Below, one piece after another: positions 1 through 64,000 of a stretch of 64,000 bases of DNA. The notes under the pieces are model-generated. The model saw nothing but the letters and a program-made list of their open reading frames with translations, was not told the DNA's origin and ran no database searches. Source of the DNA: Alloprevotella tannerae ATCC 51259. Lineage in GTDB: Bacteria; Bacteroidota; Bacteroidia; Bacteroidales; Bacteroidaceae. Made by a program: the position numbers and the translations under genes. Within the stretch, counting starts at the first letter, position 1, and each line of letters starts with the position of its first letter. The stretch lies in the NCBI RefSeq assembly GCF_000159995.1, contig NZ_GG700642.1:1196242-1260241 (forward strand), read 5' to 3'.

Positions 1-1
1 C

Positions 2-1264
2 AAGGACATCGCCCGCATCAAGCAGCATCAGACGGTAGATCCGGAGAGCAATTATTCGTTTGGCGAGGGCGGCGCCGGCGCTTACTCTGACGGCAAACTC
101 TATACGCGCAGCAAGAAGCGCGGCAATGTGGATAAGATTCTGCGCATCTTTGCGCAGTTTGGCGCACAGCCAAGCATTCTCTACGATGCGCACCCTCATA
201 TCGGCACCGACCGACTCCCGCTAATCATCGAAGCCATGCGCAAGCAGATTATCGAAAGTGGCGGTGAAGTCCACTTTCAGACCTGCGTCGATGGTCTTTT
301 GCGCCAAGATGAGCGCGTCGTCGGCGTGCGCACGACGGCCGGCGCCGAATTTTTAGGCCCCGTCATCTTGGCTACGGGCCATTCGGCGCGAGATGTCTAT
401 CGCTTTCTCCGCCGCGATGGCATCCGACTCGAAGCGAAGGGCATCGCTGTCGGCGTTCGCCTCGAGCATCCTTCGCAACTCATCGACCGCTTGCAATATC
501 ACAATCCGCAAGGGCGAGGTAAATATCTGCCGGCTGCCGAATACAATTACGTAGCGCAATGCGATGGGCGCGGCGTCTATAGTTTTTGTATGTGTCCGGG
601 CGGCATTGTCGTCCCTGCGGCCACCGGCGCGCGTCAGATCGTTGTAAACGGCATGTCGCCCTCCCACCGCAACACCGCTTGGAGCAATTCCGGAATGGTC
701 GTGGAGACGCGCCTCGAAGATTTAGACGGAGAATTGCGGCCCTTTATGGAAGAACGCTTTGCCGACCCTCGCTTTTCGGAAGAACATAGTGACTATTTTG
801 ACGCCGAAAATCCGCTCCGTATGCTCTACTTCCAAGAGGCTTTGGAAGAGGCCTGCTGGTTGCAAGGCAATCAGCGCCAGACGGCGCCCGCGCAGCGTAT
901 GCAAGATTTCGTCCGCGGCCGTTTAAGTTTCGACCTACCTAAGAGTAGCTACGCCCCGGGCTTGGTTTCCTCGCCCCTCCACTTTTGGATGCCGACCTTT
1001 ATCACCAAGCGTCTGCAAGCGGGCTTTGAAGTTTTCGGTCGTCGCAGTCGAGGATTTTTGACCAACGACGCCTTACTTATTGCGGCCGAGACGCGCACAT
1101 CTTCGCCGGTTCGCATTGTGCGCGATGCGCTTACACTTCAACACTTGCAACATCCTGGTCTCTATCCCTGCGGTGAGGGCGCGGGCTACGCCGGAGGCAT
1201 TGTTTCCTCGGCGATAGACGGTGAGCGCTGTGCGGCATCGGTCGCAGCGAATATGGGCTTGTAA
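2..1264 (+). CDS. FAD-dependent dehydrogenase, 5'-truncated by the window edge
   Basis: The frame is open from base 2 with no start codon and ends at TAA 1262-1264, so only the C-terminal 420 residues are present. Family members are about 500 residues, so roughly the first 100, including the FAD-binding GxGxxG, lie outside the window. The fragment begins near GEGGAGAYSDGKLYTR, has PHIGTDRL and ATGHSARD in the middle, and ends with PCGEGAGYAGGIVSSAIDG, the C-terminal FAD-contacting segment. This pattern fits the uncharacterised FAD-dependent dehydrogenases of COG2509. The substrate is unknown and the protein is expected to be cytosolic. A hairpin follows the stop. A GTG at 128 is only an internal valine codon because coding sequence continues upstream of it. 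Confidence 0.85.
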   Translation, partial: KDIARIKQHQTVDPESNYSFGEGGAGAYSDGKLYTRSKKRGNVDKILRIFAQFGAQPSILYDAHPHIGTDRLPLIIEAMRKQIIESGGEVHFQTCVDGLLRQDERVVGVRTTAGAEFLGPVILATGHSARDVYRFLRRDGIRLEAKGIAVGVRLEHPSQLIDRLQYHNPQGRGKYLPAAEYNYVAQCDGRGVYSFCMCPGGIVVPAATGARQIVVNGMSPSHRNTAWSNSGMVVETRLEDLDGELRPFMEERFADPRFSEEHSDYFDAENPLRMLYFQEALEEACWLQGNQRQTAPAQRMQDFVRGRLSFDLPKSSYAPGLVSSPLHFWMPTFITKRLQAGFEVFGRRSRGFLTNDALLIAAETRTSSPVRIVRDALTLQHLQHPGLYPCGEGAGYAGGIVSSAIDGERCAASVAANMGL

Positions 1265-1288
1265 AAACGAGCCATCAATAGCAAGAAA

Positions 1289-1327
1289 AAAGATGCACCG
1301 CTCTCTTGTTTGAGTCGGTGCATCTTT
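1289..1327 (+). terminator. Hairpin after the FAD dehydrogenase
   Basis: A 12-bp stem (AAAGATGCACCG with CGGTGCATCTTT) encloses a loop of about 15 bases and starts 25 bases after the stop codon. The U-tract is short, so it may be an inefficient or bidirectional terminator. Confidence 0.6.
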
Positions 1328-1576
1328 GAAATTCTGCCCAAAATCGGGCCATAGCGTAACCGTTGTATGAATTTTATGTGCCTTAAAAGCACTTGCAAAG
1401 TTGCCGCTTTCTTTTTATCGTTGCAATACTCAAAATTGGGTATTCTTTTAGTCTGATTCCTTACGCTTATCCCACCGCTCCGCCGACTTCGGGTTTGCTC
1501 CTGCCTGCGCCGCACGCCTTTTCTGAGTGCAAAGCATTGGTCGCTATCGCTGCCGACTGTGATTAGTTGCTTTTTC

Positions 1577-1642
1577 ATCACGATAAAAAAGGTTTGTTCT
1601 CACGAGAAAAAGGGTTTACGCTCGTGAGCGTAAACGGCGCCG
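1577..1642. repeat. Family B periodic palindromic array, locus B1 (3 units of 22 bp)
   Basis: The core octamers ATCACGAT (1577), CTCACGAG (1599) and CTCGTGAG (1621) are exactly 22 bp apart, separated by A/T-rich runs and GTTTACG-type arms. The third core is the reverse complement of the second. This is one of four loci of the same family in the window (others near 14.0, 27.1 and 39.9 kb). The rest of the 547-base gap between the FAD dehydrogenase and the addA-like gene (1265-1811) shows no convincing gene; short frames across it are interrupted and have no recognisable domains. Confidence 0.8.
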
Positions 1643-1778
1643 GCGGAGGCTTTTGGTCTACGAATAGGGCCGAAAGGTGTTGGTTTGTGGGGCGCTGTTC
1701 GCAAAAGCGGCGATGTCGGCGCGCCAAGAGCAAGCAGGATGAGTGGGCATAAGGTCCGGCGTTTTCCTAAAAAAACCT

Positions 1779-1786
1779 TATCTTTG
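1779..1786 (+). promoter_or_regulatory. -7 box of the addA-like gene
   Basis: TATCTTTG matches the Bacteroidota -7 consensus TAnnTTTG. It ends 25 bases before the ATG at 1812, implying a leader of about 20 bases. It rules out the further upstream ATG at 1743, which would lie before the promoter. Confidence 0.7.
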
Positions 1787-1811
1787 CCTATTAAGAGATG
1801 CCGCTAAGGAC

Positions 1812-4800
1812 ATGAAAGAATCACTCATTATATATAAGGCTTCGGCCGGCTCGGGTAAGACCTTTACGCTCGCGCAAAACTACCTCGTGCAACTCTTATC
1901 GAAGGGGGGCTCGCATCGCTACATTCTGGCCGTGACGTTTACCAATAAGGCGACGACGGAAATGAAGCAGCGCATCCTCGCTTATTTGTACGACTTGGCA
2001 GAAGGTCGAGACAACGATTTCACGCGTGCGCTGGCCGAGCGTCTGGGCCAACCGGCCGACCTCAAACAGCGGGCGCAGGCGGCACTGGATGGGATCTTGC
2101 ACGATTATGACCATTTTCAGGTGATGACGATCGATAAGTTCTTTCAGCAACTCTTGTCCAACTTGGCGCACGAATTGGGTTTGTCGGCCAATTATCGGAT
2201 CGAACTCGATGATCGAAAGGCCGTGGACGAAGCGGTCGACTTCTTGCTCGATGCCATCGATGAGCGGGCGGATAAAAAACTGATTGGCTGGATCGAAGAC
2301 TTGATCGAGGATCGTATGCGCAGCAACAAGGGCTGGTCCGTAGGCCGCGATCTGAAAAATTTCTCAGCGCGCAACGTGCTGAGTGAGGCTTTCCAACTGC
2401 GCGAGAGCGACTTGCGCAACCGACTGAACGATGCGGAACGGATGCGGCGCTACCGGCAAACGTTGCGCGCAAGGCTGGACGAGGCACAGGGGGCGCTGAC
2501 CGGCGCGGCGCAAAACCTAATCGATGAATTGGACGACATGTCGCTCGAAGGCTTTAGTCGAAAGGGGCAGTATGTCTATGCTTTTGCGCGAAAATTGCTC
2601 AATGGCGATTTGGAAGAGCCTACGAAGTCGGTCTGCTCATATATTGAGGACCCGCAAAAATTGCTCAACAAAAACGTAACCGACGACGGCCGCGCGGCAA
2701 ACGTATCTTCGCGCTTGGCTGCATTGGTCGACTTGCTCCACGACAAGCGCCGAACCATTTTAAGTTGCCGGCTGATTCTCAAAAACTTGAATCAGCTCTT
2801 CCTCCTCAACGCCGTAGCCGCCGCACTTGACCTCGTTAACAAAGCCAACAGTCGCTTTCTGCTCGCCAAAACAAAACTGCTCTTCCACGAGATGGTCGGC
2901 GAGCAAGATGCGCCTTTCGTATTCGAGCGCGCGGGGGCACAGTTGCGCCATATCCTGATCGACGAGTTTCAAGATACGGCCCGCCTGCAATGGAATAACA
3001 TCAAAAGTCTGCTCCTCAACAACCTCGCCGAGGGCAACACCTGCCTCCTCGTTGGCGACGTGAAGCAAAGCATTTACAGATGGAATGGTGGCGACTGGAA
3101 TATCCTACAAAACATTGAAAAAGAATACCCTGCGGCACGCGTAAATAGTTTGCGTGAAAATTATCGCAGTGGGCAGCACATCATAGACTTTAATAACGCC
3201 TTTTTTCCGGCGGCCGCGCAAATGCTGGATCGATTGGAAACGGATGAAACGGACGCCGCTGCGCACCTATTGCAAGACATCTATGCCGATGTTTCGCAAG
3301 TTTGCCCTCGAAAAACGGCCGATGGCTACGTAAGCGTAACGCTGCACGATGCAGAAACCGACGTGCTTGATGCGGAAGCAGAAGCCTCGCTTTACCAACA
3401 AATACAAATGCTCCGCCAAACCGGCGTGGCCTATACGGATATGGCGATCCTCGTCAGGCGAAACAAGGAGGCACAGGCCATAGCCGAACGCTTCGCGGAG
3501 CAGCATTTGGACGTGCCGCTCGCTTCTGCGGAGGCCTTTCTCCTATCGGCCTCCCCCGTCGTGCAACTCTTAATCAGTGCGTTGCGCTGCTTGATGGACG
3601 AGAAAGATACTTTGTCGCAAGCCATCGCCACGCGCATCTATTGTAACCACATCTTGACCGAAAATCGCCCGATGAGCGACATCGCCGAAACCGGCTCAAC
3701 ACTGCTGCCCGCAGCTTTTGTCAGGCGCCGCGCGGCCTTGGCGGAAATGCCGCTGTTTGAACTCGTAGAGCAACTCATCTTGTTTTTTACGACCGGGCGC
3801 TCGGACGAACGCATCGACATAAGCGGCGAAAGCGCTTATATCACGGCCTTTTTGGATCAAGTACTGGCCTTTCTCGACGAAAATCCGTCTTCGATTGAAG
3901 CCTTCCTTAATTTCTGGGACGAGGAAGCAGCTGCGAAGACCATTCCCTCAACGGCTGTCGACGGCATTCGCATCCTGACGATTCATAAGTCGAAAGGACT
4001 GGCCTTCCACACGGTGCTTATTCCCTTCTGCGATTGGGATATTTTTAATACAAAGCAAGGTAGTCGCTCCACGCTTTGGGTGCATCCGCAGGAAAGTCCG
4101 TACGACGAACTCCCGACCTTGCCTATCGAACAAAATAAAGCGGCGGCGCAATCGATTTTCCAGACAGAATATGAGCAGGAGTTGTTAATGCAAAAGGTAG
4201 ATGGATTCAACGCGGCCTATGTTGCGTTTACGCGGCCCAAAAAGAATCTTTTGATTTGGGCAAACGTGCCGCCGGCTTCGAATAAACCGACTTTCGGCAG
4301 CGTGATCGCGTCGTTCGCCGACCCGGACTTTGCGTCGGACGCGGATAGTGAGGACGCAGCATTATCCATCAAGACTTGGGGCGCCGTTGTCCCCTCGCAA
4401 ACGGCCGGCAAACAAGCGGCGGAGGCGCAAAATCCGTTTGACGCGAAAGCAGAAGCCGTTCCCTTCCACTTTACGCCGCAACCGGTACGCGCCATCTTTA
4501 AGCAATCGAACAAATCGAAAGACTTCGTTCGCACGGAAGCCGATCCCGACGACCTGCAACAAAGTTATATTGACCGCGGAAAGCGCTTTCATCGTCTGCT
4601 TTCCGACATTGATACGGTCGAAGACTTGCCCCGCGCCTTTGAAAACCTACGCCGCGAAGGTTTAAGCGGACCCAACGACGCCGAGGACTTGGCTTTCTTG
4701 CGCAAACGCTTGATGGACGCGAAGGTAAGTCGATGGTTCGACGGCTCGTGGCAGCTTTTCAACGAGCATACCATACTCTCACGCAACAACAACCAACTCT

Positions 4801-4997
4801 CGCGCCACCGGCCCGACCGCGTCTTGGTGAAAGACAAGCAGGCGGTGGTCATAGACTTTAAGTTTGGCGCGCCGGCCGCGTCTCACGCTCCGCAAGTCAA
4901 GACCTATATGCACCTGCTCCAAACGATGGGCTACGAAAGTGTGACCGGCTGGCTCTGGTACGTGTATCAAAACAAGGTAGAAAGTATTTCGTTATGA
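1812..4997 (+). CDS. AddA-like UvrD-family helicase with C-terminal nuclease
   Basis: A 1061-residue superfamily 1 helicase-nuclease, the motor half of an AddAB-type complex that resects double-strand DNA ends for RecA loading. Visible motifs: Walker A KASAGSGKT (residues 9-17), motif II DEFQDT (from 384), motif III VGDVKQSIYRW, motif IV LRENYRSG, motif V TIHKSKGLAFH (near 725) and motif VI YVAFTRPKKNL. The C terminus holds a PD-(D/E)xK nuclease signature: HRPDRVLV, then VIDFKFG (D1015, K1017), then QVKTYMHLL. The start at 1812 follows the -7 box and begins just before the Walker A segment. The stop overlaps the next gene's start by four bases (ATGA), so the pair is translationally coupled. 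The helicase/nuclease call is firm; AddA rather than another RecB-like subtype is inferred from the partner gene. Confidence 0.9.
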   Translation: MKESLIIYKASAGSGKTFTLAQNYLVQLLSKGGSHRYILAVTFTNKATTEMKQRILAYLYDLAEGRDNDFTRALAERLGQPADLKQRAQAALDGILHDYDHFQVMTIDKFFQQLLSNLAHELGLSANYRIELDDRKAVDEAVDFLLDAIDERADKKLIGWIEDLIEDRMRSNKGWSVGRDLKNFSARNVLSEAFQLRESDLRNRLNDAERMRRYRQTLRARLDEAQGALTGAAQNLIDELDDMSLEGFSRKGQYVYAFARKLLNGDLEEPTKSVCSYIEDPQKLLNKNVTDDGRAANVSSRLAALVDLLHDKRRTILSCRLILKNLNQLFLLNAVAAALDLVNKANSRFLLAKTKLLFHEMVGEQDAPFVFERAGAQLRHILIDEFQDTARLQWNNIKSLLLNNLAEGNTCLLVGDVKQSIYRWNGGDWNILQNIEKEYPAARVNSLRENYRSGQHIIDFNNAFFPAAAQMLDRLETDETDAAAHLLQDIYADVSQVCPRKTADGYVSVTLHDAETDVLDAEAEASLYQQIQMLRQTGVAYTDMAILVRRNKEAQAIAERFAEQHLDVPLASAEAFLLSASPVVQLLISALRCLMDEKDTLSQAIATRIYCNHILTENRPMSDIAETGSTLLPAAFVRRRAALAEMPLFELVEQLILFFTTGRSDERIDISGESAYITAFLDQVLAFLDENPSSIEAFLNFWDEEAAAKTIPSTAVDGIRILTIHKSKGLAFHTVLIPFCDWDIFNTKQGSRSTLWVHPQESPYDELPTLPIEQNKAAAQSIFQTEYEQELLMQKVDGFNAAYVAFTRPKKNLLIWANVPPASNKPTFGSVIASFADPDFASDADSEDAALSIKTWGAVVPSQTAGKQAAEAQNPFDAKAEAVPFHFTPQPVRAIFKQSNKSKDFVRTEADPDDLQQSYIDRGKRFHRLLSDIDTVEDLPRAFENLRREGLSGPNDAEDLAFLRKRLMDAKVSRWFDGSWQLFNEHTILSRNNNQLSRHRPDRVLVKDKQAVVIDFKFGAPAASHAPQVKTYMHLLQTMGYESVTGWLWYVYQNKVESISL

Positions 4998-7711
4998 CAG
5001 ATCCTTTTCTTCAGCTCGTCGCGCAAGACTTACGGCGCCGAAAAGTAGACTTCGCGCACACCACGGTTGTCTTTCCGAACAAGCGTGCCGCTTTATTTTT
5101 CATAGAATACCTTGCTGTCGACGAAAAAGCGGTTTGGGCGCCGCGCTTTTGCACCATCGACGAACTTTTTTCGGCCTTTTCGCCGCTCACGGCGGCAGAT
5201 CCTATTGAAACAATCTGCCGTATGTATCGCATTTATGCGGACTTGGCGAAGACGAGTGAGCCTTTAGATCTTTTTTATGGCTGGGGCGAGCGGCTTTTGT
5301 CCGACTTCGAGCAGGTTGATAAAGCGATGGCGGATGCGGAGCGCTTGTTCATCAACGTCAAAGACTATAATGCGATCGACTTTGGCAACTTTTTGAGCGA
5401 CGAACAGCGGGCTGCGATTGAGCAAGCTTTTACGACGGCACACACAAGTCCGCCGGAGGGCATCCGAGAGCGGTATTTCGCTTTTTGGAACCTACTCTTG
5501 CCACTCTACAACCAATTAAATGCCGCCCTAAAACAAGATGGGAAGGCCTACGAAGGCGCTATTTTTCGCGAAGTTGCGGAGCGGCTGAGCGCCGGAGAGG
5601 ATTTGGCCGGCACCGATTCCGACTTGTACGTTTTTGTGGGCTTTAATGCGCTCGACAAGGTGGAGGAAGTACTCTTCAAACACTTTCAGCAGGCCGACCG
5701 CGCCTTGTTTTATTGGGATTATGACCGCTTTTATCTCGACGATACCGCAGAGGCGGGCCGCTTTCTCCGACAAAACTTGCGCCAATTCCCAAACGCCTTG
5801 GCTGAGGATTGTTTCGACAATTTTCATGATAAGGATTTCTGCTTCGTGGCCGCACAGACGGAAAACGAGCAAGCGGCTTACGCGACGCAGTGGTTGAATA
5901 AGCACCTCACAGATGAGCCTAAGCGCACGGCCATCGTACTCTGCGATGAGCAACTCTTGGAGCCGACGCTTCACGCTTTGCCGCCGAGCGTAGCAGAAGC
6001 CAACATTACGAAAGGATTTCCGCTTACGCACACCTCAGCTTACAGTTTGATGGAATCTTTCTTTGAAGCGGAGGCGGCGAAGGCTGAAACGGCCGCGCGT
6101 TCATCAAAATCGGCGACTCCGCCGACGGACATCGGCGCGCTCCTTGCCCAACTTTCAGCGGCCATACAAGCGGCGGCGCAGCAGGCGGACGCGACAGCGG
6201 AAGCGGCCGACGCAACGCCATCCGGCAATGATCGGTTTCGCCAACTTTCGGTCGAAGCTTTTTTCCAATCCTATACGATTATCGAGCGCCTGCGAGGCCT
6301 TGTCGAGAGCGGAATGTTAACCGTTACGCCCCCCACCCTGCATCGGCTGATCCGCCGGTTAGCCGCGCAAGCGTCTATTCCTTTTCATGGCGAACCGGTG
6401 GTGGGATTGCAATTGATGGGAATCTTGGAAACGCGCAACTTAGACTTTGAAAACATTCTCTTACTCTCAACCAATGAGGGCATTATGCCGGCTTCAGGCA
6501 TCGAACTCTCATTTATTCCCTTCGCCATCAGGCGGGCGTTCGGCTTGCCTTCGACTACGCATCGCTCCGCCGTGTATGCATATTATTTCTTCCGTCTTTT
6601 GCAGCGCGCCCGCCACGTTACGTTTACTTATAATGCGACGCCCGACGGACTACGCGGCGGAGAGATGTCACGATTTATGATGCAGCTCCTCGTGAGTGAT
6701 CGTTTCCGGATACGACAAGAAGCCCTGAATGCGCCCCGACTGCTCCCGCAACCCACGCCGATTGAAGTGGCGCGCCCGGCAGACCTCTTTGAGCGCCTCA
6801 ACCCTGTGCGCGGCGGGCAGCAAGTGCCGCTTTCGCCCTCTTCGATCAATAAATACATTGATTGTCCCCTACAATTCTATTATCACCGCGTAGCTCGTTT
6901 GACGCCCCACGAGGATACAGACGCCGCCCTCGACAATAGAATTTTCGGCAACGTATTTCACCAATTGGCAGAAGACTTTTACAAGCCATTTGAAGGCAAA
7001 GGAAAGATAGACCCTCAAAGATTGGCCTATTATCATGAGCATCCCGAGCGGCTCAATCCGCTGATTGAAGAGGCCTTTGCCAAAAATAATGCGCCTTATC
7101 GCTTGGTTGATGCAACGATTGTTCGCAACTTATTTCGCCGAATGTTGGCTTACGACTACCGTTTAGCCGATTTGGAAATTGTACGTTTGGAATGCGACGT
7201 CGACATCTCCCTGCCGCTCAAGATCGACGGCACGGTGCGTCCCTTCAACGTAGGCGGGCGCATCGACCGCTTAGACATAGCCTGCACGCCCTCGGGTTTG
7301 CGCACCTTGCGCGTAGTCGATTACAAGACGGGTACAAAAGAGCAAAAGGCCAACAAGATGGAAGATCTCTTCATACCGAAAAAGAGTAGGCCCTACTACA
7401 TCTTCCAAACTTTTCTCTACGCTTTGGCGGTGCAAGATAAGGTGTGCGAATTCACGGGTGAGGACTTGCCCGTCTCCACCGTACTCTTTCACATTCCGCT
7501 CATCAATGAGGCTTACGATCCTTGGATTCCTTTTGCGAAAGAGCGCGTCTACGATTTTGGCCCGTTGGCGGCCGACTTCCGCGAGCAGAGTATCGAACTC
7601 TTACAACGTATGATGGACACGCCTACTTTCCGACAAACGGACGACTTGAACGTATGTGCCCACTGCGATTTCCAACAATTGTGCGAACGAAACGTAAAAT
7701 CTGATTATTAA
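4994..7711 (+). CDS. AddB-like nuclease subunit with probable Fe-S cluster
   Basis: A 905-residue partner of the preceding helicase. The N-terminal part (VFPNKRAALFF near residue 25) resembles the degenerate helicase of AddB. The C terminus has a PD-(D/E)xK nuclease: GGRIDRLD from residue 754 and VVDYKTGT with D776 and K778. An isolated cysteine in INKYIDCPLQFYYHR (C624) plus the C-terminal VCAHCDFQQLC form the four-cysteine arrangement that holds a 4Fe-4S cluster around this nuclease in AddB and Cas4-like enzymes. The product is expected to cut one strand during end resection, while AddA supplies translocation. The ATG overlaps the upstream stop. Alanine-rich linkers around residues 355-410 look low-complexity. 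Confidence 0.87.
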   Translation: MTDPFLQLVAQDLRRRKVDFAHTTVVFPNKRAALFFIEYLAVDEKAVWAPRFCTIDELFSAFSPLTAADPIETICRMYRIYADLAKTSEPLDLFYGWGERLLSDFEQVDKAMADAERLFINVKDYNAIDFGNFLSDEQRAAIEQAFTTAHTSPPEGIRERYFAFWNLLLPLYNQLNAALKQDGKAYEGAIFREVAERLSAGEDLAGTDSDLYVFVGFNALDKVEEVLFKHFQQADRALFYWDYDRFYLDDTAEAGRFLRQNLRQFPNALAEDCFDNFHDKDFCFVAAQTENEQAAYATQWLNKHLTDEPKRTAIVLCDEQLLEPTLHALPPSVAEANITKGFPLTHTSAYSLMESFFEAEAAKAETAARSSKSATPPTDIGALLAQLSAAIQAAAQQADATAEAADATPSGNDRFRQLSVEAFFQSYTIIERLRGLVESGMLTVTPPTLHRLIRRLAAQASIPFHGEPVVGLQLMGILETRNLDFENILLLSTNEGIMPASGIELSFIPFAIRRAFGLPSTTHRSAVYAYYFFRLLQRARHVTFTYNATPDGLRGGEMSRFMMQLLVSDRFRIRQEALNAPRLLPQPTPIEVARPADLFERLNPVRGGQQVPLSPSSINKYIDCPLQFYYHRVARLTPHEDTDAALDNRIFGNVFHQLAEDFYKPFEGKGKIDPQRLAYYHEHPERLNPLIEEAFAKNNAPYRLVDATIVRNLFRRMLAYDYRLADLEIVRLECDVDISLPLKIDGTVRPFNVGGRIDRLDIACTPSGLRTLRVVDYKTGTKEQKANKMEDLFIPKKSRPYYIFQTFLYALAVQDKVCEFTGEDLPVSTVLFHIPLINEAYDPWIPFAKERVYDFGPLAADFREQSIELLQRMMDTPTFRQTDDLNVCAHCDFQQLCERNVKSDY

Positions 7712-7719
7712 GTTTTGAT

Positions 7720-8406
7720 ATGCTGAACATAAACATTACGCCCGAACTGCAAAGCGTGGCGCCACAATACGTAGGCGGCTTTATCGAAGCCGAAGTGGTC
7801 AACGGGCCGACACCGGCTGCCCTTTGGCAGGAGATAGAGACTTGCAGCGAGCAACTTCGCGCGACTTTTGATACGACGACGATCAAACAACAAGCCGGCA
7901 TTGCCACAACGCGAGCGGCCTATAAGGCGGCCGGAAAAGATCCGAGTCGGTATCGGCCTTCCTGCGAGCAGTTGGCGCGCCGCGTGCTCCAAGGTAAAGC
8001 GCTCTTTTCTATTGATACGCTCGTCGACTTAGGCAATCTCGTATCCTTAGCCTGCGGCTATTCTACCGCCGTGCTGGATCGTGACAAAATCGTGGGCGAC
8101 ACGATTAGTCTGGGTTTGGGCCGGCCGGAAGAACCGTATGAGGCCATCGGACGCGGACAACTTAACATTGCCGACCTGCCCGTCTTCCGAGACGCAGATG
8201 GGGCTTTTGCCACGCCAACGAGCGATAGTGTGCGCACAATGTGTACAGAAGCGACGACAAAGGTTTTGATTATCATCAATGGCTATGATGGTGATGCGGA
8301 AAAGGTCAAGCAAGCGCTGGAGCATACTTGGCAACTGCTGACGCGCTACGCAAAAGGCAGCGGCGAAGCGCGCATCGTGCTGACGGCTCAAGCGCCATCG
8401 GCGTAG
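7720..8406 (+). CDS. B3/4 domain protein (PheRS-beta-like editing domain)
   Basis: A 228-residue protein resembling stand-alone B3/B4 domains related to the editing region of the phenylalanyl-tRNA synthetase beta subunit (COG3382). Recognisable parts are ATTRAAYKAAGKDPSRYRPS in the first half, the conserved arginine-rich approach to a ligand pocket, and DLGNLVSLACGYSTAVLD followed by LGLGRPEEPYEAIG. Family members have been proposed to bind or hydrolyse misacylated tRNAs or amino acid derivatives, but function is not settled. It starts only 8 bases after the addB-like gene, so it may be co-transcribed with it, although no functional link to recombination is evident. It ends with a predicted terminator downstream. 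Confidence 0.8.
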   Translation: MLNINITPELQSVAPQYVGGFIEAEVVNGPTPAALWQEIETCSEQLRATFDTTTIKQQAGIATTRAAYKAAGKDPSRYRPSCEQLARRVLQGKALFSIDTLVDLGNLVSLACGYSTAVLDRDKIVGDTISLGLGRPEEPYEAIGRGQLNIADLPVFRDADGAFATPTSDSVRTMCTEATTKVLIIINGYDGDAEKVKQALEHTWQLLTRYAKGSGEARIVLTAQAPSA

Positions 8407-8524
8407 CGGCGGGCCTCACTTCGTACGCCGACGGCTTGGCGGCGTTGTGTCGAAGCGCAACCGGAAGTGCCTTGGGCTTATTTTGAAACAATTATAGGCC
8501 GCATCTAACACATAAATTTTGATA

Positions 8525-8557
8525 GCAGCAATCCTATGGTTGGGTTGCTGCATTTTT
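8525..8557 (+). terminator. Terminator after the B3/4 gene
   Basis: GCAGCAATCC pairs with GGGTTGCTGC (one G-T wobble) and is followed by ATTTTTG. It lies about 120 bases downstream of the stop and would end the addA-addB-B3/4 transcript. Confidence 0.7.
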
Positions 8558-8657
8558 GTATGTCTTTATGGTGTACTGCTTGCAAGGTCTTGAAGCGGAA
8601 AAGGCTGTTTTCTCTACCTCCCCATCGCATTGAGGCAGGCGATAAGTGGGTTTGCGC

Positions 8658-8745
8658 ATCGTTTGCCGGGAGCAAACCATCGTTTGGTGACAGCAAATTA
8701 TCGTTTGGCGGCAGCAAACTATCGTTTGGTGGGAGCAAACAATAG
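8658..8745. repeat. Family A periodic palindromic array, locus A1 (4 units of 21 bp)
   Basis: ATCGTTTG recurs at 8658, 8679, 8700 and 8721, exactly 21 bp apart, with a truncated fifth start at 8742. Each unit is GTTTG + 2 nt + 3 nt centre + 2 nt + CAAAC + a NATN linker, giving an inverted repeat per unit. The array lies between convergent genes, in the 596-base gap 8407-9002. Apart from two terminators the rest of the gap shows nothing. The sequence is in the opposite orientation to locus A2. Confidence 0.85.
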
Positions 8746-8945
8746 TCAACGTGGAATATGAAACAAAAAAGACGGAACATATCCGTCTGAAAACAAAGGA
8801 CTAAGCATCTTACAGGCAGATTCGATGCGGCCCGCTCAAACAATCGGCCCGCCAAGCGTTGATGCGCGGAAGGGCTATCGAGGATGGGTCGACTAAAGGG
8901 GAAATGGTGGGGCTGAAAGTGTGAGACGGCTCAAGCGATAGTCGA

Positions 8946-8991
8946 TAAAAGCAATTCCCCGTCAAGACTTGGTGGTCTGGCGGGGAATTGT
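8946..8991 (-). terminator. Terminator of smpB
   Basis: CAATTCCCCG (8952-8961) pairs with CGGGGAATTG (8981-8990). On the minus strand it is followed by CTTTTATC. It begins about 12 bases after the smpB stop. The loop contains a second short stem. Confidence 0.75.
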
Positions 8992-9002
8992 ATATGTTGC
9001 CT

Positions 9003-9482
9003 TCAATACTTATGGGCTTTCGTCACGCGCTCTATTTCGCGGCGCGATTCCTTTTCTTTGATCGTAGCGCGTTTGTCGTATTCCTTTTTACCTCGGCAGA
9101 GTCCTATATCCAGCTTGGCCCGCCCGTTTTCATCGATATAGAGGCGTAGCGGTACGATGGTCAGACCCGGCGACTTGGTCTCGGAAGCCCAATGGCGAAT
9201 CTCCTTCTTATTAAGGAGAAGTTTGCGGTCGCGCCGCAGCTCGTGGCGATTGTAAGAACCAAAGCTATATTCTGCCACATACATATTTTTGACCCACATT
9301 TCGCCATTATTGATGAAGCAAAACGTATCTACGAGACCGGCTTTTCCGAGGCGAATACTTTTAATTTCCGTCCCCGTCAGTACGATGCCGGCCGTCAGTC
9401 GGTCAATTACGAAATAATCGTGCTCCGCACGCTTGTTTTTGATGTTGATACGCGCAGGCTTCAGCTTATTATTCTTTGCCAT
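9003..9482 (-). CDS. smpB: SsrA-binding protein SmpB
   Basis: A 159-residue SmpB, the protein that binds tmRNA and delivers it to stalled ribosomes for trans-translation. Family hallmarks: [20 protein letters not shown], the GTEIKSIR box, [18 protein letters not shown], and the basic tail [14 protein letters not shown]...ERVTKAHKY. This tail mimics part of a codon-anticodon helix in the ribosome. The ATG at 9482 (MAKNNKLK) is preferred to the ATG at 9494 because family members begin there. The start overlaps the end of the upstream DMP19-type gene by 14 bases, so the two are probably one transcript. The tmRNA gene itself is not in the window. Confidence 0.95.
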
Positions 9483-9981
9483 GGATGGTTGCAAAATTGT
9501 CTAAATGTTCGTCTACATAAGCCGCTATCTGCGCCGTATATGACTCTTCGCCTTCGATAAATGCGTCGTCGTGATCGTCAAATTCGGGATACTGCTCAAA
9601 AAGCGCCATAAACTCCGCTTCCGTACAATCGGCCGTCAACACATTTCGATGGCGGCGATACTGTTTGTCGACGCGGCGGAGGAGACGCGCCAAGTCGTCC
9701 ACGCCCCACAGCTTCAAAGCCTTGGCAAACGGATTGTGGAAGAAAAAAGGCCCATAGCCGTTGTGAATGAGTTGGACAAATCCGCCGTCCATCACCTCTT
9801 CGCGCAAGATAGCATAGCCCCAAAGCGTGATCTGGTCAGGCGTAAGCAGGCCGAAAGCTTCAGCTGAGAGTTCTGAACCACAAGCGGCTTTGTAAGCATT
9901 CACAAAGACGTCGAGAAAAGCGTCCATTCCCTCGGCGGCCGCGCAACGCAGGTCGCCGTCGTTTACAATTATCGGATTCAT
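9469..9981 (-). CDS. DMP19-family (DUF4375-type) protein
   Basis: A 170-residue protein, probably cytosolic. The features [46 protein letters not shown] and a C-terminal acidic helix ending in FATIHGKE fit the DMP19 (DUF4375) family, whose role in bacteria is unknown. The longer reading frame up to 10086 has an atypical N-terminal extension. MNPIIVND at 9981 is a better start, and a -7 box lies immediately upstream. It precedes and overlaps smpB, so it may be co-expressed with trans-translation, but a functional link is only inferred. Confidence 0.7.
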
Positions 9982-9986
9982 AATTG

Positions 9987-9994
9987 CAAAGTTA
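9987..9994 (-). promoter_or_regulatory. -7 box very close to the DMP19 start
   Basis: TAACTTTG (written CAAAGTTA on the plus strand) ends only five bases before the ATG at 9981. If used, transcription would begin at or next to the start codon, giving a leaderless or near-leaderless mRNA for DMP19-smpB. Confidence 0.5.
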
Positions 9995-10210
9995 ATACAA
10001 GCTAAGGGAGTTGCAAAGCGCCAAGCTCTTCTTTTATGCATCAAGCCGCAAGGCGGAGGCGCGCCGGCGTGGGGCGAAACGGACAAGGAATGCGGCGGAA
10101 ACCATAAAATAAAGCCCCGAAGTACTTCCTAAAAAGCCAAGGGGCAACCAGGCTTAATGATAAGCGCGGCTGCCACTTGGAGAGAAATCATTAAAATAAA
10201 AACCTAATCT

Positions 10211-10924
10211 TTATTTCTTGGCCTTAATGGGTACGTAAGAGAAAGTAATCACACCCTTTTTGCCCTCTTTGTCCATAAAGTCGGTAAATTTGAGCTTGTA
10301 ATATTGACCGTCTTTACATTTAAGGATAAATACTTTGCCGGGAATGCTGTATTCGTAAGGCGGCATGCCACCTGTCGGTGTACGCTTCAACCATTTGTAG
10401 AGCGCAAGGTTGACTTTGGCGATCTTAGCATAGCCGATGTGGCCCATCATCATATTCTTCGCGTCCACAATAATCTGCTCCTTGATGTCTTTATCGGCCT
10501 CGAAGCCTGAAGAGGGAATAGTCGTCACCTTATCCAGCTCCGTCTCGGTCGTTTCTACCACTTCACCCATATTCGTTTTGGGTTCAAAGCGATGGAAAGC
10601 CAGCTGCCAATCTTTTAATTCTTTAGGTACTTCTGTGTTTTCGGGCTTTTCTTTCGTATAGGCCTCTTCCATTTTCCCTTCATCGTTTTGCTGCTTGTAA
10701 ACCCACGGGCCTTTGACGCCCAGCGTTTCAGTCTTTCCCGTCTTCAAATCAACGTAGGTCCACGTGTCATACTCCGTTGCTGTGACGGTAATTTGTTTAA
10801 CTTGCGCCGGAACTTCAGGATTCGGATCCGGTTTTGGATTCGGCTTGGGAGCAGGATCGTCCTTGCTGCAAGCAGTTGCGATAAAGAGCACTGCTGCGCC
10901 CAACAAAAATGTTTGTAGTTTCAT
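10211..10924 (-). CDS. HmuY-like heme-binding lipoprotein
   Basis: A 237-residue lipoprotein. The signal peptide MKLQTFLLGAAVLFIATACS ends in a lipobox (ATAC), followed by a flexible KPNPKPDPNPE linker. The body matches the HmuY family: DTWTYVDLKTGKTETLG, DWQLAFHRFEPKTNMG, then VFILKCKDGQYYKLKFTDF and GKKGVITFSYVP. HmuY proteins are surface hemophores that pass heme to a TonB-dependent receptor (HmuR). No receptor gene lies nearby, so it is an orphan here. The start at 10924 is set by the signal peptide; the upstream extension to 11014 crosses the promoter. Heme ligands cannot be assigned by eye. Confidence 0.8.
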   Translation of the reverse strand: MKLQTFLLGAAVLFIATACSKDDPAPKPNPKPDPNPEVPAQVKQITVTATEYDTWTYVDLKTGKTETLGVKGPWVYKQQNDEGKMEEAYTKEKPENTEVPKELKDWQLAFHRFEPKTNMGEVVETTETELDKVTTIPSSGFEADKDIKEQIIVDAKNMMMGHIGYAKIAKVNLALYKWLKRTPTGGMPPYEYSIPGKVFILKCKDGQYYKLKFTDFMDKEGKKGVITFSYVPIKAKK

Positions 10925-10951
10925 AGATGTTGTATTTAATTCTAAACGGTG

Positions 10952-10959
10952 CAAAATTA
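10952..10959 (-). promoter_or_regulatory. Promoter of the hmuY-like gene
   Basis: TAATTTTG on the minus strand, preceded by TTG exactly 20 bases upstream, matches the full Bacteroidota promoter. The leader is about 20-25 bases. The 339-base divergent gap to purA (10925-11263) otherwise holds only the purA promoter; no repeat array is seen in it. Confidence 0.75.
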
Positions 10960-11218
10960 CATCTTGTACTAAATCGCTGCAATACCTAAAAACATTGATT
11001 TTAATAGCGCTCAAAAAGCGTTACCAAGCGACAGAATACGCTCAATCAGCCATTCAGACGGCAAGAATAGCTTCCCGATTTGCGTTTTTCTTGACGCAAA
11101 CACATTATTATATATACGCGTGTGTGGCGCGCCCTACTTGAACGCCGCCGCACCCGACATACTTAAAAATTGGTAGAAAATAAGCTTGTATTTATTTTGC
11201 TCTTCGCGGCTCTTGGCG

Positions 11219-11226
11219 TAATTTTG
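11219..11226 (+). promoter_or_regulatory. -7 box of purA
   Basis: TAATTTTG lies 37 bases upstream of the purA ATG. A TTTTG lies about 20 bases further upstream. No purine riboswitch-like fold was recognised in the short leader. Confidence 0.65.
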
Positions 11227-11263
11227 TAGCACCACTAAAGAAAACAATCAGCAAATAAAACCT

Positions 11264-12532
11264 ATGACACAAGGAAAAGTTGATGCTTTGTTGGGCATTG
11301 TCTTCGGCGATGAAGGAAAAGGTAAGGTCGTCGATTATTTTACGCCACGCTACGACGTTGTAGCTCGATTCGCCGGCGGCCCTAATGCGGGACACACCAT
11401 TATATTTGAAGGGAAGAAATTCGTTTTACGCTCTATTCCTTCCGGTATTTTTGATGAAGGCAAACTGAATATCATTGGTAATGGTTGCGTGATCGCACCG
11501 GATCTCTTTATGAACGAAGCGCGTGAACTTGAAACGGCGGGCTATTCGCTCATAGATCGCTTGCACATCAGTCGGCGAGCGCATTTGATCCTCCCAACTC
11601 ACCGCCTGCTTGACCGCGCTTACGAGGCGGCCAAAGGGAAAAACAAGGTCGGGACTACGGGTAAAGGCATCGGCCCTGCCTATTCTGACAAAGCCGCACG
11701 CATCGGCTTACGCGTAGGTGACATTTTAGACAATTTTGAAGCCAAGTATAAGGCGCTAAAGGCGCGCCACGAGCAAATCTTACGCGATCTGAATTTCACA
11801 GATTACGATCTTACCGAAACAGAGCAAGAATGGTTTGCTGGCGTAGAATATATGCGCCAATTCCAACTGAAAGACACGGAAGTAGAGTTAAACAAACTCC
11901 TCCGCGAAGGCAAATCTGTCTTGGCTGAGGGCGCACAAGGCTCTATGCTCGACATAGATCACGGCACGTATCCCTTTGTTTCGTCTTCGTCGACGACGAT
12001 TGGCGGCGTCTGCACCGGACTGGGCGTTGCGCCCCATCGAATCGGCCACGTTTATGGTATATTCAAGGCCTATTCTACCCGCGTTGGCGCCGGCCCGTTC
12101 CCCGTAGAACTCTTCGACGAAACGGGCAACGAGCTGCGACGTATCGGTCACGAATACGGAGCTGTTACCGGGCGCGACCGCCGTTGCGGTTGGGTAGATC
12201 TTGTGCAGTTAAAGTACGCCATAATGATCAATGGCGTGACCGATTTAGTAATGATGAAGAGCGACGTGCTCGATACTTTTAAGGAGATCAAGGTCTGTAC
12301 GGCCTACGAGAAGGCAGGTGAACGAACCGAAGAGATGCCTTTCGACTCCACAGGTTGGACGGCCGTCTACGAAACGCTGCCCGGCTGGGAAACGCCCTTG
12401 ACGGAGATTCGCGAAGAAAAAGATTTCCCGCCTGCTTTCGCTGCTTACATTGCTTATTTGGAGCGCGCACTGGAGACGCCGATCAAGATTATCTCCGTGA
12501 GCCCTGATCGCGAAGCGACGATCTTGCGCTAA
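11264..12532 (+). CDS. purA: Adenylosuccinate synthetase
   Basis: A 422-residue enzyme joining IMP and aspartate with GTP to make adenylosuccinate, the first committed step to AMP; cytosolic. The N terminus has the GTP loop GDEGKGKVVD and the IMP-site segment GGPNAGHTI. Further signatures are GTTGKGIGPAYSDKAAR, LAEGAQGSMLDIDHGTYP and the C-terminal GAVTGRDRRCGWVD. Length is usual for the family. It stands alone with its own promoter and ends at a strong terminator shared with convergent rfbB. Confidence 0.97.
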   Translation: MTQGKVDALLGIVFGDEGKGKVVDYFTPRYDVVARFAGGPNAGHTIIFEGKKFVLRSIPSGIFDEGKLNIIGNGCVIAPDLFMNEARELETAGYSLIDRLHISRRAHLILPTHRLLDRAYEAAKGKNKVGTTGKGIGPAYSDKAARIGLRVGDILDNFEAKYKALKARHEQILRDLNFTDYDLTETEQEWFAGVEYMRQFQLKDTEVELNKLLREGKSVLAEGAQGSMLDIDHGTYPFVSSSSTTIGGVCTGLGVAPHRIGHVYGIFKAYSTRVGAGPFPVELFDETGNELRRIGHEYGAVTGRDRRCGWVDLVQLKYAIMINGVTDLVMMKSDVLDTFKEIKVCTAYEKAGERTEEMPFDSTGWTAVYETLPGWETPLTEIREEKDFPPAFAAYIAYLERALETPIKIISVSPDREATILR

Positions 12533-12577
12533 GCGCCAACGAGTATAAGGCCGGGCTTGCCGAGCGCTACATACAAA

Positions 12578-12608
12578 ACGCCCCGAAGCGGAATCCGCTT
12601 CGGGGCGT
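12578..12608. terminator. Bidirectional terminator between purA and rfbB
   Basis: A 15-base stem, ACGCCCCGAAGCGGA with its perfect complement and almost no loop, lies between the convergent purA and rfbB stops. It is followed by CTCTTTT on the plus strand and preceded by A-rich sequence that gives a T-tract on the minus strand. Confidence 0.85.
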
Positions 12609-12625
12609 CTCTTTTAACTGTATGT

Positions 12626-13744
12626 TTAGCGCGAGCCGTACATTTTTTCGTAGTAATGTTGATAATCAGAGCCCGATACGGCTTCGATCCAATCGTGATG
12701 CTCGAGGTTCCAACGCACGGTTTTTTCAATGCCGACCTCAAATGTCGTTTCCGGATACCAACCCAAATCGACTTTGATTTTAGAGGGGTCGATACCATAG
12801 CGCTGATCGTGGCCGAGGCGGTCTTTCACGAAGGTAATCATGCGTTCATCGATGCCCTCCACCCCTTGCTCGCCGCGCAGGAGTTGACGATAGCTTTCGT
12901 TCTCCTCCATAATGCGGCGCACGGTTTGCAGAATCGTCTTCACGATCTGAATATTTTGGCGCTCGTTATGCCCGCCGACGTTGTAGATACTGCCATCGGC
13001 CGCCTTGTTCACCACCAAATCTATCGCCTTACAATGATCCTCCACGTACAACCAATCGCGGATGTTCAAGCCCTTGCCATAGATGGGCAAAGGTTTGCCT
13101 TGCAAGATATTATTGATCACAAGCGGAATGAGTTTCTCCGGAAATTGATACGGCCCGTAGTTGTTCGAGCAGCGCGTGATGCTGACGGGCATACGATACG
13201 TGTCGCGATAAGCGCAGACCACCAAGTCCGCACTCGTCTTCGACGCAGAATAAGGGCTGTGGGGCTGGAGCGGCGTATCCTCCGTAAAGAAACCTGTATC
13301 GCCCAGACTGCCATAGACCTCATCCGTCGAAACTTGGTGAAAGCGAACGCCTGTTTTCCACGTCGGGTAGCCCTGTTCGTCCTTGCCGGTCACCCAATCG
13401 CGGCGCGCACAATCCAGCAAATTCTGCGTACCGAGAATATTTGTTTGCAGGAAGAGTTGCGGATTTTCGATGCTGCGGTCCACGTGGCTCTCGGCGGCAA
13501 AGTTTACGACCACGTCGAAATGATATTTAGCAAACAGATCGTCGACCAACTTGCGATCACCAATGTCTCCGCGCACGAAGAAGCAGCGCTTCTCATCGAT
13601 GTCGTCGGCGATAGTGCCCAGATAGCCCGCATAGGTGAGCAAGTCTAAGGCTACGACGCGCACATCGTCGTATTTTTTCAATATATACTTTAAGTAGTTT
13701 GCGCCGATAAAGCCGGCAGCGCCTGTCACAAGATATGTTTTCAT
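12626..13744 (-). CDS. rfbB: dTDP-glucose 4,6-dehydratase
   Basis: A 372-residue short-chain dehydrogenase/reductase that dehydrates dTDP-glucose to dTDP-4-keto-6-deoxyglucose on the way to dTDP-rhamnose or related surface sugars. The N-terminal NAD loop is TGAAGFIGANYLKY. NFAAESHVDRSI, the STDEVYGSLG segment and the catalytic Y-x3-K (SPYSASKTSADL) are present, followed by RCSNNYGPYQFPEKLIPL and NVGGHNERQN. The other dTDP-rhamnose genes (rfbA, rfbC, rfbD) are not adjacent, so this copy is separated from its pathway partners. It has its own promoter and a strong terminator. Confidence 0.95.
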   Translation of the reverse strand: MKTYLVTGAAGFIGANYLKYILKKYDDVRVVALDLLTYAGYLGTIADDIDEKRCFFVRGDIGDRKLVDDLFAKYHFDVVVNFAAESHVDRSIENPQLFLQTNILGTQNLLDCARRDWVTGKDEQGYPTWKTGVRFHQVSTDEVYGSLGDTGFFTEDTPLQPHSPYSASKTSADLVVCAYRDTYRMPVSITRCSNNYGPYQFPEKLIPLVINNILQGKPLPIYGKGLNIRDWLYVEDHCKAIDLVVNKAADGSIYNVGGHNERQNIQIVKTILQTVRRIMEENESYRQLLRGEQGVEGIDERMITFVKDRLGHDQRYGIDPSKIKVDLGWYPETTFEVGIEKTVRWNLEHHDWIEAVSGSDYQHYYEKMYGSR

Positions 13745-13764
13745 CTTTTTTCGAGTTTCTTGTG

Positions 13765-13772
13765 CAAAGATA
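13765..13772 (-). promoter_or_regulatory. -7 box of rfbB
   Basis: TATCTTTG on the minus strand ends 20 bases upstream of the rfbB ATG and matches the consensus. Confidence 0.65.
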
Positions 13773-14022
13773 GGCGGCCAAAGTCGGCGGGCAAAATAAT
13801 AAGCTCATTTTCTTCTGCTTCGCCCCACCCCCGTGGGCTATCGTTTTCTCCGCGCGTCTTTTGCTTTGCTGACAACGATCTATCGACCGACGACAAAGGG
13901 CCGGCAATCGGGCGCAGCCTTTTCGCACTGAAGTTTCACGCCAATAAAAACGAGGAGGGCAAGGAAAAATACGCGAAATGACGCGGATGGGTGGATACAA
14001 CAATCGGCCGCAGGCGTTTTTT

Positions 14023-14110
14023 ATCGTGAGGGCAAACCTTTTTCATCACGAGCGCAAGGTCTTTTTATCGTGAGCGTAAACCTTTTTTATCACGAGCGAA
14101 AACGAAAAAG
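14023..14110. repeat. Family B periodic palindromic array, locus B2 (4 units of 22 bp)
   Basis: The cores ATCGTGAG (14023), ATCACGAG (14045), ATCGTGAG (14067) and ATCACGAG (14089) are exactly 22 bp apart and their central CAC/GTG alternates in orientation unit by unit. Each core is followed by a GCGYAAACC-type arm and a T-run. It sits in the 659-base gap between rfbB and the downstream-facing helicase gene (13745-14403). Apart from the rfbB promoter and the helicase terminator, nothing else was recognised in the gap. Confidence 0.85.
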
Positions 14111-14296
14111 GTAAGACTTCGGTGATAAACAATCAGGCGGACGAGGGATTTTCGCACGACTTTCAAAGGCGGTTTGCGCGTGGGAAGCATGGCCGTTGGC
14201 GATATGATAAACTCAATTGCGGAAGGTATTGGCCACCTTGAGGCAACGAAGGCTAAAAATGGGCCGCGGCAGCATTACAGAGTGAAGTATTAGCCA

Positions 14297-14363
14297 ATAA
14301 AAAACAAAGCGCTGCGAGCACGCGTAAGGACTTGCGAAACAAGTAGGGCGGGTGCTCGCAGCG
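14297..14363 (-). terminator. Terminator of the DEAD-box helicase gene
   Basis: CGCTGCGAGCAC (14310-14321) pairs perfectly with GTGCTCGCAGCG (14352-14363). On the minus strand the stem is followed by TTTGTTTTTTATTGG, a good U-tract. Confidence 0.85.
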
Positions 14364-14403
14364 TTTATCAGAAAGCGTGAGGCGCTGCCGAACTTTGGGC
14401 CGT

Positions 14404-15717
14404 TCAACTGCGCATCGGCTCGATGAGCGTCTTCATATTCTTGATTTTTTCTCCGCTTATGCGTTGCAAAACGGTCTTCAAGCGGGCCGTACTTACGGCG
14501 ACGTAGGCGTGATGGTCGACTACGTCGATGCGGCCGATGTCGTTGGCCTTCAATCCGCCTTTCTTGCAAAGAAAACCTACGATGTCCATCTTGCTGAGTT
14601 TGTCCTTCTTTCCGCGCCCTATGTAGAGCGAAGTCCAAACCGGACGCTGCGCGGCGATCGGTTGATCGTCGACGCAGACTTCCCCATCGGCGTGAATAAA
14701 ATCGGGCAGCGTCTCGGCCGGGCCTTTGATGACGTAGGCCGTCCCCTCGTTGTCCCAACGCGTGGCGCGACCGGAGCGATGCGTGAAGTCGTCGGCGTTG
14801 AGCGGAAGATGATAATGGACAACGGCACGCACCTCGGGGATGTCCAATCCGCGAGCGGCCAGATCGGTGGCTACGAGTACGTTGCTACTGCCGGCGCGAA
14901 ACTTATACAAAGAGCGCTCGCGGTCGTCTTGCTCCATACCGCCGTGGTAGATCTGTGCGATGAAACCCTGCTCACGCAAGTAGCGACCGATGCGCTCCGT
15001 ACTCTCGCGATGGGCTACGAAGACGATGGCGGGTGCACCTTTGACATAACTAAGCAAGCGCGCCAGGGTATCGAGTTTGTCCTTGTCGGGCGAGGGCACG
15101 AGGAGCGTCGTCGTGCGTTGGTCTTTAGACTCCGGCAAGAAATTGAGCCTACTGCCTGCCTCATCGATGAAGGCCGGCACGTCGATAGCCGTCGTAGCTG
15201 AAGTCAAAACGTATTGTCGTACACGGCCAAAAGCGGCTAAGAGGGCGGCCATCTCGGCTTGAAAACCCAATTCGAGGCACTTGTCGTATTCGTCTATGAA
15301 GAGGCGGGTGGCAAACTGCGTCTCTACGTTACCCTTCTGCACGTGATCGAGCAAGCGACCGGGGGTAGCAAAAACGATCTGCGGCTTGATCTCACGCAAA
15401 CGGCGATGTTCGTCCATCGTGGGGCGTCCGCCGTAAAGGGAAATGCTTCTAAGCGGCGTCTTCATCGAGCGAAAGACGGCCTCGTTTTGCTGTGCGAGTT
15501 CACGCGTGGGACAAATGACGAGCGCTTGCAGTTGGTCGCGCTCCGCATCCAGTTGCAAGGTAAGCGGAATGAGAAAAGCGAGCGTCTTACCCGTGCCCGC
15601 CGGCGATAACAGGAGGACGTGGCGCCCGCTGCCTATGACCTCGAGCGCTGATTGCTGCATCGGGTTGAGCGCAGCTATGCCAAGCGGCTTGAGCAGTTCG
15701 GTTGTGGTGATTTGCAT
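14404..15717 (-). CDS. DEAD-box RNA helicase, DbpA-like
   Basis: A 437-residue ATP-dependent RNA helicase. Helicase core: Q motif region LNPMQQSALE, Walker A SPAGTGKT, PTRELAQQ, TPGRLLDH, motif II written DEYD instead of DEAD (FIDEYDKCLELGF), motif III TSATT, then ATDLAARGLDIPEV and HRSGRATRWDNEG. The C-terminal 70 residues (IGRGKKDKLSKMDIVGFL...VDVVDHHAYVAVS-like) look like a DbpA-type RNA-binding domain, which in DbpA recognises 23S rRNA helix 92 and acts in ribosome assembly. That role is inferred. DEFD/DEYD variants are known in Bacteroidota helicases, so the substitution is unlikely to inactivate it. It has a strong terminator and no clear promoter box directly upstream. Confidence 0.9.
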   Translation of the reverse strand: MQITTTELLKPLGIAALNPMQQSALEVIGSGRHVLLLSPAGTGKTLAFLIPLTLQLDAERDQLQALVICPTRELAQQNEAVFRSMKTPLRSISLYGGRPTMDEHRRLREIKPQIVFATPGRLLDHVQKGNVETQFATRLFIDEYDKCLELGFQAEMAALLAAFGRVRQYVLTSATTAIDVPAFIDEAGSRLNFLPESKDQRTTTLLVPSPDKDKLDTLARLLSYVKGAPAIVFVAHRESTERIGRYLREQGFIAQIYHGGMEQDDRERSLYKFRAGSSNVLVATDLAARGLDIPEVRAVVHYHLPLNADDFTHRSGRATRWDNEGTAYVIKGPAETLPDFIHADGEVCVDDQPIAAQRPVWTSLYIGRGKKDKLSKMDIVGFLCKKGGLKANDIGRIDVVDHHAYVAVSTARLKTVLQRISGEKIKNMKTLIEPMRS

Positions 15718-15751
15718 AAGGATTGAGATGATGTATAAGTGAAGATGGAGC

Positions 15752-15788
15752 TAAAAATGTTCCGCCGCGAGACGTGCGCGGCGGAACA
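15752..15788 (-). terminator. Terminator of the glycogen operon
   Basis: GTTCCGCCGCG (15759-15769) pairs perfectly with CGCGGCGGAAC (15777-15787). On the minus strand it is followed by ATTTTTAG. It lies just after the stop of the phosphorylase gene. Confidence 0.85.
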
Positions 15789-15809
15789 CTTTATACTTAG
15801 AACTGTATT

Positions 15810-18374
15810 TTATCTAAACCAACGTACGTAGCAGAAATCTTGGCGATGGGCCAAAGCGGGGTGCTTCGGATACATGCGGAAGCCAATCTTGAAACTACCC
15901 GTGAAATCTATACTGTCGGTCAACTCGAACGTGTAGTTGTTGCCTTCATGTCCGACAACGTTCATCGGAATGGCTGCGCGGAAATGCTCGCTTCCATCGC
16001 GGTTGGAGATGATGACCATATCGATGCCGATGGCATTGTCCAAGCCTTGCTCGTCTACGACGTGGCGGATCGTAAATGGTGTGCCGCTGATCAACTGCCC
16101 ATTGAGCACGCCCGCAGGATCGTCGGTGCTAACGACACGCACGTCGTCCCAGCGTGCAACGACTTCTTCCTTCCACGCTGCCAAATCCTTGGCGGTTTCG
16201 TTGTCATTTTTCGTCAGTTGCTTGAAGTGTTTAGCTTCGGGCTTATAGAACTTTTTGTAATAGTCGTCCAACTGTCGTTTCATCGTATAATGAGGCGTGA
16301 TCTTGGCAAACGAATCCTTAACGAAACGAACCCAATTCTCGCTGTAACCAAATCTGTTGCGAGCGTAATAGAGCGGAATGATCTCTTGCTCCAACATAGA
16401 GTAGATGGTCAGTGCGTCAAGGCGGTCCTGCTGCTCTTGGTTCTGATAAGTGCGCGTTGCGGACAGCGCCCAGCCGGCTCCCTCTCTGTAGCCTTCATAC
16501 CACCATCCGTCGAGCACGGAGAAGTTGAGTACGCCGTTCATTTGCGCCTTCTCGCCCGACGTTCCCGAAGCCTCCATCTTGCGCGTCGGCATGTTGAGCC
16601 AAATATCTACGCCGGAAACGAGGCGGTGCGCCAGCTCCATATCGTAATTCTCAAGGAAGAGGATCTTACCTATGAACTCCGGCTGCTGAGATATTTCGTA
16701 AATGCGCTTGATCAAGCCTTGTCCGGCGCCATCGGCGGGATGCGCCTTGCCGGCAAAGATAAATTGGACGGGGTAATCGGGGTTGTTGACAATCTTTTTC
16801 AGACGTTCGAGATCGCTAAACAGCAAGTGGGCGCGCTTATACGTGGCAAAGCGGCGCGAGAAGCCGATTAAGAGCGCGTTGGGGCGAATCTTGTCGAGCA
16901 GCGAAACGACACGCGACGGGTCGCCCTGATTCTTGAGCCAGCTTTCACGAAAGCGGTCGCGGATATACTTAATGAGGCGATTCTTAAGACGAATGCGAGT
17001 ATCCCAAATCACGGCATCCGGAATTTCGTAAATGCGTTCCCAGTAAGCGGGATTACTTTGGTCTTTCATAAAGTCGGAATCAAAGTATTTTTCAAAGACA
17101 GTCCGCCACTCGTGGGCAATCCACGTGGGAAGGTGAACGCCGTTTGTAACGTAGCCAACGTGGCTCTCTTCCGGAAAATATCCGCGCCAAATACCGTTAA
17201 ACATCTCTCGGCTAACTTCGCCGTGGAGCTTGCTAACGCCGTTTACCTCCTGACATGTTTTACACAAGAACGTGGACATACAGAACTTCTCTCCGTGATC
17301 TTCGTCATTCATTCGGCCTAAACCGATAAAGTCGTTCCAAGAAATGCCCAAGCGCTCCGGAACCCAACCCAAATACTTCCCAAAAAGTCCTTCGTCAAAG
17401 TAATCGTGGCCTGCAGGAACAGGCGTATGAACCGTATAAAGAGAAGAAGCGCGCACGAGTTCGAGCGCCTGGCCAAAGTCTAAGCCGCTTTCTGTATAAT
17501 CTACGAGGCGTTGCACGTTGCACAAAGCTGCGTGGCCTTCGTTGCAGTGGTAAATATCTTTCTTGATGCCCAACTTTTTCAAAAGTAAGACGCCACCGAC
17601 GCCCAACAAGTACTCTTGGCGCAAGCGGTTCTCCCAATCGCCGCCGTACAAGGTATGGGTAATAGAACGATCATACTCGGCATTTTGAAGGATATCCGTG
17701 TCTAATAAATAAAGAGAGATGCGTCCTACGTTCACGCGCCAAACCGCTGCGTGAATGGTGACGTTATCCGGAAACGGCACATCTATGATGACCTGATTGC
17801 CGTCTTTATCTAAAAGGCGCTCGATCGGAAGACGGTCGAAGTCTTGCGCTTCATAGTTGGCGAACTGCCCACCATCCATCGAGATGCTTTGGGTAAAGTA
17901 GCCATAACGATAGAGAAAGCCGATAGCACATAAGTCTACGTTGCTATCAGAAGCCTCTTTGAGGTAGTCGCCGGCCAAGATGCCGAGACCGCCGGAGTAT
18001 ATTTTGAGCACGTGCGTCAGTCCATACTCCATGCAGAAGTAAGCCACGCTTGGACGCGTGTGATCAGGCTCCACGTCGATGTATTCGCGAAAGTTTTTAT
18101 ACACCCTATCCATCTCCGCGATAAACTTTTCGTCTTTGGAGACTTCACTCAGCCTGTCGAAGCCAAGCATAGAGAGTTGTTCGATAGGATTTTTTCCAAC
18201 GTCCTTGTAGAGATCTTTGTCCAAACAGCGGAAAAGGTTCACGCATTCCGGATTCCACGACCACCAAAGATTGTGTGCGAGTTCGTCGAGCTTTTTCAGT
18301 TCTGCAGGAATATGATTTTTAACCGTCACCTCACTCCATATCGGCTCGTTGGCGTTGTTTGTTTTTACTTTCAT
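15810..18374 (-). CDS. glgP: Alpha-glucan (glycogen) phosphorylase, GT35
   Basis: An 854-residue pyridoxal-phosphate enzyme that releases glucose-1-phosphate from glycogen or maltodextrins. The N terminus has [12 protein letters not shown] and [20 protein letters not shown], typical of the shorter alpha-glucan phosphorylase subclass. The PLP lysine lies in the segment [18 protein letters not shown] (GEKA). The C terminus carries a small beta-rich extension (residues about 740-854). It lies 39 bases downstream of the glycogen synthase gene on the same strand, so synthesis and breakdown enzymes are made from one transcript, implying post-translational control of flux. A terminator follows. Confidence 0.93.
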
Positions 18375-18413
18375 AACGATATTGTAGTTTCTATATTTTA
18401 TACTTTATAGTAA

Positions 18414-20081
18414 TCAGCTTTTCTTTGCGGTCTTTTGGAGGGCAAATTGATAAGCGTCGAAGTAATATTTAATAAAATGCGCCCACTCCGCTTTGGCTGC
18501 AAGCGCTTTTGCTTTGCGTCCGGCTTGCTTGCGATCCTCCGCAGACGTAGTTGCGAGGCGAAGAATCGTTCCCGAGATAGCCTCCACCAAATCGCCGTAG
18601 TTGTCGTCATCTCTATGCAAGACCATCACCCCATCGGCAAGCGTTGTAGCCTGTTGCAGCGTGCTCGTTGTCCATTGTCCGAAGCCCGAAAGGTCCGTTG
18701 TGATACAAGGCAAGCCAAAAGCAGCAGCCTCAAGCGGTGTATAGCCCCAAGGTTCGTAGTAAGACGGATAAATGCAAGCGTCATTCGCCGGCAGCATATC
18801 ATAATAAGAAATGTCGAAGATGCCATCTCGCCCGTCGAGGTAGCAGGGTATGAGCAGGACGTCGACCTTATCGTCCGGCCCGTTTGAAAGTCCGCTCGCT
18901 TGTATCGTTTGCAAGATGCGGTCCTCGCTCATATTATAAAGGTCGTGCGAGATTTGCGGCATCGGCAACGCATTTTCAGCGCCACTCTCTCCTTTTAGCC
19001 GAGCCAGCACATCGGCGCGCGGCCCACGCATCCAGCAAGGCACTTCGATCAGGCCCAAGATGCGCGGCCCGTTGTAGTCGGTCGCAGCTTTTAGTCGGCG
19101 ATTGAGGGCGGCCAAAGCGTCGATATAAACGTCGAAACCTTTGCAGCGATAATCGTTGCGCCCACTCGTAGAGACTACGACAGTATCATCGGCTGGCATA
19201 CGGCCCGTCAGTGCGCAGACAACGTCAAACAGACGTCGACGAGCCTTTTTACGCAGCGTCGCGAAGCGGCGGGCGTTCGGGACGAAGGCTTTATCGAAAC
19301 CGTTGGGCAACACTACGTCGGCCGACTTATCAAGTAGTTGGCGACATTCTGCGTCGGTAAACGAACTAACCGTCGTAAAGCAATCAGCCCCCCAAGCACT
19401 CTGCTTCTCGATGCTGTGTTTGGCTTCCATATGTAGCTCGCGGGCCATCTGATCTCCGTTGTAGCCCGAAAAATATTTGTAGAGGAGCTTATTATTGCCC
19501 GCTATTGAGCGCCCGATGCTCGTGGCGTGAGTCGTGAAGATCGTAGCCACAGCGGGAAACTCGCGCTTCAGGTGGAGCATACCCAAACCCGACATCCATT
19601 CGTGGGCTTGGTAGATTACGCCGTGCTCACTCAGCAGGCGGGCACGCAGGAGTAGCGAGACGAAATGTCCGGCAGCGTAAGAGAACATCGAAGCTTCGTC
19701 ATAATCGCCATAAGCGTGGAGCGAATCGACATTGAAATACTGCCATGACAGGCCGTAGATTTCATTCTTACGCTCGAAAAAGGGCGTAAAATCTATGAGT
19801 ACGGCCACCGGTTCTCCCGGAATATTCCACCGCCCTATCCTTACAGACAAACCGGCATCGGCAGCGGTTTTGCGCCAAGCGGGATAGAGACGCTTATCTT
19901 CTGTAAAATCAGGATTCTCTTTGTCTTTCCAAACATCAGGACCAATGAATACGAGGTGTTTGCCCATCGTAGCGCTCAAAACCTTGGCGCGAGAAGAAAG
20001 GACGGTGTAGATGCCGCCCACTTTATTGCAAACTTCCCAACTTGTCTCAAATATCCATTCAGGTTTTATCATCATTTTCAC
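18414..20081 (-). CDS. Glycogen synthase, GT3 family
   Basis: A 555-residue glycosyltransferase of the eukaryote-like GT3 family. It starts IFETSWEVCNKVGGIYTVLS, the nucleotide-sugar site of this family. Other signatures are TTHATSIGRSIAGNN, LPNGFDKAFVPNARR and the C-terminal catalytic E-x7-E in YYEPWGYTPLEAAAFGLPC. GT3 synthases extend alpha-1,4-glucan, and Bacteroidota use them in place of the bacterial GlgA. Start: an ATG at 20081 or, nine bases later, the second Met before IKPEWIFE; both follow the promoter at 20105-20112. It is the first gene of a two-gene operon with the phosphorylase. No branching or debranching enzyme lies nearby. Confidence 0.93.
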   Translation of the reverse strand: MKMMIKPEWIFETSWEVCNKVGGIYTVLSSRAKVLSATMGKHLVFIGPDVWKDKENPDFTEDKRLYPAWRKTAADAGLSVRIGRWNIPGEPVAVLIDFTPFFERKNEIYGLSWQYFNVDSLHAYGDYDEASMFSYAAGHFVSLLLRARLLSEHGVIYQAHEWMSGLGMLHLKREFPAVATIFTTHATSIGRSIAGNNKLLYKYFSGYNGDQMARELHMEAKHSIEKQSAWGADCFTTVSSFTDAECRQLLDKSADVVLPNGFDKAFVPNARRFATLRKKARRRLFDVVCALTGRMPADDTVVVSTSGRNDYRCKGFDVYIDALAALNRRLKAATDYNGPRILGLIEVPCWMRGPRADVLARLKGESGAENALPMPQISHDLYNMSEDRILQTIQASGLSNGPDDKVDVLLIPCYLDGRDGIFDISYYDMLPANDACIYPSYYEPWGYTPLEAAAFGLPCITTDLSGFGQWTTSTLQQATTLADGVMVLHRDDDNYGDLVEAISGTILRLATTSAEDRKQAGRKAKALAAKAEWAHFIKYYFDAYQFALQKTAKKS

Positions 20082-20104
20082 CGCTACATAATCATTTTAT
20101 CCGG

Positions 20105-20112
20105 CAAATTTA
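20105..20112 (-). promoter_or_regulatory. -7 box of the glycogen operon
   Basis: TAAATTTG on the minus strand ends 23 bases upstream of the first ATG of the glycogen synthase gene, giving a leader of about 17 bases. Confidence 0.65.
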
Positions 20113-20336
20113 CCACTTTTCAAAAGTAAACGGCAAGTCTTTGCGCTAAGAATAAAGCGTTTTATCATTTCAGACCCCGATTTTGTATTGTCGAGATATA
20201 AAAACGCAGCGCAAAAATATTTTTTTTGCAGACCTCACGCACAAAACCGACAGTACGAAGCAGGACTTCATCGTCTTTCTATGCTGATTTTTAAGGCAAA
20301 AGGGGGCATTTGAGCGGGCGTTGATCGGATATTCTT

Positions 20337-20421
20337 TTCGTTTGCTCCCACCAAACCATCGTTTGCCGCCACCAAACCATAGTATGCTCCCACCAAACGA
20401 TAGTTTGCTGCCGGCAAACGA
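20337..20421. repeat. Family A periodic palindromic array, locus A2 (4 units of 21 bp)
   Basis: Units start at 20337, 20358, 20379 and 20400, exactly 21 bp apart (TTCGTTTG, ATCGTTTG, ATAGTATG, ATAGTTTG), and break off into A-rich sequence at 20421. Inner segments are CTCCCAC, CCGCCAC, CTCCCAC and CTGCCGG, the reverse-complement set of those at A1. One half-site has a mutation (GTATG). It lies in the 582-base divergent gap between glycogen synthase and the ABC ATPase (20082-20663). The remaining sequence shows only the glycogen promoter. Confidence 0.85.
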
Positions 20422-20663
20422 AAAAAAAGACGGGCGAAAAGCAACAGAAAAGCGGGCAGGAACAACAGAAAATCGCGGCGGAGCTACCTCCGAAGCAGCC
20501 GCGATGGAGCAGAAAAGGCGGCATACTTTTTCGGCCGACGGATGAGCGCAATCATGACCCCACCCTGCCCCGCCACACTTGGTACGAAGAGGCACAGAAG
20601 GCCAACGCGGCGGGAAGCGAGAAGGCAGCTAATCGATCGGAAAGGCACGAGAAATAGGTAAAA

Positions 20664-21485
20664 ATGCGTAACTTCGCAGCGATGAAAAAGTTTGCTTCGC
20701 CCATTGTTACCCCCTTCTTTTCGCCCGATGCGCCCATCGCCTTCGAAGATTTGTCGATCGGCTACGGGCACAGACGCCGGCAGAAAATTGTAGGGATGCA
20801 ATTGACAGGCAGCTTGAAATGCGCCACGCTGACTGCGCTCATTGGGCCCAACGGTTGCGGCAAGAGTACGCTGCTCCGCACATTGGCCGGTTTGCAGCCT
20901 TCCCTGGGCGGCGAATTGTATGTTGGCGGCGAACGCATCTCGGCCCTCCGCCCGAAAGACTTGGCGCGGCGCGTCAGCATCGTGTTGACGAGCCGACCGG
21001 AAGCAACGCTGATGACGGCAGAAGAAGTCGTAGCGACGGGGCGAGGCCCCCACACGGCTTTCTGGGGCTTGCTAAACGATGCAGACCAAGCGGCCGTGGA
21101 GCGAGCTATGGTGCAGACGAACACTACGCGCTTCAGGCGGCGCCTCTTCTCGACCCTTAGCGATGGGGAACGCCAACGGGTGATGCTGGCCCGAGCTTTG
21201 GCGCAAGCTACGCCAGCCATCCTGCTCGACGAGCCGACGGCCTTTCTCGATTATCCGTCGAAGCGCGAACTGATGCGGCTCCTCAGCAAACTGGCGCACG
21301 AGGAAGGCAAAGCCATATTGGTTTCGACGCACGAGATTGAAGTGGTCGTAAGCACGGCCGACGCCATTTGGATGCCGGAGCGCGACCATATTTATAAGGA
21401 GGAAGCTCCGCTCGACTTGCAACGCATCGTAGACCGACTCGAAGCAAGCAGCCGACTACTCGAAGCAGCACAAAGCACACAATAA
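20664..21485 (+). CDS. FecE/BtuD-like ABC transporter ATPase, orphan
   Basis: A 273-residue ATP-binding subunit of the type that energises siderophore, heme or cobalamin import. Walker A is IGPNGCGKST, the Q-loop region is SIVLTSRPEATL, the signature motif is LSDGERQRVMLARALAQ, Walker B is ILLDEPTAFLD and the H-loop is VSTHEIE. The start could also be the ATG at 20682 (MKKFASP). No permease or substrate-binding gene is adjacent, so its partners are encoded elsewhere. It is followed 12 bases later by topB, so the two are probably co-transcribed despite unrelated functions. Confidence 0.88.
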   Translation: MRNFAAMKKFASPIVTPFFSPDAPIAFEDLSIGYGHRRRQKIVGMQLTGSLKCATLTALIGPNGCGKSTLLRTLAGLQPSLGGELYVGGERISALRPKDLARRVSIVLTSRPEATLMTAEEVVATGRGPHTAFWGLLNDADQAAVERAMVQTNTTRFRRRLFSTLSDGERQRVMLARALAQATPAILLDEPTAFLDYPSKRELMRLLSKLAHEEGKAILVSTHEIEVVVSTADAIWMPERDHIYKEEAPLDLQRIVDRLEASSRLLEAAQSTQ

Positions 21486-21497
21486 ATTTGACTACCG

Positions 21498-23510
21498 ATG
21501 ATTGTATGTATAGCAGAGAAACCAAGCGTTGCACGCGACATCGCCCGCATCTTGGGGGCGACAAAGCAATGTGAGGGTTACTTGGAGGGCAACGGCTACC
21601 AAGTGACGTGGACCTTTGGCCACCTTTGCGAATTAAAATATCCAGAAGACTATACGCCGGAGTGGAAATATTGGAGCTTGGGCCGCCTGCCTATGATCCC
21701 GCAGCGCTTCGGCATAAGGGTGAAGCAGGACGCCGGCATTCAAAAGCAATTTGATATTATCTGCCAACTCTATGCTGCGGCGGAAGAGATTATCAACTGC
21801 GGCGATGCCGGGCAGGAAGGCGAACTGATCCAACGATGGGTCATGCAAAAGGCGGGCGTCAAATGTCCTGTTAAGCGGCTGTGGATTTCCTCAATGACGG
21901 ACGAAGCGATCAGAGAGGGTTTCGCCGCCTTGCGCACGCAGCAGCAATACGACTCGCTTTATGCCGCCGGATTGTGTCGTGCGATTGGCGATTGGGTGCT
22001 CGGCATGAACGCAACGCGACTTTATACGCTGAAATATGGGCAGCGCGGCAGTACGCCTTTAAGCATCGGACGCGTACAAACGCCCACGTTGGCGCTGATC
22101 GTGCGCCGACAAGCCGAAATCGAGCATTTCAAGCCTGAACCTTATTGGGTCTTAGCCACAATCTATCGCAAAACGACCTTTACGGCTGTACTAAAAGAGG
22201 GAGAACGGGGTTTTCGCTCGGAAGAAGAAGGGCAACGGGCTTTCGCGGCCATTCAAGATGTGCCGTTTACGGTAAAAAGCGTAGAAAAGAAAAATGGTAC
22301 GGAAGCGCCGCCGCGCTTGTTTGACCTGACATCTTTGCAAGTGGCCTGCAATAAAAAGTGGGGCTACTCGGCGGATAAGACCTTACAACTAATCCAAGCG
22401 CTCTACGAGAAGAAGGTAACGACTTATCCGCGTGTGGACACGACTTATTTAAGCGAAGATATTTACCCGAAATGTAAAACCATACTCAACGGAATCGGGC
22501 GCACAACTTACGCGCCGCTACTCCAACCGCTGCGCGGCGAGAAGTTGCTCAAGCGAAAGAAAGTCTTCGACACGTCGAAGGTAACTGACCACCACGCCAT
22601 CATTCCTACAGGGCAGGCGGCCGATAACCTACTGCCGGAAGAGCGCAATGTGTACGACTTGATCGCGCGACGCTTCATTGCCATTTTTTATCCGGATTGC
22701 AAATTCGCCACAACGACTGTGTTCGGACAGGCAGGCGATACGCTGTTCCGAGTGAGCGGCAAAGAAATTCTGACACCGGGCTGGCGGAGCGTCTTCCAAA
22801 AAGAAAAAAGCGAAGAAGAGGCTGAAGAAAATGAAAATCGCGACGAGGAGCGCACGCTCCCAACCTTTACCGTCGGCGAAAGTGGGCCGCATCGTCCTAC
22901 GTTGCAAAAGAAATTAACGCAAGCACCGAAGCCTTACACGGAAGCCACACTGCTGCGCGCGATGGAGACAGCCGGAAAGGCGGTGGAGGACGAAGAGTTG
23001 CGCGATTTGCTGAAAGAGAACGGCATCGGCCGACCTTCGACGCGCGCAGCCATTATCGAGACGCTCTTTCGCCGCAATTACATTACGAAAACCAGAAAGG
23101 CCTTGTTTGCAACCCCGACGGGCGTAGAACTCATCGGATTGATCAAAGAAGAACTCTTGAAGAGTGCCGAGCTAACCGGACTTTGGGAGAAGCGACTCCG
23201 AGAGATTGAGCGCAAAGAATATGAGCCGCAAACTTTTATCGAGGGGATGAAAACCATGATCGGCAATATCGTGACGGAGGTTCTGAATGACAACTCCAAT
23301 CGTCACGTCACAGCGGCCCCCAACCCGACCGACAAGCGCAAGAAGCAAGCTGCCGCAACCGCAGATCCTGATCGTCCGAAAGCCAAACGCATTCGCGCCG
23401 GCAGCACCTGCCCTCTTTGCGGACAAGGAAAAGTCATTAAAGGACGAGAGGCCTACGGCTGCTCACGCTGGAAAGAAGGTTGTACGTTTAGAAAGCCTTT
23501 TAAGGCATAA
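21498..23510 (+). CDS. topB: DNA topoisomerase III
   Basis: A 670-residue type IA topoisomerase. The Toprim domain begins IVCIAEKPSVARDIARILG and includes GDAGQEGELIQRW near residue 102. SIGRVQTPTLALIVRR follows, and the active-site tyrosine is in TTYPRVDTTYLSED near residue 308. RPSTRAAIIETL and a C-terminal zinc-ribbon (CPLCGQG...YGCSRWKEGC, residues about 638-662) complete the usual layout. The enzyme decatenates and unlinks single-strand junctions and commonly acts with RecQ, which is encoded about 7 kb downstream. Bacteroidota often carry extra topB copies on mobile elements, but the neighbours here look chromosomal. Confidence 0.95.
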   Translation: MIVCIAEKPSVARDIARILGATKQCEGYLEGNGYQVTWTFGHLCELKYPEDYTPEWKYWSLGRLPMIPQRFGIRVKQDAGIQKQFDIICQLYAAAEEIINCGDAGQEGELIQRWVMQKAGVKCPVKRLWISSMTDEAIREGFAALRTQQQYDSLYAAGLCRAIGDWVLGMNATRLYTLKYGQRGSTPLSIGRVQTPTLALIVRRQAEIEHFKPEPYWVLATIYRKTTFTAVLKEGERGFRSEEEGQRAFAAIQDVPFTVKSVEKKNGTEAPPRLFDLTSLQVACNKKWGYSADKTLQLIQALYEKKVTTYPRVDTTYLSEDIYPKCKTILNGIGRTTYAPLLQPLRGEKLLKRKKVFDTSKVTDHHAIIPTGQAADNLLPEERNVYDLIARRFIAIFYPDCKFATTTVFGQAGDTLFRVSGKEILTPGWRSVFQKEKSEEEAEENENRDEERTLPTFTVGESGPHRPTLQKKLTQAPKPYTEATLLRAMETAGKAVEDEELRDLLKENGIGRPSTRAAIIETLFRRNYITKTRKALFATPTGVELIGLIKEELLKSAELTGLWEKRLREIERKEYEPQTFIEGMKTMIGNIVTEVLNDNSNRHVTAAPNPTDKRKKQAAATADPDRPKAKRIRAGSTCPLCGQGKVIKGREAYGCSRWKEGCTFRKPFKA

Positions 23511-23627
23511 AAGGCCGGTTGGCATAAAGGCAAAACCAAGTCGGCGCACCTATATATATAATGTATGGAAGCGTAAGCCAAACTTACGCGCCGCGAAAAG
23601 CCCATCGCGCATCGGCGAATGGGCCGT

Positions 23628-23873
23628 TCAATCCATTCCGTCAGCTATCAGGCGCTCACGAAGCCTGAAAATTTGATGAATCTCGCCCATAAAAGCCGGT
23701 TTTTCTTGTTGATACAGCATCATATCAATCAAAAGCGGCGCCGTCTTGCGCAGGTCGGGAATAAAAGTAGCCTCATCAATGCGTACAGATACGGGCAAGC
23801 GATCGTAACGCGCCTCAAACCATTGCGCAAGTTCCTTAATCTCTTCTTCAGTATAGAGCTTCTTGTATTCCAT
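23628..23873 (-). CDS. Small DUF6965-like protein
   Basis: An 81-residue protein beginning MEYKKLYTEEEIKELAQWFE. The central LPVSVRIDEATFIPDLRKT and a helical C terminus resemble small Bacteroidota proteins of the DUF6965 type, whose function is unknown. The start at 23873 is supported by a strong Shine-Dalgarno (AAGGAGGCG directly before ATG), unusual for this phylum, and by a -7 box at 23902-23909. The upstream in-frame ATG at 23921 would lie in the promoter. It is divergent from lysS. Confidence 0.6.
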   Translation of the reverse strand: MEYKKLYTEEEIKELAQWFEARYDRLPVSVRIDEATFIPDLRKTAPLLIDMMLYQQEKPAFMGEIHQIFRLRERLIADGMD

Positions 23874-23901
23874 CGCCTCCTTAATATTTGCATTAATGAC
23901 G

Positions 23902-23918
23902 CAAAAGTAGTAATTTTG
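23902..23918. promoter_or_regulatory. Back-to-back promoters: small gene (minus) and lysS (plus)
   Basis: TACTTTTG on the minus strand (23902-23909) and TAATTTTG on the plus strand (23911-23918) are separated by one base. RNA polymerase cannot occupy both at once, so the two divergent genes may be expressed in competition. Confidence 0.65.
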
Positions 23919-23943
23919 CATTCAAAATCAACGAATATAAAAG

Positions 23944-25680
23944 ATGAATCTACTGGAGCTGAGCGAACAGGAGCTTAATAGGCGTCAATCTCTGGAAGAA
24001 TTGCGCAAGATGGGTATCAATCCCTACCCTGCTGCGGAATATCCGGTCAATGCTTATTCAGAAGAAATAAGAAATAATTTCGACGACAACGCTTCGCCGC
24101 GCACCGTCTGCATTGCCGGACGCTTGATGAGCCGGCGTGTGATGGGCAAGGCCAGTTTTGCAGAATTGCAGGACTCAAAGGGGCGCATACAAGTCTACAT
24201 TACGCGCGATGATATATGCCCCTCGGAAGATAAAGAGCTATACAACGTCGTTTTCAAGAAACTTTTGGATCTGGGCGATTTTATCGGCGTTGAGGGCTAC
24301 GTGTTTCGTACGCAGACGGGCGAAATCAGCGTCCACGCCCAAAAGCTTACGTTCCTCTCCAAGAGCATTCGGCCGCTACCGGTTGTGAAAGAAAAAGACG
24401 GAGAAGTGTACGACGGCTTTTCAGACCCCGAATTGCGCTACCGTCAGCGCTATGTAGACCTCATCGTTAACCCAGATGTAAAGGAGACGTTCAGAAAGCG
24501 CTCCATTATCATCAAAACTTTGCGCGACGCACTCGATGAAGCGGGCTACACGGAGGTAGAAACGCCCATCCTGCAGCCGATCGCGGGCGGCGCCAGTGCG
24601 CGTCCGTTCATCACGCACCACAACTCGCTCGACATTGATTTGTATTTGCGTATCGCCACCGAACTTTATTTGAAGCGACTCATTGTGGGCGGTTTTGAGG
24701 GCGTCTACGAAATCGGCAAGAACTTCCGCAACGAAGGGATGGACAAGAACCACAACCCCGAGTTTACGTGTATGGAACTCTACGTCCAATATAAAGATTA
24801 CAATTGGATGATGAGCTTCACCGAAAGTCTGCTTGAGCGCATCTGCATTGCGGTTAATGGATCTACGGAAACGGTTATCGACGGCAAGACCATTAGCTTC
24901 AAAGCGCCTTACCGCCGCCTGCCGATTCTTGAAGCCATCCGCGAAAAGACGGGCTACGATCTTTCAGACAAGAACGAAGACGAAATACGCGCCATCTGCA
25001 AAGAATTGAAGATGGAGATCGACGAAACGATGGGCAAAGGCAAACTTATCGACGAGATCTTCGGCGAATTTTGCGAGGGCACCTTTATTCAGCCCACGTT
25101 CATCACAGATTACCCCATCGAGATGAGTCCGCTGACGAAGAAGCACAGGGATAATCCCGCCTTGACCGAGCGTTTCGAACTGATGGTCAATGGTAAGGAA
25201 CTGGCCAACGCATATTCCGAGCTCAACGACCCGATTGATCAAGAGGAGCGTTTCCAAGATCAGCTCCGCCTCAGCGAAAAGGGCGACGACGAAGCGATGT
25301 TCATCGACCAAGACTTCCTACGCGCTTTGCAGTATGGGATGCCGCCCACCTCGGGTATAGGTATCGGCATCGACCGCTTGGTTATGTTGATGACGGGCCA
25401 AAGCTACATTCAGGAAGTATTGCTCTTCCCCACGATGCGTCCGGAAAAGAATCCGCCGCGCGATGCTGTGAGCGCTTATACCGCCATCGGCATCCCCGAA
25501 GATGTCGTTCCCGTCTTGCAGAAGTTGGGTTACAATCTCGTCAGCAATCTGGCCGAAGAGAAGCCTCAAAAAATACAACAGCAAATCATCGAATTGCAAA
25601 AAAAATATCGTGGAATCGTCGACCTCCCACGCCCCGGCGTCGAAGAGATCAGCGAATGGATTTCACACTTACACAAATAA
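23944..25680 (+). CDS. lysS: Lysyl-tRNA synthetase, class II
   Basis: A 578-residue enzyme charging tRNA-Lys. An N-terminal OB-fold anticodon-binding domain (VCIAGRLMSRRVMGKASFAE) is followed by the class II core: motif 1 around YTEVETPILQPIAGGASARP, motif 2 NFRNEGMDKNHNPEFTCME and motif 3 GIGIGIDRLVMLMT. After the core there is an extra C-terminal segment of about 75 residues (YTAIGIPEDVVPVLQKLGY onward), commonly seen in Bacteroidota LysRS and absent in E. coli. A cognate tRNA-Lys(UUU) gene lies at 46.3 kb. The promoter is at 23911-23918. Confidence 0.97.
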   Translation: MNLLELSEQELNRRQSLEELRKMGINPYPAAEYPVNAYSEEIRNNFDDNASPRTVCIAGRLMSRRVMGKASFAELQDSKGRIQVYITRDDICPSEDKELYNVVFKKLLDLGDFIGVEGYVFRTQTGEISVHAQKLTFLSKSIRPLPVVKEKDGEVYDGFSDPELRYRQRYVDLIVNPDVKETFRKRSIIIKTLRDALDEAGYTEVETPILQPIAGGASARPFITHHNSLDIDLYLRIATELYLKRLIVGGFEGVYEIGKNFRNEGMDKNHNPEFTCMELYVQYKDYNWMMSFTESLLERICIAVNGSTETVIDGKTISFKAPYRRLPILEAIREKTGYDLSDKNEDEIRAICKELKMEIDETMGKGKLIDEIFGEFCEGTFIQPTFITDYPIEMSPLTKKHRDNPALTERFELMVNGKELANAYSELNDPIDQEERFQDQLRLSEKGDDEAMFIDQDFLRALQYGMPPTSGIGIGIDRLVMLMTGQSYIQEVLLFPTMRPEKNPPRDAVSAYTAIGIPEDVVPVLQKLGYNLVSNLAEEKPQKIQQQIIELQKKYRGIVDLPRPGVEEISEWISHLHK

Positions 25681-25684
25681 ACAA

Positions 25685-25727
25685 GACAGGCTTTCTCGTC
25701 GCGTCCACCGCAACGGGAAAGCCTGTC
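25685..25727 (+). terminator. Hairpin between lysS and gpsA
   Basis: GACAGGCTTTC pairs perfectly with GAAAGCCTGTC across a 21-base loop, directly after the lysS stop. There is no U-tract after it, so it may attenuate rather than fully stop transcription into gpsA 10 bases later, or protect the lysS 3' end. Confidence 0.55.
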
Positions 25728-25737
25728 GGCTTATGCT

Positions 25738-26730
25738 ATGGACTGTGGTAGAATAGCCATATTTGGCGGCGGCAGTTGGGCAACGGCGATCGCCAAGATG
25801 GTACTGGAAAAAGTGCCCAACATAGTTTGGTACATCAGACGCCCGGAGCAGATTGACGAGTTCAAGCGTTTAGAGCACAACCCTTCATATCTGACGAGCG
25901 TGCGCTTTGATGTGTCGCGCATCACTTTTTCGAGCGACATCAACACTGCCGTTGATACCTGCGACACGCTGATTTTCGTCACCCCCTCCCCCTATGTGAA
26001 GCACCACCTCCGCAAACTGAAGCGCAAGCTCCACGATAAGCACATTATCACGGCCATCAAGGGCATCATACCCGACGAAGACTTAGTTTGCAGCGAATAT
26101 TTCCGCCAGATATACAACGTCCCCGACGAGAACCTCGCCGTCATCGGCGGCCCGAGCCACGCTGAAGAAGTGGCCCTCGGACGACTCACTTACCTGACCA
26201 TAGGTTCAGCCGACAAAGACTTTTCCCGCAGTTTTGCCGACCTTATGGGCAGCAGCTATGTCAAGACGAAGACGAGCGACGACGTCATCGGCATCGAATA
26301 CTCCTCAGTCTTGAAAAACGTCTACGCCATCGCAGCCGGCATCTGCAACGGTTTGAAATATGGCGACAACTTCCAGAGCGTCCTGATCTCCAATGCCGTG
26401 CAGGAGATGGACCGTTTCCTCCGCGCCGTCTACCCTATCGAACGCGTCATCTACGATTCCGTCTACTTGGGCGACTTGCTCGTGACCGGCTACTCCAATT
26501 TCTCTCGCAACCGCGTTTTTGGCACGATGATCGGCCGAGGCTACAGCGTCAAGAATGCACAAATAGAGATGGAAATGATAGCTGAGGGCTACTACGGTAC
26601 GGCCTGTATGAAGCGCATCAATAAGCATTTTCATGTAAATATGCCTATTCTTGACGCAGTCTACAATATCCTCTACGAGCGCATATCGCCGGCTATCGAG
26701 ATCAAACTCCTGACTGACTCTTTCCGCTAA
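25738..26730 (+). CDS. gpsA: NAD(P)H-dependent glycerol-3-phosphate dehydrogenase
   Basis: A 330-residue enzyme reducing dihydroxyacetone phosphate to sn-glycerol-3-phosphate for phospholipid synthesis. The N-terminal Rossmann loop is IFGGGSWATAIAK. Other family landmarks are FVTPSPYVKHHL, TAIKGIIPDE, VIGGPSHAEEVALG, the catalytic lysine region LKNVYAIAAGICNGLKYGD and GDLLVTGYSNFSRNR. No promoter box is evident in the 57-base gap from lysS, so co-transcription with lysS is likely. Confidence 0.95.
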   Translation: MDCGRIAIFGGGSWATAIAKMVLEKVPNIVWYIRRPEQIDEFKRLEHNPSYLTSVRFDVSRITFSSDINTAVDTCDTLIFVTPSPYVKHHLRKLKRKLHDKHIITAIKGIIPDEDLVCSEYFRQIYNVPDENLAVIGGPSHAEEVALGRLTYLTIGSADKDFSRSFADLMGSSYVKTKTSDDVIGIEYSSVLKNVYAIAAGICNGLKYGDNFQSVLISNAVQEMDRFLRAVYPIERVIYDSVYLGDLLVTGYSNFSRNRVFGTMIGRGYSVKNAQIEMEMIAEGYYGTACMKRINKHFHVNMPILDAVYNILYERISPAIEIKLLTDSFR

Positions 26731-27104
26731 CGCACAACTGCCGTTTCGGCTTTTCCGGACGCCGGCAGCGCTTCCGACCGCGCGGCGCAGCCTTTTCCGC
26801 CGGAAAGAAAAGGCTATGAGGCCTCAATGTGTCTTTTCGCCATCCTTCCGACCTATTCATTTTCGCAGCCGGCGCACCTTCTGCCCGCGGCGCGCCCTTG
26901 TAAACTTTGGCAGTAAGCCGCACAAAATACGGACCAACGACTATAGTTCGCCCCACTTCGACCGCAACGGCACGAGGGCTATGCCTCGGATGCTTCCGAC
27001 GCCTTACTCACGTTTTCCTCGCGCCTTATGCCGCCCCATTCTCCCTCATTTTTACCCTTTTATGTCCACGATTTGAAGACAAAGCCTCGCTTGCGCTACG
27101 TACG

Positions 27105-27192
27105 CTCACGAGAGGAAACCTTTTTTATCACGAGCGCAAGCTCTTTTCATCACGAGGTGAAGCTCTTTTTATCACGAGCGCAAAGGTGCGCA
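27105..27192. repeat. Family B periodic palindromic array, locus B3 (4 units of 22 bp)
   Basis: The cores CTCACGAG (27105) and ATCACGAG (27127, 27149, 27171) are exactly 22 bp apart. Arms read GCGCAAGCTC, GGTGAAGCTC and GCGCAAAGG with T-runs before each following core. It lies in the 748-base gap 26731-27478. The stretch 26731-27100 shows frames with no recognisable protein, and 27200-27360 shows nothing beyond the promoter of the next gene. Confidence 0.85.
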
Positions 27193-27366
27193 CCAGACTG
27201 ACAGGCGTAGAAAAATCAGGGCTGTACGCACGAGAAAGCACACAACGATTTAGCATTTAGCTACTTATTGAAATTTATACCCGACGGCGCGCAAGAGCAG
27301 TAGATGTAAAGTTTTATTAAATTGGTTAAATGTCGTATCTTCATACGATTTTAGGTTCAAAAATCA

Positions 27367-27374
27367 TAATTTTG
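27367..27374 (+). promoter_or_regulatory. -7 box upstream of lipoprotein gene
   Basis: TAATTTTG lies 104 bases before the ATG at 27479. If used it gives a leader of about 98 bases, longer than others in the window; no known riboswitch fold was recognised in it. Confidence 0.55.
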
Positions 27375-27478
27375 CAGATATCAAAAACAAGCGTTTCGGG
27401 TCGATACAATGGGCGCAGTCGGCCGAGCAACGCTCCAAGTCAAATCATTGCAGCCCACAAATTCCTAAATTTCAAACA

Positions 27479-28096
27479 ATGAAAAGCATTTTAAAAATTT
27501 GCTTATTGAGTGGTTTGATCCTATCTATGGGATCTTGTAGATTCGCATCTCGTCTTGGCAGCAAAGCAGTATCAAAAGCAGCTGCGGCCGCAACGTCTGA
27601 CGAAAACGCACAAAAACTGACGGATGCAGAATATCTGCAAAAGGCAGAAGACGCGCTGCGCGAATTGCCGAAGTTTAAGGGCAAGAGCATCATGATCTTC
27701 CAAGAAGCCACTTTCTACAAAGATGGCCGCATCAGTATTTGTCTTCAAGACCCAAGCAGCCCGAACAACGTAGATCAATATCAATATGCCAATGGTTCTT
27801 GGGAGGATCCTCAACCCGTGCAACTCTCCGGCGACGGCGAAATGAAGGATAACTTGATTCCCCTCGACAAATTCAAGTTTGTGACGGTTGCAAAGATTGC
27901 TAACACGTGGATGGAAAAAGCAAAATCTTTGCCTGATTTTGACGAAACGAAAAATCCGCTTACGATGGTTGGACTTGGCCTGAACACGGTTAGCGGCGAA
28001 CCAAGAACCATCGTTCCGGACATTGAAACAGCGCGTTCAAAATATGACGTTGATTTCAACCTCGATGGCTCTTTGAAATCTTTCGAAAAAGAATAA
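27479..28096 (+). CDS. Hypothetical lipoprotein
   Basis: A 205-residue protein I do not recognise. The N terminus MKSILKICLLSGLILSMGSC is a lipoprotein signal with lipobox SMGSC, so it is probably anchored to the periplasmic face or surface. It is followed by an alanine-rich helix (KAVSKAAAAATSDENAQK). The remainder is a soluble alpha/beta-looking domain with FKGKSIMIFQEATFYKDGRI and PSSPNNVDQYQYANGSWEDP, suggesting a beta-sheet fold. It stands alone with its own promoter and a downstream hairpin. Confidence 0.65.
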   Translation: MKSILKICLLSGLILSMGSCRFASRLGSKAVSKAAAAATSDENAQKLTDAEYLQKAEDALRELPKFKGKSIMIFQEATFYKDGRISICLQDPSSPNNVDQYQYANGSWEDPQPVQLSGDGEMKDNLIPLDKFKFVTVAKIANTWMEKAKSLPDFDETKNPLTMVGLGLNTVSGEPRTIVPDIETARSKYDVDFNLDGSLKSFEKE

Positions 28097-28116
28097 GGTT
28101 CAGACCTCATAACTTC

Positions 28117-28161
28117 ATCGGCGAGCTTTCTGCACTACGATCGTGCAGGCGGCTCGCCGAT
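28117..28161 (+). terminator. Hairpin after the lipoprotein gene
   Basis: ATCGGCGAGC pairs perfectly with GCTCGCCGAT and an inner TGCAC/GTGCA stem extends it. It starts 20 bases after the stop. The U-tract is weak. Confidence 0.6.
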
Positions 28162-28375
28162 TGTCGTATATGCACCCGAAGCGACGAGACGCTCAAGCCC
28201 ACGACGCAAAAACCTGCACAGACTTATCGTGATTTGTAGACCTACGCCCAACGTATCCCACTTTTTTTGTCTATCTTAGCCTGCTAATTGTCGGCAATTG
28301 AAAACCGCGCAGCTGCAAAGCAGCTTTGGCGCACAGCCGACACTGCTGACTCAGACAATAAAAAAATGATATATA

Positions 28376-30094
28376 ATGCGATACAAATGGAACCTGAAGG
28401 AAACGGCACCGGAGCAAGCGGCTGAGGCCGCACGCTTGGCCAAGGAAGCGGGCGTACACCCCGTACTTGGGAAGCTCCTGCTGGATCGCGGACTGCACGA
28501 CCCACAGGAGGTGAAGCGCTTCTTCAGACCTCAGCTCACCGAACTGCACGATCCGTTTCTGATGGACGATATGCAAGCGGCCGTGGACCGACTGAACCGC
28601 GCCATGCTGCAAAATGAGCGCGTGATGGTCTATGGCGACTACGACGTAGACGGCTGCACGGCCGTGGCGCTCGTGTTTCGCTTCTTGCGCCAGTATTATT
28701 CTAACCTCGATACGTATATTCCGGACCGCTACAAAGAGGGTTACGGCATTTCGCGCGCCGGCGTTGACTATGCGGCGGAAACGGGCGTGCGCTTAGTCAT
28801 CGTCTTAGACTGCGGCATCAAGGCGGTCGAGGAAATAGCTTACGCGCGCAGCTTAGGCATCGATTTTATCATCTGCGATCATCACGTGCCGGGCATTGAA
28901 TTGCCGCCGGCCGTGGCTATTCTTAACCCGAAGCGTCAAGATAATCATTATCCTTACGCGCACCTTTCCGGTTGCGGCGTTGGCTTCAAGTTTATGCAGG
29001 CTTTCGCGATCAGCAATGGGATCGAATTTAACAAACTCGTACCCTTGCTGGATCTTTGCGCCGTCAGCATCGCCGCAGATATAGTGCCGATTATGGGCGA
29101 AAACCGCATCTTGGCTTGGCACGGGCTTCGTTGTCTCAATACGAACCCTTCGATCGGACTGCAAGCCATCATCGAGGTGTGCGGACTGACTGAACACGAG
29201 CTGACAATGAATGATATTATCTTCAAAATCGGCCCGCGCATCAATGCATCAGGACGTATTCAGAACGGAAAGGAAGCTGTGCGTCTGCTGGTCGAACGCG
29301 ATTACACGACAGCCTTGGAAATGGCGGGTAAAATCAACCTCTACAACGAGGCGAGAAAGGACATCGATAAGCAAATGACGGAACAAGCGGAGGACTTAGT
29401 GCGACATTTGCCCGACTTAGAACAACGCCGCGCGATCGTAGTCTATAATAAAGAGTGGCACAAAGGGGTGATCGGCATCGTGGCTTCGCGACTGACGGAG
29501 CAATATTACCGACCGGCCGTCGTCTTGACGGAAAGTGAGGGCGTCGCAACGGGATCTGCGCGGAGCGTTTCGGGCTTTGATGTCTACAAAGCTGTGGCCG
29601 ACTGCAGCGATCTCTTGGAAAACTTCGGCGGACATACGTATGCCGCAGGCCTATCTTTGAAGGTCGAGAACGTGGCAGCCTTCACGGAGCGCTTTGAAGC
29701 CTACGTCGAAAAGCACATCCTTGACGAACAAACACAGGCTTCGCTTGACATCGACGCCGTCTTAGACTTCAAAGACATCAATTTCGGCTTCTATAAACAG
29801 CTGCGGCGCTTCTCGCCCTTCGGCCCCGACAACGTGAAGCCGCTCTTCTGCACAAAACACGTCTACGACTACGGCACAAGCAAGGTAGTAGGCCGCGGCC
29901 AAGAACACATTAAACTCGAATTGGTCGACAATAAGAGCAACAATATTATGAATGGAATCGCCTTTGGACAAAGTAGCAGGGCGAGATACATCAAAACAAA
30001 ACGCGCCTTCGACATTTGCTACGCCATCGAGGAGAATAGTCACAAACGCGGCGACGTACAATTACAAATCGAAGATATTCGCCCTTGTGAGTAG
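28376..30094 (+). CDS. recJ: Single-strand DNA exonuclease RecJ
   Basis: A 572-residue DHH-family 5'-3' exonuclease acting in recombination and mismatch repair. Visible motifs: VMVYGDYDVDGCTAVAL (DHH motif I, residues about 83-99), VIVLDCGIKA, ICDHHVPG (the DHH), and the DHHA1-like SVSGFDVYKAV and GGHTYAAGLSL. The C-terminal OB region ends in LQIEDIRPCE. The start at 28376 agrees with the family's N terminus (YKWNL). Its last codons overlap the probable GTG start of recQ, so the two end-processing enzymes are coupled, as in RecQ-RecJ resection. Confidence 0.95.
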   Translation: MRYKWNLKETAPEQAAEAARLAKEAGVHPVLGKLLLDRGLHDPQEVKRFFRPQLTELHDPFLMDDMQAAVDRLNRAMLQNERVMVYGDYDVDGCTAVALVFRFLRQYYSNLDTYIPDRYKEGYGISRAGVDYAAETGVRLVIVLDCGIKAVEEIAYARSLGIDFIICDHHVPGIELPPAVAILNPKRQDNHYPYAHLSGCGVGFKFMQAFAISNGIEFNKLVPLLDLCAVSIAADIVPIMGENRILAWHGLRCLNTNPSIGLQAIIEVCGLTEHELTMNDIIFKIGPRINASGRIQNGKEAVRLLVERDYTTALEMAGKINLYNEARKDIDKQMTEQAEDLVRHLPDLEQRRAIVVYNKEWHKGVIGIVASRLTEQYYRPAVVLTESEGVATGSARSVSGFDVYKAVADCSDLLENFGGHTYAAGLSLKVENVAAFTERFEAYVEKHILDEQTQASLDIDAVLDFKDINFGFYKQLRRFSPFGPDNVKPLFCTKHVYDYGTSKVVGRGQEHIKLELVDNKSNNIMNGIAFGQSSRARYIKTKRAFDICYAIEENSHKRGDVQLQIEDIRPCE

Positions 30095-31985
30095 AGATAA
30101 ATTTGCCGAAATCTTAGGCGAATATTGGGGTTATGAAGACTTTCGCGGGATTCAGCGAGAGATAATTCAGAGCATCTCGGCGGGGCACGACACGCTCGGG
30201 CTTATGCCTACGGGCGGCGGGAAGAGCATTACGTTTCAGGTGCCCGCATTGGCTGCCGACGGCGTCTGCCTTGTGATTACGCCGCTCATAGCTTTGATGA
30301 AGGATCAAGTAAACCACCTGCGACAGCGCGGAATCAAAGCTTACGCCATCTATGCCGGCATGTCGCACGGCGAGATCCTGACCGTCTTGGACAATTGCGT
30401 TTACGGCGGCGTCACACTTTTGTACGTCTCGCCCGAGCGTTTGAGTTCGGACCTCTTCTTAGCGCGCCTCTCGCATATGAATGTGAGTTTCATCACCATA
30501 GATGAAGCTCACTGCATCTCGCAATGGGGTTACGACTTCCGCCCCGCGTATCGCCGGATCTCCACGGTGCGCCAACTGCTCCCCGACGCCCCCATCTTAG
30601 CGCTCACGGCGACAGCCACACCTCGCGTTGCGGAAGACATTTGCAGGCAATTACAATTTCGCCCGACGGCACAAACCTTCCAAATGAGTTTTGCGCGCGA
30701 CAATTTGAGTTATATTGTGCGCGCCACGGAAAACAAAGAAGCCGAACTGCTCCACATTCTCAACAGTGTGCGCGGTTCGGCCATCATCTATACGCGATCA
30801 CGCGACGGCGCCCGCGAACTGGCGAAGGCGCTCAACGCGGCCGGTGTCAGCGCGTTCTATTATCACGCCGGCTTGACCAATCTTGACAAAGACGTGCGCC
30901 AAAAATCGTGGCAGCAAGGCCAAACGCGCGTGATGGTAGCGACCAATGCCTTTGGCATGGGGATTGATAAGGCCGATGTGCGACTTGTGATCCACTTTGA
31001 AATGCCTGATTCCATTGAGGCCTACTACCAAGAAGCGGGCCGCGCCGGCCGAGATGGGAAGCGGGCTTACGCGGTCTTGCTCCACAGCAAGGCGGATAGC
31101 GGCAAACTCAAGCGGCGTATCAACGAAACATTTCCCGCGATCGACTTCATACGGCGCGTTTACGATCATCTGGCTTACTATTATGAAATGGCGATGGGCG
31201 ACGGCGAAGGCGTCACGCGCGAGTTTGATCTCGAGCGCTTTTGTCGCACGTTCCGTTTCTTCCCCGTTCCCGTCGTCAGCGCCCTAAACCTGCTGACGCG
31301 CGCCGGTTATCTGGACTACAAGGATGAAGATGAGAGTCAGTCGCGCGTACTTTTCCTCCTCGACCGCGATGAATTATATCGCTTGGACACGGGCGACGAG
31401 GAGGAAATCTTGATTCGATCGCTTTTGCGCAATTATGGCGGACTCTTCAGCAATTATACGTTCATCCGCGAAGACGATTTGATGCACGACAGCGGACTCA
31501 GCCAACAAGCGGTCTATGAAGGGCTAAAGGAACTCACGCGCCGACGCATCCTCCACTACATCCCGCGCAAGAAAGTGCCGCGCATCACTTACACCGTCCG
31601 TCGTCTTGACAGCAAAGATTTAGTCTTCACCGACGAAGTCTATGCCGACCGCAAGGAGGAATATAAAACACGCATCGAGAGCATAGCCGGCTATGCCGAG
31701 GAAGCAAAAGAATGCCGCAGCACCTTTCTCCTGCGCTACTTTGGCGAAGTGGCCGACCACGATTGTCAACACTGCGACATCTGTATCGGACGCAAAAACA
31801 AGTCGATTAAGATAACTGATTTGATTGATAAATTTTCAACCATCTTGAGCGATGGACGCCCCCACGCCCGCCACGAATTTCACCTGACGGGCATACCTAC
31901 CGACCGCTCGCTCGCAGCTTTGCAGACACTGATTGAGGTCGGCGAGATAGAACAACGCGATGGCTATTTCATACGTAAGCAATAA
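30087..31985 (+). CDS. recQ: ATP-dependent DNA helicase RecQ
   Basis: A 632-residue 3'-5' helicase of the RecF pathway. Motifs: FRGIQREIIQS, Walker A LMPTGGGKS, DEAHCISQWGYDFRPAYRR, ALTATATP, then ATNAFGMGIDKADVRLVIH and AGRAGRDGKRAY. The RQC zinc-binding cysteines are in CRSTFLLRYFG and DCQHCDIC. No HRDC domain is evident; the protein ends in a short winged-helix-like region. The frame is open upstream to an ATG at 29952, but that would overlap recJ by over 140 bases, and the sequence between is a shadow of recJ. The GTG at 30087 overlaps recJ by 8 bases and sits just before the family N terminus, so I prefer it. Confidence 0.92.
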   Translation: MSRDKFAEILGEYWGYEDFRGIQREIIQSISAGHDTLGLMPTGGGKSITFQVPALAADGVCLVITPLIALMKDQVNHLRQRGIKAYAIYAGMSHGEILTVLDNCVYGGVTLLYVSPERLSSDLFLARLSHMNVSFITIDEAHCISQWGYDFRPAYRRISTVRQLLPDAPILALTATATPRVAEDICRQLQFRPTAQTFQMSFARDNLSYIVRATENKEAELLHILNSVRGSAIIYTRSRDGARELAKALNAAGVSAFYYHAGLTNLDKDVRQKSWQQGQTRVMVATNAFGMGIDKADVRLVIHFEMPDSIEAYYQEAGRAGRDGKRAYAVLLHSKADSGKLKRRINETFPAIDFIRRVYDHLAYYYEMAMGDGEGVTREFDLERFCRTFRFFPVPVVSALNLLTRAGYLDYKDEDESQSRVLFLLDRDELYRLDTGDEEEILIRSLLRNYGGLFSNYTFIREDDLMHDSGLSQQAVYEGLKELTRRRILHYIPRKKVPRITYTVRRLDSKDLVFTDEVYADRKEEYKTRIESIAGYAEEAKECRSTFLLRYFGEVADHDCQHCDICIGRKNKSIKITDLIDKFSTILSDGRPHARHEFHLTGIPTDRSLAALQTLIEVGEIEQRDGYFIRKQ

Positions 31986-32119
31986 TACCACACAGAGCTT
32001 GCAACGGAGCGAACGAAGCGCAGGAATCAATGCGGACCACTAAAAAAATTAAACTAAGAAAGCTATAATACGCTCTTTTTTCACAATTTTGCCTTGACTT
32101 TGGCGGAAAATCTCTGAAT

Positions 32120-32767
32120 ATGATCCAATCTTTGCGGCAGCTCGACGAAACTTTGCTCCTATGGTTTAACGGTTTCCATACATCATTCTTGGATAACCTT
32201 GCGCTGTCGGTTTCTTCGCGCTGGCTGTGGTTGCCGCTCTACGTCACGCTCTTTGCCCTAATAGCGCGAAAGGTGGGTTGGAATCGCACACTTGTTTATG
32301 TTACGCTGCTTTTCCTGCTCACGGTAGGCCTCACAGACTATACTTGCGCCTCGATTCTCCGCCCTATTTTTCAGCGGCCTCGACCGACGCAGCCCGACAG
32401 TCCGATTTTCCACCTCGTCCACGCCGTGCAAAATTATCGCGGCGGGCATTATGGATTCCCCTCCTGCCACGCGTCCAACGCTTTCGCGACGGCCACGCTC
32501 TCAGCCTTGTATTTTAGGGCTTGGCGACTCTCTGTAGCTATGTTTGTCTGGGCCCTGTTGCTCTGCCTCAGCCGTATGTATCTCGGCGTCCATTATCCGG
32601 GCGACATCCTCTTGGGCGCCACCGTCGGCGTAGCCATAGCCTTTACGACCTATGCGGCTGCGCGCCCGCTGCTCCGGCCGCGTCCAAACTATACGAAAGT
32701 TGCCTTTTGGCCGCCCGCCGTTATCGGTATCTTGCTCTTCTCTTTCATTATCCAAGCCTGCTTATAG
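32120..32767 (+). CDS. PAP2-family membrane phosphatase
   Basis: A 215-residue integral membrane protein with about five or six hydrophobic helices. The three PAP2 motifs are visible: RPIFQRPRP (C1), GFPSCHASNAFA (C2, with PSCH replacing the usual PSGH) and SRMYLGVHYPGD (C3, with the catalytic histidine). Such enzymes remove phosphate from lipid substrates such as undecaprenyl pyrophosphate, phosphatidylglycerol phosphate or lipid A; the specific substrate cannot be told. It stands alone, convergent with the GIN lipoprotein gene across repeat locus A3. No clear TAnnTTTG box was seen in its 134-base upstream gap. Confidence 0.88.
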   Translation: MIQSLRQLDETLLLWFNGFHTSFLDNLALSVSSRWLWLPLYVTLFALIARKVGWNRTLVYVTLLFLLTVGLTDYTCASILRPIFQRPRPTQPDSPIFHLVHAVQNYRGGHYGFPSCHASNAFATATLSALYFRAWRLSVAMFVWALLLCLSRMYLGVHYPGDILLGATVGVAIAFTTYAAARPLLRPRPNYTKVAFWPPAVIGILLFSFIIQACL

Positions 32768-33023
32768 CGGCAAAAAGTGGGCTTTGTGCATTGCATAAAG
32801 TCAGCAATCGGGAACGCCGGCTTCGGCCGCTCGCGCTGCTTTCTTATTATTTTGAAGACAATAGACAACGCCGGCATCCTTCTTTTCGATTTTCTTTTTA
32901 GAACAGAAGGACGAGCGCTCACCTTGTCTTTCGTGACGGCTACTCCGCGCTATTTTCCCTCTTTTCATTCCTCTTTTACGGCGCTTCGCGACCAACTAAC
33001 GACAACGATTGCGGCGCTCTACA

Positions 33024-33107
33024 ATCGTTTGGCCCGACCAAACCATCGTTTGCTGCCACCAAACCATAGTTTGTTCCCGGCAAACGATAGTTTGCTGGCA
33101 GCAAACA
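33024..33107. repeat. Family A periodic palindromic array, locus A3 (4 units of 21 bp)
   Basis: Units start at 33024, 33045, 33066 and 33087 (ATCGTTTG, ATCGTTTG, ATAGTTTG, ATAGTTTG), exactly 21 bp apart. Inner segments are GCCCGAC, CTGCCAC, TTCCCGG and CTGGCAG. It lies in the 658-base convergent gap 32768-33425, which otherwise holds only the terminator of the GIN gene. Confidence 0.85.
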
Positions 33108-33339
33108 AAACAAGAAGGCGTCCGGCAGCAAAGAAAAGGCCGCGTATGACGTCAAACGCCGATACATTATATTATATAATAGGGAAGGCCGACAACCACT
33201 AAAGGCCGAAAGAGGGGCCAACTACACGAAAACGGACTGCACCGCAACGGGCGGCATAGCCATTCAGGGCAAACGCAAGCCGGCAGCAAACATGCTGAAG
33301 CAGCAATGGGACGCCGAAAGAAGTTCGCCGGACGGAAGC

Positions 33340-33377
33340 AAAAAAATCCGCCCTGCAACAAAATCATTGCAAGGCGG
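33340..33377 (-). terminator. Terminator of the GIN lipoprotein gene
   Basis: CCGCC-TTGCAA pairs with TTGCA-GGGCGG on the minus strand and is followed by ATTTTTTTG, a strong U-tract. Confidence 0.8.
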
Positions 33378-33425
33378 CATCTCACTAAAAAACAACGTGG
33401 CCAGTCGAAAAGCCGACTAAACCAT

Positions 33426-34385
33426 TTAATCTACAGCTTTGATCGAAGCAGTTGAGTTCTGCCGTTCTACATTAAATGAGGTCGGATGGCCGCCATACGT
33501 CAGGCTACCGTTACTTACAATTCCCTTAATACTCCGCTCGGCATAACACTTCACGCTGGAGGCACCGGAAACCTCGACCACAACATTTTGCGCCTTAAGA
33601 GCTGCGGCCTTCACGCTGCTTGCCCCCACACAATTGATCGTAAACAAGTCGGCCGTACCGCTCAACGTGAGCGAACTGGCCCCTGATACGTCAACTTTGG
33701 CTGATCCTTGCACGGCAAGTTTGCCCAATGTTGACCCTTTCATTTCGGCTTTCAGCTCTTGCGCCACTAACTCTTGTGCCCCGAGGTTCGCAGCACCTGT
33801 GATGCTCATCGTAAGTTTGCCAACGCTACCGCCGAGGCGGGTTGAACTCGCACCGGAGCACGACAGCGTCAACTGCTGTGCAACCAATCGGCCCACATTT
33901 ATGATGGATGCGCCGGAGTTGGCCAGCGATAGTTGCGTCGCCTCCAGTTGTGCGGCATAAAAAGTGCACGCAGTCATCATCTCAAGCGATGTCAGTTGGC
34001 CGCCATAGACCGTAATCTTTAATTTATCCCGCGATTTCGAAAAGCGTTTTCGGTTTTGCTCCGTGTTTTGAGCCAGGCGGAGCAGCAATTTTCCATCGCG
34101 CACATCCACTACGCAACGCTCAACCATCGCAGGCGCACCTTTGAGCACGACCTTTGGCGCTTGGTCATTCGTCTGTACATAGGTGACAGCCACCGGCAGA
34201 CGACACTCGAATTTCGTAAAAGACTGAACGCTCAGCGAGCGCTCTACGACGCCGTCACTTGCGCCGTAGCCGGCGGCATCTCTTTCATAACGGCCCGACG
34301 AACGATCGGCACCGATGTTGATTGAACAGGCCGAAAGCACAAACGCATTCAGCAGGGCGGCAAGCGTAAACATTACTTGTTTCAT
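33426..34385 (-). CDS. GIN-domain (DUF2807) lipoprotein
   Basis: A 319-residue lipoprotein. MKQVMFTLAALLNAFVLSAC is a signal peptide with lipobox LSAC. The mature part is built of many short beta-strands with repeating GASS/GAS turns (SCSGASSTRLGGSVGKLTMS, VDVSGASSLTLSG, VVEVSGASSVKCYA), the right-handed beta-helix of the GIN or putative auto-transporter adhesin head domain common in Bacteroidota. Function is unknown; a surface or periplasmic scaffold role is often guessed. The start at 34385 is set by the signal peptide and the -7 box just upstream. A strong terminator follows. Confidence 0.87.
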   Translation of the reverse strand: MKQVMFTLAALLNAFVLSACSINIGADRSSGRYERDAAGYGASDGVVERSLSVQSFTKFECRLPVAVTYVQTNDQAPKVVLKGAPAMVERCVVDVRDGKLLLRLAQNTEQNRKRFSKSRDKLKITVYGGQLTSLEMMTACTFYAAQLEATQLSLANSGASIINVGRLVAQQLTLSCSGASSTRLGGSVGKLTMSITGAANLGAQELVAQELKAEMKGSTLGKLAVQGSAKVDVSGASSLTLSGTADLFTINCVGASSVKAAALKAQNVVVEVSGASSVKCYAERSIKGIVSNGSLTYGGHPTSFNVERQNSTASIKAVD

Positions 34386-34408
34386 AATAGATCTTTTTGG
34401 TTTATCTT

Positions 34409-34416
34409 CAAATTTA
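34409..34416 (-). promoter_or_regulatory. -7 box of the GIN lipoprotein gene
   Basis: TAAATTTG on the minus strand lies 23 bases upstream of the ATG at 34385 and supports that start. Confidence 0.65.
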
Positions 34417-34580
34417 TCAAACGAAATAGCGACCACGGCTGGATTTCTTCCAAACGAGGCCGCTACTTATATAACGCTGCGAAAGCGTTTTTGCAACAAG
34501 TTTTTCTTCTTTTCTTTGTTAAAAAGTCGTTTTTCCAAGTTATGCGTCTTCGCCCTCAAGCGAGCATACGCAGAAACTCA

Positions 34581-36077
34581 TCACAGCTTGACGCTCTTCT
34601 TAGCCGGCTTCGACTCGTTTTGAATGCGGTTGAGGGCCGTCACGACGTAGACGTACTTATGCAGTCCACCGTCGTAAGGCAACCGATACAGCGGATCGCT
34701 CGTTATGGCTACGATGTTCGCAGGATTATCGAGGTCGCGCTCTTGCCCTTTCTTGAAGCGGTAGATTACGTAGCGCGTAGCCTTATTCATTTCATCGTTG
34801 GTCGATGATGTACTCCAGAAAAGATAATATCCGTCGGGCATCCACAAGGCTTTGAGGCGCTTGGGCTTCTTCGGCGCCTTCTTGTAGATAAATGAGTAGT
34901 CAGGACTCAAAGCCGGATACTTATGATAGGTTGTGCGGAGCGCCGTAGCGTAATTGCCTACATTATCGACAACGACGGCGCTATACCATAAGCAACTACC
35001 GACTACGCCGGGTAAACTCCGCTGCAAGGCGAATTTGGCGGGCTGCTGATTGATCGTAGGCTGCTCCAAATCGGCAGCGCGCACGGTGCGCTCGACGTCT
35101 TGCCCGATAACGAGCGGTCGCTTAGAAGCATACTTGCTCCACCATTTGATCAAAGTAGCATAATCGGCCGCCTTGTGACCTATTTCCCAATAAAGTTGCG
35201 GCACAATATAATCCACCCAACCCTGATTCACCCAGTAGAGCACATCAGCGTAGAGGTCGTCATAATTTTGCAAACCCTTCGTAGCTGAACCCGGGAGTGT
35301 AGAAGTTGTGGCATTGTGGTAGATACCGAAAGGCGAGATGCCAAACTTCACCCACGGCTTGATGGCGCGAATCGTATCGTGCAACTCGCTGACAAACAAG
35401 TTGACGTTGTACCGACGCCAATCGCCGCGATCACGATAGCCGTTGCCGTAAGCAGCAAAGGTAGCATCGTCGGGAATAGGCGTACCGTTGGGGTAAGGAT
35501 AGAAATAATCGTCGATGTGGAAGCCGTCGATGTCGTAGCGGCGCACAATATCGGCAGCTACTTGACAGATATAATGGCGGTTTTCAGCTTTTCCGGGATC
35601 GAAAATCAAAAGGCCGTCATACGGAAAACAACGATCAGGATTCAACTTCGCAGGATGATTAGCCGCTAAAGCGCTCGTGCCTTTCGTCTTCGCACGGAAA
35701 GGATTGATCCACGCGTGCAACTCCATTCCGCGCAAGTGGCATTGCTCCACCATCCACGCCAAAGGGTCCCAATAAGGCGAGGGCGCCACGCCCTGACGCC
35801 CCGTAAGGTAACGGCTCCAAGGCTCATAGGGACTATTATACAAGGCGTCGCCTTCCACTCTCACTTGGAAGATAATCGTATTCACACCGCAGGCTTTAAG
35901 GGCGTTGAGTTGGCGAGTCAGATTGGCTTGCATAGCTTCGCGCTTCAAGCCCTGAAACTGCCCGTTAACGGCTTGAATCCACGCGCCTCGAAACTCGCGC
36001 TTCGGAAGCTGCTGCGCCGTGAGCGAGAAAGCGCAAAAGAGCGTAAGAATAAGGAGTAGAGATTTCTTTTTCTTCAT
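34581..36077 (-). CDS. GHL10-family secreted glycoside hydrolase-like protein
   Basis: A 498-residue secreted protein. The signal peptide MKKKKSLLLILTLFCAFSLTAQ is followed by a TIM-barrel of the GHL10 type (DUF187, YngK-like): REFRGAWIQAVNG, NTIIFQVRVEGDALYNS, ELHAWINPFRAK, YDIDGFHIDDYFYPYP and VDYIVPQLYWEIGH. The last 110 residues (after KAPKKPKRLKALW) look like a fibronectin III-like module. Family members are thought to act on cell-wall or surface glycans, but substrates are mostly undefined. It precedes the GIN gene on the same strand with a 195-base gap that contains the latter's own promoter, so it is likely a separate transcript. Confidence 0.87.
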   Translation of the reverse strand: MKKKKSLLLILTLFCAFSLTAQQLPKREFRGAWIQAVNGQFQGLKREAMQANLTRQLNALKACGVNTIIFQVRVEGDALYNSPYEPWSRYLTGRQGVAPSPYWDPLAWMVEQCHLRGMELHAWINPFRAKTKGTSALAANHPAKLNPDRCFPYDGLLIFDPGKAENRHYICQVAADIVRRYDIDGFHIDDYFYPYPNGTPIPDDATFAAYGNGYRDRGDWRRYNVNLFVSELHDTIRAIKPWVKFGISPFGIYHNATTSTLPGSATKGLQNYDDLYADVLYWVNQGWVDYIVPQLYWEIGHKAADYATLIKWWSKYASKRPLVIGQDVERTVRAADLEQPTINQQPAKFALQRSLPGVVGSCLWYSAVVVDNVGNYATALRTTYHKYPALSPDYSFIYKKAPKKPKRLKALWMPDGYYLFWSTSSTNDEMNKATRYVIYRFKKGQERDLDNPANIVAITSDPLYRLPYDGGLHKYVYVVTALNRIQNESKPAKKSVKL

Positions 36078-36577
36078 TTTTTACTAAACAATATCGCACT
36101 TAGGCGACAGGGTTATCGGACCTGTGGGGCCTGTGTTTGATTCTGATAAGCACAAAAGACGAGTGGGCGAACTTTTTCTGCGGCATACTCTCTCGCCATT
36201 GCACGAAAAGACACAAAAAATGCTTCTTCTTCGCTGAGAAAAGAGCCAATGCCGTATCGAAAGCCTCACTAAATCTCTCGTTTTATACAGCTACACGCCC
36301 CAAATTAACAATTATTTTGCAAGAACTTTGCAATTTTTACGCCCAAAGTTAGCCACTCTTTCATAATTAGGCCTAATAATCTCTGAAAAATCTGTTTGTT
36401 TTCTCGCCATTACGCATTCAAAATTGCTATTCCCGCGTGCTCCGTCGCTGAAGACACATTATTATATATCGACAATAAGCCGCCAACCCCCAACAACAAG
36501 TGCGCCGCTCGCAGCAATCTGGTTTGCGAACAGCGCACTCGGTTTTAATGGGCGAAAAGAACGCCGCAATGTGTTGT
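36078..36577. other. 500-base gap with one hairpin
   Basis: No convincing gene is seen between the GHL10 start and the end of the cysteine-rich gene. The main structure is an imperfect inverted repeat at 36500-36538 (GTGCGC...TCGCA with TGCGA...GCGCAC) about 40 bases after the cysteine-rich gene's stop. It could end that transcript, although the U-tract is poor on both strands. Confidence 0.45.
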
Positions 36578-37420
36578 TTATTGCTTAGAGCAATCGCTTT
36601 CAGCCTTCACGTTGGCCTCTACTTGGCGCGTTTTGAGCAGCAAGATGCCTTTCTTACCGCGTTCGCCGTATTTTGCAGTCGCGTCCTCACCTTGTAGAAG
36701 CTGCACGGAAGCGATATCCGAACTTTTTATCGCAGCTAAAGCGGCGTTATCTGTGATTTCTTTGCCGTCAACCACGATGATGAAATCTGTTTTCTCACGC
36801 AATTCTTGCAAATTCTTAACACGAAAATCCAAACGTGAGATCCAACCTTTTTCAGACGAAAGTTTTACGCCCGATTGTTGCGAACAGTTTTCCGAAGAAC
36901 GACACTCTCCCTGCGCAGTTCCTTGTCTGCGGCAATTCTTTTGCGTTCCGCAAGCCTCAGAGTTTTGCCTGCATCCGTTCAGATTCTCTTTGCAATCGCC
37001 ACACTTTTGCTTTGCGTCGCCGCACTTCTGCTTGCAGTCGCCGGATTTCTCTTTGCAGCAATCGCCGGCCTTATTTCCGTCACAGCTACCGGCTTCCTTT
37101 TTGCAAGTCGTCTGATTGCCCTTCTGCGAGCACGGCTTCGTGCCATCGCAAGACGGAGTTGCCTTTCCCAATCTCTTTTCTTTGTTGATCATCTGTTGGC
37201 GCAACTCAGCCGACGTCAGGTTTCTCACCTCACCATTTGTCGTTTTGCTGACAGTTATTTTGCTATTACGGTAAGCCGGTTCCGTTACGAAGCGCTCTGT
37301 TTGCTTCTCTACGCGCACCGTCTTTGCTTTCTTTGCCGGACGGCGCTTCTTGGGGCGCTGTGCAGTAGATCCTACGCAGACCGCAGCCAGCAATAAAAAT
37401 ACTACATACTTCTTCATCAT
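36578..37420 (-). CDS. Cysteine-rich secreted protein with TonB-plug-like C terminus
   Basis: A 280-residue protein I cannot assign to a named family. MMKKYVVFLLLAAVCVGSTAQ is a signal peptide, followed by a very basic stretch (RPKKRRPAKKAK). Residues about 85-180 contain around 17 cysteines spaced every 3-8 residues in a Lys/Gly/Asn-rich context (GDCCKEKSGDCKQKCGDAKQ is typical). The last 90 residues (DFIIVVDGKEITDNAALAAI and KYGERGKKGILLLKT) match the plug domain of SusC/TonB-dependent receptors, which is also found alone in peptidase-associated proteins. The cysteine block could bind metal or form disulfide knots. It is divergent from thrE, with its own promoter and a leader of about 90 bases. 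Confidence 0.7.
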   Translation of the reverse strand: MMKKYVVFLLLAAVCVGSTAQRPKKRRPAKKAKTVRVEKQTERFVTEPAYRNSKITVSKTTNGEVRNLTSAELRQQMINKEKRLGKATPSCDGTKPCSQKGNQTTCKKEAGSCDGNKAGDCCKEKSGDCKQKCGDAKQKCGDCKENLNGCRQNSEACGTQKNCRRQGTAQGECRSSENCSQQSGVKLSSEKGWISRLDFRVKNLQELREKTDFIIVVDGKEITDNAALAAIKSSDIASVQLLQGEDATAKYGERGKKGILLLKTRQVEANVKAESDCSKQ

Positions 37421-37516
37421 AGTTTAATCTTGTTTATCGTTATACATAATAAGAGATCGTACACTTTCATCCGGCATCGCATTGAGCAGAGCTGAAAGAA
37501 AGTAGCCGATTTGTTG

Positions 37517-37695
37517 CAAAAATAATACAAACCGCACAAACTACGGACATAAAACCCGAATGTTTGCCATTAATAATTGTAAATACGAAAAATAAGGTCG
37601 CACTTTGTTTTCGCTAAAATGCAGCAATAAGGATAAAAAACGGAAAAGACAAGCGACGGAAAAGCAATCTAAAAAAACCGGAATTTGTAATTTTG
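37517..37695. promoter_or_regulatory. Divergent promoters: cysteine-rich gene and thrE-like gene
   Basis: TATTTTTG on the minus strand (37517-37524) and TAATTTTG on the plus strand (37688-37695) lie in the 304-base gap 37421-37724. The first gives a leader of about 90 bases for the cysteine-rich gene, the second a leader of about 25 bases for the ThrE-like gene. Nothing else was recognised in the gap. Confidence 0.6.
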
Positions 37696-37724
37696 TAGTC
37701 AAATAGCTAAACTCTCACACGATA

Positions 37725-39113
37725 ATGATGCACACGACAGACGCAAGACGCCTTTTACAGCGCAAACTCGACTCTCTATTGCGCACAGGACAAATTCTGT
37801 TAGAAAGCTCTGCTGATACCAGCCGCATTATGCGCAATATGAAGCGCGCGGCGGCTTATTTGGGATTGCCGGAGAAGAATCTGCACATCTACATCGACTA
37901 TAATATGTTGATGGTCAACATTCACAACACCGAACTCTCCTTTTCTAAATTTCAGCGCTGCGATAAGCACGGCATCAACTTCACGGCTATTTCCGCCGTT
38001 AGCAAACTGACGTATCGAGCGGCCAATGAAAACTACTCTTTGGCGCAATATGAAGCCGCACTCGACGAGATTGCCAACCGCAAGCGCAACTATTCGCCAC
38101 TCTTGACGGCCGTTGGAGCAGCCTTTGCCTGCGGCGGCTTCTGCATACAGTTTGGTTGCGATTGGGTCGCTTTTCTCTACGCCACGCTTGCTGCCTTTTT
38201 GGGTTTCCGCCTACGCTATCGGCTGATCGAATTTGGCATTAATATCTATATGGCTATTGCCTGTGCGGCCTTTGCCTCAACCGTTGTGGCTTGGCTGACC
38301 ACGTATTTACCCGCAAGCTGGACTTCTACGCCCCTCCATCCCCTCTTAGCCTGCGCCTTGTTCATTGTGCCGGGCGTCCCGCTCATAAATTTTGTCGACG
38401 ATATGTTAGACAACAACATCCAAACCGGACTTGTGCGAGCCGCCAATACGATGATGATGATGATAGCTATGGCTTTCGGCATCCTTTTCGCCCTCAAATT
38501 CTGCCTATGGGCCTTTAATTTTCAACCCGATATTATGGGCATCTCGATGGTCCCCCACCACAACTATTGGGAATACGCCATCGCGGCCGCCATCTCCGGT
38601 ATGGGTTTCTCGATGATCTTTAATATCCCGAAGCGCCTTCTGTGGGTCGCTGCCGTGGGCGCAGCTATAGCCGTCTGCACCCGCAATCTGGTCAGTTTGC
38701 AGCCCGACGAATTATGCCAATTCAGCTTAGGCTGGGGCGGCGTATTGGGTTCGCTGGCCGCTTCCGTCTTAATCAGTTTGATTATGTTGCGTATGGCTCA
38801 CCGCGTCCACGCTCCAATGCAGATTCTGGCTATCAGTAGCGTCATCCCGATGGTGCCCGGCGTGCTGATGTATCGCAGTCTCTACTCCTTCTTAATGATG
38901 ACGCGCACGGAGACCCAATTGGTCGATATGATGTCGCTGGCCGGCATCAACGGCATCAACGCTTCGCTCATGATCTTCTGCATCGCCTTAGGCGTGGCCG
39001 TGCCTTCCGTCTTCGCCAAGCGATATATCGGCGCCAAGAAGCAGCAGCGCTTCTTTGAGACGCTGAAAGCGCAGCGGCGCGAAGACGAATCCTTCGACTG
39101 GGAGCAATTTTAA
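37725..39113 (+). CDS. ThrE-family threonine/serine exporter, fused form
   Basis: A 462-residue membrane protein combining both halves of the ThrE family. The N-terminal cytoplasmic part (ARRLLQRKLDSLLRTGQILL, then a beta-rich region with DYNMLMVNIHNTELSFSKF) leads into a five-helix DUF1212-type module (about residues 125-270). A second five-helix ThrE_2-type module (about 285-440) follows, with AISSVIPMVPGVLMYRSLY as its signature. ThrE proteins export threonine and serine in Corynebacterium. In many other bacteria the two modules are separate proteins. Start at 37725 or the adjacent ATG at 37728; the promoter is at 37688-37695. Confidence 0.87.
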   Translation: MMHTTDARRLLQRKLDSLLRTGQILLESSADTSRIMRNMKRAAAYLGLPEKNLHIYIDYNMLMVNIHNTELSFSKFQRCDKHGINFTAISAVSKLTYRAANENYSLAQYEAALDEIANRKRNYSPLLTAVGAAFACGGFCIQFGCDWVAFLYATLAAFLGFRLRYRLIEFGINIYMAIACAAFASTVVAWLTTYLPASWTSTPLHPLLACALFIVPGVPLINFVDDMLDNNIQTGLVRAANTMMMMIAMAFGILFALKFCLWAFNFQPDIMGISMVPHHNYWEYAIAAAISGMGFSMIFNIPKRLLWVAAVGAAIAVCTRNLVSLQPDELCQFSLGWGGVLGSLAASVLISLIMLRMAHRVHAPMQILAISSVIPMVPGVLMYRSLYSFLMMTRTETQLVDMMSLAGINGINASLMIFCIALGVAVPSVFAKRYIGAKKQQRFFETLKAQRREDESFDWEQF

Positions 39114-39170
39114 GATCAACGCAAGCGGCCCGTCATACGGCGGCCGCCCAACCTTCAAATAGCAACACTG

Positions 39171-39701
39171 ATGAACAAGACATTTAAGCGTATGGATCTC
39201 AGCCTCGTAGGCCGCGAAGATCCTTTTCAAGCCATCGGCCACGAATGGTTACTGATTACGGCCGGCACACCGACACATTATAATATGATGACGGCCAGTT
39301 GGGGGATGCTGGGCATCCTTTGGAACAAGCCCGTGGCTACGATTTTCATCCGTCCGGAGCGATATACGCACGACTTTGTCGAGGCTACAGACCGCCTGAC
39401 GCTGAGTCTGCTCGGCGATCATCGCGAAGCCTACAAAATCTGTGGCTCAAAATCGGGGCGGGATCTGGATAAGACGGCCGCAGCGGGCCTCCACCCCGCA
39501 ACGCTACCCGACGATCTCGTCACTTTCGCTGAAGCCCGCTTGGTTTTGGTTTGTCGCAAACTCTACAAGTCGACTCTGCGCGCCGACGAGTTTATAGACG
39601 CACAACCTTACGATCGTCATTACAGCCCCAAAGAAGGAAATTTGCACGACGTATATGTCTGCGAAATAGAAGCCGTCTACGCTCCCGAAGGCGACGCCTA
39701 A
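39171..39701 (+). CDS. Flavin reductase-like domain protein
   Basis: A 176-residue flavoprotein of the flavin reductase-like (FMN-binding split barrel) family. The FMN-binding region is WLLITAGTPTHYNMMTASWG, followed by FIRPERYTHDFVEAT, a typical substrate-side loop, and LSLLGDHREAYKICGSKSGR. Such proteins reduce free FMN or serve as small NAD(P)H-flavin oxidoreductases; the exact role is unknown. It starts 57 bases after thrE with no obvious promoter between, so it may be co-transcribed. A strong terminator follows. Confidence 0.85.
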   Translation: MNKTFKRMDLSLVGREDPFQAIGHEWLLITAGTPTHYNMMTASWGMLGILWNKPVATIFIRPERYTHDFVEATDRLTLSLLGDHREAYKICGSKSGRDLDKTAAAGLHPATLPDDLVTFAEARLVLVCRKLYKSTLRADEFIDAQPYDRHYSPKEGNLHDVYVCEIEAVYAPEGDA

Positions 39702-39730
39702 GCCTGGGGCCGCAAAGGGCGCAATCATCG

Positions 39731-39774
39731 TCCCGCTCAAAGCATCTACGGAGGCTTTGGGCGGGATTTTTTTT
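39731..39774 (+). terminator. Terminator after the flavin reductase gene
   Basis: TCCCGCTCAAAGC pairs with GCTTTGGGCGGGA (one G-T pair) and is followed by eight T residues, a textbook intrinsic terminator. Confidence 0.9.
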
Positions 39775-39845
39775 GCGGAGATCAAGTATTTCTTCCGCCT
39801 TTTTAGTCATTGCATAACCACAGCAGTCGGCCGCTGACGTTTTTC

Positions 39846-39933
39846 ATCACGAGAAAAAAGGTGTGCGCTCGTGATAAAAAAGGCTTCACCTCACGAGAAA
39901 AAAGGTTTGCACTCACGAGCGTAAACAAAAGAA
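39846..39933. repeat. Family B periodic palindromic array, locus B4 (4 units of 22 bp)
   Basis: The cores ATCACGAG (39846), CTCGTGAT (39868), CTCACGAG (39890) and CTCACGAG (39912) are exactly 22 bp apart; the second is inverted. The units contain A-runs and GTTTGCA/GTGTGCG arms. It lies in the 421-base convergent gap 39702-40122 between two terminators; nothing else was recognised there. Confidence 0.85.
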
Positions 39934-40042
39934 GCAGACGGGCGGCGGTTGCAAGTTGGGAGCAGGCCGATTAAAAAGAGGGCACGCCGACAAAGAAAAA
40001 GGCTTTGCCGCAGAGCGCCGATGAGCCTCGGCCGATTAAAAC

Positions 40043-40072
40043 AAAAAAGCCTGCCTCCAAAGGGAGACAGGC
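40043..40072 (-). terminator. Terminator of the DUF4827 gene
   Basis: GCCTG-CTCC pairs with GGAG-CAGGC around an AAAG loop, with one mismatch, and on the minus strand is followed by TTTTTTGTTTTAA. Confidence 0.8.
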
Positions 40073-40122
40073 GGCACTAAAACTATATTTTTACCTTGGC
40101 AAAGGTAATTGAGCCAAACTAT

Positions 40123-40851
40123 TTATCGACCGAATTGATACGTTATCTCATAGAAGCACGGCCGAACTGAGCCTTTCGAGAGTTTATGTCCTTCTGTGCT
40201 GGGCACGATCAGGCGCACTTTGGCTATTTCGCCCGTCGGCGTCGTTTGCCTGCCTAAACCGATGAACGGCAGGGGGAACAACCAGCCCGAGGGAACGGCA
40301 GCTCCGTAAAGGCTCTTCATCACGCCGCTATTAAAAAGTCCGCTATAGATGCCGTAACTATTGGTCACGGTCATCACATCCGGCCTATCTTCGTTGGCTA
40401 AGACGTTGTTGCCCGACTGCAAGCTGTCGGTAGCCAAATTGTATTCAAGGTAACGGCAAACGACAGGGGCGCTTTTGCCCGACGCGATCTTACCGGGTTG
40501 GCCCTTGCGCAGAATCTGCATATAAACGCCCGATCCGGCAAAGAGTACGTACTCGTTTTGGGCTACGTTGGTCGTAGAATCTTGCTTGTAAAATTGCTCT
40601 TCGGAGATAACTTTGATGTTTCCGGGCACATCAAGCAGGTATAGCCCCGACTCTGTATCGACTACCTTCGCGCCTTTCTTGAGGAAGTTTTGCACCTGTC
40701 GACGCTCCCGCTTGCGCTTATCGGCATAGGAAGTATCGTCATTGCTGCAAGCCTGAAAAAGGCAGACGCCGGCAAGCAGAAGCGGCAACACGAGCGCTAC
40801 ACGCTGCCACACATTGCGGCATAAACGGATGCGAAAGGATGTATTTTGCAT
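40123..40851 (-). CDS. DUF4827-like lipoprotein
   Basis: A 242-residue lipoprotein. After MQNTSFRIRLCRNVWQRVAL a hydrophobic segment ends in a lipobox (LFQAC) near residue 35. The mature protein begins SNDDTSYADKRKRERRQVQN, and the remainder (ISEEQFYKQDSTTNVAQNEY, VCRYLEYNLATDSL, GEIAKVRLIVPSTEGH) resembles DUF4827 proteins of Bacteroidales, related in layout to FKBP-like lipoproteins but without a demonstrated isomerase site. The start at 40851 is preferred; an ATG nine bases upstream (40860) also follows the promoter. Confidence 0.75.
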   Translation of the reverse strand: MQNTSFRIRLCRNVWQRVALVLPLLLAGVCLFQACSNDDTSYADKRKRERRQVQNFLKKGAKVVDTESGLYLLDVPGNIKVISEEQFYKQDSTTNVAQNEYVLFAGSGVYMQILRKGQPGKIASGKSAPVVCRYLEYNLATDSLQSGNNVLANEDRPDVMTVTNSYGIYSGLFNSGVMKSLYGAAVPSGWLFPLPFIGLGRQTTPTGEIAKVRLIVPSTEGHKLSKGSVRPCFYEITYQFGR

Positions 40852-40872
40852 TGTAATCATTCTTATTTTGGG

Positions 40873-40880
40873 CAAAAATA
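40873..40880 (-). promoter_or_regulatory. -7 box of the DUF4827 gene
   Basis: TATTTTTG on the minus strand, preceded by TTG in GTTATTGC, lies 12-21 bases upstream of the two candidate start codons. Confidence 0.6.
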
Positions 40881-41188
40881 AGCAATAACACGCACGTGGG
40901 CCGCATTTTTTCAAAAGGAATTGCGGCATAAAGCCGAAAAAACGCTAAAATTGTAAGCCAGTTTGGCAGGTTGGCGGGTTATTGGCGCGCCACTTTCCAT
41001 CGGCGGCCTTTGTATAATAATCCGCGTGCGCCCTCGCTCAACTGATCGGGCGCCGGCGGGGCACTTAGGCGCGCAAAGATACACCATCGGCGGGGCACAA
41101 TGCGCACGAAACGAGCGAAAAAGGGGGAGGAAGCATAGGATTTTGCGTAAAATGCGCCCAAATTATTTGCAGAATTAAAATAAACTCC

Positions 41189-41196
41189 TACCTTTG
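41189..41196 (+). promoter_or_regulatory. -7 box of tRNA-Cys
   Basis: TACCTTTG lies 16 bases before the mature tRNA 5' end. The same octamer precedes tRNA-Lys at 46288. The 361-base gap 40852-41212 otherwise shows only the DUF4827 promoter. Confidence 0.7.
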
Positions 41197-41212
41197 CAAG
41201 CGCAAACAAAAG

Positions 41213-41283
41213 GGTACCTTGACCGAGTGGCTAGGTAGCGGTCTGCAAAACCGTGTACAGCAGTTCGAATCTGCTAGGTACCT
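41213..41283 (+). tRNA. tRNA-Cys (anticodon GCA)
   Basis: The acceptor stem GGTACCT/AGGTACC is perfect, with discriminator T. The D arm is GACCGAGTGGCTAGGTAGC, the anticodon loop CTGCAAA contains GCA, and the T arm has TTCGAAT between CAGCAG-type stems. The 3' CCA is not encoded. A hairpin terminator follows at 41288-41324. Confidence 0.95.
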
Positions 41284-41287
41284 CTAC

Positions 41288-41324
41288 AAAGCGGAGCACT
41301 TCTGACGAAGCGCCCCGCTTTTTT
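41288..41324 (+). terminator. Terminator of tRNA-Cys
   Basis: GCGG-GC-CTTC pairs with GAAG-GC-CCGC around a TGAC loop and is followed by TTTTTTAG. Confidence 0.8.
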
Positions 41325-41359
41325 AGTTTTACTCCATATCTCAAGGGCCGCGCGCCGCA

Positions 41360-43651
41360 TCAGAAGGGCAAGCCAACGGCAAAATGGAGGACGAAATCGC
41401 GAGAAAATTTGGGGTGAATCAGCGGATAGTGACCGCGACCTGAGGGATAAGCGGGGTCAACGGCCTTCATGCCGCCATCTAAACGCAAGATAAAATAATC
41501 AAGGTTGAGGCGGAGGCCCAAACCATAGGCCACGGCCAACTGCTTATAGAAAGAACGCAGGTGGAATCGGCTTCCTGAAAGATTTTCATAGCGTCGCGTG
41601 TTCCACACATTACCGGCATCGACGAAGAAAGCACCATTGAATTTCCAGAAAAGCGCCGTTCGCCATTCAAAACTCAAATCGAGCTTCATATTTCCCGTTT
41701 GGTTGATGAAATCTACTTTGCCGTCCTTCTCCACATAATTGCCCGGGCCGAGCGAACGCACATTCCAGCCGCGCACGCTGTTGGCCCCACCGGCAAAATA
41801 ACGCTTCTCGTAGGGGATTACGGCAGAGTTTCCGTAGGGAATAGCCAAACCAAAGGCGGCGTGAAACGCGAAGGTGTTGCGGCTATCTATACGCAAACTG
41901 CGCACAAAATCGACATCGACTTTTACATATTGGGAATAGGCAATATTAAACAGCCTGTGTTGGCCCGCTTCATTCTTACTTGCTCTGACGATTTTGGATA
42001 TTCCGTGCAGCAGATTGCCGGCTGCTTCGACGCCAAACTTCACTTGCCAGCCCTTTGTCAGTTGGCCGGTAAGCGGAGAGAATGTTACGCTGCCTCGTTC
42101 CTTATCTTGCTGGGAGTTATATACGAAACTGTAGCCCGTATTCATAATGAAGAGATCCGCATAACTGGCTCGCAAAATCGAATATCGAGGGTCAGCGTTG
42201 TTAAGATAGTCGCGCCTAAACGTATTGGAAATCCAGGGCATAAAGACATAGTTGAGGCTGATCATATCAAAACGATGCTGAAAGCCGGGATGGGCATGAT
42301 AACTCCAGCGATAGGCCCAGTTGCCCGTGACTACACGCCGATGAAACTCCGGCCTGTTTTGCGAATTGTACATAAAGCTGAGGTCGCTCGTTGCCTTTAA
42401 GCGCTGGCGCGCCGATTGGCGCACAAAAGGCAGGCGAAAGGTGGGAAAACGGAGCGAAGCCTCGCCGCTAAACTCTAAGTAGTTTTCGTTGCCGTAGCCT
42501 TCCAAGCCCCTGATGGCTTCGTAAGCCATTCTTCCCTTCAAAAGCAGGCGTTCGGCGCCCTTAAATAAGTTACGATTCGTAAAGGAAAGGGCCAAAGCAG
42601 CGCCCAAATCGCCGCTGGTATTCGTCCCTTCAAGCTCGAGACTGACTGCATTGGGCTTGTTGCGCACAATCGTAACGTCGGCATCGAGCAAAGCAGAATC
42701 GCCGGGCGGCTCGTTAAACTTTATCGTCGTATAGCGCACCGCCGACAAACCGTTCATTGCCGAATAGCTGTCTTGAACGTCTTCTTCGCGGAACAAACTA
42801 TCGGGCCGGATTAACAGATGATTTTTGTAGAGATGTTTACGAAAGGCCAACTTGTCCGCACCCAGGCTCGGCGAGTCCCATATTTTGATCGTACGAAAGC
42901 GGTAAGGCTGATAAGCCCGCACCGAATCGATGCCGGGCGGGCGGGAAAAGACGAAAGTCAGCGCCACACGGTCACTGCCGGCAACGGTATCTGCGTCGTA
43001 ACCGACAAAGTCGCGGTTGATGCGATAGTAACCTTGGTTCTGCAGGGCTGTGATCACACGATTGCGCTCTTCATTCAGCACCGAAACGTCCAAAGGCATA
43101 CCCACGTGAAGCAAACTTTTAGTGCGCAAAGCCGATACAGCGCGCTCCAAACGCGGATCATCGAAGCGATAAGCTAAAGAATCGACAACGTAGCGCACAC
43201 CCGGCCGCAACTTATACGTAAGTCGGACGCGCCGCCGGCGCTTTTGTGTGAGCGTATCTACCGCTGCGTGCAGATAACCTCGCGATTGGAGAGCAGCGAG
43301 CAGCGCAGTGCGCGAAGCAACAGTCGACGCCGTATCATAAACGACAGGCGCTTCGCCGAGGCGGCGAAAGAAACGGCCGCGGCGCTTTGTCGTATCGGCC
43401 GGCGAGAGGCAATAAATGCCGAGCGGCACTTTAACCAGATTAAACCAGCGCGCATTTGGCTGCTGACGCACATATTTAATATAGTCGGCAGTTTTAACTT
43501 GCTTAGTTGCAGATACCACTTTGACGTCGCTCAGCATCGCTTCATCGCCCGCCAAATAGCGTGTAGGCGAGCACGATTGCAGCAAAAAAAGCAGCAAAGT
43601 AAGTCCTGCGAAGAGCAGGGATAGAGAAACGTGACGGTTCAAAGGCTTCAA
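41360..43651 (-). CDS. TamL-like BamA-superfamily outer-membrane lipoprotein
   Basis: A 763-residue outer-membrane protein. The N terminus MKPLNRHVSLSLLFAGLTLL ends in a lipobox (LLQSCSPT). POTRA-type domains follow (AALQSRGYLHAAVDTLTQKR, LRPGVRYVVDSLAYRF, LQNQGYYRINRDF, about residues 100-330). A C-terminal beta-barrel of the BamA/TamA kind ends in phenylalanine (LHFAVGLPF), with the lid-loop signature YFAGGANSVRGWNVRSLGPG. Bacteroidota TamL is the lipoprotein counterpart of TamA and works with TamB in envelope assembly. TamB is not adjacent here. The start is TTG at 43651: the frame has no upstream start before a stop at 43673-43675 and the first in-frame ATG is after the lipobox. Confidence 0.88.
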   Translation of the reverse strand: MKPLNRHVSLSLLFAGLTLLLFLLQSCSPTRYLAGDEAMLSDVKVVSATKQVKTADYIKYVRQQPNARWFNLVKVPLGIYCLSPADTTKRRGRFFRRLGEAPVVYDTASTVASRTALLAALQSRGYLHAAVDTLTQKRRRRVRLTYKLRPGVRYVVDSLAYRFDDPRLERAVSALRTKSLLHVGMPLDVSVLNEERNRVITALQNQGYYRINRDFVGYDADTVAGSDRVALTFVFSRPPGIDSVRAYQPYRFRTIKIWDSPSLGADKLAFRKHLYKNHLLIRPDSLFREEDVQDSYSAMNGLSAVRYTTIKFNEPPGDSALLDADVTIVRNKPNAVSLELEGTNTSGDLGAALALSFTNRNLFKGAERLLLKGRMAYEAIRGLEGYGNENYLEFSGEASLRFPTFRLPFVRQSARQRLKATSDLSFMYNSQNRPEFHRRVVTGNWAYRWSYHAHPGFQHRFDMISLNYVFMPWISNTFRRDYLNNADPRYSILRASYADLFIMNTGYSFVYNSQQDKERGSVTFSPLTGQLTKGWQVKFGVEAAGNLLHGISKIVRASKNEAGQHRLFNIAYSQYVKVDVDFVRSLRIDSRNTFAFHAAFGLAIPYGNSAVIPYEKRYFAGGANSVRGWNVRSLGPGNYVEKDGKVDFINQTGNMKLDLSFEWRTALFWKFNGAFFVDAGNVWNTRRYENLSGSRFHLRSFYKQLAVAYGLGLRLNLDYFILRLDGGMKAVDPAYPSGRGHYPLIHPKFSRDFVLHFAVGLPF

Positions 43652-43659
43652 TTTTGAAG

Positions 43660-43699
43660 CAAATATACTACTTCATTAGCTTCTGTCTTTGTAATTTTG
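43660..43699. promoter_or_regulatory. Divergent promoters: tamL-like gene and RNA methyltransferase
   Basis: TATATTTG on the minus strand (43660-43667) ends eight bases before the TTG start at 43651, so that mRNA would be nearly leaderless. TAATTTTG on the plus strand (43692-43699) lies 16 bases before the methyltransferase ATG at 43716. Confidence 0.6.
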
Positions 43700-43715
43700 C
43701 CGAAAAATCCATAAG

Positions 43716-44465
43716 ATGCTGACAAGAGCTGAAATAAAATGGCTGCACGGCCTGACGCGCAAGCGGCAGCGCGATGCTGAAGGCCTCTTCATCGCAGAAG
43801 GGCCGAAGGTAGTCGGAGATCTGCTGGCCTTGTTCCCTTGCCGACTGCTCTTAGCAACGGCTGATTTTCTACAAAGCAAGGCGCAATGGCCCGCCGCAGA
43901 GGTGCGCGAGCTGTCGGCGTCGGAACTGGTGCGCGTTTCGCTCTTGCAAGCGCCGCAGCAGGTCGTTGCCGTCTTTGAAAAGCCCACGCCGGTGCCTTGG
44001 CAGCCCACAGACGAACTGGCTTTGGCTTTAGATGGCTTGCAAGACCCGGGCAATGTGGGGACGATTATCCGATTAGCCGACTGGTTCGGCATACATAATA
44101 TATTGTGTAGCCCAACGACGGCCGACGCGTTCGCGCCAAAAGTGGTGCAAGCTACGATGGGCGCACTCGGCCGCATCAATCTCCACTACGTAGATCTCTG
44201 CGAAGCGCTCGCCAAGTTGCCTGTGGAGACACCGATTTACGGAACGTTTCTCGACGGACCTAACATTTACGAGCAATCATTGGATACGAAAGGCCTCATC
44301 ATAATGGGCAACGAAGGTCAAGGCATATCGCCCGCCGTCGAGCGTTTTGTTTCAAAGCGCTTGTTCATACCTCGCTTCCCCCTCAACGCAACGGGCAGCG
44401 AGAGCCTCAACGTTGCGATGGCCACAGCCATCGTTTGCGCCGAATTCAGACGAAGAAATTACTAA
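43716..44465 (+). CDS. TrmH/SpoU-family RNA 2'-O-methyltransferase
   Basis: A 249-residue SPOUT methyltransferase modifying ribose 2'-OH in tRNA or rRNA with S-adenosylmethionine. The N-terminal substrate-binding domain starts IKWLHGLTRKRQRDAEGLFI. The three SPOUT motifs are LQDPGNVGTIIRLADW, IIMGNEGQGISPAVE and PLNATGSESLNVAMATAI, which form the trefoil knot that binds the cofactor. The target nucleotide cannot be told from sequence alone. The stop precedes the next gene by three bases, so it is co-transcribed with the glycosyltransferase. Confidence 0.92.
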   Translation: MLTRAEIKWLHGLTRKRQRDAEGLFIAEGPKVVGDLLALFPCRLLLATADFLQSKAQWPAAEVRELSASELVRVSLLQAPQQVVAVFEKPTPVPWQPTDELALALDGLQDPGNVGTIIRLADWFGIHNILCSPTTADAFAPKVVQATMGALGRINLHYVDLCEALAKLPVETPIYGTFLDGPNIYEQSLDTKGLIIMGNEGQGISPAVERFVSKRLFIPRFPLNATGSESLNVAMATAIVCAEFRRRNY

Positions 44466-44468
44466 ACA

Positions 44469-45650
44469 ATGAACCTACTCCTCCTCATTAACATAAGTTT
44501 GTTGGCAACGATGCTGCTCTGCCTGCTCGCCCTTTGGCGCTTTCGCTGGCGCGATTACTCTCTGCCGGCACGCTGGTCTGAAACTGCCGAATCGACGGAG
44601 CAGCCTGCGATCTCGATTATCATTCCGGCGCTCGACCAAGGTGACTATTTGGCCGAGTATCTGCCGATTTTCTTACAGCAGAACTATCCTTCGTTTGAAA
44701 TTATCGTCGTCGACGAGGCCTCGACCGATAATACGCCTGATGTGCTCAAGCGCTTATCGGCCGAAGATAAGCGGCTACGCTACTTATCCGTACCGCGCTC
44801 GACGCGCCACATAGAATTGACCAAACTGGCTCTGACGTTGGGCGTGCGATCCGCGCGTTTTCCTTGGGTGGTCTTTACGCGGGCCGACTGCCAACCGGCA
44901 TCGCCCGACTGGCTCTCGCGACTGGCGGAGCAGTTTGCACCCGGTGTAGAGATGGTCGGAGGCTATGCCAACTATCTCAACGATGAGACGCGCCAAGCAC
45001 GCCGCCAGATCTTCGAACGTCTGCGTTTGCAGTTGCGTTTGGCACGGGCTGCTCGGAGCGGACGCCCCGTTTATGCCGACCCCTGCAACCTGGCCGTCAA
45101 GCAAGCCTTTTTTATGGCACAGGAGGGCTTTGCCAACAGTCTGCTACTGCCCTTTGGGGAGGAAGAATTGTTTGTGGATGCCTATGCTACGCCTGAAAAT
45201 TTCCGCCTGACTTGGCATCCTGACGCCACGATTTGCCAGCAACTACCCGCTCGCCGCCTGCTTTCCGACGAGCGGATCTATACGGCGGAGATCGCCAACC
45301 GCAGTAGTCGCCGCCGCCGACTGTATGCTGCGCGCGAAGCGTGGGCTTCCTGCTTTTTCTTTCTGTTTTTCCTACTGACGCTAACTTATATCGGTGAGCG
45401 TACATTTTATATTTTACAACAATCAGTTTACTTTATCCAAGATTTGTCCACAGATCTGCCCTTCTTGCTCCTGCTCATCACGGCTATCATCCTACCGATC
45501 CGCTTGATGCGCAAGGCTACGCGGGCTCTGGGTGAGCGTCGCTTTGGCGGGATGCTGATTGCCTACGCTTGGCTGCAACCTTTGCGCAACCGGCTCACGT
45601 ATCTGCGCCGCCTCCACCGCAGCGACAGTTTTGTTCGCCCCTCTTTATAA
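44469..45650 (+). CDS. Membrane glycosyltransferase, GT2
   Basis: A 393-residue family 2 glycosyltransferase. An N-terminal membrane segment (residues about 1-22) precedes the GT-A domain: AISIIIPALDQGDYLAEYLP, EIIVVDEASTDNTPDVLKRL and the acid-containing VFTRADCQPASPDW. A second hydrophobic region (about residues 290-345) is likely to form one or two more membrane helices. Such enzymes build surface polysaccharide or glycolipid; acceptor and sugar are unknown. It starts three bases after the methyltransferase stop. Repeat locus A4 lies downstream. Confidence 0.88.
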   Translation: MNLLLLINISLLATMLLCLLALWRFRWRDYSLPARWSETAESTEQPAISIIIPALDQGDYLAEYLPIFLQQNYPSFEIIVVDEASTDNTPDVLKRLSAEDKRLRYLSVPRSTRHIELTKLALTLGVRSARFPWVVFTRADCQPASPDWLSRLAEQFAPGVEMVGGYANYLNDETRQARRQIFERLRLQLRLARAARSGRPVYADPCNLAVKQAFFMAQEGFANSLLLPFGEEELFVDAYATPENFRLTWHPDATICQQLPARRLLSDERIYTAEIANRSSRRRRLYAAREAWASCFFFLFFLLTLTYIGERTFYILQQSVYFIQDLSTDLPFLLLLITAIILPIRLMRKATRALGERRFGGMLIAYAWLQPLRNRLTYLRRLHRSDSFVRPSL

Positions 45651-45904
45651 TTGCTCACTTTTGACTGACGGCCGACAAACGGCCGATACCGCTGATAGCG
45701 TCCGGCCTTTGCATGCTACCGGCAGTTATTGGCGCGTAAAGGATCGACTTTTACCGCCACGCAAAGGCACAAACTATGGCGACAAGTCAAAGTTTGATAC
45801 ATTTAGTCCCCTACTTTCCCCTCTCCTTCTCTTCTTTCTACACCCAACGCCTTAAATGGCGACGCTTGAAACGCAAAAATGACCGCAAGAAGGCGGCTTT
45901 CGTT

Positions 45905-45989
45905 TTCGTTTGGTGGCGGCAAACAATAGTTTGGTCCCACCAAACCATAGTTTGTTCCCGGCAAACGATAGTTTGGCAGCAGCAAACAA
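45905..45989. repeat. Family A periodic palindromic array, locus A4 (4 units of 21 bp)
   Basis: Units start at 45905, 45926, 45947 and 45968 (TTCGTTTG, then ATAGTTTG three times), exactly 21 bp apart. Inner segments are GTGGCGG, GTCCCAC, TTCCCGG and GCAGCAG. It lies in the 669-base gap 45651-46319 between GT2 and tRNA-Lys. Several frames stay open through it because 21 is a multiple of three, but none shows protein-like features. The rest of the gap shows only the tRNA promoter. Confidence 0.85.
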
Positions 45990-46287
45990 TAAACAAACAA
46001 AAGAGAACAATATAAAAATCAGCGCAGAAGCACGCACAAAGGAGATCTGCCCACCAGCCGGCGCACCGAATGCCCCGCTTTACTTCTCCTTCGCAAGCAC
46101 AAGGCAAAGAAAATCTATAACAGGCCATACAAAGACGGCGGGCAACCGAGAGCTTACATCCGAAAAACGACTGCTCGCTCTGCCAAGAGGCCGCTTCAGC
46201 ATCAAGGCGTCAAGCGAAATAAGCGGAAAAGAAAGCCCTCAGCAGAAAAAAAGTGAGCAAAGTATTTGGCAAACAAAAAAATCATTC

Positions 46288-46295
46288 TACCTTTG
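46288..46295 (+). promoter_or_regulatory. -7 box of tRNA-Lys
   Basis: TACCTTTG, identical to the box of tRNA-Cys, lies 24 bases before the mature 5' end. Confidence 0.7.
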
Positions 46296-46319
46296 CACTC
46301 GCTTAACGGCAATTAGGTA

Positions 46320-46392
46320 GATCCGCTAGCTCAGCTGGTAGAGCACAACACTTTTAATGTTGGGGTCTTGGGTTCGAGCCCCAAGCGGATCA
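46320..46392 (+). tRNA. tRNA-Lys (anticodon TTT)
   Basis: The acceptor stem GATCCGC/GCGGATC is perfect, with discriminator A. The D arm is GCTCAGCTGGTAGAGC, the anticodon arm CAACA-CTTTTAA-TGTTG gives TTT, and the T arm carries GGTTCGAGCC. The 3' CCA is not encoded. Confidence 0.96.
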
Positions 46393-46400
46393 CACCAAGA

Positions 46401-46433
46401 AAAAGAGGCTTATCGCAGAATAAGCCTCTTTTT
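46401..46433 (+). terminator. Terminator of tRNA-Lys
   Basis: AAGAGGCTTAT pairs perfectly with ATAAGCCTCTT and is followed by TTT; A-rich sequence on the other side makes it work in both directions. Confidence 0.88.
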
Positions 46434-46543
46434 CGTTGATAGACCTATATTCGCCTCCACTTGATCAGTGCGGCGTCAGTTTATCACTGTCGGCCGACTC
46501 GCAAAGCAGACGAAACACTACGACCAAGTCGCAACTTTTCAAA

Positions 46544-46614
46544 TACGATTGCGCCGCCCAAACGTATGGCCCTATCCGAAACGAACAGGAACAAGTTTGG
46601 GCGGCGCAATCGTA
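46544..46614. repeat. Perfect 20-bp inverted repeat upstream of the CRISPR locus
   Basis: TACGATTGCGCCGCCCAAAC (46544-46563) and its exact reverse complement (46595-46614) enclose a 31-base loop. No U-tract follows on either strand, so it is not a typical terminator. Nothing else gene-like was recognised between tRNA-Lys and the tracrRNA (46434-46776). Confidence 0.8.
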
Positions 46615-46776
46615 AATATGCAGCTGCTTTAAGCATAGGCATTTTTAAGCGGAAATCATACGCACGTCTGTCGTATCAAGACTCCCTTACGCGTCGATAT
46701 AGCCTTTTATTTTACTAAGGCAGCGCGAACGATGCGCAAGCCTATCATAGGCAAACAAGCAACAGATTTACGTAAA

Positions 46777-46868
46777 CGAAAAAAAGAAAGCCTCTCCGAA
46801 GAGAGGCCATGGGAATAAAATCCTTCGGCATATAGCCTTATTGTGATATGATGTAGAATATCCTTTTT
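46777..46868 (-). ncRNA. Predicted tracrRNA
   Basis: On the minus strand the RNA would contain the anti-repeat TTCTACATCATATCACAAT (46840-46858). This can pair with the first 19 bases of the CRISPR repeat with one U-U mismatch and two G-U wobbles. It is followed by AAGG, a short nexus-like hairpin GGC-TATAT-GCC (46827-46837), a small GGA/TCC stem, and a terminal hairpin GCCTCTC-TTCG-GAGAGGC (46790-46807) with a U-rich tail. The promoter TTTG-N20-TAAATTTG lies directly upstream, and the start of transcription is estimated near 46868, giving about 90 nt. It is divergent from cas9. The role is known for type II systems: pair with pre-crRNA, recruit RNase III and anchor Cas9. The exact ends are inferred. 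Confidence 0.88.
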
Positions 46869-46874
46869 CTGTGG

Positions 46875-46923
46875 CAAATTTAAAAATTTCACTTGTACAT
46901 GCCAAATTTTTGGTCTATTTTTA
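46875..46923. promoter_or_regulatory. Divergent tracrRNA and cas9 promoters
   Basis: Minus strand: TAAATTTG (46875-46882) with TTTG 20 bases upstream, a full match for the tracrRNA promoter. Plus strand: TATTTTTA (46916-46923, one mismatch to TAnnTTTG) with TTG at 46893-46895, also 20 bases upstream, a candidate for cas9. The two promoters interleave, so tracrRNA and cas9 transcription may compete. The 554-base stretch between tRNA-Lys and cas9 is thus occupied by a terminator, an inverted repeat, the tracrRNA and these promoters. Confidence 0.7.
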
Positions 46924-46946
46924 CAGAAAATTTACAAACTTACCTT

Positions 46947-49900
46947 ATGAAAACCCGAATATTAGGCCTCGATACCGGCACCAACAGCTTAGGTTGGGCT
47001 GTTGTAGATCGCGATGAAAACAACCAATATACGCCCATCTGCCGCGGAGATTTAATCTTCACGGAAGGCGTGAAGCAAGAAAAAGGCATCGAATTTTCTT
47101 TGGCTGCCGAAAGAACTTCTTATCGCGCTTCGCGGCGCCATTACTTCCGCCGGCGTCTGCGCAAAGTAGAAGTGCTGAAAGTTTTGGTAAAGCATAAGTT
47201 GTGCCCGCCGCTTTCTGATGAAGCGCTCAACCGTTGGCATACGAAAAAAGAATATCCGCTTGATGAGGACTTCATACTTTGGCAGCGCACGAACGAAGCT
47301 GACAATAAGAATCCTTATCACGACCGTCACATTTGCTTGCACCGCAAATTGAACTTGAAAGATTCTCAGACGGATCGCTATACGCTGGGGCGTGCACTCT
47401 ATCACTTGACGCAGCGCCGCGGCTTCTTGAGCAACCGACTTGACCAAAACGAGGAGGCGGAAGAGACGGGCAAAGTAAAATCTGCGATCTCCGAATTGAG
47501 CAAAGAGATGAAGGAGGCGGGATGTGAGTTCTTGGGCGATTACTTTTACCTACTCTATCGAACGGAAGGCAACCGGGTTCGCATCCGTTCCCGCTATACG
47601 GACCGGGAAAAGCATTATTTGCAAGAGTTTAAGGAGATCTGCCGCGTACAAGAATTGGACGAGGATCTGGCAAAAGCGCTGGAGAAGACGATTTTCTTTC
47701 AGCGCCCGCTAAAATCCCAGCGCCAAGGCGTAGGTAAATGCACGATGGAGAAAGGCCATTCGCGCTGCGCCGTCTCGCATCCTTTATATGAGGAATATCG
47801 ACTGCTCTGTTATCTCAACAATATCCGAATCAAAACGCCATCGGATGATCGTTTGCGTCCATTAAATGCGGAGGAGCGAGAGAAAATCACTCCCCTCTTC
47901 TACAAAGAAAAGAACTTCGACTTCGAAAAGATTGCTAAAAAGCTCGCAGGAAAAACGCCTTTTGGCTGGATAAGAGATGCGGAGGATTGGCCTTACCAAT
48001 TTAATTATCGCATGACGCAAGAGGCGCCGGCCTGTCCCACAACTGCACAACTAATAAAGGTCTTTGGCGAAGATTGGAAAGCAGCATTGGCTGAAACTTA
48101 CACGATGAGCGCCAAGCAGGACGGGACGTTAAAAACAGAAGATGAGATTTGCACGGACATTTGGAACGTGCTCTATTCTTTTTCTTCAAAAGAAAAGCTG
48201 AAGGAGTTCGGGTTAAAGAAACTGCAACTGGATGAAGTGCAAGCCAAAGCTTTCTCGGAAATTCGCCTGACACGTGACTTTGCCTCGCTAAGTTTGAAGG
48301 CAATACGCAAAATTCTTTTCTTCTTGCGCACAGGCGAAGACTATTCGAAGGCTATCTTTTTGGCAAACATCCCAACAATTGTCGGTGAAGAAATATGGAA
48401 CGACATTGAGCGACGCTCTCGCTTGCTATATAAAGTCGATCTTGCCCTTCGGCCGCAAGAAGAGCGCGATGCAGAAGAGCATCGCACAATCGCAGAGCGC
48501 ATCAAAGCGGCTGTAGCGGCAGAAGTGCCTGATGCGCCGATCGATTTGCTGTATCACCCCTCAATGATTGAGGCCTATCCGGACGCCAAGCGAAACGAGC
48601 GCTTCGATTGCTACCAACTGGGCTCTCCGAAGACGAACGCTGTGCGCAATCCGATGGCTATGCGCTCGCTGCATATGGTGCGCAAAGTAATCAACCACTT
48701 GCTGCGCAAGCATATCATTGATGAGAAGACTGAAATACACATTGAATATGCGCGCGAACTGAACGATGCCAACAAGCGCCAAGCCATTGCCGATTGGCAA
48801 CGCGAGCTAAGCAAACGGCACACAGCATATGCGCAAAACATTAGGCAACTCTATAAAGCTGAAACCGGCTTAGTGATTGAGCCGACGAAGGCAGACATCT
48901 TAAAATATCAACTCTGGGAAGAGCAGCAACACGTCTGCTTGTACACAGGTAAAAAGATCGGCATCGCAGACTTCTTGGGCGCAAATCCGAAGTTTGACAT
49001 CGAGCACACTATCCCGCGCAGCAGGGGTGGCGATAGCACACAAGAGAACTTAACGCTTTGCGAGAGTAAGTTCAACCGCGACATCAAGCGCGACAAGCTG
49101 CCCACAGAATTAGCCAACTATGAAGAAATCTTAGCGCGCATCGAGCATTGGAAGAAGCAGTGCTACGCGCTGAAGCTAAAACGAGACGGCATCCGCACGC
49201 ATTCGGGCCTGGAGAAGAGTATAAAGGATTCTAGGATTCGAAGACGCCATCTTGTGGGCTTAGAATACGGCTACTTGAAGGGGAAATATGATCGGTTTAC
49301 GATGAAAGAAGTTCCTGAGGGCTTCAGTCGGCGTCAAGGTGCGGGCATCGGCTTGATTTCAAAATATGCCGGTCTCTTCTTGAAGTCGCTCTTTAAGGAC
49401 CCGAAAAACCCAAATCGCTCCAACGTCTATGTCGTCAAAGGCGCTATTACGGCTGAGTTCCGCAAACTATGGGGCTTGCAGCAAGCCGATGAGGCGAAAT
49501 CGCGTGAGAATCATACGCACCACTGCATTGATGCTTACACCATCGCTTGCATTGGGCCGTGCGAATACGCTGCCTTAGCTGCATATTATCGAAGCGATGA
49601 GGAGTTCAAATATGGGAGGCGCCGTGAGAAGCCGCAGTTTGAGAAACCTTGGCCCACGTTTACGGAAGACTTGCTGAAACTGCAAGAGGAGTTGCTCATC
49701 GTGCATCAAACTACTGACAAACTGGGCAAGCGAGATCGGCGAAAAGTAAAAACGCCGCGCGGGAAGTTCCTCACAGGCGGCGACTCCGCACGCGGCAGGC
49801 TGCATCAAGAAACGTATTATGGCGCCATTAACTACGATGGCAACATTAAATATGTCGTAAGAAAGCCGCTGGATAGTTTAACTGAAAAGGACTTGGATAA

Positions 49901-50603
49901 AATTGTCGATGAAACGGTTATGGGCATCGTCAAAGGCGCCGTAGAGGCAAAGGGCAGCTTGAAAGAAGCCCTTGCCGACGGTATATATATGAATAAGGAG
50001 AAGGGGATCTTGATTAAGCGGGTGAGGATCTTTTCCGACGTAAGCGAGCCAATTAATTTAAAACAGTTACGTGATGTTTCAACCAAAGAATACAAACGGC
50101 ATATCCACTTAAGAAAAGATGAGAACTATCTCTTCGCCATATATGAAGGTATAGACAAGAAGAAGAATAAGAAGCAAACAGAAACCGCGACTGTCGACTA
50201 TTTAGATGCGGCTAAGTTCTACAAGGATAGCAAACGAAGAGACAAAGCAAATAGTCTTGTCGGTGACTATAGTAAGAAAAACAAGCTCCCACTTAAATGC
50301 ATTCTAAAGAAAAGGCAAATGGTTTTATTCTATGAACACAGCCCGGAAGAAATCAGGTTTAAAGACAAAAAGGACCTTTCCAGGCGATTATATATCGTAA
50401 CATCTATTGCGAAAGATGGGCGCGTAAAATTTCTGCACCATCAAGCAGCCACTGCAACGGGAATACAGTCATCCCCAAGTCCTTTTACAAATGATGGAGA
50501 ACATCAGCCTTATTATCGTTTGTCTGCTTCTAATATAAAGGTCTTAGTAGCTGGGATTGATTTTGACATTAACATTTTAGGTGAGATCACGCCAAAGCTC
50601 TAA
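46947..50603 (+). CDS. cas9: CRISPR-associated endonuclease Cas9, type II-C
   Basis: A 1218-residue RNA-guided nuclease that cuts both strands of a crRNA-matched target. RuvC-I is ILGLDTGTNSLGWAVVD with D9. The arginine-rich bridge helix is TSYRASRRHYFRRRLRKVE. RuvC-II is IHIEYAREL (E600). The HNH domain has CLYTGKK, DIEHTIPRSRGG (catalytic H687) and ESKFNRDIKRDKLP. RuvC-III is HHCIDAYTIA (H858, H859, D862). The last 300 residues form the wedge and PAM-interacting region. All catalytic residues are intact. The size, and the lack of csn2 or cas4, place it in subtype II-C. The ATG at 46947 is chosen over the TTG at 46893, which lies in the promoter. cas1 follows after 7 bases. Confidence 0.97.
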   Translation: MKTRILGLDTGTNSLGWAVVDRDENNQYTPICRGDLIFTEGVKQEKGIEFSLAAERTSYRASRRHYFRRRLRKVEVLKVLVKHKLCPPLSDEALNRWHTKKEYPLDEDFILWQRTNEADNKNPYHDRHICLHRKLNLKDSQTDRYTLGRALYHLTQRRGFLSNRLDQNEEAEETGKVKSAISELSKEMKEAGCEFLGDYFYLLYRTEGNRVRIRSRYTDREKHYLQEFKEICRVQELDEDLAKALEKTIFFQRPLKSQRQGVGKCTMEKGHSRCAVSHPLYEEYRLLCYLNNIRIKTPSDDRLRPLNAEEREKITPLFYKEKNFDFEKIAKKLAGKTPFGWIRDAEDWPYQFNYRMTQEAPACPTTAQLIKVFGEDWKAALAETYTMSAKQDGTLKTEDEICTDIWNVLYSFSSKEKLKEFGLKKLQLDEVQAKAFSEIRLTRDFASLSLKAIRKILFFLRTGEDYSKAIFLANIPTIVGEEIWNDIERRSRLLYKVDLALRPQEERDAEEHRTIAERIKAAVAAEVPDAPIDLLYHPSMIEAYPDAKRNERFDCYQLGSPKTNAVRNPMAMRSLHMVRKVINHLLRKHIIDEKTEIHIEYARELNDANKRQAIADWQRELSKRHTAYAQNIRQLYKAETGLVIEPTKADILKYQLWEEQQHVCLYTGKKIGIADFLGANPKFDIEHTIPRSRGGDSTQENLTLCESKFNRDIKRDKLPTELANYEEILARIEHWKKQCYALKLKRDGIRTHSGLEKSIKDSRIRRRHLVGLEYGYLKGKYDRFTMKEVPEGFSRRQGAGIGLISKYAGLFLKSLFKDPKNPNRSNVYVVKGAITAEFRKLWGLQQADEAKSRENHTHHCIDAYTIACIGPCEYAALAAYYRSDEEFKYGRRREKPQFEKPWPTFTEDLLKLQEELLIVHQTTDKLGKRDRRKVKTPRGKFLTGGDSARGRLHQETYYGAINYDGNIKYVVRKPLDSLTEKDLDKIVDETVMGIVKGAVEAKGSLKEALADGIYMNKEKGILIKRVRIFSDVSEPINLKQLRDVSTKEYKRHIHLRKDENYLFAIYEGIDKKKNKKQTETATVDYLDAAKFYKDSKRRDKANSLVGDYSKKNKLPLKCILKKRQMVLFYEHSPEEIRFKDKKDLSRRLYIVTSIAKDGRVKFLHHQAATATGIQSSPSPFTNDGEHQPYYRLSASNIKVLVAGIDFDINILGEITPKL

Positions 50604-50610
50604 TAGTCTT

Positions 50611-51498
50611 ATGCTCAAGCGCAGCCTTGTCTTTATGCATCCGGCCACTTTGTCTTTACGAAATGGGCAAATGGTTATCATCAGAAAAGAAATTCCTGAT
50701 GATAACCTTATCGTGCCCATTGAAGACATTGGTTTGGTGATGATCAACCACGCGATGGTAAGCCTAACCATCCCGCTCTTGAATGCTTTGACGGAACAAA
50801 ACGTAGCGGTCATCTTCTGCAATGAGAAAGGTATGCCTGCTTCAATGCTCTACAATTTGCAGGGCAACACCACGCAGGGAGAAACCTTACACAACCAACT
50901 CGAAGCCGGCGAGGTACTCAAAAAGACGCTTTGGAAACAGATCATCGAAGCTAAAATAAAGAATCAGGCTGCACTTTTAAACAAGATGGGCAAGGAGGGT
51001 AGCATCTTAAAGCCCCTTTATACGAATGTAAAAAGTGGAGACAGCGATAATCGGGAAGGCATCGCAGCCAGATTGTATTGGACCGCCTTGTTTGGCCGCG
51101 ATTTCATCCGCGATCGGAACATACCGGGTATCAATTCGCTCTTAAACTATGGCTACTCGGTCTTACGGGCAGCCGTTACTCGGGCCTTGGTCTCCTCCGG
51201 TTTGTTTCCGGCATTGGGCATCTTTCATCATCATCGCAGCAATGCCTTCCCATTGTCTGACGACTTGATGGAGCCTTTCCGACCTTTTGTGGACGAGATT
51301 GTATTTGAACTTACGGCCCAAGGCGAGGCAGAACTAAACACAGCGACCAAAAGCCGTCTGATCCGCGTGCTATACGTCGACACATACTTTTCCAAAATAA
51401 CACGCCCCCTATCCGTGGGCTTAAGTATGACGATGGCTTCTTTAGCCAAGTGCTATGCCAAGGAGCAAAAGAAGTTGGTCGTCCCGTTATTAAAATGA
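50611..51498 (+). CDS. cas1: CRISPR integrase Cas1
   Basis: A 295-residue type II Cas1, the catalytic part of the Cas1-Cas2 spacer integrase. It begins MLKRSLVFMHPATLSLRNGQ. Conserved active-site regions are NREGIAARLYWTALFG (glutamate), LGIFHHHRSNAFPLSDDLME (histidine), and DLMEPFRPFVD with its acidic residues. The start at 50611 is used because the GTG at 50581 overlaps the end of cas9 and adds a low-quality extension. The stop codon overlaps the cas2 ATG (ATGA), so the adaptation genes are translationally coupled. Confidence 0.96.
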   Translation: MLKRSLVFMHPATLSLRNGQMVIIRKEIPDDNLIVPIEDIGLVMINHAMVSLTIPLLNALTEQNVAVIFCNEKGMPASMLYNLQGNTTQGETLHNQLEAGEVLKKTLWKQIIEAKIKNQAALLNKMGKEGSILKPLYTNVKSGDSDNREGIAARLYWTALFGRDFIRDRNIPGINSLLNYGYSVLRAAVTRALVSSGLFPALGIFHHHRSNAFPLSDDLMEPFRPFVDEIVFELTAQGEAELNTATKSRLIRVLYVDTYFSKITRPLSVGLSMTMASLAKCYAKEQKKLVVPLLK

Positions 51499-51833
51499 GT
51501 GAAGTCAGATTAAACGCTTATCATATTATGTGGCTCTTTGTGATGTTCGACTTGCCTACGATGACCAAGAAAGATCGCAAAGCTTCTGCCCTCTTTCGGA
51601 AGCAACTTGAAAAAGATGGCTTCTCAATGCATCAATTCAGCGTCTATATCCGCCATTGTGCCTCAAAAGAAAGTGCCGATGTACACATAAAGCGCGTAAG
51701 ATCCAACTTACCGGCAAAAGGATCTGTCAGCATTCTCTCCATTACCGACAAGCAATACGCCGGCATCATCAACTTTTGGGGTGCAGAAAGTAAAAAGCTA
51801 CCGTCTACGCCCCTGCAATTAGAACTATTTTAG
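51495..51833 (+). CDS. cas2: CRISPR adaptation protein Cas2
   Basis: A 112-residue Cas2, which dimerises and bridges two Cas1 dimers during spacer acquisition. The ferredoxin-like fold shows MWLFVMFDLPTMTKKDRKAS, the FRKQLEKDGFSMHQFSVYIR helix-strand, and VSILSITDKQYAGIINFWG. The start at 51495 overlaps cas1; the upstream extension to 51450 lies in cas1 and has no family match. The stop TAG (51831-51833) is directly followed by the promoter of the CRISPR array. Confidence 0.95.
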   Translation: MSEVRLNAYHIMWLFVMFDLPTMTKKDRKASALFRKQLEKDGFSMHQFSVYIRHCASKESADVHIKRVRSNLPAKGSVSILSITDKQYAGIINFWGAESKKLPSTPLQLELF

Positions 51834-51927
51834 TACTTTTGCCCATAGAAAGTTACACATCAACACCATTTCCTATACACAAAAGAGTCCCTCAAGGGTT
51901 TCCATCTCAATGGATTATCTCATATAG
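51834..51927 (+). promoter_or_regulatory. CRISPR leader with its own -7 box
   Basis: TACTTTTG (51834-51841) begins at the base after the cas2 stop and would start transcription near 51848, about 80 bases before the first repeat, reading into the array in the direction required by the tracrRNA. The leader is short (94 bases). It contains a small hairpin (GAGTCCCTCAAGGGTTTCC region). Confidence 0.65.
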
Positions 51928-52291
51928 GTTGTGGTTTGATGTAGAAGAAAGATATAACACAACAAGTGCGTCGTGAAAGGCTGTGCGCGTCGGTTGTGGT
52001 TTGATGTAGAAGAAAGATATAACACAACACACTCGACAACTGTGCAGACATTGTAGTGTTGTGGTTTGATGTAGAAGAAAGATATAACACAACAATAGCA
52101 TGATAATGTGGACGATGCGTAGTGTTGTGGTTTGATGTAGAAGAAAGATATAACACAACTTTGCGCTAACTCGATAGCGTCTTTCTTCTGTTGTGGTTTG
52201 ATGTAGAAGAAAGATATAACACAACGCAAGCAGCTGCTTTGCACCTTGCGCCACAGTTGTGGTTTGATGTAGAAGAAAGATATAACGCAAT
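51928..52291 (+). CRISPR. Type II-C CRISPR array, 6 repeats and 5 spacers
   Basis: The 36-base repeat begins GTTGTGGTTTGATGTAGAAG and ends GATATAACACAAC. Copies start at 51928, 51993, 52058, 52124, 52190 and 52256. Spacers are 29, 29, 30, 30 and 30 bases. The first five repeats are identical; the last ends GCAAT instead of ACAAC, marking the old, leader-distal end. Transcription on the plus strand is supported by tracrRNA complementarity, the leader promoter and the position of the degenerate repeat. No spacer has an evident match elsewhere in the window. Confidence 0.98.
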
Positions 52292-52543
52292 TTCTTGCGG
52301 TATATTTCAAAGGTTTTGTGGTTATTTCCTTGCCATAGTCGTGAGAACATCCGATATTTGCATCGTCTTTTCACTGACGCTAAGGAGCGGAAAACCTTGG
52401 TAGTAAATGGGTCTTTATCATATAAGCGAGAGCTGAGTTAGAGAAAGGAAAAACTACCGCCTTTTTATTCCTCTTCTTCCTCTTTTTTTTGTGGTCGTAT
52501 TTATTACGCGCCATTGTGCGTTAATATTGTTATGGAGGCTTCG

Positions 52544-53215
52544 GGTTGGTCTCTCAAAACGTCCTTGTTCTTCCGTTAGGTAATTTGAAAGACCAACCCT
52601 ATGGGGTTGTACAATGGAGGGAGTGCATTAAACAGGGTTAAAGCGCTGCTCGCTTTAACCCTGCTCTGCCAAAAGACCAAGCCTAAGGGCTTGTTTTTTC
52701 GCGGCAAACTTATTGGCTTTTGTTGTCGCTCCGCTCTAATGCCTGCTCTGCTGAAGGGACGAATTATAAGGGCTTGTGTCGCGCGTGTGAATTTTGCGGT
52801 TTAAGGTTGTATGCTTGTTGTATGATTTTATTCCTAAATAACCGCGTTGTGTTTGGTGGTAGAGGGTGTTACACCTAATCCTGTAGTTTCGCCCACAAAT
52901 TAACGTATCGCATTTGGCGGGGTATGGGCTTGTCTGTTTTGTCGCATAGTTTCGTCCGCAAATAACCCCATCGGGGTTAGTCTTTTGGTAGGGCAGGGTT
53001 GAGGCAAGGCCTCAACCCTGCATCAGTGAGTAGTAGTAATGACAACCCCTTAGGGTTGGTCTCTCCAAAAACGTCCTTGTTCTTGTACGCGTTGGGTAAT
53101 TTGAAAGACCAAGCCTAAGGGCTTTCTTTCTTGCGGCGTGCTATAGGCTTGTGTTGTCGCTTTGCTCTAATGCCTTATTCTCTAAAAGGAAAAGTCTAAG
53201 GGCTTATAGGTGGGT
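52544..53215. repeat. Hairpin-rich non-coding repeat cluster downstream of CRISPR
   Basis: Two diverged copies of one unit are seen. Copy 1 (52544-52775) and copy 2 (53054-53210) share GGTTGGTCTCTC...ACGTCCTTGTTCTT, GGTAATTTGAAAGACCAA, GACCAAGCCTAAGGGCTT and TTGTCGCT...GCTCTAATGCC. The ends GGTTGGTCTCTC and GAAAGACCAACC can pair. Between and within them are two strong hairpins: CAGGGTTAAAGCG with CGCTTTAACCCTG (52633-52663) and GCAGGGTTGAGGC with GCCTCAACCCTGC (52992-53021). TAGTTTCGYCCRCAAAT also occurs twice (52884, 52948). The 1213-base gap 52292-53504 holds no convincing gene. Confidence 0.7.
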
Positions 53216-53322
53216 GGGAGTGGGTTGTAGCGTAGTCGTTGTGTGGGTGATATTGATTATATTAAGTCTTCTGTAGGTTCTGGGACGTTGTGAACTGTGC
53301 GTTGTTTCTGGAACTATGAAAA

Positions 53323-53367
53323 TAGTTGGTATGTCCCTCCAAACTAAGGAGAAATATGCCGACTTAT
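53323..53367. repeat. Stem-loop element, copy 1
   Basis: AGTTGGTATGTCCCTCC and GGAGAAATATGCCGACT form an imperfect stem with a 7-base loop. About 75% of bases are shared with the element at 59523-59565, and the flanks (ATTAAATGG and a later TCGAGG) are also similar. On the minus strand it lies about 140 bases after the stop of the secreted protein gene and is followed by ATTTTCAT, so it may act as that gene's terminator. Confidence 0.6.
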
Positions 53368-53504
53368 TAAATGGAAGTTTTTTCTTCTTTTCGAGGCGAA
53401 TGTGGTGTTTGAAGAGAGACGCGCGAACAAACGCCCATCTTCGCCTCTTGGCGTGGATGCGGACGGAGGGGAGCAGCGTGCTTTGTCATTTCACCTCCTT
53501 TATA

Positions 53505-54101
53505 TTATCGTTTTCCTCTTTTCTTCCTCGTGCCTGTTCCGGCGGCTTTCGGCTTCCTGCGCTCGGCCCTTTTTTGTTGCACATACTTCCACGCTTTTAC
53601 GGCGAGCAGTTTGTCGTTGTCCGAGCGGCCTGCGTATTTGTACTCGCCCTTTTTGGGGTCGAAACTTATCTGTTGGGGCAAGTAGTTCGTAGGACTGTCT
53701 GTGTCGATTTGGGGTGCTCCTACCATTTCCCACCAATTGTCGAGGAATGATGCCTCGTAGATTTTGTAGTGTCCTGTCTCTGTGTCCTTGACAAAGTGGG
53801 CTACGACGCTGCATTCTTCGCCGTCTTTGCTCCTCACTCTGCGGTATTCCCAATAGAGGGTGAACTCGGGGTTGAGTTCCCTAAACCTGTCTTCTTCCAT
53901 TTCCGACCCACATAAAAAATAGGCCGAGTTTACGGGGGCGTAGAGGGCTACAAGCTTCAGGTAGGTCTTGCCGTCTTGGTCGCTCTCCAAACATACGTTC
54001 AGGTTTCGTTGCTCGAACAGCGGCTTAGGGAGTTTTGTGGGTACATGCTGTGTTGCGTTGCACATTATGGCGAATAGTATGAATATGATTGCTCGTATCA
54101 T
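53505..54101 (-). CDS. Secreted protein of unknown function
   Basis: A 198-residue protein I do not recognise. MIRAIIFILFAIMCNATQ looks like a short signal peptide. The mature part has strand-rich sequence (KTYLKLVALYAPVNSAYFL, CSVVAHFVKDTETGHYKIYE, ASFLDNWWEMVG), then an abrupt basic C-terminal tail (KRAERRKPKAAGTGTRKKRG). The tail could be a nucleic-acid-binding or surface-association segment. Two cysteines remain in the mature part before residue 100. No family is suggested; it lies at the edge of the CRISPR-adjacent accessory region. Confidence 0.6.
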   Translation of the reverse strand: MIRAIIFILFAIMCNATQHVPTKLPKPLFEQRNLNVCLESDQDGKTYLKLVALYAPVNSAYFLCGSEMEEDRFRELNPEFTLYWEYRRVRSKDGEECSVVAHFVKDTETGHYKIYEASFLDNWWEMVGAPQIDTDSPTNYLPQQISFDPKKGEYKYAGRSDNDKLLAVKAWKYVQQKRAERRKPKAAGTGTRKKRGKR

Positions 54102-54288
54102 TATTTCTGTTTGTTACTTCATCCTTTGAGCTTGTTGCCCACCGTTGCTTTTTGCTCTTCATTGCATTTGCTCCGACACGACTCTGCTAAATGACCACTA
54201 TCGGGCGGATGGCGTAGGGCGATATTCGTTGTTGAGCTTTATCAGATGTGCTAAATACTCTTGCGCTCCTCTTTTAGTATAGTGTCCA

Positions 54289-54615
54289 TTAAGTTTTCTT
54301 TCTCTTCTTGGGCTTTGGTTCGGGTAGTTCTTTGCAAGTGGATCGCACGAGAGCAGCTATGTATTCGTGATCATCGAGTTCTTCGATATAAAAATAGTTT
54401 TTAGCGCCTTCGTATGGTGGTCGTAGTTGCTCTGTGCGGAGCAGTTTTCGCCCTGCTTCCGTTGGTTTTATGTAGAACCGGTTGTCGCAAATGAGGCCGA
54501 AAATCTTGTTGTCGCAATAAATACCATAGTCGCCAAACATTTTCTTTGTGATTATTTCTCCGGCATCAGCACATTGGTCGGCAACGTACTGTACAAAATC
54601 AGGATTAGAAGCCAT
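54289..54615 (-). CDS. TfoX/Sxy N-terminal domain protein
   Basis: A 108-residue single-domain protein. It shows the TfoX N-terminal pattern: ADAGEIITKKMFGDYGIYCD, GLICDNRFYIKPTEAGRKLL and the YFYIEELDDHEYIAALV strand-helix, followed by a basic tail KPKKRKKT. Full TfoX/Sxy is a competence regulator in gamma-proteobacteria, but stand-alone N domains are widespread and their role is not established. No competence genes are near. It lies between two unrecognised secreted proteins on the same strand. Confidence 0.85.
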   Translation of the reverse strand: MASNPDFVQYVADQCADAGEIITKKMFGDYGIYCDNKIFGLICDNRFYIKPTEAGRKLLRTEQLRPPYEGAKNYFYIEELDDHEYIAALVRSTCKELPEPKPKKRKKT

Positions 54616-54679
54616 TCTTGATTAGTTTTTAATTGTTAGTGTATTTGCTTTCGTTTATTTGTTTTCTCCTCAAAGATTA

Positions 54680-55360
54680 TCAAGTAGTCATACTTTGAAT
54701 GAACGAGGATTCTTTCAGAATTGTCGAGCCATACATAGCCTTATACTTTTGTGGTAATGAGTCCTTGGCTGTCCTTGCCCAATCGCTTAGTGATACATTA
54801 AACCGCGCGCTATAGAGTCTGGCCCGGCCTATGTTGAAGTTGTCAGAGAAACTGTTGCCTTCGTATGGACTTTCAACATAGTAAAACTCTACGATGTCTT
54901 CGCCGCTCGTCAGTTCGCAAATCAGATAGAAAAAAGCGATGCGCCCCGTAGTAGCTCCCAAGTCGGTGCGTTCAATCTTCCAATTACTACTTTTCATCAC
55001 AATGTCGGCAATTTTCCTATCTTTCATCGGATCATCATCAGATCGCTTTGAGTTGTCAAACTCTTCTTGTTGATGGATGCCCCGAATGATTTTGTTAAGC
55101 ATAGCCTCGTCTCTCCAATTGCCCCGCTTGGCATAGATGTCCTCCGTCTTCCAATCACGGTAAGTGTATCTGATTTTCTTTATCTTACCGGTCTTGGGAT
55201 CTTTTACCTCGACCTCTTTGCCTTTTTTCTTCTTAGAGAACAGTCCGGAACCTACAGCTTTAGAAGCATTACTAAGTATTCTCCCGAGCTGCGCTTGACT
55301 TTCCGTACACATAAAAGAGGCTAAAAGTACGATAAGCCATATTTTTATCATTCGTCCCAT
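54680..55360 (-). CDS. Secreted protein of unknown function
   Basis: A 226-residue protein I do not recognise. The signal peptide MGRMIKIWLIVLLASFMCTE ends near SQAQ; an alternative start is the ATG at 55351. After it comes LGRILSNASKAVGSGLFSKK with a lysine cluster, then VEVKDPKTGKIKKIRYTYRD. The C-terminal half looks like one alpha/beta domain (RIAFFYLICELTSGEDIVEF, YSARFNVSLSDWARTAKDSL). A -7 box is at 55434-55441. No neighbour suggests a pathway. Confidence 0.6.
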   Translation of the reverse strand: MGRMIKIWLIVLLASFMCTESQAQLGRILSNASKAVGSGLFSKKKKGKEVEVKDPKTGKIKKIRYTYRDWKTEDIYAKRGNWRDEAMLNKIIRGIHQQEEFDNSKRSDDDPMKDRKIADIVMKSSNWKIERTDLGATTGRIAFFYLICELTSGEDIVEFYYVESPYEGNSFSDNFNIGRARLYSARFNVSLSDWARTAKDSLPQKYKAMYGSTILKESSFIQSMTT

Positions 55361-55433
55361 AACTTGAAATGTTTAATGAAAAATAAAAGGTTAATTCTCC
55401 CTTACTTGGGTTTTTACGCTAGTATATTCGCTT

Positions 55434-55441
55434 CAAAGATA
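55434..55441 (-). promoter_or_regulatory. -7 box upstream of the 226-residue secreted protein gene
   Basis: TATCTTTG on the minus strand gives a leader of about 70-80 bases before the ATG at 55360. Confidence 0.6.
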
Positions 55442-55565
55442 TAAAAAAGATGAAAATGACGCCACCTTTCGAGGAAAAAAGAGACTTGTCGGGCGAGTTG
55501 TTGTCGTTAATGTTTTCCGCCTCTCCGCAGTACCGAAAAAATAGCTCAGAGGAGTGTCTAAACTT

Positions 55566-55668
55566 TTTTAGGTGATCGGAAAAATTCTCTTAGGTGATCG
55601 GGAAAATTGTCTCCTATGATCGTAAAAATTGTCTTATAAGACAATTTTTCTTCTCTTATAGGAAAGTT
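55566..55668. repeat. Family D periodic array with a perfect 26-bp palindrome (22-bp period)
   Basis: GATC recurs at 55574, 55596 and 55618, exactly 22 bp apart, within units of the form TTAGGTGATCGGRAAAATTSTC. The next unit position is occupied by AAAAATTGTCTTA (55624-55636), which with the following 13 bases forms a perfect 26-bp palindrome ending at 55649. A TTATAGG-like remnant follows. The array lies in the 660-base gap 55361-56020. Apart from the promoter at 55434 nothing else was recognised there. Confidence 0.75.
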
Positions 55669-56020
55669 TGACGATGCTATATAAGATTGATAATCAGCAT
55701 TATTTTTGTCTTTCTTCAGCGCTCTTTCTGCCCGATGCTGTTGCGCGTGTCGAGGCTTTTGCTTTAGGCGGGCCGGAAAAGGAAGTTATAAGTGAAGCTG
55801 AAGTAAGCTCCCCCTGAAAATTTTTTCGTTTAGAAGGCTATAATAGTAGGGGGTGTGCGTTCCGGAAAAGTCCGCAACGCCGATTGTTGGGCGTTGCGGA
55901 CAGAGCGTGGAAGAGTGTTGAGCGTTTTGTAAACGACCAAGTGTTGGGGGTAATAGACTGAAAGGCACTGACAATAAAGTCCGGACTCGTCATCCTTTTC
56001 TTTAAGCAGGCTTTTGCAGC

Positions 56021-56392
56021 CTATTCTTTGTTTGTATCTTTCAGAATTTGGGCGAGAATTTCAGGTAGCTCCCAATTGCACGCTTTCATTTGCTCGAGCA
56101 GGGTTCTGCCTGCTGTCGATAGTGAGAAATACATTTCGCGTTTGTCGACCTTTCCCATGACACGTGAGATCAGAGCTTTCTTCTCAACAGTGCAGATAAT
56201 CTTTGACGTGTTGGAGCAGGTTAGGCCTAAGGCTTCAGCAATTTCGCCAGCAGTTAAACTTTTATTTTCGGAAAGCAGGCACAGGAGCATTCCCTCGTTG
56301 ATGTTCACGCCATGAAGCTTTTGCATTTCTTGTTCTAAAGCTGAAATGGCACGATAGATGTCGCGTAAGTGGCAAATACAGGTTTTGTCCAT
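56021..56392 (-). CDS. MarR-family transcriptional regulator
   Basis: A 123-residue winged-helix regulator. MDKTCICHLRDIYRAISALE has two cysteines (C5, C7) near the N terminus, a possible thiol sensor. The helix-turn-helix is SLTAGEIAEALGLTCSNTSK, followed by the wing LISRVMGKVDKREMYFSLS. It is the last gene of a three-gene operon after thioredoxin and the CoA-disulfide-reductase fusion (gap 9 bases). Two TTTCC-N3-GGAAA palindromes flank the operon promoter and are its likely operators, implying autoregulation; the inducer is probably a sulfur or thiol species, which is inference. Confidence 0.88.
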   Translation of the reverse strand: MDKTCICHLRDIYRAISALEQEMQKLHGVNINEGMLLCLLSENKSLTAGEIAEALGLTCSNTSKIICTVEKKALISRVMGKVDKREMYFSLSTAGRTLLEQMKACNWELPEILAQILKDTNKE

Positions 56393-56401
56393 ATCTGTTT
56401 C

Positions 56402-58828
56402 TTAAATAAAGAGATTAACGTTTGCATCTTCAGCGCGTTGCATATAAGTGGCAACACCACCTATGCTTACTCCATCTATGAGTTCGTTTTTGTCAATTCC
56501 CATCATGTCCATTGACATTTGGCACGCAATAAACTCTACACCATTGGCGCGCGCTTGATCGCGCAAGTCTTCGAGCGAACTGATGTTTTTCTTCCGCATG
56601 ATGTGGCGCATGAGTCGATCCCCTATACCCAGCATACTCATCTTAGATAGGTGTAGGCTTTGAGAGCTTTTGGGGAGCATCCACGAAAACATCTTACCGA
56701 AGATATCTTTCTTTACTTTAGGCTTTCGTTCGCGCTTAATCACGTTGAGTCCCCAAAATGTAAAGAAGATGGAGACCTTATGCCCCGTAGCTGCTGCTCC
56801 ATTGGCCAGTACAAAGGTTGCAAGTGCTTTGTCGAGGTCGTCGCTAAACATAATCAGCGTTTTGTTTTTGCTGTTGCCGGTAGCGTTCGGCGTAGTTCCT
56901 TGCGGATCGTTTTTCTCAATCACTACGGTATGATAACCATTCTGTATAGATTTTGTAATGAGACTATTGCCCGTTGTTTGGCACCATGCCTCGGCATCGC
57001 GGGAGAAGCCTGCATCTGTGGCTACGACCTCGATACGTTCGCCTGTTTGCGCTTGGTCCATCGCATTTTTTAGTTTCATAATAGGGCCCGGGCATTGCAG
57101 TCCGCACGCGTCTATTTTAAGCGTAGATATGCAGGGCTTTGTCGTGCTGATTTCCGGCTGTTGCTTGGGCGTGGCCTTATTTGTGATGGGCGCTGTCGCG
57201 AGGGCGTAAATCTGATAACCACCGGAGAGATTACATACGTTCTTAAAGCCGTGGCCTTGGAGGATGCGTATTGCCAAATAACCACGAAGTCCGACGGCGC
57301 AGAACACTACGATGTCTTTGTCCTTGGGTAATTCGTTGAGGCGCTCACGTAGTTTTTCCAGCGGGATGTTTATTGCCCCTTGAATCGTACCCAACTCATA
57401 TTCGCTCGGCGTTCTGACGTCGAGCAGGAGCGTCTTATTGCGGTCAAGATTATCTATGTCTCTCCAATAAATGGCAGGCATCGCGCCAATAATGATATTA
57501 TGTGCCACATAGCCCGCAATGGCTATGGGATCTTTGGCAGAAGAGAAAGGCGGTGCATAAGCTTGCTCTATGCGAATGAGGTCTTGCACCGTGCCCCCTT
57601 GCTTGATGATTAGTGCAATTTGATCAATCCGTTTGTCTACACCATCATTTCCCACACATTGTGCGCCCAATAAGCGCCCCGTTTGGGGGGCAAAAGTCAG
57701 TTTGGTAGTTAGGCGGAATGAGCCGGGGTAGTAGCCGGCGTGTGCCGCCGAAACGGTTGTAGAACTAGCATAGGCGATACCTGCTTGCTTTAAGCGCTTT
57801 GCCGGTAATCCGGTCGTGGCCACCGTGAGGTCGAACACCTTTGCAATGGCAGTACCTATAGAACCCTCGTATTTTTCTTGTTTGCCTCGCACCATATTGT
57901 CAGCCACAATGCGTGCTTGCCTATTGGCAGGACCAGCTAAGTAGTTGAGCCAGTTTTCTCCTGTAACGGGGTGAGGATATTCGATCGCATCTCCCACGGC
58001 GAAAATGTCGGGGACGGAGGTCTCCAAATACTCGTCAACTTGGATGCCACGCCCCACGCGGATGCCGGCTTCGGTGGCCAGATGCGTGGAAGGGCGAACG
58101 CCGATGGAGAGCAGTACGAGGTCGGCATCTAAGTTCTCGCCATTTGCTAAGCAGACACGGATACGATGATCGACTTGCTCAAAATGGTCTACGCCTTTTT
58201 CGAGATAGAGGTCTACGCCTTTATCTGTTAAATGGCGATGAACGTATGAAGCCATAGAGAAATCGATGGGCGCCATAACTTGATTAGCCATTTCGACAAT
58301 CGAAACCTTTGCTCCTGCTTCTTGAAGGTTTTCGGCCATTTCCAAGCCAATGAAACCTCCACCCACAACAACAGCACTTTTCACTTCGTGCTCTTGAAGG
58401 TAGCTCTTGATGCGGTCGGTGTCTTCTACATTTCTGAGTGTGAAGATGCCCTCAAGGTCTATTCCTTTTAGTGGTGGACGCACAGGCGTAGCACCAGGTG
58501 AGAGTAAGAGGCGGTCATAGCCTTCTTCATAACAAGAGTCATCGGCTTTACGTACCGTTACCGTCTTCTTTTCGGGATGAATAGCTATGGCCTCGCTGCA
58601 AATGCGTACATCTACATTAAATTGTTGTCCGAAAGCTTCAGGAGTTTGGACAAAGAGTTTTTCGCGATGGGCAATCACGCCACCTATATAATAAGGAAGA
58701 CCGCAATTTGCATATGAAATATGTGGTCCCTTTTCTAAAAGGATAATCTCTGCTTGTTCGTCGATGCGGCGGATGCGGGCTGCTGCTGTTGCACCGCCCG
58801 CAACACCGCCAATGATAAGATGTTTCAT
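56402..58828 (-). CDS. CoA-disulfide reductase fused to rhodanese, TusA and DsrE modules
   Basis: An 808-residue four-part protein. Residues 1 to about 450 are a pyridine-nucleotide disulfide oxidoreductase: FAD loop IIGGVAGGATAAARIRR, the single redox cysteine in SYANCGLPYYIGG (C42), NAD loop VVVGGGFIGLEMAENL and IFAVGDAIEY. A rhodanese domain follows (LLLDVRTPSEYELG, active cysteine in VVFCAVGLRGYLAI), then a TusA domain (DACGLQCPGPIMKLKNAM), then a DsrE/DsrF-type domain (TLIMFSDDLDKALATFVLAN onward). Each module is known to handle persulfide sulfur, so the fusion likely reduces CoA-persulfide or disulfide and passes sulfane sulfur along. It is cytosolic and co-transcribed with thioredoxin and MarR. 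Confidence 0.94.
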   Translation of the reverse strand: MKHLIIGGVAGGATAAARIRRIDEQAEIILLEKGPHISYANCGLPYYIGGVIAHREKLFVQTPEAFGQQFNVDVRICSEAIAIHPEKKTVTVRKADDSCYEEGYDRLLLSPGATPVRPPLKGIDLEGIFTLRNVEDTDRIKSYLQEHEVKSAVVVGGGFIGLEMAENLQEAGAKVSIVEMANQVMAPIDFSMASYVHRHLTDKGVDLYLEKGVDHFEQVDHRIRVCLANGENLDADLVLLSIGVRPSTHLATEAGIRVGRGIQVDEYLETSVPDIFAVGDAIEYPHPVTGENWLNYLAGPANRQARIVADNMVRGKQEKYEGSIGTAIAKVFDLTVATTGLPAKRLKQAGIAYASSTTVSAAHAGYYPGSFRLTTKLTFAPQTGRLLGAQCVGNDGVDKRIDQIALIIKQGGTVQDLIRIEQAYAPPFSSAKDPIAIAGYVAHNIIIGAMPAIYWRDIDNLDRNKTLLLDVRTPSEYELGTIQGAINIPLEKLRERLNELPKDKDIVVFCAVGLRGYLAIRILQGHGFKNVCNLSGGYQIYALATAPITNKATPKQQPEISTTKPCISTLKIDACGLQCPGPIMKLKNAMDQAQTGERIEVVATDAGFSRDAEAWCQTTGNSLITKSIQNGYHTVVIEKNDPQGTTPNATGNSKNKTLIMFSDDLDKALATFVLANGAAATGHKVSIFFTFWGLNVIKRERKPKVKKDIFGKMFSWMLPKSSQSLHLSKMSMLGIGDRLMRHIMRKKNISSLEDLRDQARANGVEFIACQMSMDMMGIDKNELIDGVSIGGVATYMQRAEDANVNLFI

Positions 58829-58843
58829 GTATCTGCTATGTTT

Positions 58844-59212
58844 TCAGTGTTCCTCTTTCAGAAGAATATCTGCAATCGCACGTTCAAAATCGTTTTGCAT
58901 CATTGCGCCGGTTGCCATCTGAGGCTTCTCACTCATCGGAATGAACAACAAGGAGGGAATAGATCGGACGCCAAAGAGAGCAGCAAGTTCTTGCTCTTTA
59001 TCAACATCGACCTTAAATACATTGATACGTCCATCGTATTTTTCTGCTATCTTTTCGAGCACCGGCGCCGTAGCTTTGCAAGGGCCACACCAAGTGGCGT
59101 AGAAATCAATAATGGCTGGCTTGTCACCAAGATATTTCCATTCCTGCGGATTTGCTTCAAAGTCCATAATTTGTTTCTTGAAGTCGGCTATCGTTAAGTT
59201 TTGTACGCTCAT
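58844..59212 (-). CDS. trxA: Thioredoxin
   Basis: A 122-residue thioredoxin, first gene of the operon. The active site is WCGPCK within DFYATWCGPCKATAPVLEKI and the cis-proline is in VRSIPSLLFIP. It is cytosolic, with no signal peptide. It lies 15 bases upstream of the CoA-disulfide-reductase fusion and would supply reducing equivalents to release sulfur from the persulfide carriers. Whether it is the general thioredoxin of the cell or specific to this operon cannot be told. Confidence 0.93.
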   Translation of the reverse strand: MSVQNLTIADFKKQIMDFEANPQEWKYLGDKPAIIDFYATWCGPCKATAPVLEKIAEKYDGRINVFKVDVDKEQELAALFGVRSIPSLLFIPMSEKPQMATGAMMQNDFERAIADILLKEEH

Positions 59213-59254
59213 GTCTTCTTTTATTTTTGAGAATTATTCAGTTCTAAATTTTAT

Positions 59255-59318
59255 TTTCCATTGGAAACTTGTGCAAAAGTATAGATAACTTTTCAATGAA
59301 ACAAATTTCCTTTGGAAA
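59255..59318 (-). promoter_or_regulatory. trx-CoADR-marR promoter with paired operator-like palindromes
   Basis: The promoter on the minus strand is TTTG-N20-TACTTTTG, with the -7 box at 59274-59281. TTTCCATTGGAAA (59255-59267) covers the expected transcription start, and TTTCCTTTGGAAA (59306-59318) overlaps or abuts the -33 element. Their centres are 51 bp apart, close to five helical turns. The pattern fits repression by the MarR protein encoded in the operon. The 418-base gap 59213-59630 holds, besides these, only the stem-loop at 59523. Confidence 0.75.
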
Positions 59319-59522
59319 ATAAATAGGATGAAATAAAAAAGGATGATGTAGAGCGCTATTTTATGCCAGCCTATTTGAGAGCCTAAACTCCTTTGCTCTT
59401 GTGCAATATGTAGATAACTCCTTACGACCTTACGCTCTTTATTAGCCATTTCTGCTTTTGTATATTTCTCTGCTCGTTCGGCTTCAAGATACGTTGCCGC
59501 GCTGTTTGTTCCGCCATAAAAA

Positions 59523-59565
59523 CAGTCGGTATAAATCTCCATATTAAGGAGAAATATACCGACTG
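59523..59565 (-). terminator. Stem-loop element copy 2, likely terminator of the LRR gene
   Basis: AGTCGGTATAAATCTCC pairs with GGAGAAATATACCGACT with two mismatches across a 7-base loop. On the minus strand it is followed by GTTTTTATG. It lies about 65 bases after the LRR gene stop. It is a close copy of the element at 53323-53367. Confidence 0.7.
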
Positions 59566-59630
59566 ATTAAAGGGAGGAGTTCTCAGCTACTCTTCGAGGT
59601 AAGTGTTTAGCTCGAAGAGAGAAGCGTTGA

Positions 59631-62600
59631 TTATAGCGCTATTTTCTTCACGATGCGCTTACCCTCTTGATTTACAACTACGATGTAGTTGCCGTGAGCG
59701 AGAGAGACGGAGATGGAATCGTGCGCTTTCTTTTCTATGAGTTTCTTGCCATCCGTGCCATATACAAGGATGCGCGCGTTGTTGAGGCCGGAGATGTTTA
59801 GAACTTCTTCCTGCGTAGTGAAGCGCACGTTGTCGAGTGCAACGTTGGTTACTGATACCAATTCAAGCTCTTCGATATGCGTAAAGGCCTTCCAACCCGG
59901 AGCTTGACTGTAAGCTGCTTTCGTACCTTTGGGTACGTACAACGTAGCTGCTTCGATGTCAGCTATGTCTGCGAAAGCCAAATCATCAAGTGCGGGAGGC
60001 GTCGTGCTGTAAGAGTATACCTTAGCGATAGATTGGCAGCCTCTGAATGCACTGGCTCCGATGGTTACGTCCTTCGGAACGTTGAGCGTAACAATAGCCG
60101 AGCCTTGCAGTGCTTGCTCACCAATGTAGGTGACGCCTTCTTGGGGAAGGTCGAAACTTGCTAATCTGAAACAAGCCTTAAAGCAGAAGTCGCCGATGCG
60201 TTTGAGCGCTTTGCAGTGATCAATCTTAAGATCTACCAAGTTGGCTGCGCCGATGAAAGCATAGTTTTCCAATACTTCCACATTCGCCGGAAGCACAAGC
60301 TTTTGAGGATGGAAGTTGAAAGCAAAGGCATATTTTTCAATCTTCTTAATATCGTTCGGGAGTTCGATCGGCTTAGCCTCTTGTCCCGGTTGTACGAATG
60401 AGGGGTAGTGCATCAAGGCACGGTCAGCCTTGCGAATGAGCATACCGTTGAGTGTTTCGAAGAAATCGTTGCCGCCCTCAATCTTCTTGATTGGAATAGC
60501 GAAAGTGAATGCGCCCGTGCGCACCTTTTCTACAGAAGCAGGGAGTGAGAACGTCTCTTGCGGGTAAGCCGTAGCTACTTGTACCAACTCTTTGCCATCT
60601 TTTGAATAGATTGCGTTGTCGGTAGACGTGAAGTGTTGGTTTTCAGCAACGACAACCAACTTCTTCAACTGGCCGCAGAACATAAAGGGAAGTTCTCCGA
60701 TGCTTTCTACTTGGGCAGAAATCGTCAAGCCCGTCAGGCTGGAGCCCTTAAAGGCGAAGTCTGCAATATGCTTAACATTGTTGGGGATGACTACATCGCC
60801 TACGGCATCCCACTTAACCAGTGTGTTGCCTTCGATTGCGGGGGCGTGGTCGCCACCTTGGTGTCCTTCTTCCTCGCAAACCAAGTGTACGGTGAGGTCG
60901 CTCGTAACATTGTTGACGCGCAACTCTTTATCTTTTTCCGTTTTCTCCTCATCGTTAACGATCCAAGTGCCCACCTTATAGCCGGCATTGGGAGCAGCCG
61001 TGAAGATGATATCTTTGCCGCTTGCTACAGCCTCGCCGTTGGCTACAGGTGCGCCTTCTGCTGTGCGAGCAGAGAGTGTGCCATTGCCGCTGAGCTCTTT
61101 ATAATTAATGACTACAGTGCCTTCGTTGCGCTCGAAACGAACGAGGAAGTCGATCGTCTTAGTCGGCGTTACCGTCCAGGTTGTTTTGCCTTTCAGTTCT
61201 TCATTTTCGATGTACTTGCCGTCACTATTTTCAAAGAGCCAATCCGTGACTTTATAACCTTTGACCGGCGTAGCGGTGAAAGTCACACTCTTGCCTGTGG
61301 GTACGATATCGCTGCTCTTGAATTCTTTGCCATCCATTACACCCGTCACCGTACCGCCGGCAGCATTGGCCGACTTGAAGAATATGCGGTTACCTTCAGG
61401 GAGTTTGTTGCAATGCGCTACGATGTTAAGATCTTCGTCGACCGACTTAATCTCAAGTACTTTCGGGTTTTGAGGATCGCCGTCGACTTTCTTGCCGTTA
61501 ACCATCCAGTGAGAAAATTCGTAAGTCGTGAATTTGTAGCGGCATTCCATCTTGAGCGTACTGCCTTTGGCCACTTCGCCGCCGTTTTCTACAGTAACAG
61601 GGCCCGTAGTCCAAGCTTCGATAAAGCCTGAACCTTCCGGTTCAACCTTGAAGTTTACGCGATATTTCTTCAGTTCGCCTTCAGGCGCACCGACGATAAT
61701 CTTCGCCTTATTATAATGTTTTGCCAAGGCCGTTTTAACCGTTTCATTGGCCACGTAGATCGTCATCGAAGTGTTGTCGCCCGGGCCTCCGTTGTTGTAG
61801 TTGCCAAAAGCGGTAAACTGCTCACTTTCATGAATGTCAATGAGCTTTATGCCGCCGATTTGGCCGAATGATAGGAAGCCAACGCTTTCAAGCTTGGGCA
61901 GATAGATGCTTTCCAAAGCATCTGCAGAGAGGAAGCTGGTTTCTCCAATGCTTTTTACGGATTTACCAATGATCGTTTGCAGCATCTTCACGTTCTGGCC
62001 CGCGCCGGCTGCAATGCTCGTCGTTTCGTCGGGTAGCGTGATCTTCGTAAACTGAGGGAGAATGATAACGGCTTCCGTCTTGTCTTTTGTAAGTACAGCA
62101 CCGTCAGCAACCACATAGCCTGCTTGCGCGTTAGTGATCTTGAATTCCGTAATGTTCGGGTCGTTGTTGAAAGGATTATTTTCGATCACTCCCAATTCGC
62201 CGCCTATGGTCACCTTTTGGAGTGAGGAGCAACTGAAGAATGCGTTCTTGCCAATGCGTTTGATGGCCGGCAAGTCGAGCGTCGTGAAGCCGTCGTTGTC
62301 GCAAGAAGCAAAGGCTTCTTCGCCGATTTCCTCTACATTCGGCATCTTTACCGACTTAATACCTTTGCATTCCTTAAAGGCTTCTTTGCCGATCTTCTTT
62401 ACTTGGTTGAAATCGACAGAGGTGATCTCGTCGTTTGAAGAACGGAGCGATTTCCCAAAAGCGGGAGCTCCCTCCCAATCATCATCACCGCCCCAGTCGC
62501 CGCCACTTTCGTGGAAACAGTTCGGGGCAATTTCAACTACGCCATCAGGGATTTTAATATCTCCCGATGCCATTGGCCAGCCTATAAGCACGCCATCTTG

Positions 62601-62672
62601 AATATTCTGTGCTTTGATGCCAAAGGTCGAGGCAATCAGAGAGAACAGAAAGAAAAGGGTGAACTTTTTCAT
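59631..62672 (-). CDS. BspA-like leucine-rich repeat surface protein with sorting-type C terminus
   Basis: A 1013-residue secreted protein. The signal peptide is MKKFTLFFLFSLIASTFGIKAQ. Residues about 25-330 and 620-930 are BspA/TpLRR-type leucine-rich repeats (LPAIKRIGKNAFFSCSSLQK and FRGCQSIAKVYSYSTTPPAL are typical). Between them are three tandem InlB B-repeat-like modules (KVEPEGSGFIEAWTTGPV, RIFFKSANAAGGTVTG, VVINYKELSGNGTLSARTAE starts). The last 70 residues (ARILVYGTDGKKLIEKKAHD to GNYIVVVNQEGKRIVKKIAL) look like a C-terminal secretion-sorting domain of the type IX kind. BspA-like proteins mediate adhesion to host matrix or other bacteria; that role is inferred. A terminator-like stem-loop follows. 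Confidence 0.88.
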   Translation of the reverse strand: MKKFTLFFLFSLIASTFGIKAQNIQDGVLIGWPMASGDIKIPDGVVEIAPNCFHESGGDWGGDDDWEGAPAFGKSLRSSNDEITSVDFNQVKKIGKEAFKECKGIKSVKMPNVEEIGEEAFASCDNDGFTTLDLPAIKRIGKNAFFSCSSLQKVTIGGELGVIENNPFNNDPNITEFKITNAQAGYVVADGAVLTKDKTEAVIILPQFTKITLPDETTSIAAGAGQNVKMLQTIIGKSVKSIGETSFLSADALESIYLPKLESVGFLSFGQIGGIKLIDIHESEQFTAFGNYNNGGPGDNTSMTIYVANETVKTALAKHYNKAKIIVGAPEGELKKYRVNFKVEPEGSGFIEAWTTGPVTVENGGEVAKGSTLKMECRYKFTTYEFSHWMVNGKKVDGDPQNPKVLEIKSVDEDLNIVAHCNKLPEGNRIFFKSANAAGGTVTGVMDGKEFKSSDIVPTGKSVTFTATPVKGYKVTDWLFENSDGKYIENEELKGKTTWTVTPTKTIDFLVRFERNEGTVVINYKELSGNGTLSARTAEGAPVANGEAVASGKDIIFTAAPNAGYKVGTWIVNDEEKTEKDKELRVNNVTSDLTVHLVCEEEGHQGGDHAPAIEGNTLVKWDAVGDVVIPNNVKHIADFAFKGSSLTGLTISAQVESIGELPFMFCGQLKKLVVVAENQHFTSTDNAIYSKDGKELVQVATAYPQETFSLPASVEKVRTGAFTFAIPIKKIEGGNDFFETLNGMLIRKADRALMHYPSFVQPGQEAKPIELPNDIKKIEKYAFAFNFHPQKLVLPANVEVLENYAFIGAANLVDLKIDHCKALKRIGDFCFKACFRLASFDLPQEGVTYIGEQALQGSAIVTLNVPKDVTIGASAFRGCQSIAKVYSYSTTPPALDDLAFADIADIEAATLYVPKGTKAAYSQAPGWKAFTHIEELELVSVTNVALDNVRFTTQEEVLNISGLNNARILVYGTDGKKLIEKKAHDSISVSLAHGNYIVVVNQEGKRIVKKIAL

Positions 62673-63409
62673 TTGTGGATAATTATTGAAGATTCTATGT
62701 TGTCTGCGTTGGTCGCAAACTTTTTTGTATTGTTCCTTTTTTAGTTGTTTACAGCCCTCCTATCCGAACAAAAGCCTACGAAGGCCTGGGTAAGGATACG
62801 GCAATTAAAGAATTTCCTAAGTAGATATGCGGGAAAACTTAACGCTTACTTTTACACGAAATCTATTTGGATAACCGCAAGGAGAGGGTAACTTATGACG
62901 GGGCGACGATATGCGCTCTCAATGTTCTTACAGACTCTCTTCATGTAGATGTGACTTTGTTATCAGTTGCCTCCAAATCTGCTATTCTTGTAAGGGTTTT
63001 GCAGCAGACTCTTGCGTCTGGTTATAAATTGGCCTCCAAAAGAATGTAATGTGCACGTTGCCCTTATTTGGGATGTGTATATTGATGACAAAGATAAGCA
63101 GATGTTTTGATTTTTTCAAAGAACTTTCTCTTAAGAAACTTTAATCAATTTCTTATAGGTACGTGCCTTACAAATGTGAAACAGGGGACTGACGAATGAC
63201 AAATCTTCACATTTTACCGACAAGGGCGGTCTCTTTTCGCCTGCTGCGATCCTTGCTTTTGCTTTACTAAGCTGAGTTGTAAACCTTGCCGGGCCGGAGA
63301 AAGAAAGGATGTGTAAACTTCAAATATGATTAAGATAATATACTATCAACGACTATTAAAAATAAGACTAAATGTAGCCAACCAAAAACATAAACTACCA
63401 ACTTTTCAT

Positions 63410-63493
63410 GTCTCTACACGTTGAGATGAGCGTCTCTGCACGTTGAGACACGAGTCTCTACACGTTGAGACGATAGTATCTACACGCAGAGAC
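63410..63493. repeat. Family C periodic palindromic array (4 units of 22 bp)
   Basis: GTCTCTACACGTTGAGA-type units start at 63410, 63432, 63454 and 63476, exactly 22 bp apart. Each unit is an inverted repeat with arms GTCTC and GAGAC around TACACGTT (TGCACGTT in unit 2), followed by a variable linker of four bases. The last unit has compensating-looking changes (GTATCTACACGCAGAGAC). Confidence 0.85.
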
Positions 63494-63695
63494 ATCATTT
63501 TAGCGCTTTGAAAATAAATCGGCATTACTGAGCGGACTAAGACTCAACGACTAAAATGTTGCAAACTGCATTGTAGACTTTTCGCGCCTTATGATCGGTC
63601 GTATCCTCAAACTTGAAAATTTCATGGGTAAGTTTCGGGTGGACTGACTTTCCGTTATGGTATGATCAATCATAGGACTTCGAAAGGCAGCTTCT

Positions 63696-63938
63696 TTAGG
63701 GTTGTTCGGCAAACGGCTTGAAAGTGAAAAACAGGTGTGGCTGATTTTGAATGAGCATATAAGCCGATAGAAAAAAAAGGCGACATAGAGAGTAGTAGTC
63801 GCGAGTTGGTTTTCGAGGGGATTGGTTTGTAATAAACCAACATAAACGAATGTTTCTTCTTATGTCTGCTTCAAGCTTAGCTTGGGCCTTTGGCTGTGAA
63901 AGATGGAAGTGCAGCGTTTCAAGCTTAATGCGTATCAT
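63696..63938 (-). CDS. Uncertain small ORF
   Basis: An 80-residue frame beginning MIRIKLETLHFHLSQPKAQA with KLEADIRRNIRLCWFI and a phenylalanine-rich end. The sequence is not clearly random: the first half looks helical and charged. I do not recognise a family, and there is no clear promoter box or ribosome-binding site. It may be a remnant or a spurious frame. Confidence 0.3.
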   Translation of the reverse strand: MIRIKLETLHFHLSQPKAQAKLEADIRRNIRLCWFITNQSPRKPTRDYYSLCRLFFLSAYMLIQNQPHLFFTFKPFAEQP

Positions 63939-64000
63939 GAGTTGTTTTGTCGGATTCGGCGAAACGGTTGTGAGGTGCGTGTCTCGTTATAATAAGTATA

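Follow-up and report, generated by a model that had tools for sequence, protein, structure and literature searches.

Metallothioneins usually use CC, CXC and/or CXXC motifs at a cysteine content of about 30% (PMC6981760). In Alloprevotella tannerae ATCC 51259 we analysed a stretch of 64,000 nucleotides, called the window in the following, which codes for a protein with a block of many cysteines, as in metallothioneins. The block is also free of aromatic residues. In contrast to metallothioneins, however, cysteine makes up 16% of it, 15 of 92 residues, with no CxC and one CxxC, and the protein is secreted and fused to a plug-like module. Clusters of CC, CxC and CxxC at about 30% cysteine are not found in the window protein. 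Judged by its sequence, it is probably not a classical metallothionein.

With the SusC/RagA receptors the protein shares the second half of the plug, both by sequence and by fold, but it lacks the first plug half, the barrel and the carboxypeptidase-like N-terminal domain of these receptors. The same half-plug is found at or near the C-terminus of periplasm-facing M56 (BlaR1) peptidases from the family and order to which the organism belongs (L180, L181, L183, L096 and L097). The window protein carries its cysteine block instead and has no membrane helices, no peptidase and no TonB_C domain. Small secreted plug proteins (L057, L014, L007 and L036) likewise consist of a signal peptide and a half-plug without a barrel, yet they do not have the cysteine block. 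Finally, small Cys/Lys-rich proteins (L136, L144, L154 and others) have, like the window protein, a secretion signal, a cationic cysteine-rich part of low complexity and no CxC. They differ in being shorter and denser (11-23% Cys, 28-44% Lys), in often using C-x3-C and in being devoid of a plug.

Organization of the gene and its surroundings

The open reading frame at positions 36578-37420 is genuine. It lies on the minus strand, fills exactly these positions, codes for 280 amino acids and is present in a single copy in the source genome. The original prediction had placed the signal peptide, the cysteine block and the plug-like domain in this order, and this order is right:

36578..37420, minus strand: whole gene of a secreted Cys-rich protein with a C-terminal half-plug, 280 aa (open reading frame and translation, single copy)
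37358..37420, minus strand: signal peptide, residues 1-21, MMKKYVVFLLLAAVCVGSTAQ (direct reading of the sequence; helix 5-16 in the model)
37151..37357, minus strand: basic linker, residues 22-90 (strand pair and a helix at 57-84 in the model)
36884..37150, minus strand: cysteine-rich block, residues 91-179, 15 cysteines, predicted to be disordered (cysteine positions, pLDDT, spacing)
36984..37058, minus strand: 21-nt tandem repeat, 3.6 copies, coding for KQKCGD(C/A) repeats (repeat analysis)
36617..36829, minus strand: half-plug module, residues 198-268 (TIGR04056, E = 3e-8; model and Foldseek; nearest matches are M56 peptidase tails)

The signal peptide is of the Sec type; a lipobox is excluded, as a valine stands before the sole cysteine. 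A search for relatives of the linker (residues 22-90) returned none. With the whole 280-residue protein as query, Pfam gave a weak Gastrin match alone, which we judge meaningless; the Pfam families Plug and Peptidase_M56 do not match.

The neighbouring genes are housekeeping or unrelated genes. Nearest are genes for DUF2807, GHL10, a ThrE-type exporter, a flavin reductase-like protein and DUF4827, and further out follow RecJ, RecQ, PAP2, Omp85, SpoU and glycosyltransferase genes and cas9. G061, a congener, has the ThrE gene directly next to the flavin-reductase gene, as the window does, yet upstream of ThrE it carries another gene. Thus, the window gene was either gained at this place in the window lineage or lost there in the relative. 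The Cas9 gene (RuvC_III and HNH_4 by Pfam) lies within window positions 46899-52300 and is followed by two open reading frames resembling cas1 and cas2 and by a short CRISPR array, which starts near window position 51928 and has about six repeats.

Co-occurrence with metal-uptake or peptidase genes had been proposed as a check. The neighbourhood contains no SusC/SusD pair, no metal transporter or uptake gene and no peptidase. Apart from the flavin-reductase-like gene two genes away, there is no adjacent gene with a metal, redox or sigma-factor function.

The C-terminal half-plug

The plug-like C-terminus of the original prediction is borne out by a profile match, a structural model and a fold comparison. 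The SusC/RagA profile TIGR04056 matches with E = 3e-8 and 32.5 bits (cut-off 368), and the match spans only positions 139-207 of the 981 profile positions. In the AlphaFold2 model, which was computed from an alignment including plug relatives, the pLDDT is about 90 over residues ~211-260. All top matches of this model in a Foldseek search against the PDB are TonB receptors, with the plugs of Cir, SusC and RagA found at a probability of about 1. The best three superimpose with an rmsd of 1.6-3.4 over ~55 residues; the Foldseek E-values are above 0.01, which we attribute to the model being mostly disordered. A sequence search against the PDB gave weak matches to SusC plugs only. The C-terminal module is thus confidently modelled with the fold of a TonB-receptor plug, of which roughly the second half is present, without a barrel.

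As only the later half of the plug is present (from profile position 139 of 981, ~60-70 residues), the module cannot gate a barrel alone. The 280-residue protein contains no barrel-forming region for a 22-strand outer-membrane barrel either. The window protein is not a transporter.

It had been proposed that the protein captures metal or heme and delivers it through the plug to a SusC-like partner. The numerous thiols and the plug-like fold are in line with such a role. However, the cysteine spacing, with CxC absent and CxxC occurring once, is unlike that of the usual metallothioneins, the module is about half a plug without a barrel, and neither a SusC/SusD gene nor a metal gene is adjacent. 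We consider a protein that captures metals, especially soft metals, or heme together with a SusC-like receptor improbable; neither the half-plug nor the neighbourhood supports delivery to a SusC partner.

The closest relatives of the module are found elsewhere. Among the 399 genomes of the family the best matches are M56 (BlaR1) peptidases, headed by L180 (48% identity to residues 209-271, E = 7e-10) and L181 (39%, E = 2e-9); the identity of these best two is 39-48% over ~60 residues. On the basis of these alignments we regard the half-plug as homologous to the tails of M56 peptidases. L180, L181 and L183 combine M56 and TonB_C in one chain, and L096 combines M56 and Plug domains. Chains with M56, TonB_C and the half-plug (L180, L181 and L183) possibly link proteolytic signalling to the Ton system. 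In the literature we found nothing on point about a plug joined to M56.

The half-plug also occurs in small secreted proteins which stand alone. Three congeneric ones, L007, L014 and L057 (L057:7121-7771), do not have a cysteine block, and a further one is encoded in Flavobacterium (L036:5345-5755). The L057 plug gene lies two genes downstream of a gene of the sigma-70 family, whereas the window gene stands alone. In Flavobacterium the plug module also forms the tail of a protein whose gene immediately follows a sigma-factor-like gene (both assigned by inspection); Pfam finds no match in this plug-tailed protein. At both loci (L057:5953-7771 and L036:3649-5755) a sigma-factor gene is followed by an anti-sigma-like gene and by secreted proteins which consist of plug half-modules, and the anti-sigma-like protein of L036 has a plug module at its own end. 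Two weak plug matches were discarded: a 281-aa frame in G061 is antisense, and a 183-aa frame in the source genome belongs to a different plug-like protein.

Search for full-length homologues

When the whole protein was compared with 37 genomes of the same genus, nothing past the plug region was found in other species. The plug domain as query gave no full-length homologue in ten genomes, and the N-terminal and cysteine-rich part gave no homologue in other species in 58 genomes. Likewise, in 399 genomes of the family and 393 of the order the matches were confined to the plug region and none was full-length. A scan of genome contigs returned 23 loci, via the plug region, and a scan of viral contigs no relatives. 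When 295 genomes of the order were screened with a degenerate DNA pattern of the GDCKQK repeat, it was found in the source genome only. Matches to the cysteine block in L079, L084, L085 and L088-L091 are out-of-frame or otherwise spurious translations. The N-terminal matches L080, L082 and L086 are peptidyl-prolyl isomerase-like by inspection and share just the signal peptide and a basic stretch.

As far as these searches reach, the domain combination is found in one species only, while its parts are individually known and have relatives or look-alikes in the family or phylum.

The cysteine-rich block

The high cysteine density is genuine, but the about 17 cysteines within about 95 residues given in the original prediction slightly overstate it: 17 is the number in the entire protein, and 15 are located within 89 residues (91-179). 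Of the other two, Cys15 belongs to the signal peptide and Cys277 lies close to the C-terminal end. The predicted mature protein therefore has 16 cysteines, an even number. The block is rich in lysine, glycine, glutamine and asparagine. Besides the single CxxC the protein contains one CC. Cysteines prefer a distance of 7 residues: at this lag the window protein has 5 cysteine pairs where shuffled sequences give 1.9. Elsewhere in the window no credible gene reaches this cysteine density. A short cysteine-rich open reading frame at window positions 45838-46158 (minus strand) ties for cysteine density and has a repeated QTIVC-type segment; it looks like a spurious reading of repetitive DNA that lies immediately upstream of the tRNA-Lys gene.

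A scaffold linked by disulfides had also been proposed, and an even number of cysteines would suit a rigid one. In the AlphaFold2 model, however, the block is predicted to be disordered (pLDDT mostly 36-48, and <50 across residues 106-198), and among comparable secreted proteins some have an odd and some an even number of cysteines, with no common spacing. The predicted disorder and the variable number and parity make such a scaffold less likely, and we think it very unlikely.

The repeated CKQKCGD-type motif is genuine and corresponds to the 21-nt tandem repeat (3.6 copies, residues ~121-146). That part of the block is a tandem repeat favours the possibility that the whole block arose by a recent low-complexity expansion in a small secreted protein with a half-plug and has not been selected for any function. 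In favour of this also speak the congeneric small plug proteins (L007, L014 and L057), which have no such block, the occurrence of the protein in one species only, and the secreted Lys-rich repeat proteins of related genera (L143 and L155), which have few or no cysteines. On the other hand, the tandem array is recognisable over just ~75 of the ~270 nt of the block. Beyond it the cysteines recur at a similar spacing and both cysteine codons are in use. In addition, comparable cysteine-dense secreted proteins recur across the family. As there is no second member in which conservation could be tested, such an expansion without selection comes close to our own reading in likelihood; we nevertheless lean against it.

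Small secreted Cys/Lys-rich proteins

Small secreted proteins rich in Cys and Lys, 73-121 aa long, recur in the genus, with clear sequences in about a dozen of 58 genomes. Members of the class from the genus and family are L136:6326-6727, L124:5735-6184, L132:5436-5729, L135:6589-6975, L127:6656-6913, L128, L130, L129, L131, L150, L144 and L154. Other genera of the family have more Cys/Lys-rich secreted proteins, some of them lipoproteins. No Pfam family was found for these small proteins, and a literature search for such secreted proteins in this lineage yielded nothing pertinent. L143, L145, L151 and L155 are secreted proteins with long Lys/Ala/Gly repeats of the KAAGPKAAKKEAG type and with few or zero cysteines.

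In 18 members of the class and the window protein together there is no CxC, whereas shuffled sequences of the same composition give about 49 in total; C-x3-C occurs 92 times against 47 expected, that is about twofold. Both sums are over 19 sequences which are repetitive and related and hence not independent. The number of cysteines varies between members, is odd or even, and the spacing is not shared. Their recurrence in the genus and in the wider family suggests that secreted polythiol proteins form a genuine class here.

In several congeners the Cys/Lys-rich gene is located near a biotin-dependent carboxylase-like gene, by inspection of the methylmalonyl-CoA decarboxylase type, and a biotin-carrier gene. 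In the source genome and in two near relatives, G061 and G081, this locus holds no Cys/Lys-rich gene. The window gene could thus be a diverged or relocated member of the set which acquired a half-plug, the more so as a BLAST search with the L136 protein finds the window gene (28% identity over residues 1-89, the N-terminal part, E = 1.2e-5). We note, however, that the comparison of the block with class members gives shuffle z-scores of -0.1 to 4.1, so that the likeness is mostly compositional. Furthermore, a profile of the class reaches the window protein only through signal peptide and linker (E = 0.0026), and the genomic location is different. We are therefore doubtful about such an origin.

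Proposed role

We tentatively favour a species-specific, modular secreted protein in which the half-plug serves for docking and the block as a thiol/metal or redox buffer. The protein would work in the periplasm. Its half-plug may act as a small docking module, like the tails of M56 signalling peptidases and of some anti-sigma-like proteins. The flexible block, without a fixed fold, could then offer many thiols and positive charges and so buffer soft metals or the redox state of thiols. This suggestion is supported by the architecture and the fold, by the best half-plug matches of the family, which are M56-TonB_C-plug or M56-plug proteins, by the further relatives among small secreted plug proteins and the plug-tailed protein downstream of a sigma-factor-like gene, and by the recurrence of secreted Cys/Lys-rich proteins of the polythiol type across this and other genera of the family. 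Against it speak the lack of a full-length homologue in the genomes searched, the mostly compositional likeness of the block to the small Cys/Lys-rich proteins and, the flavin-reductase-like gene apart, the absence of metal, redox or sigma-factor genes next to it. Binding of metals or redox activity by the block is a guess.

A bolder version of the docking idea would make the half-plug a portable module by which the Bacteroidota dock unrelated periplasmic cargo to the Ton/SusC system. M56 peptidases with TonB_C and anti-sigma-like proteins would be examples of such cargo, and in the window protein the module would bring the polythiol tail as a thiol/metal buffer. At present we consider this generalization unlikely.

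Taken alone, the window protein is a single orphan with a novel combination of known parts and is of modest interest. It draws attention, however, to two features which are under-described in this lineage: half-plug modules without a barrel, which are repeatedly joined to peptidases or signalling proteins, and secreted Cys/Lys-rich proteins, a recurrent class which avoids the cysteine spacing usual for metal binding. Should the half-plug indeed be a docking module, it would provide a handle on how periplasmic proteins communicate with TonB-dependent receptors.
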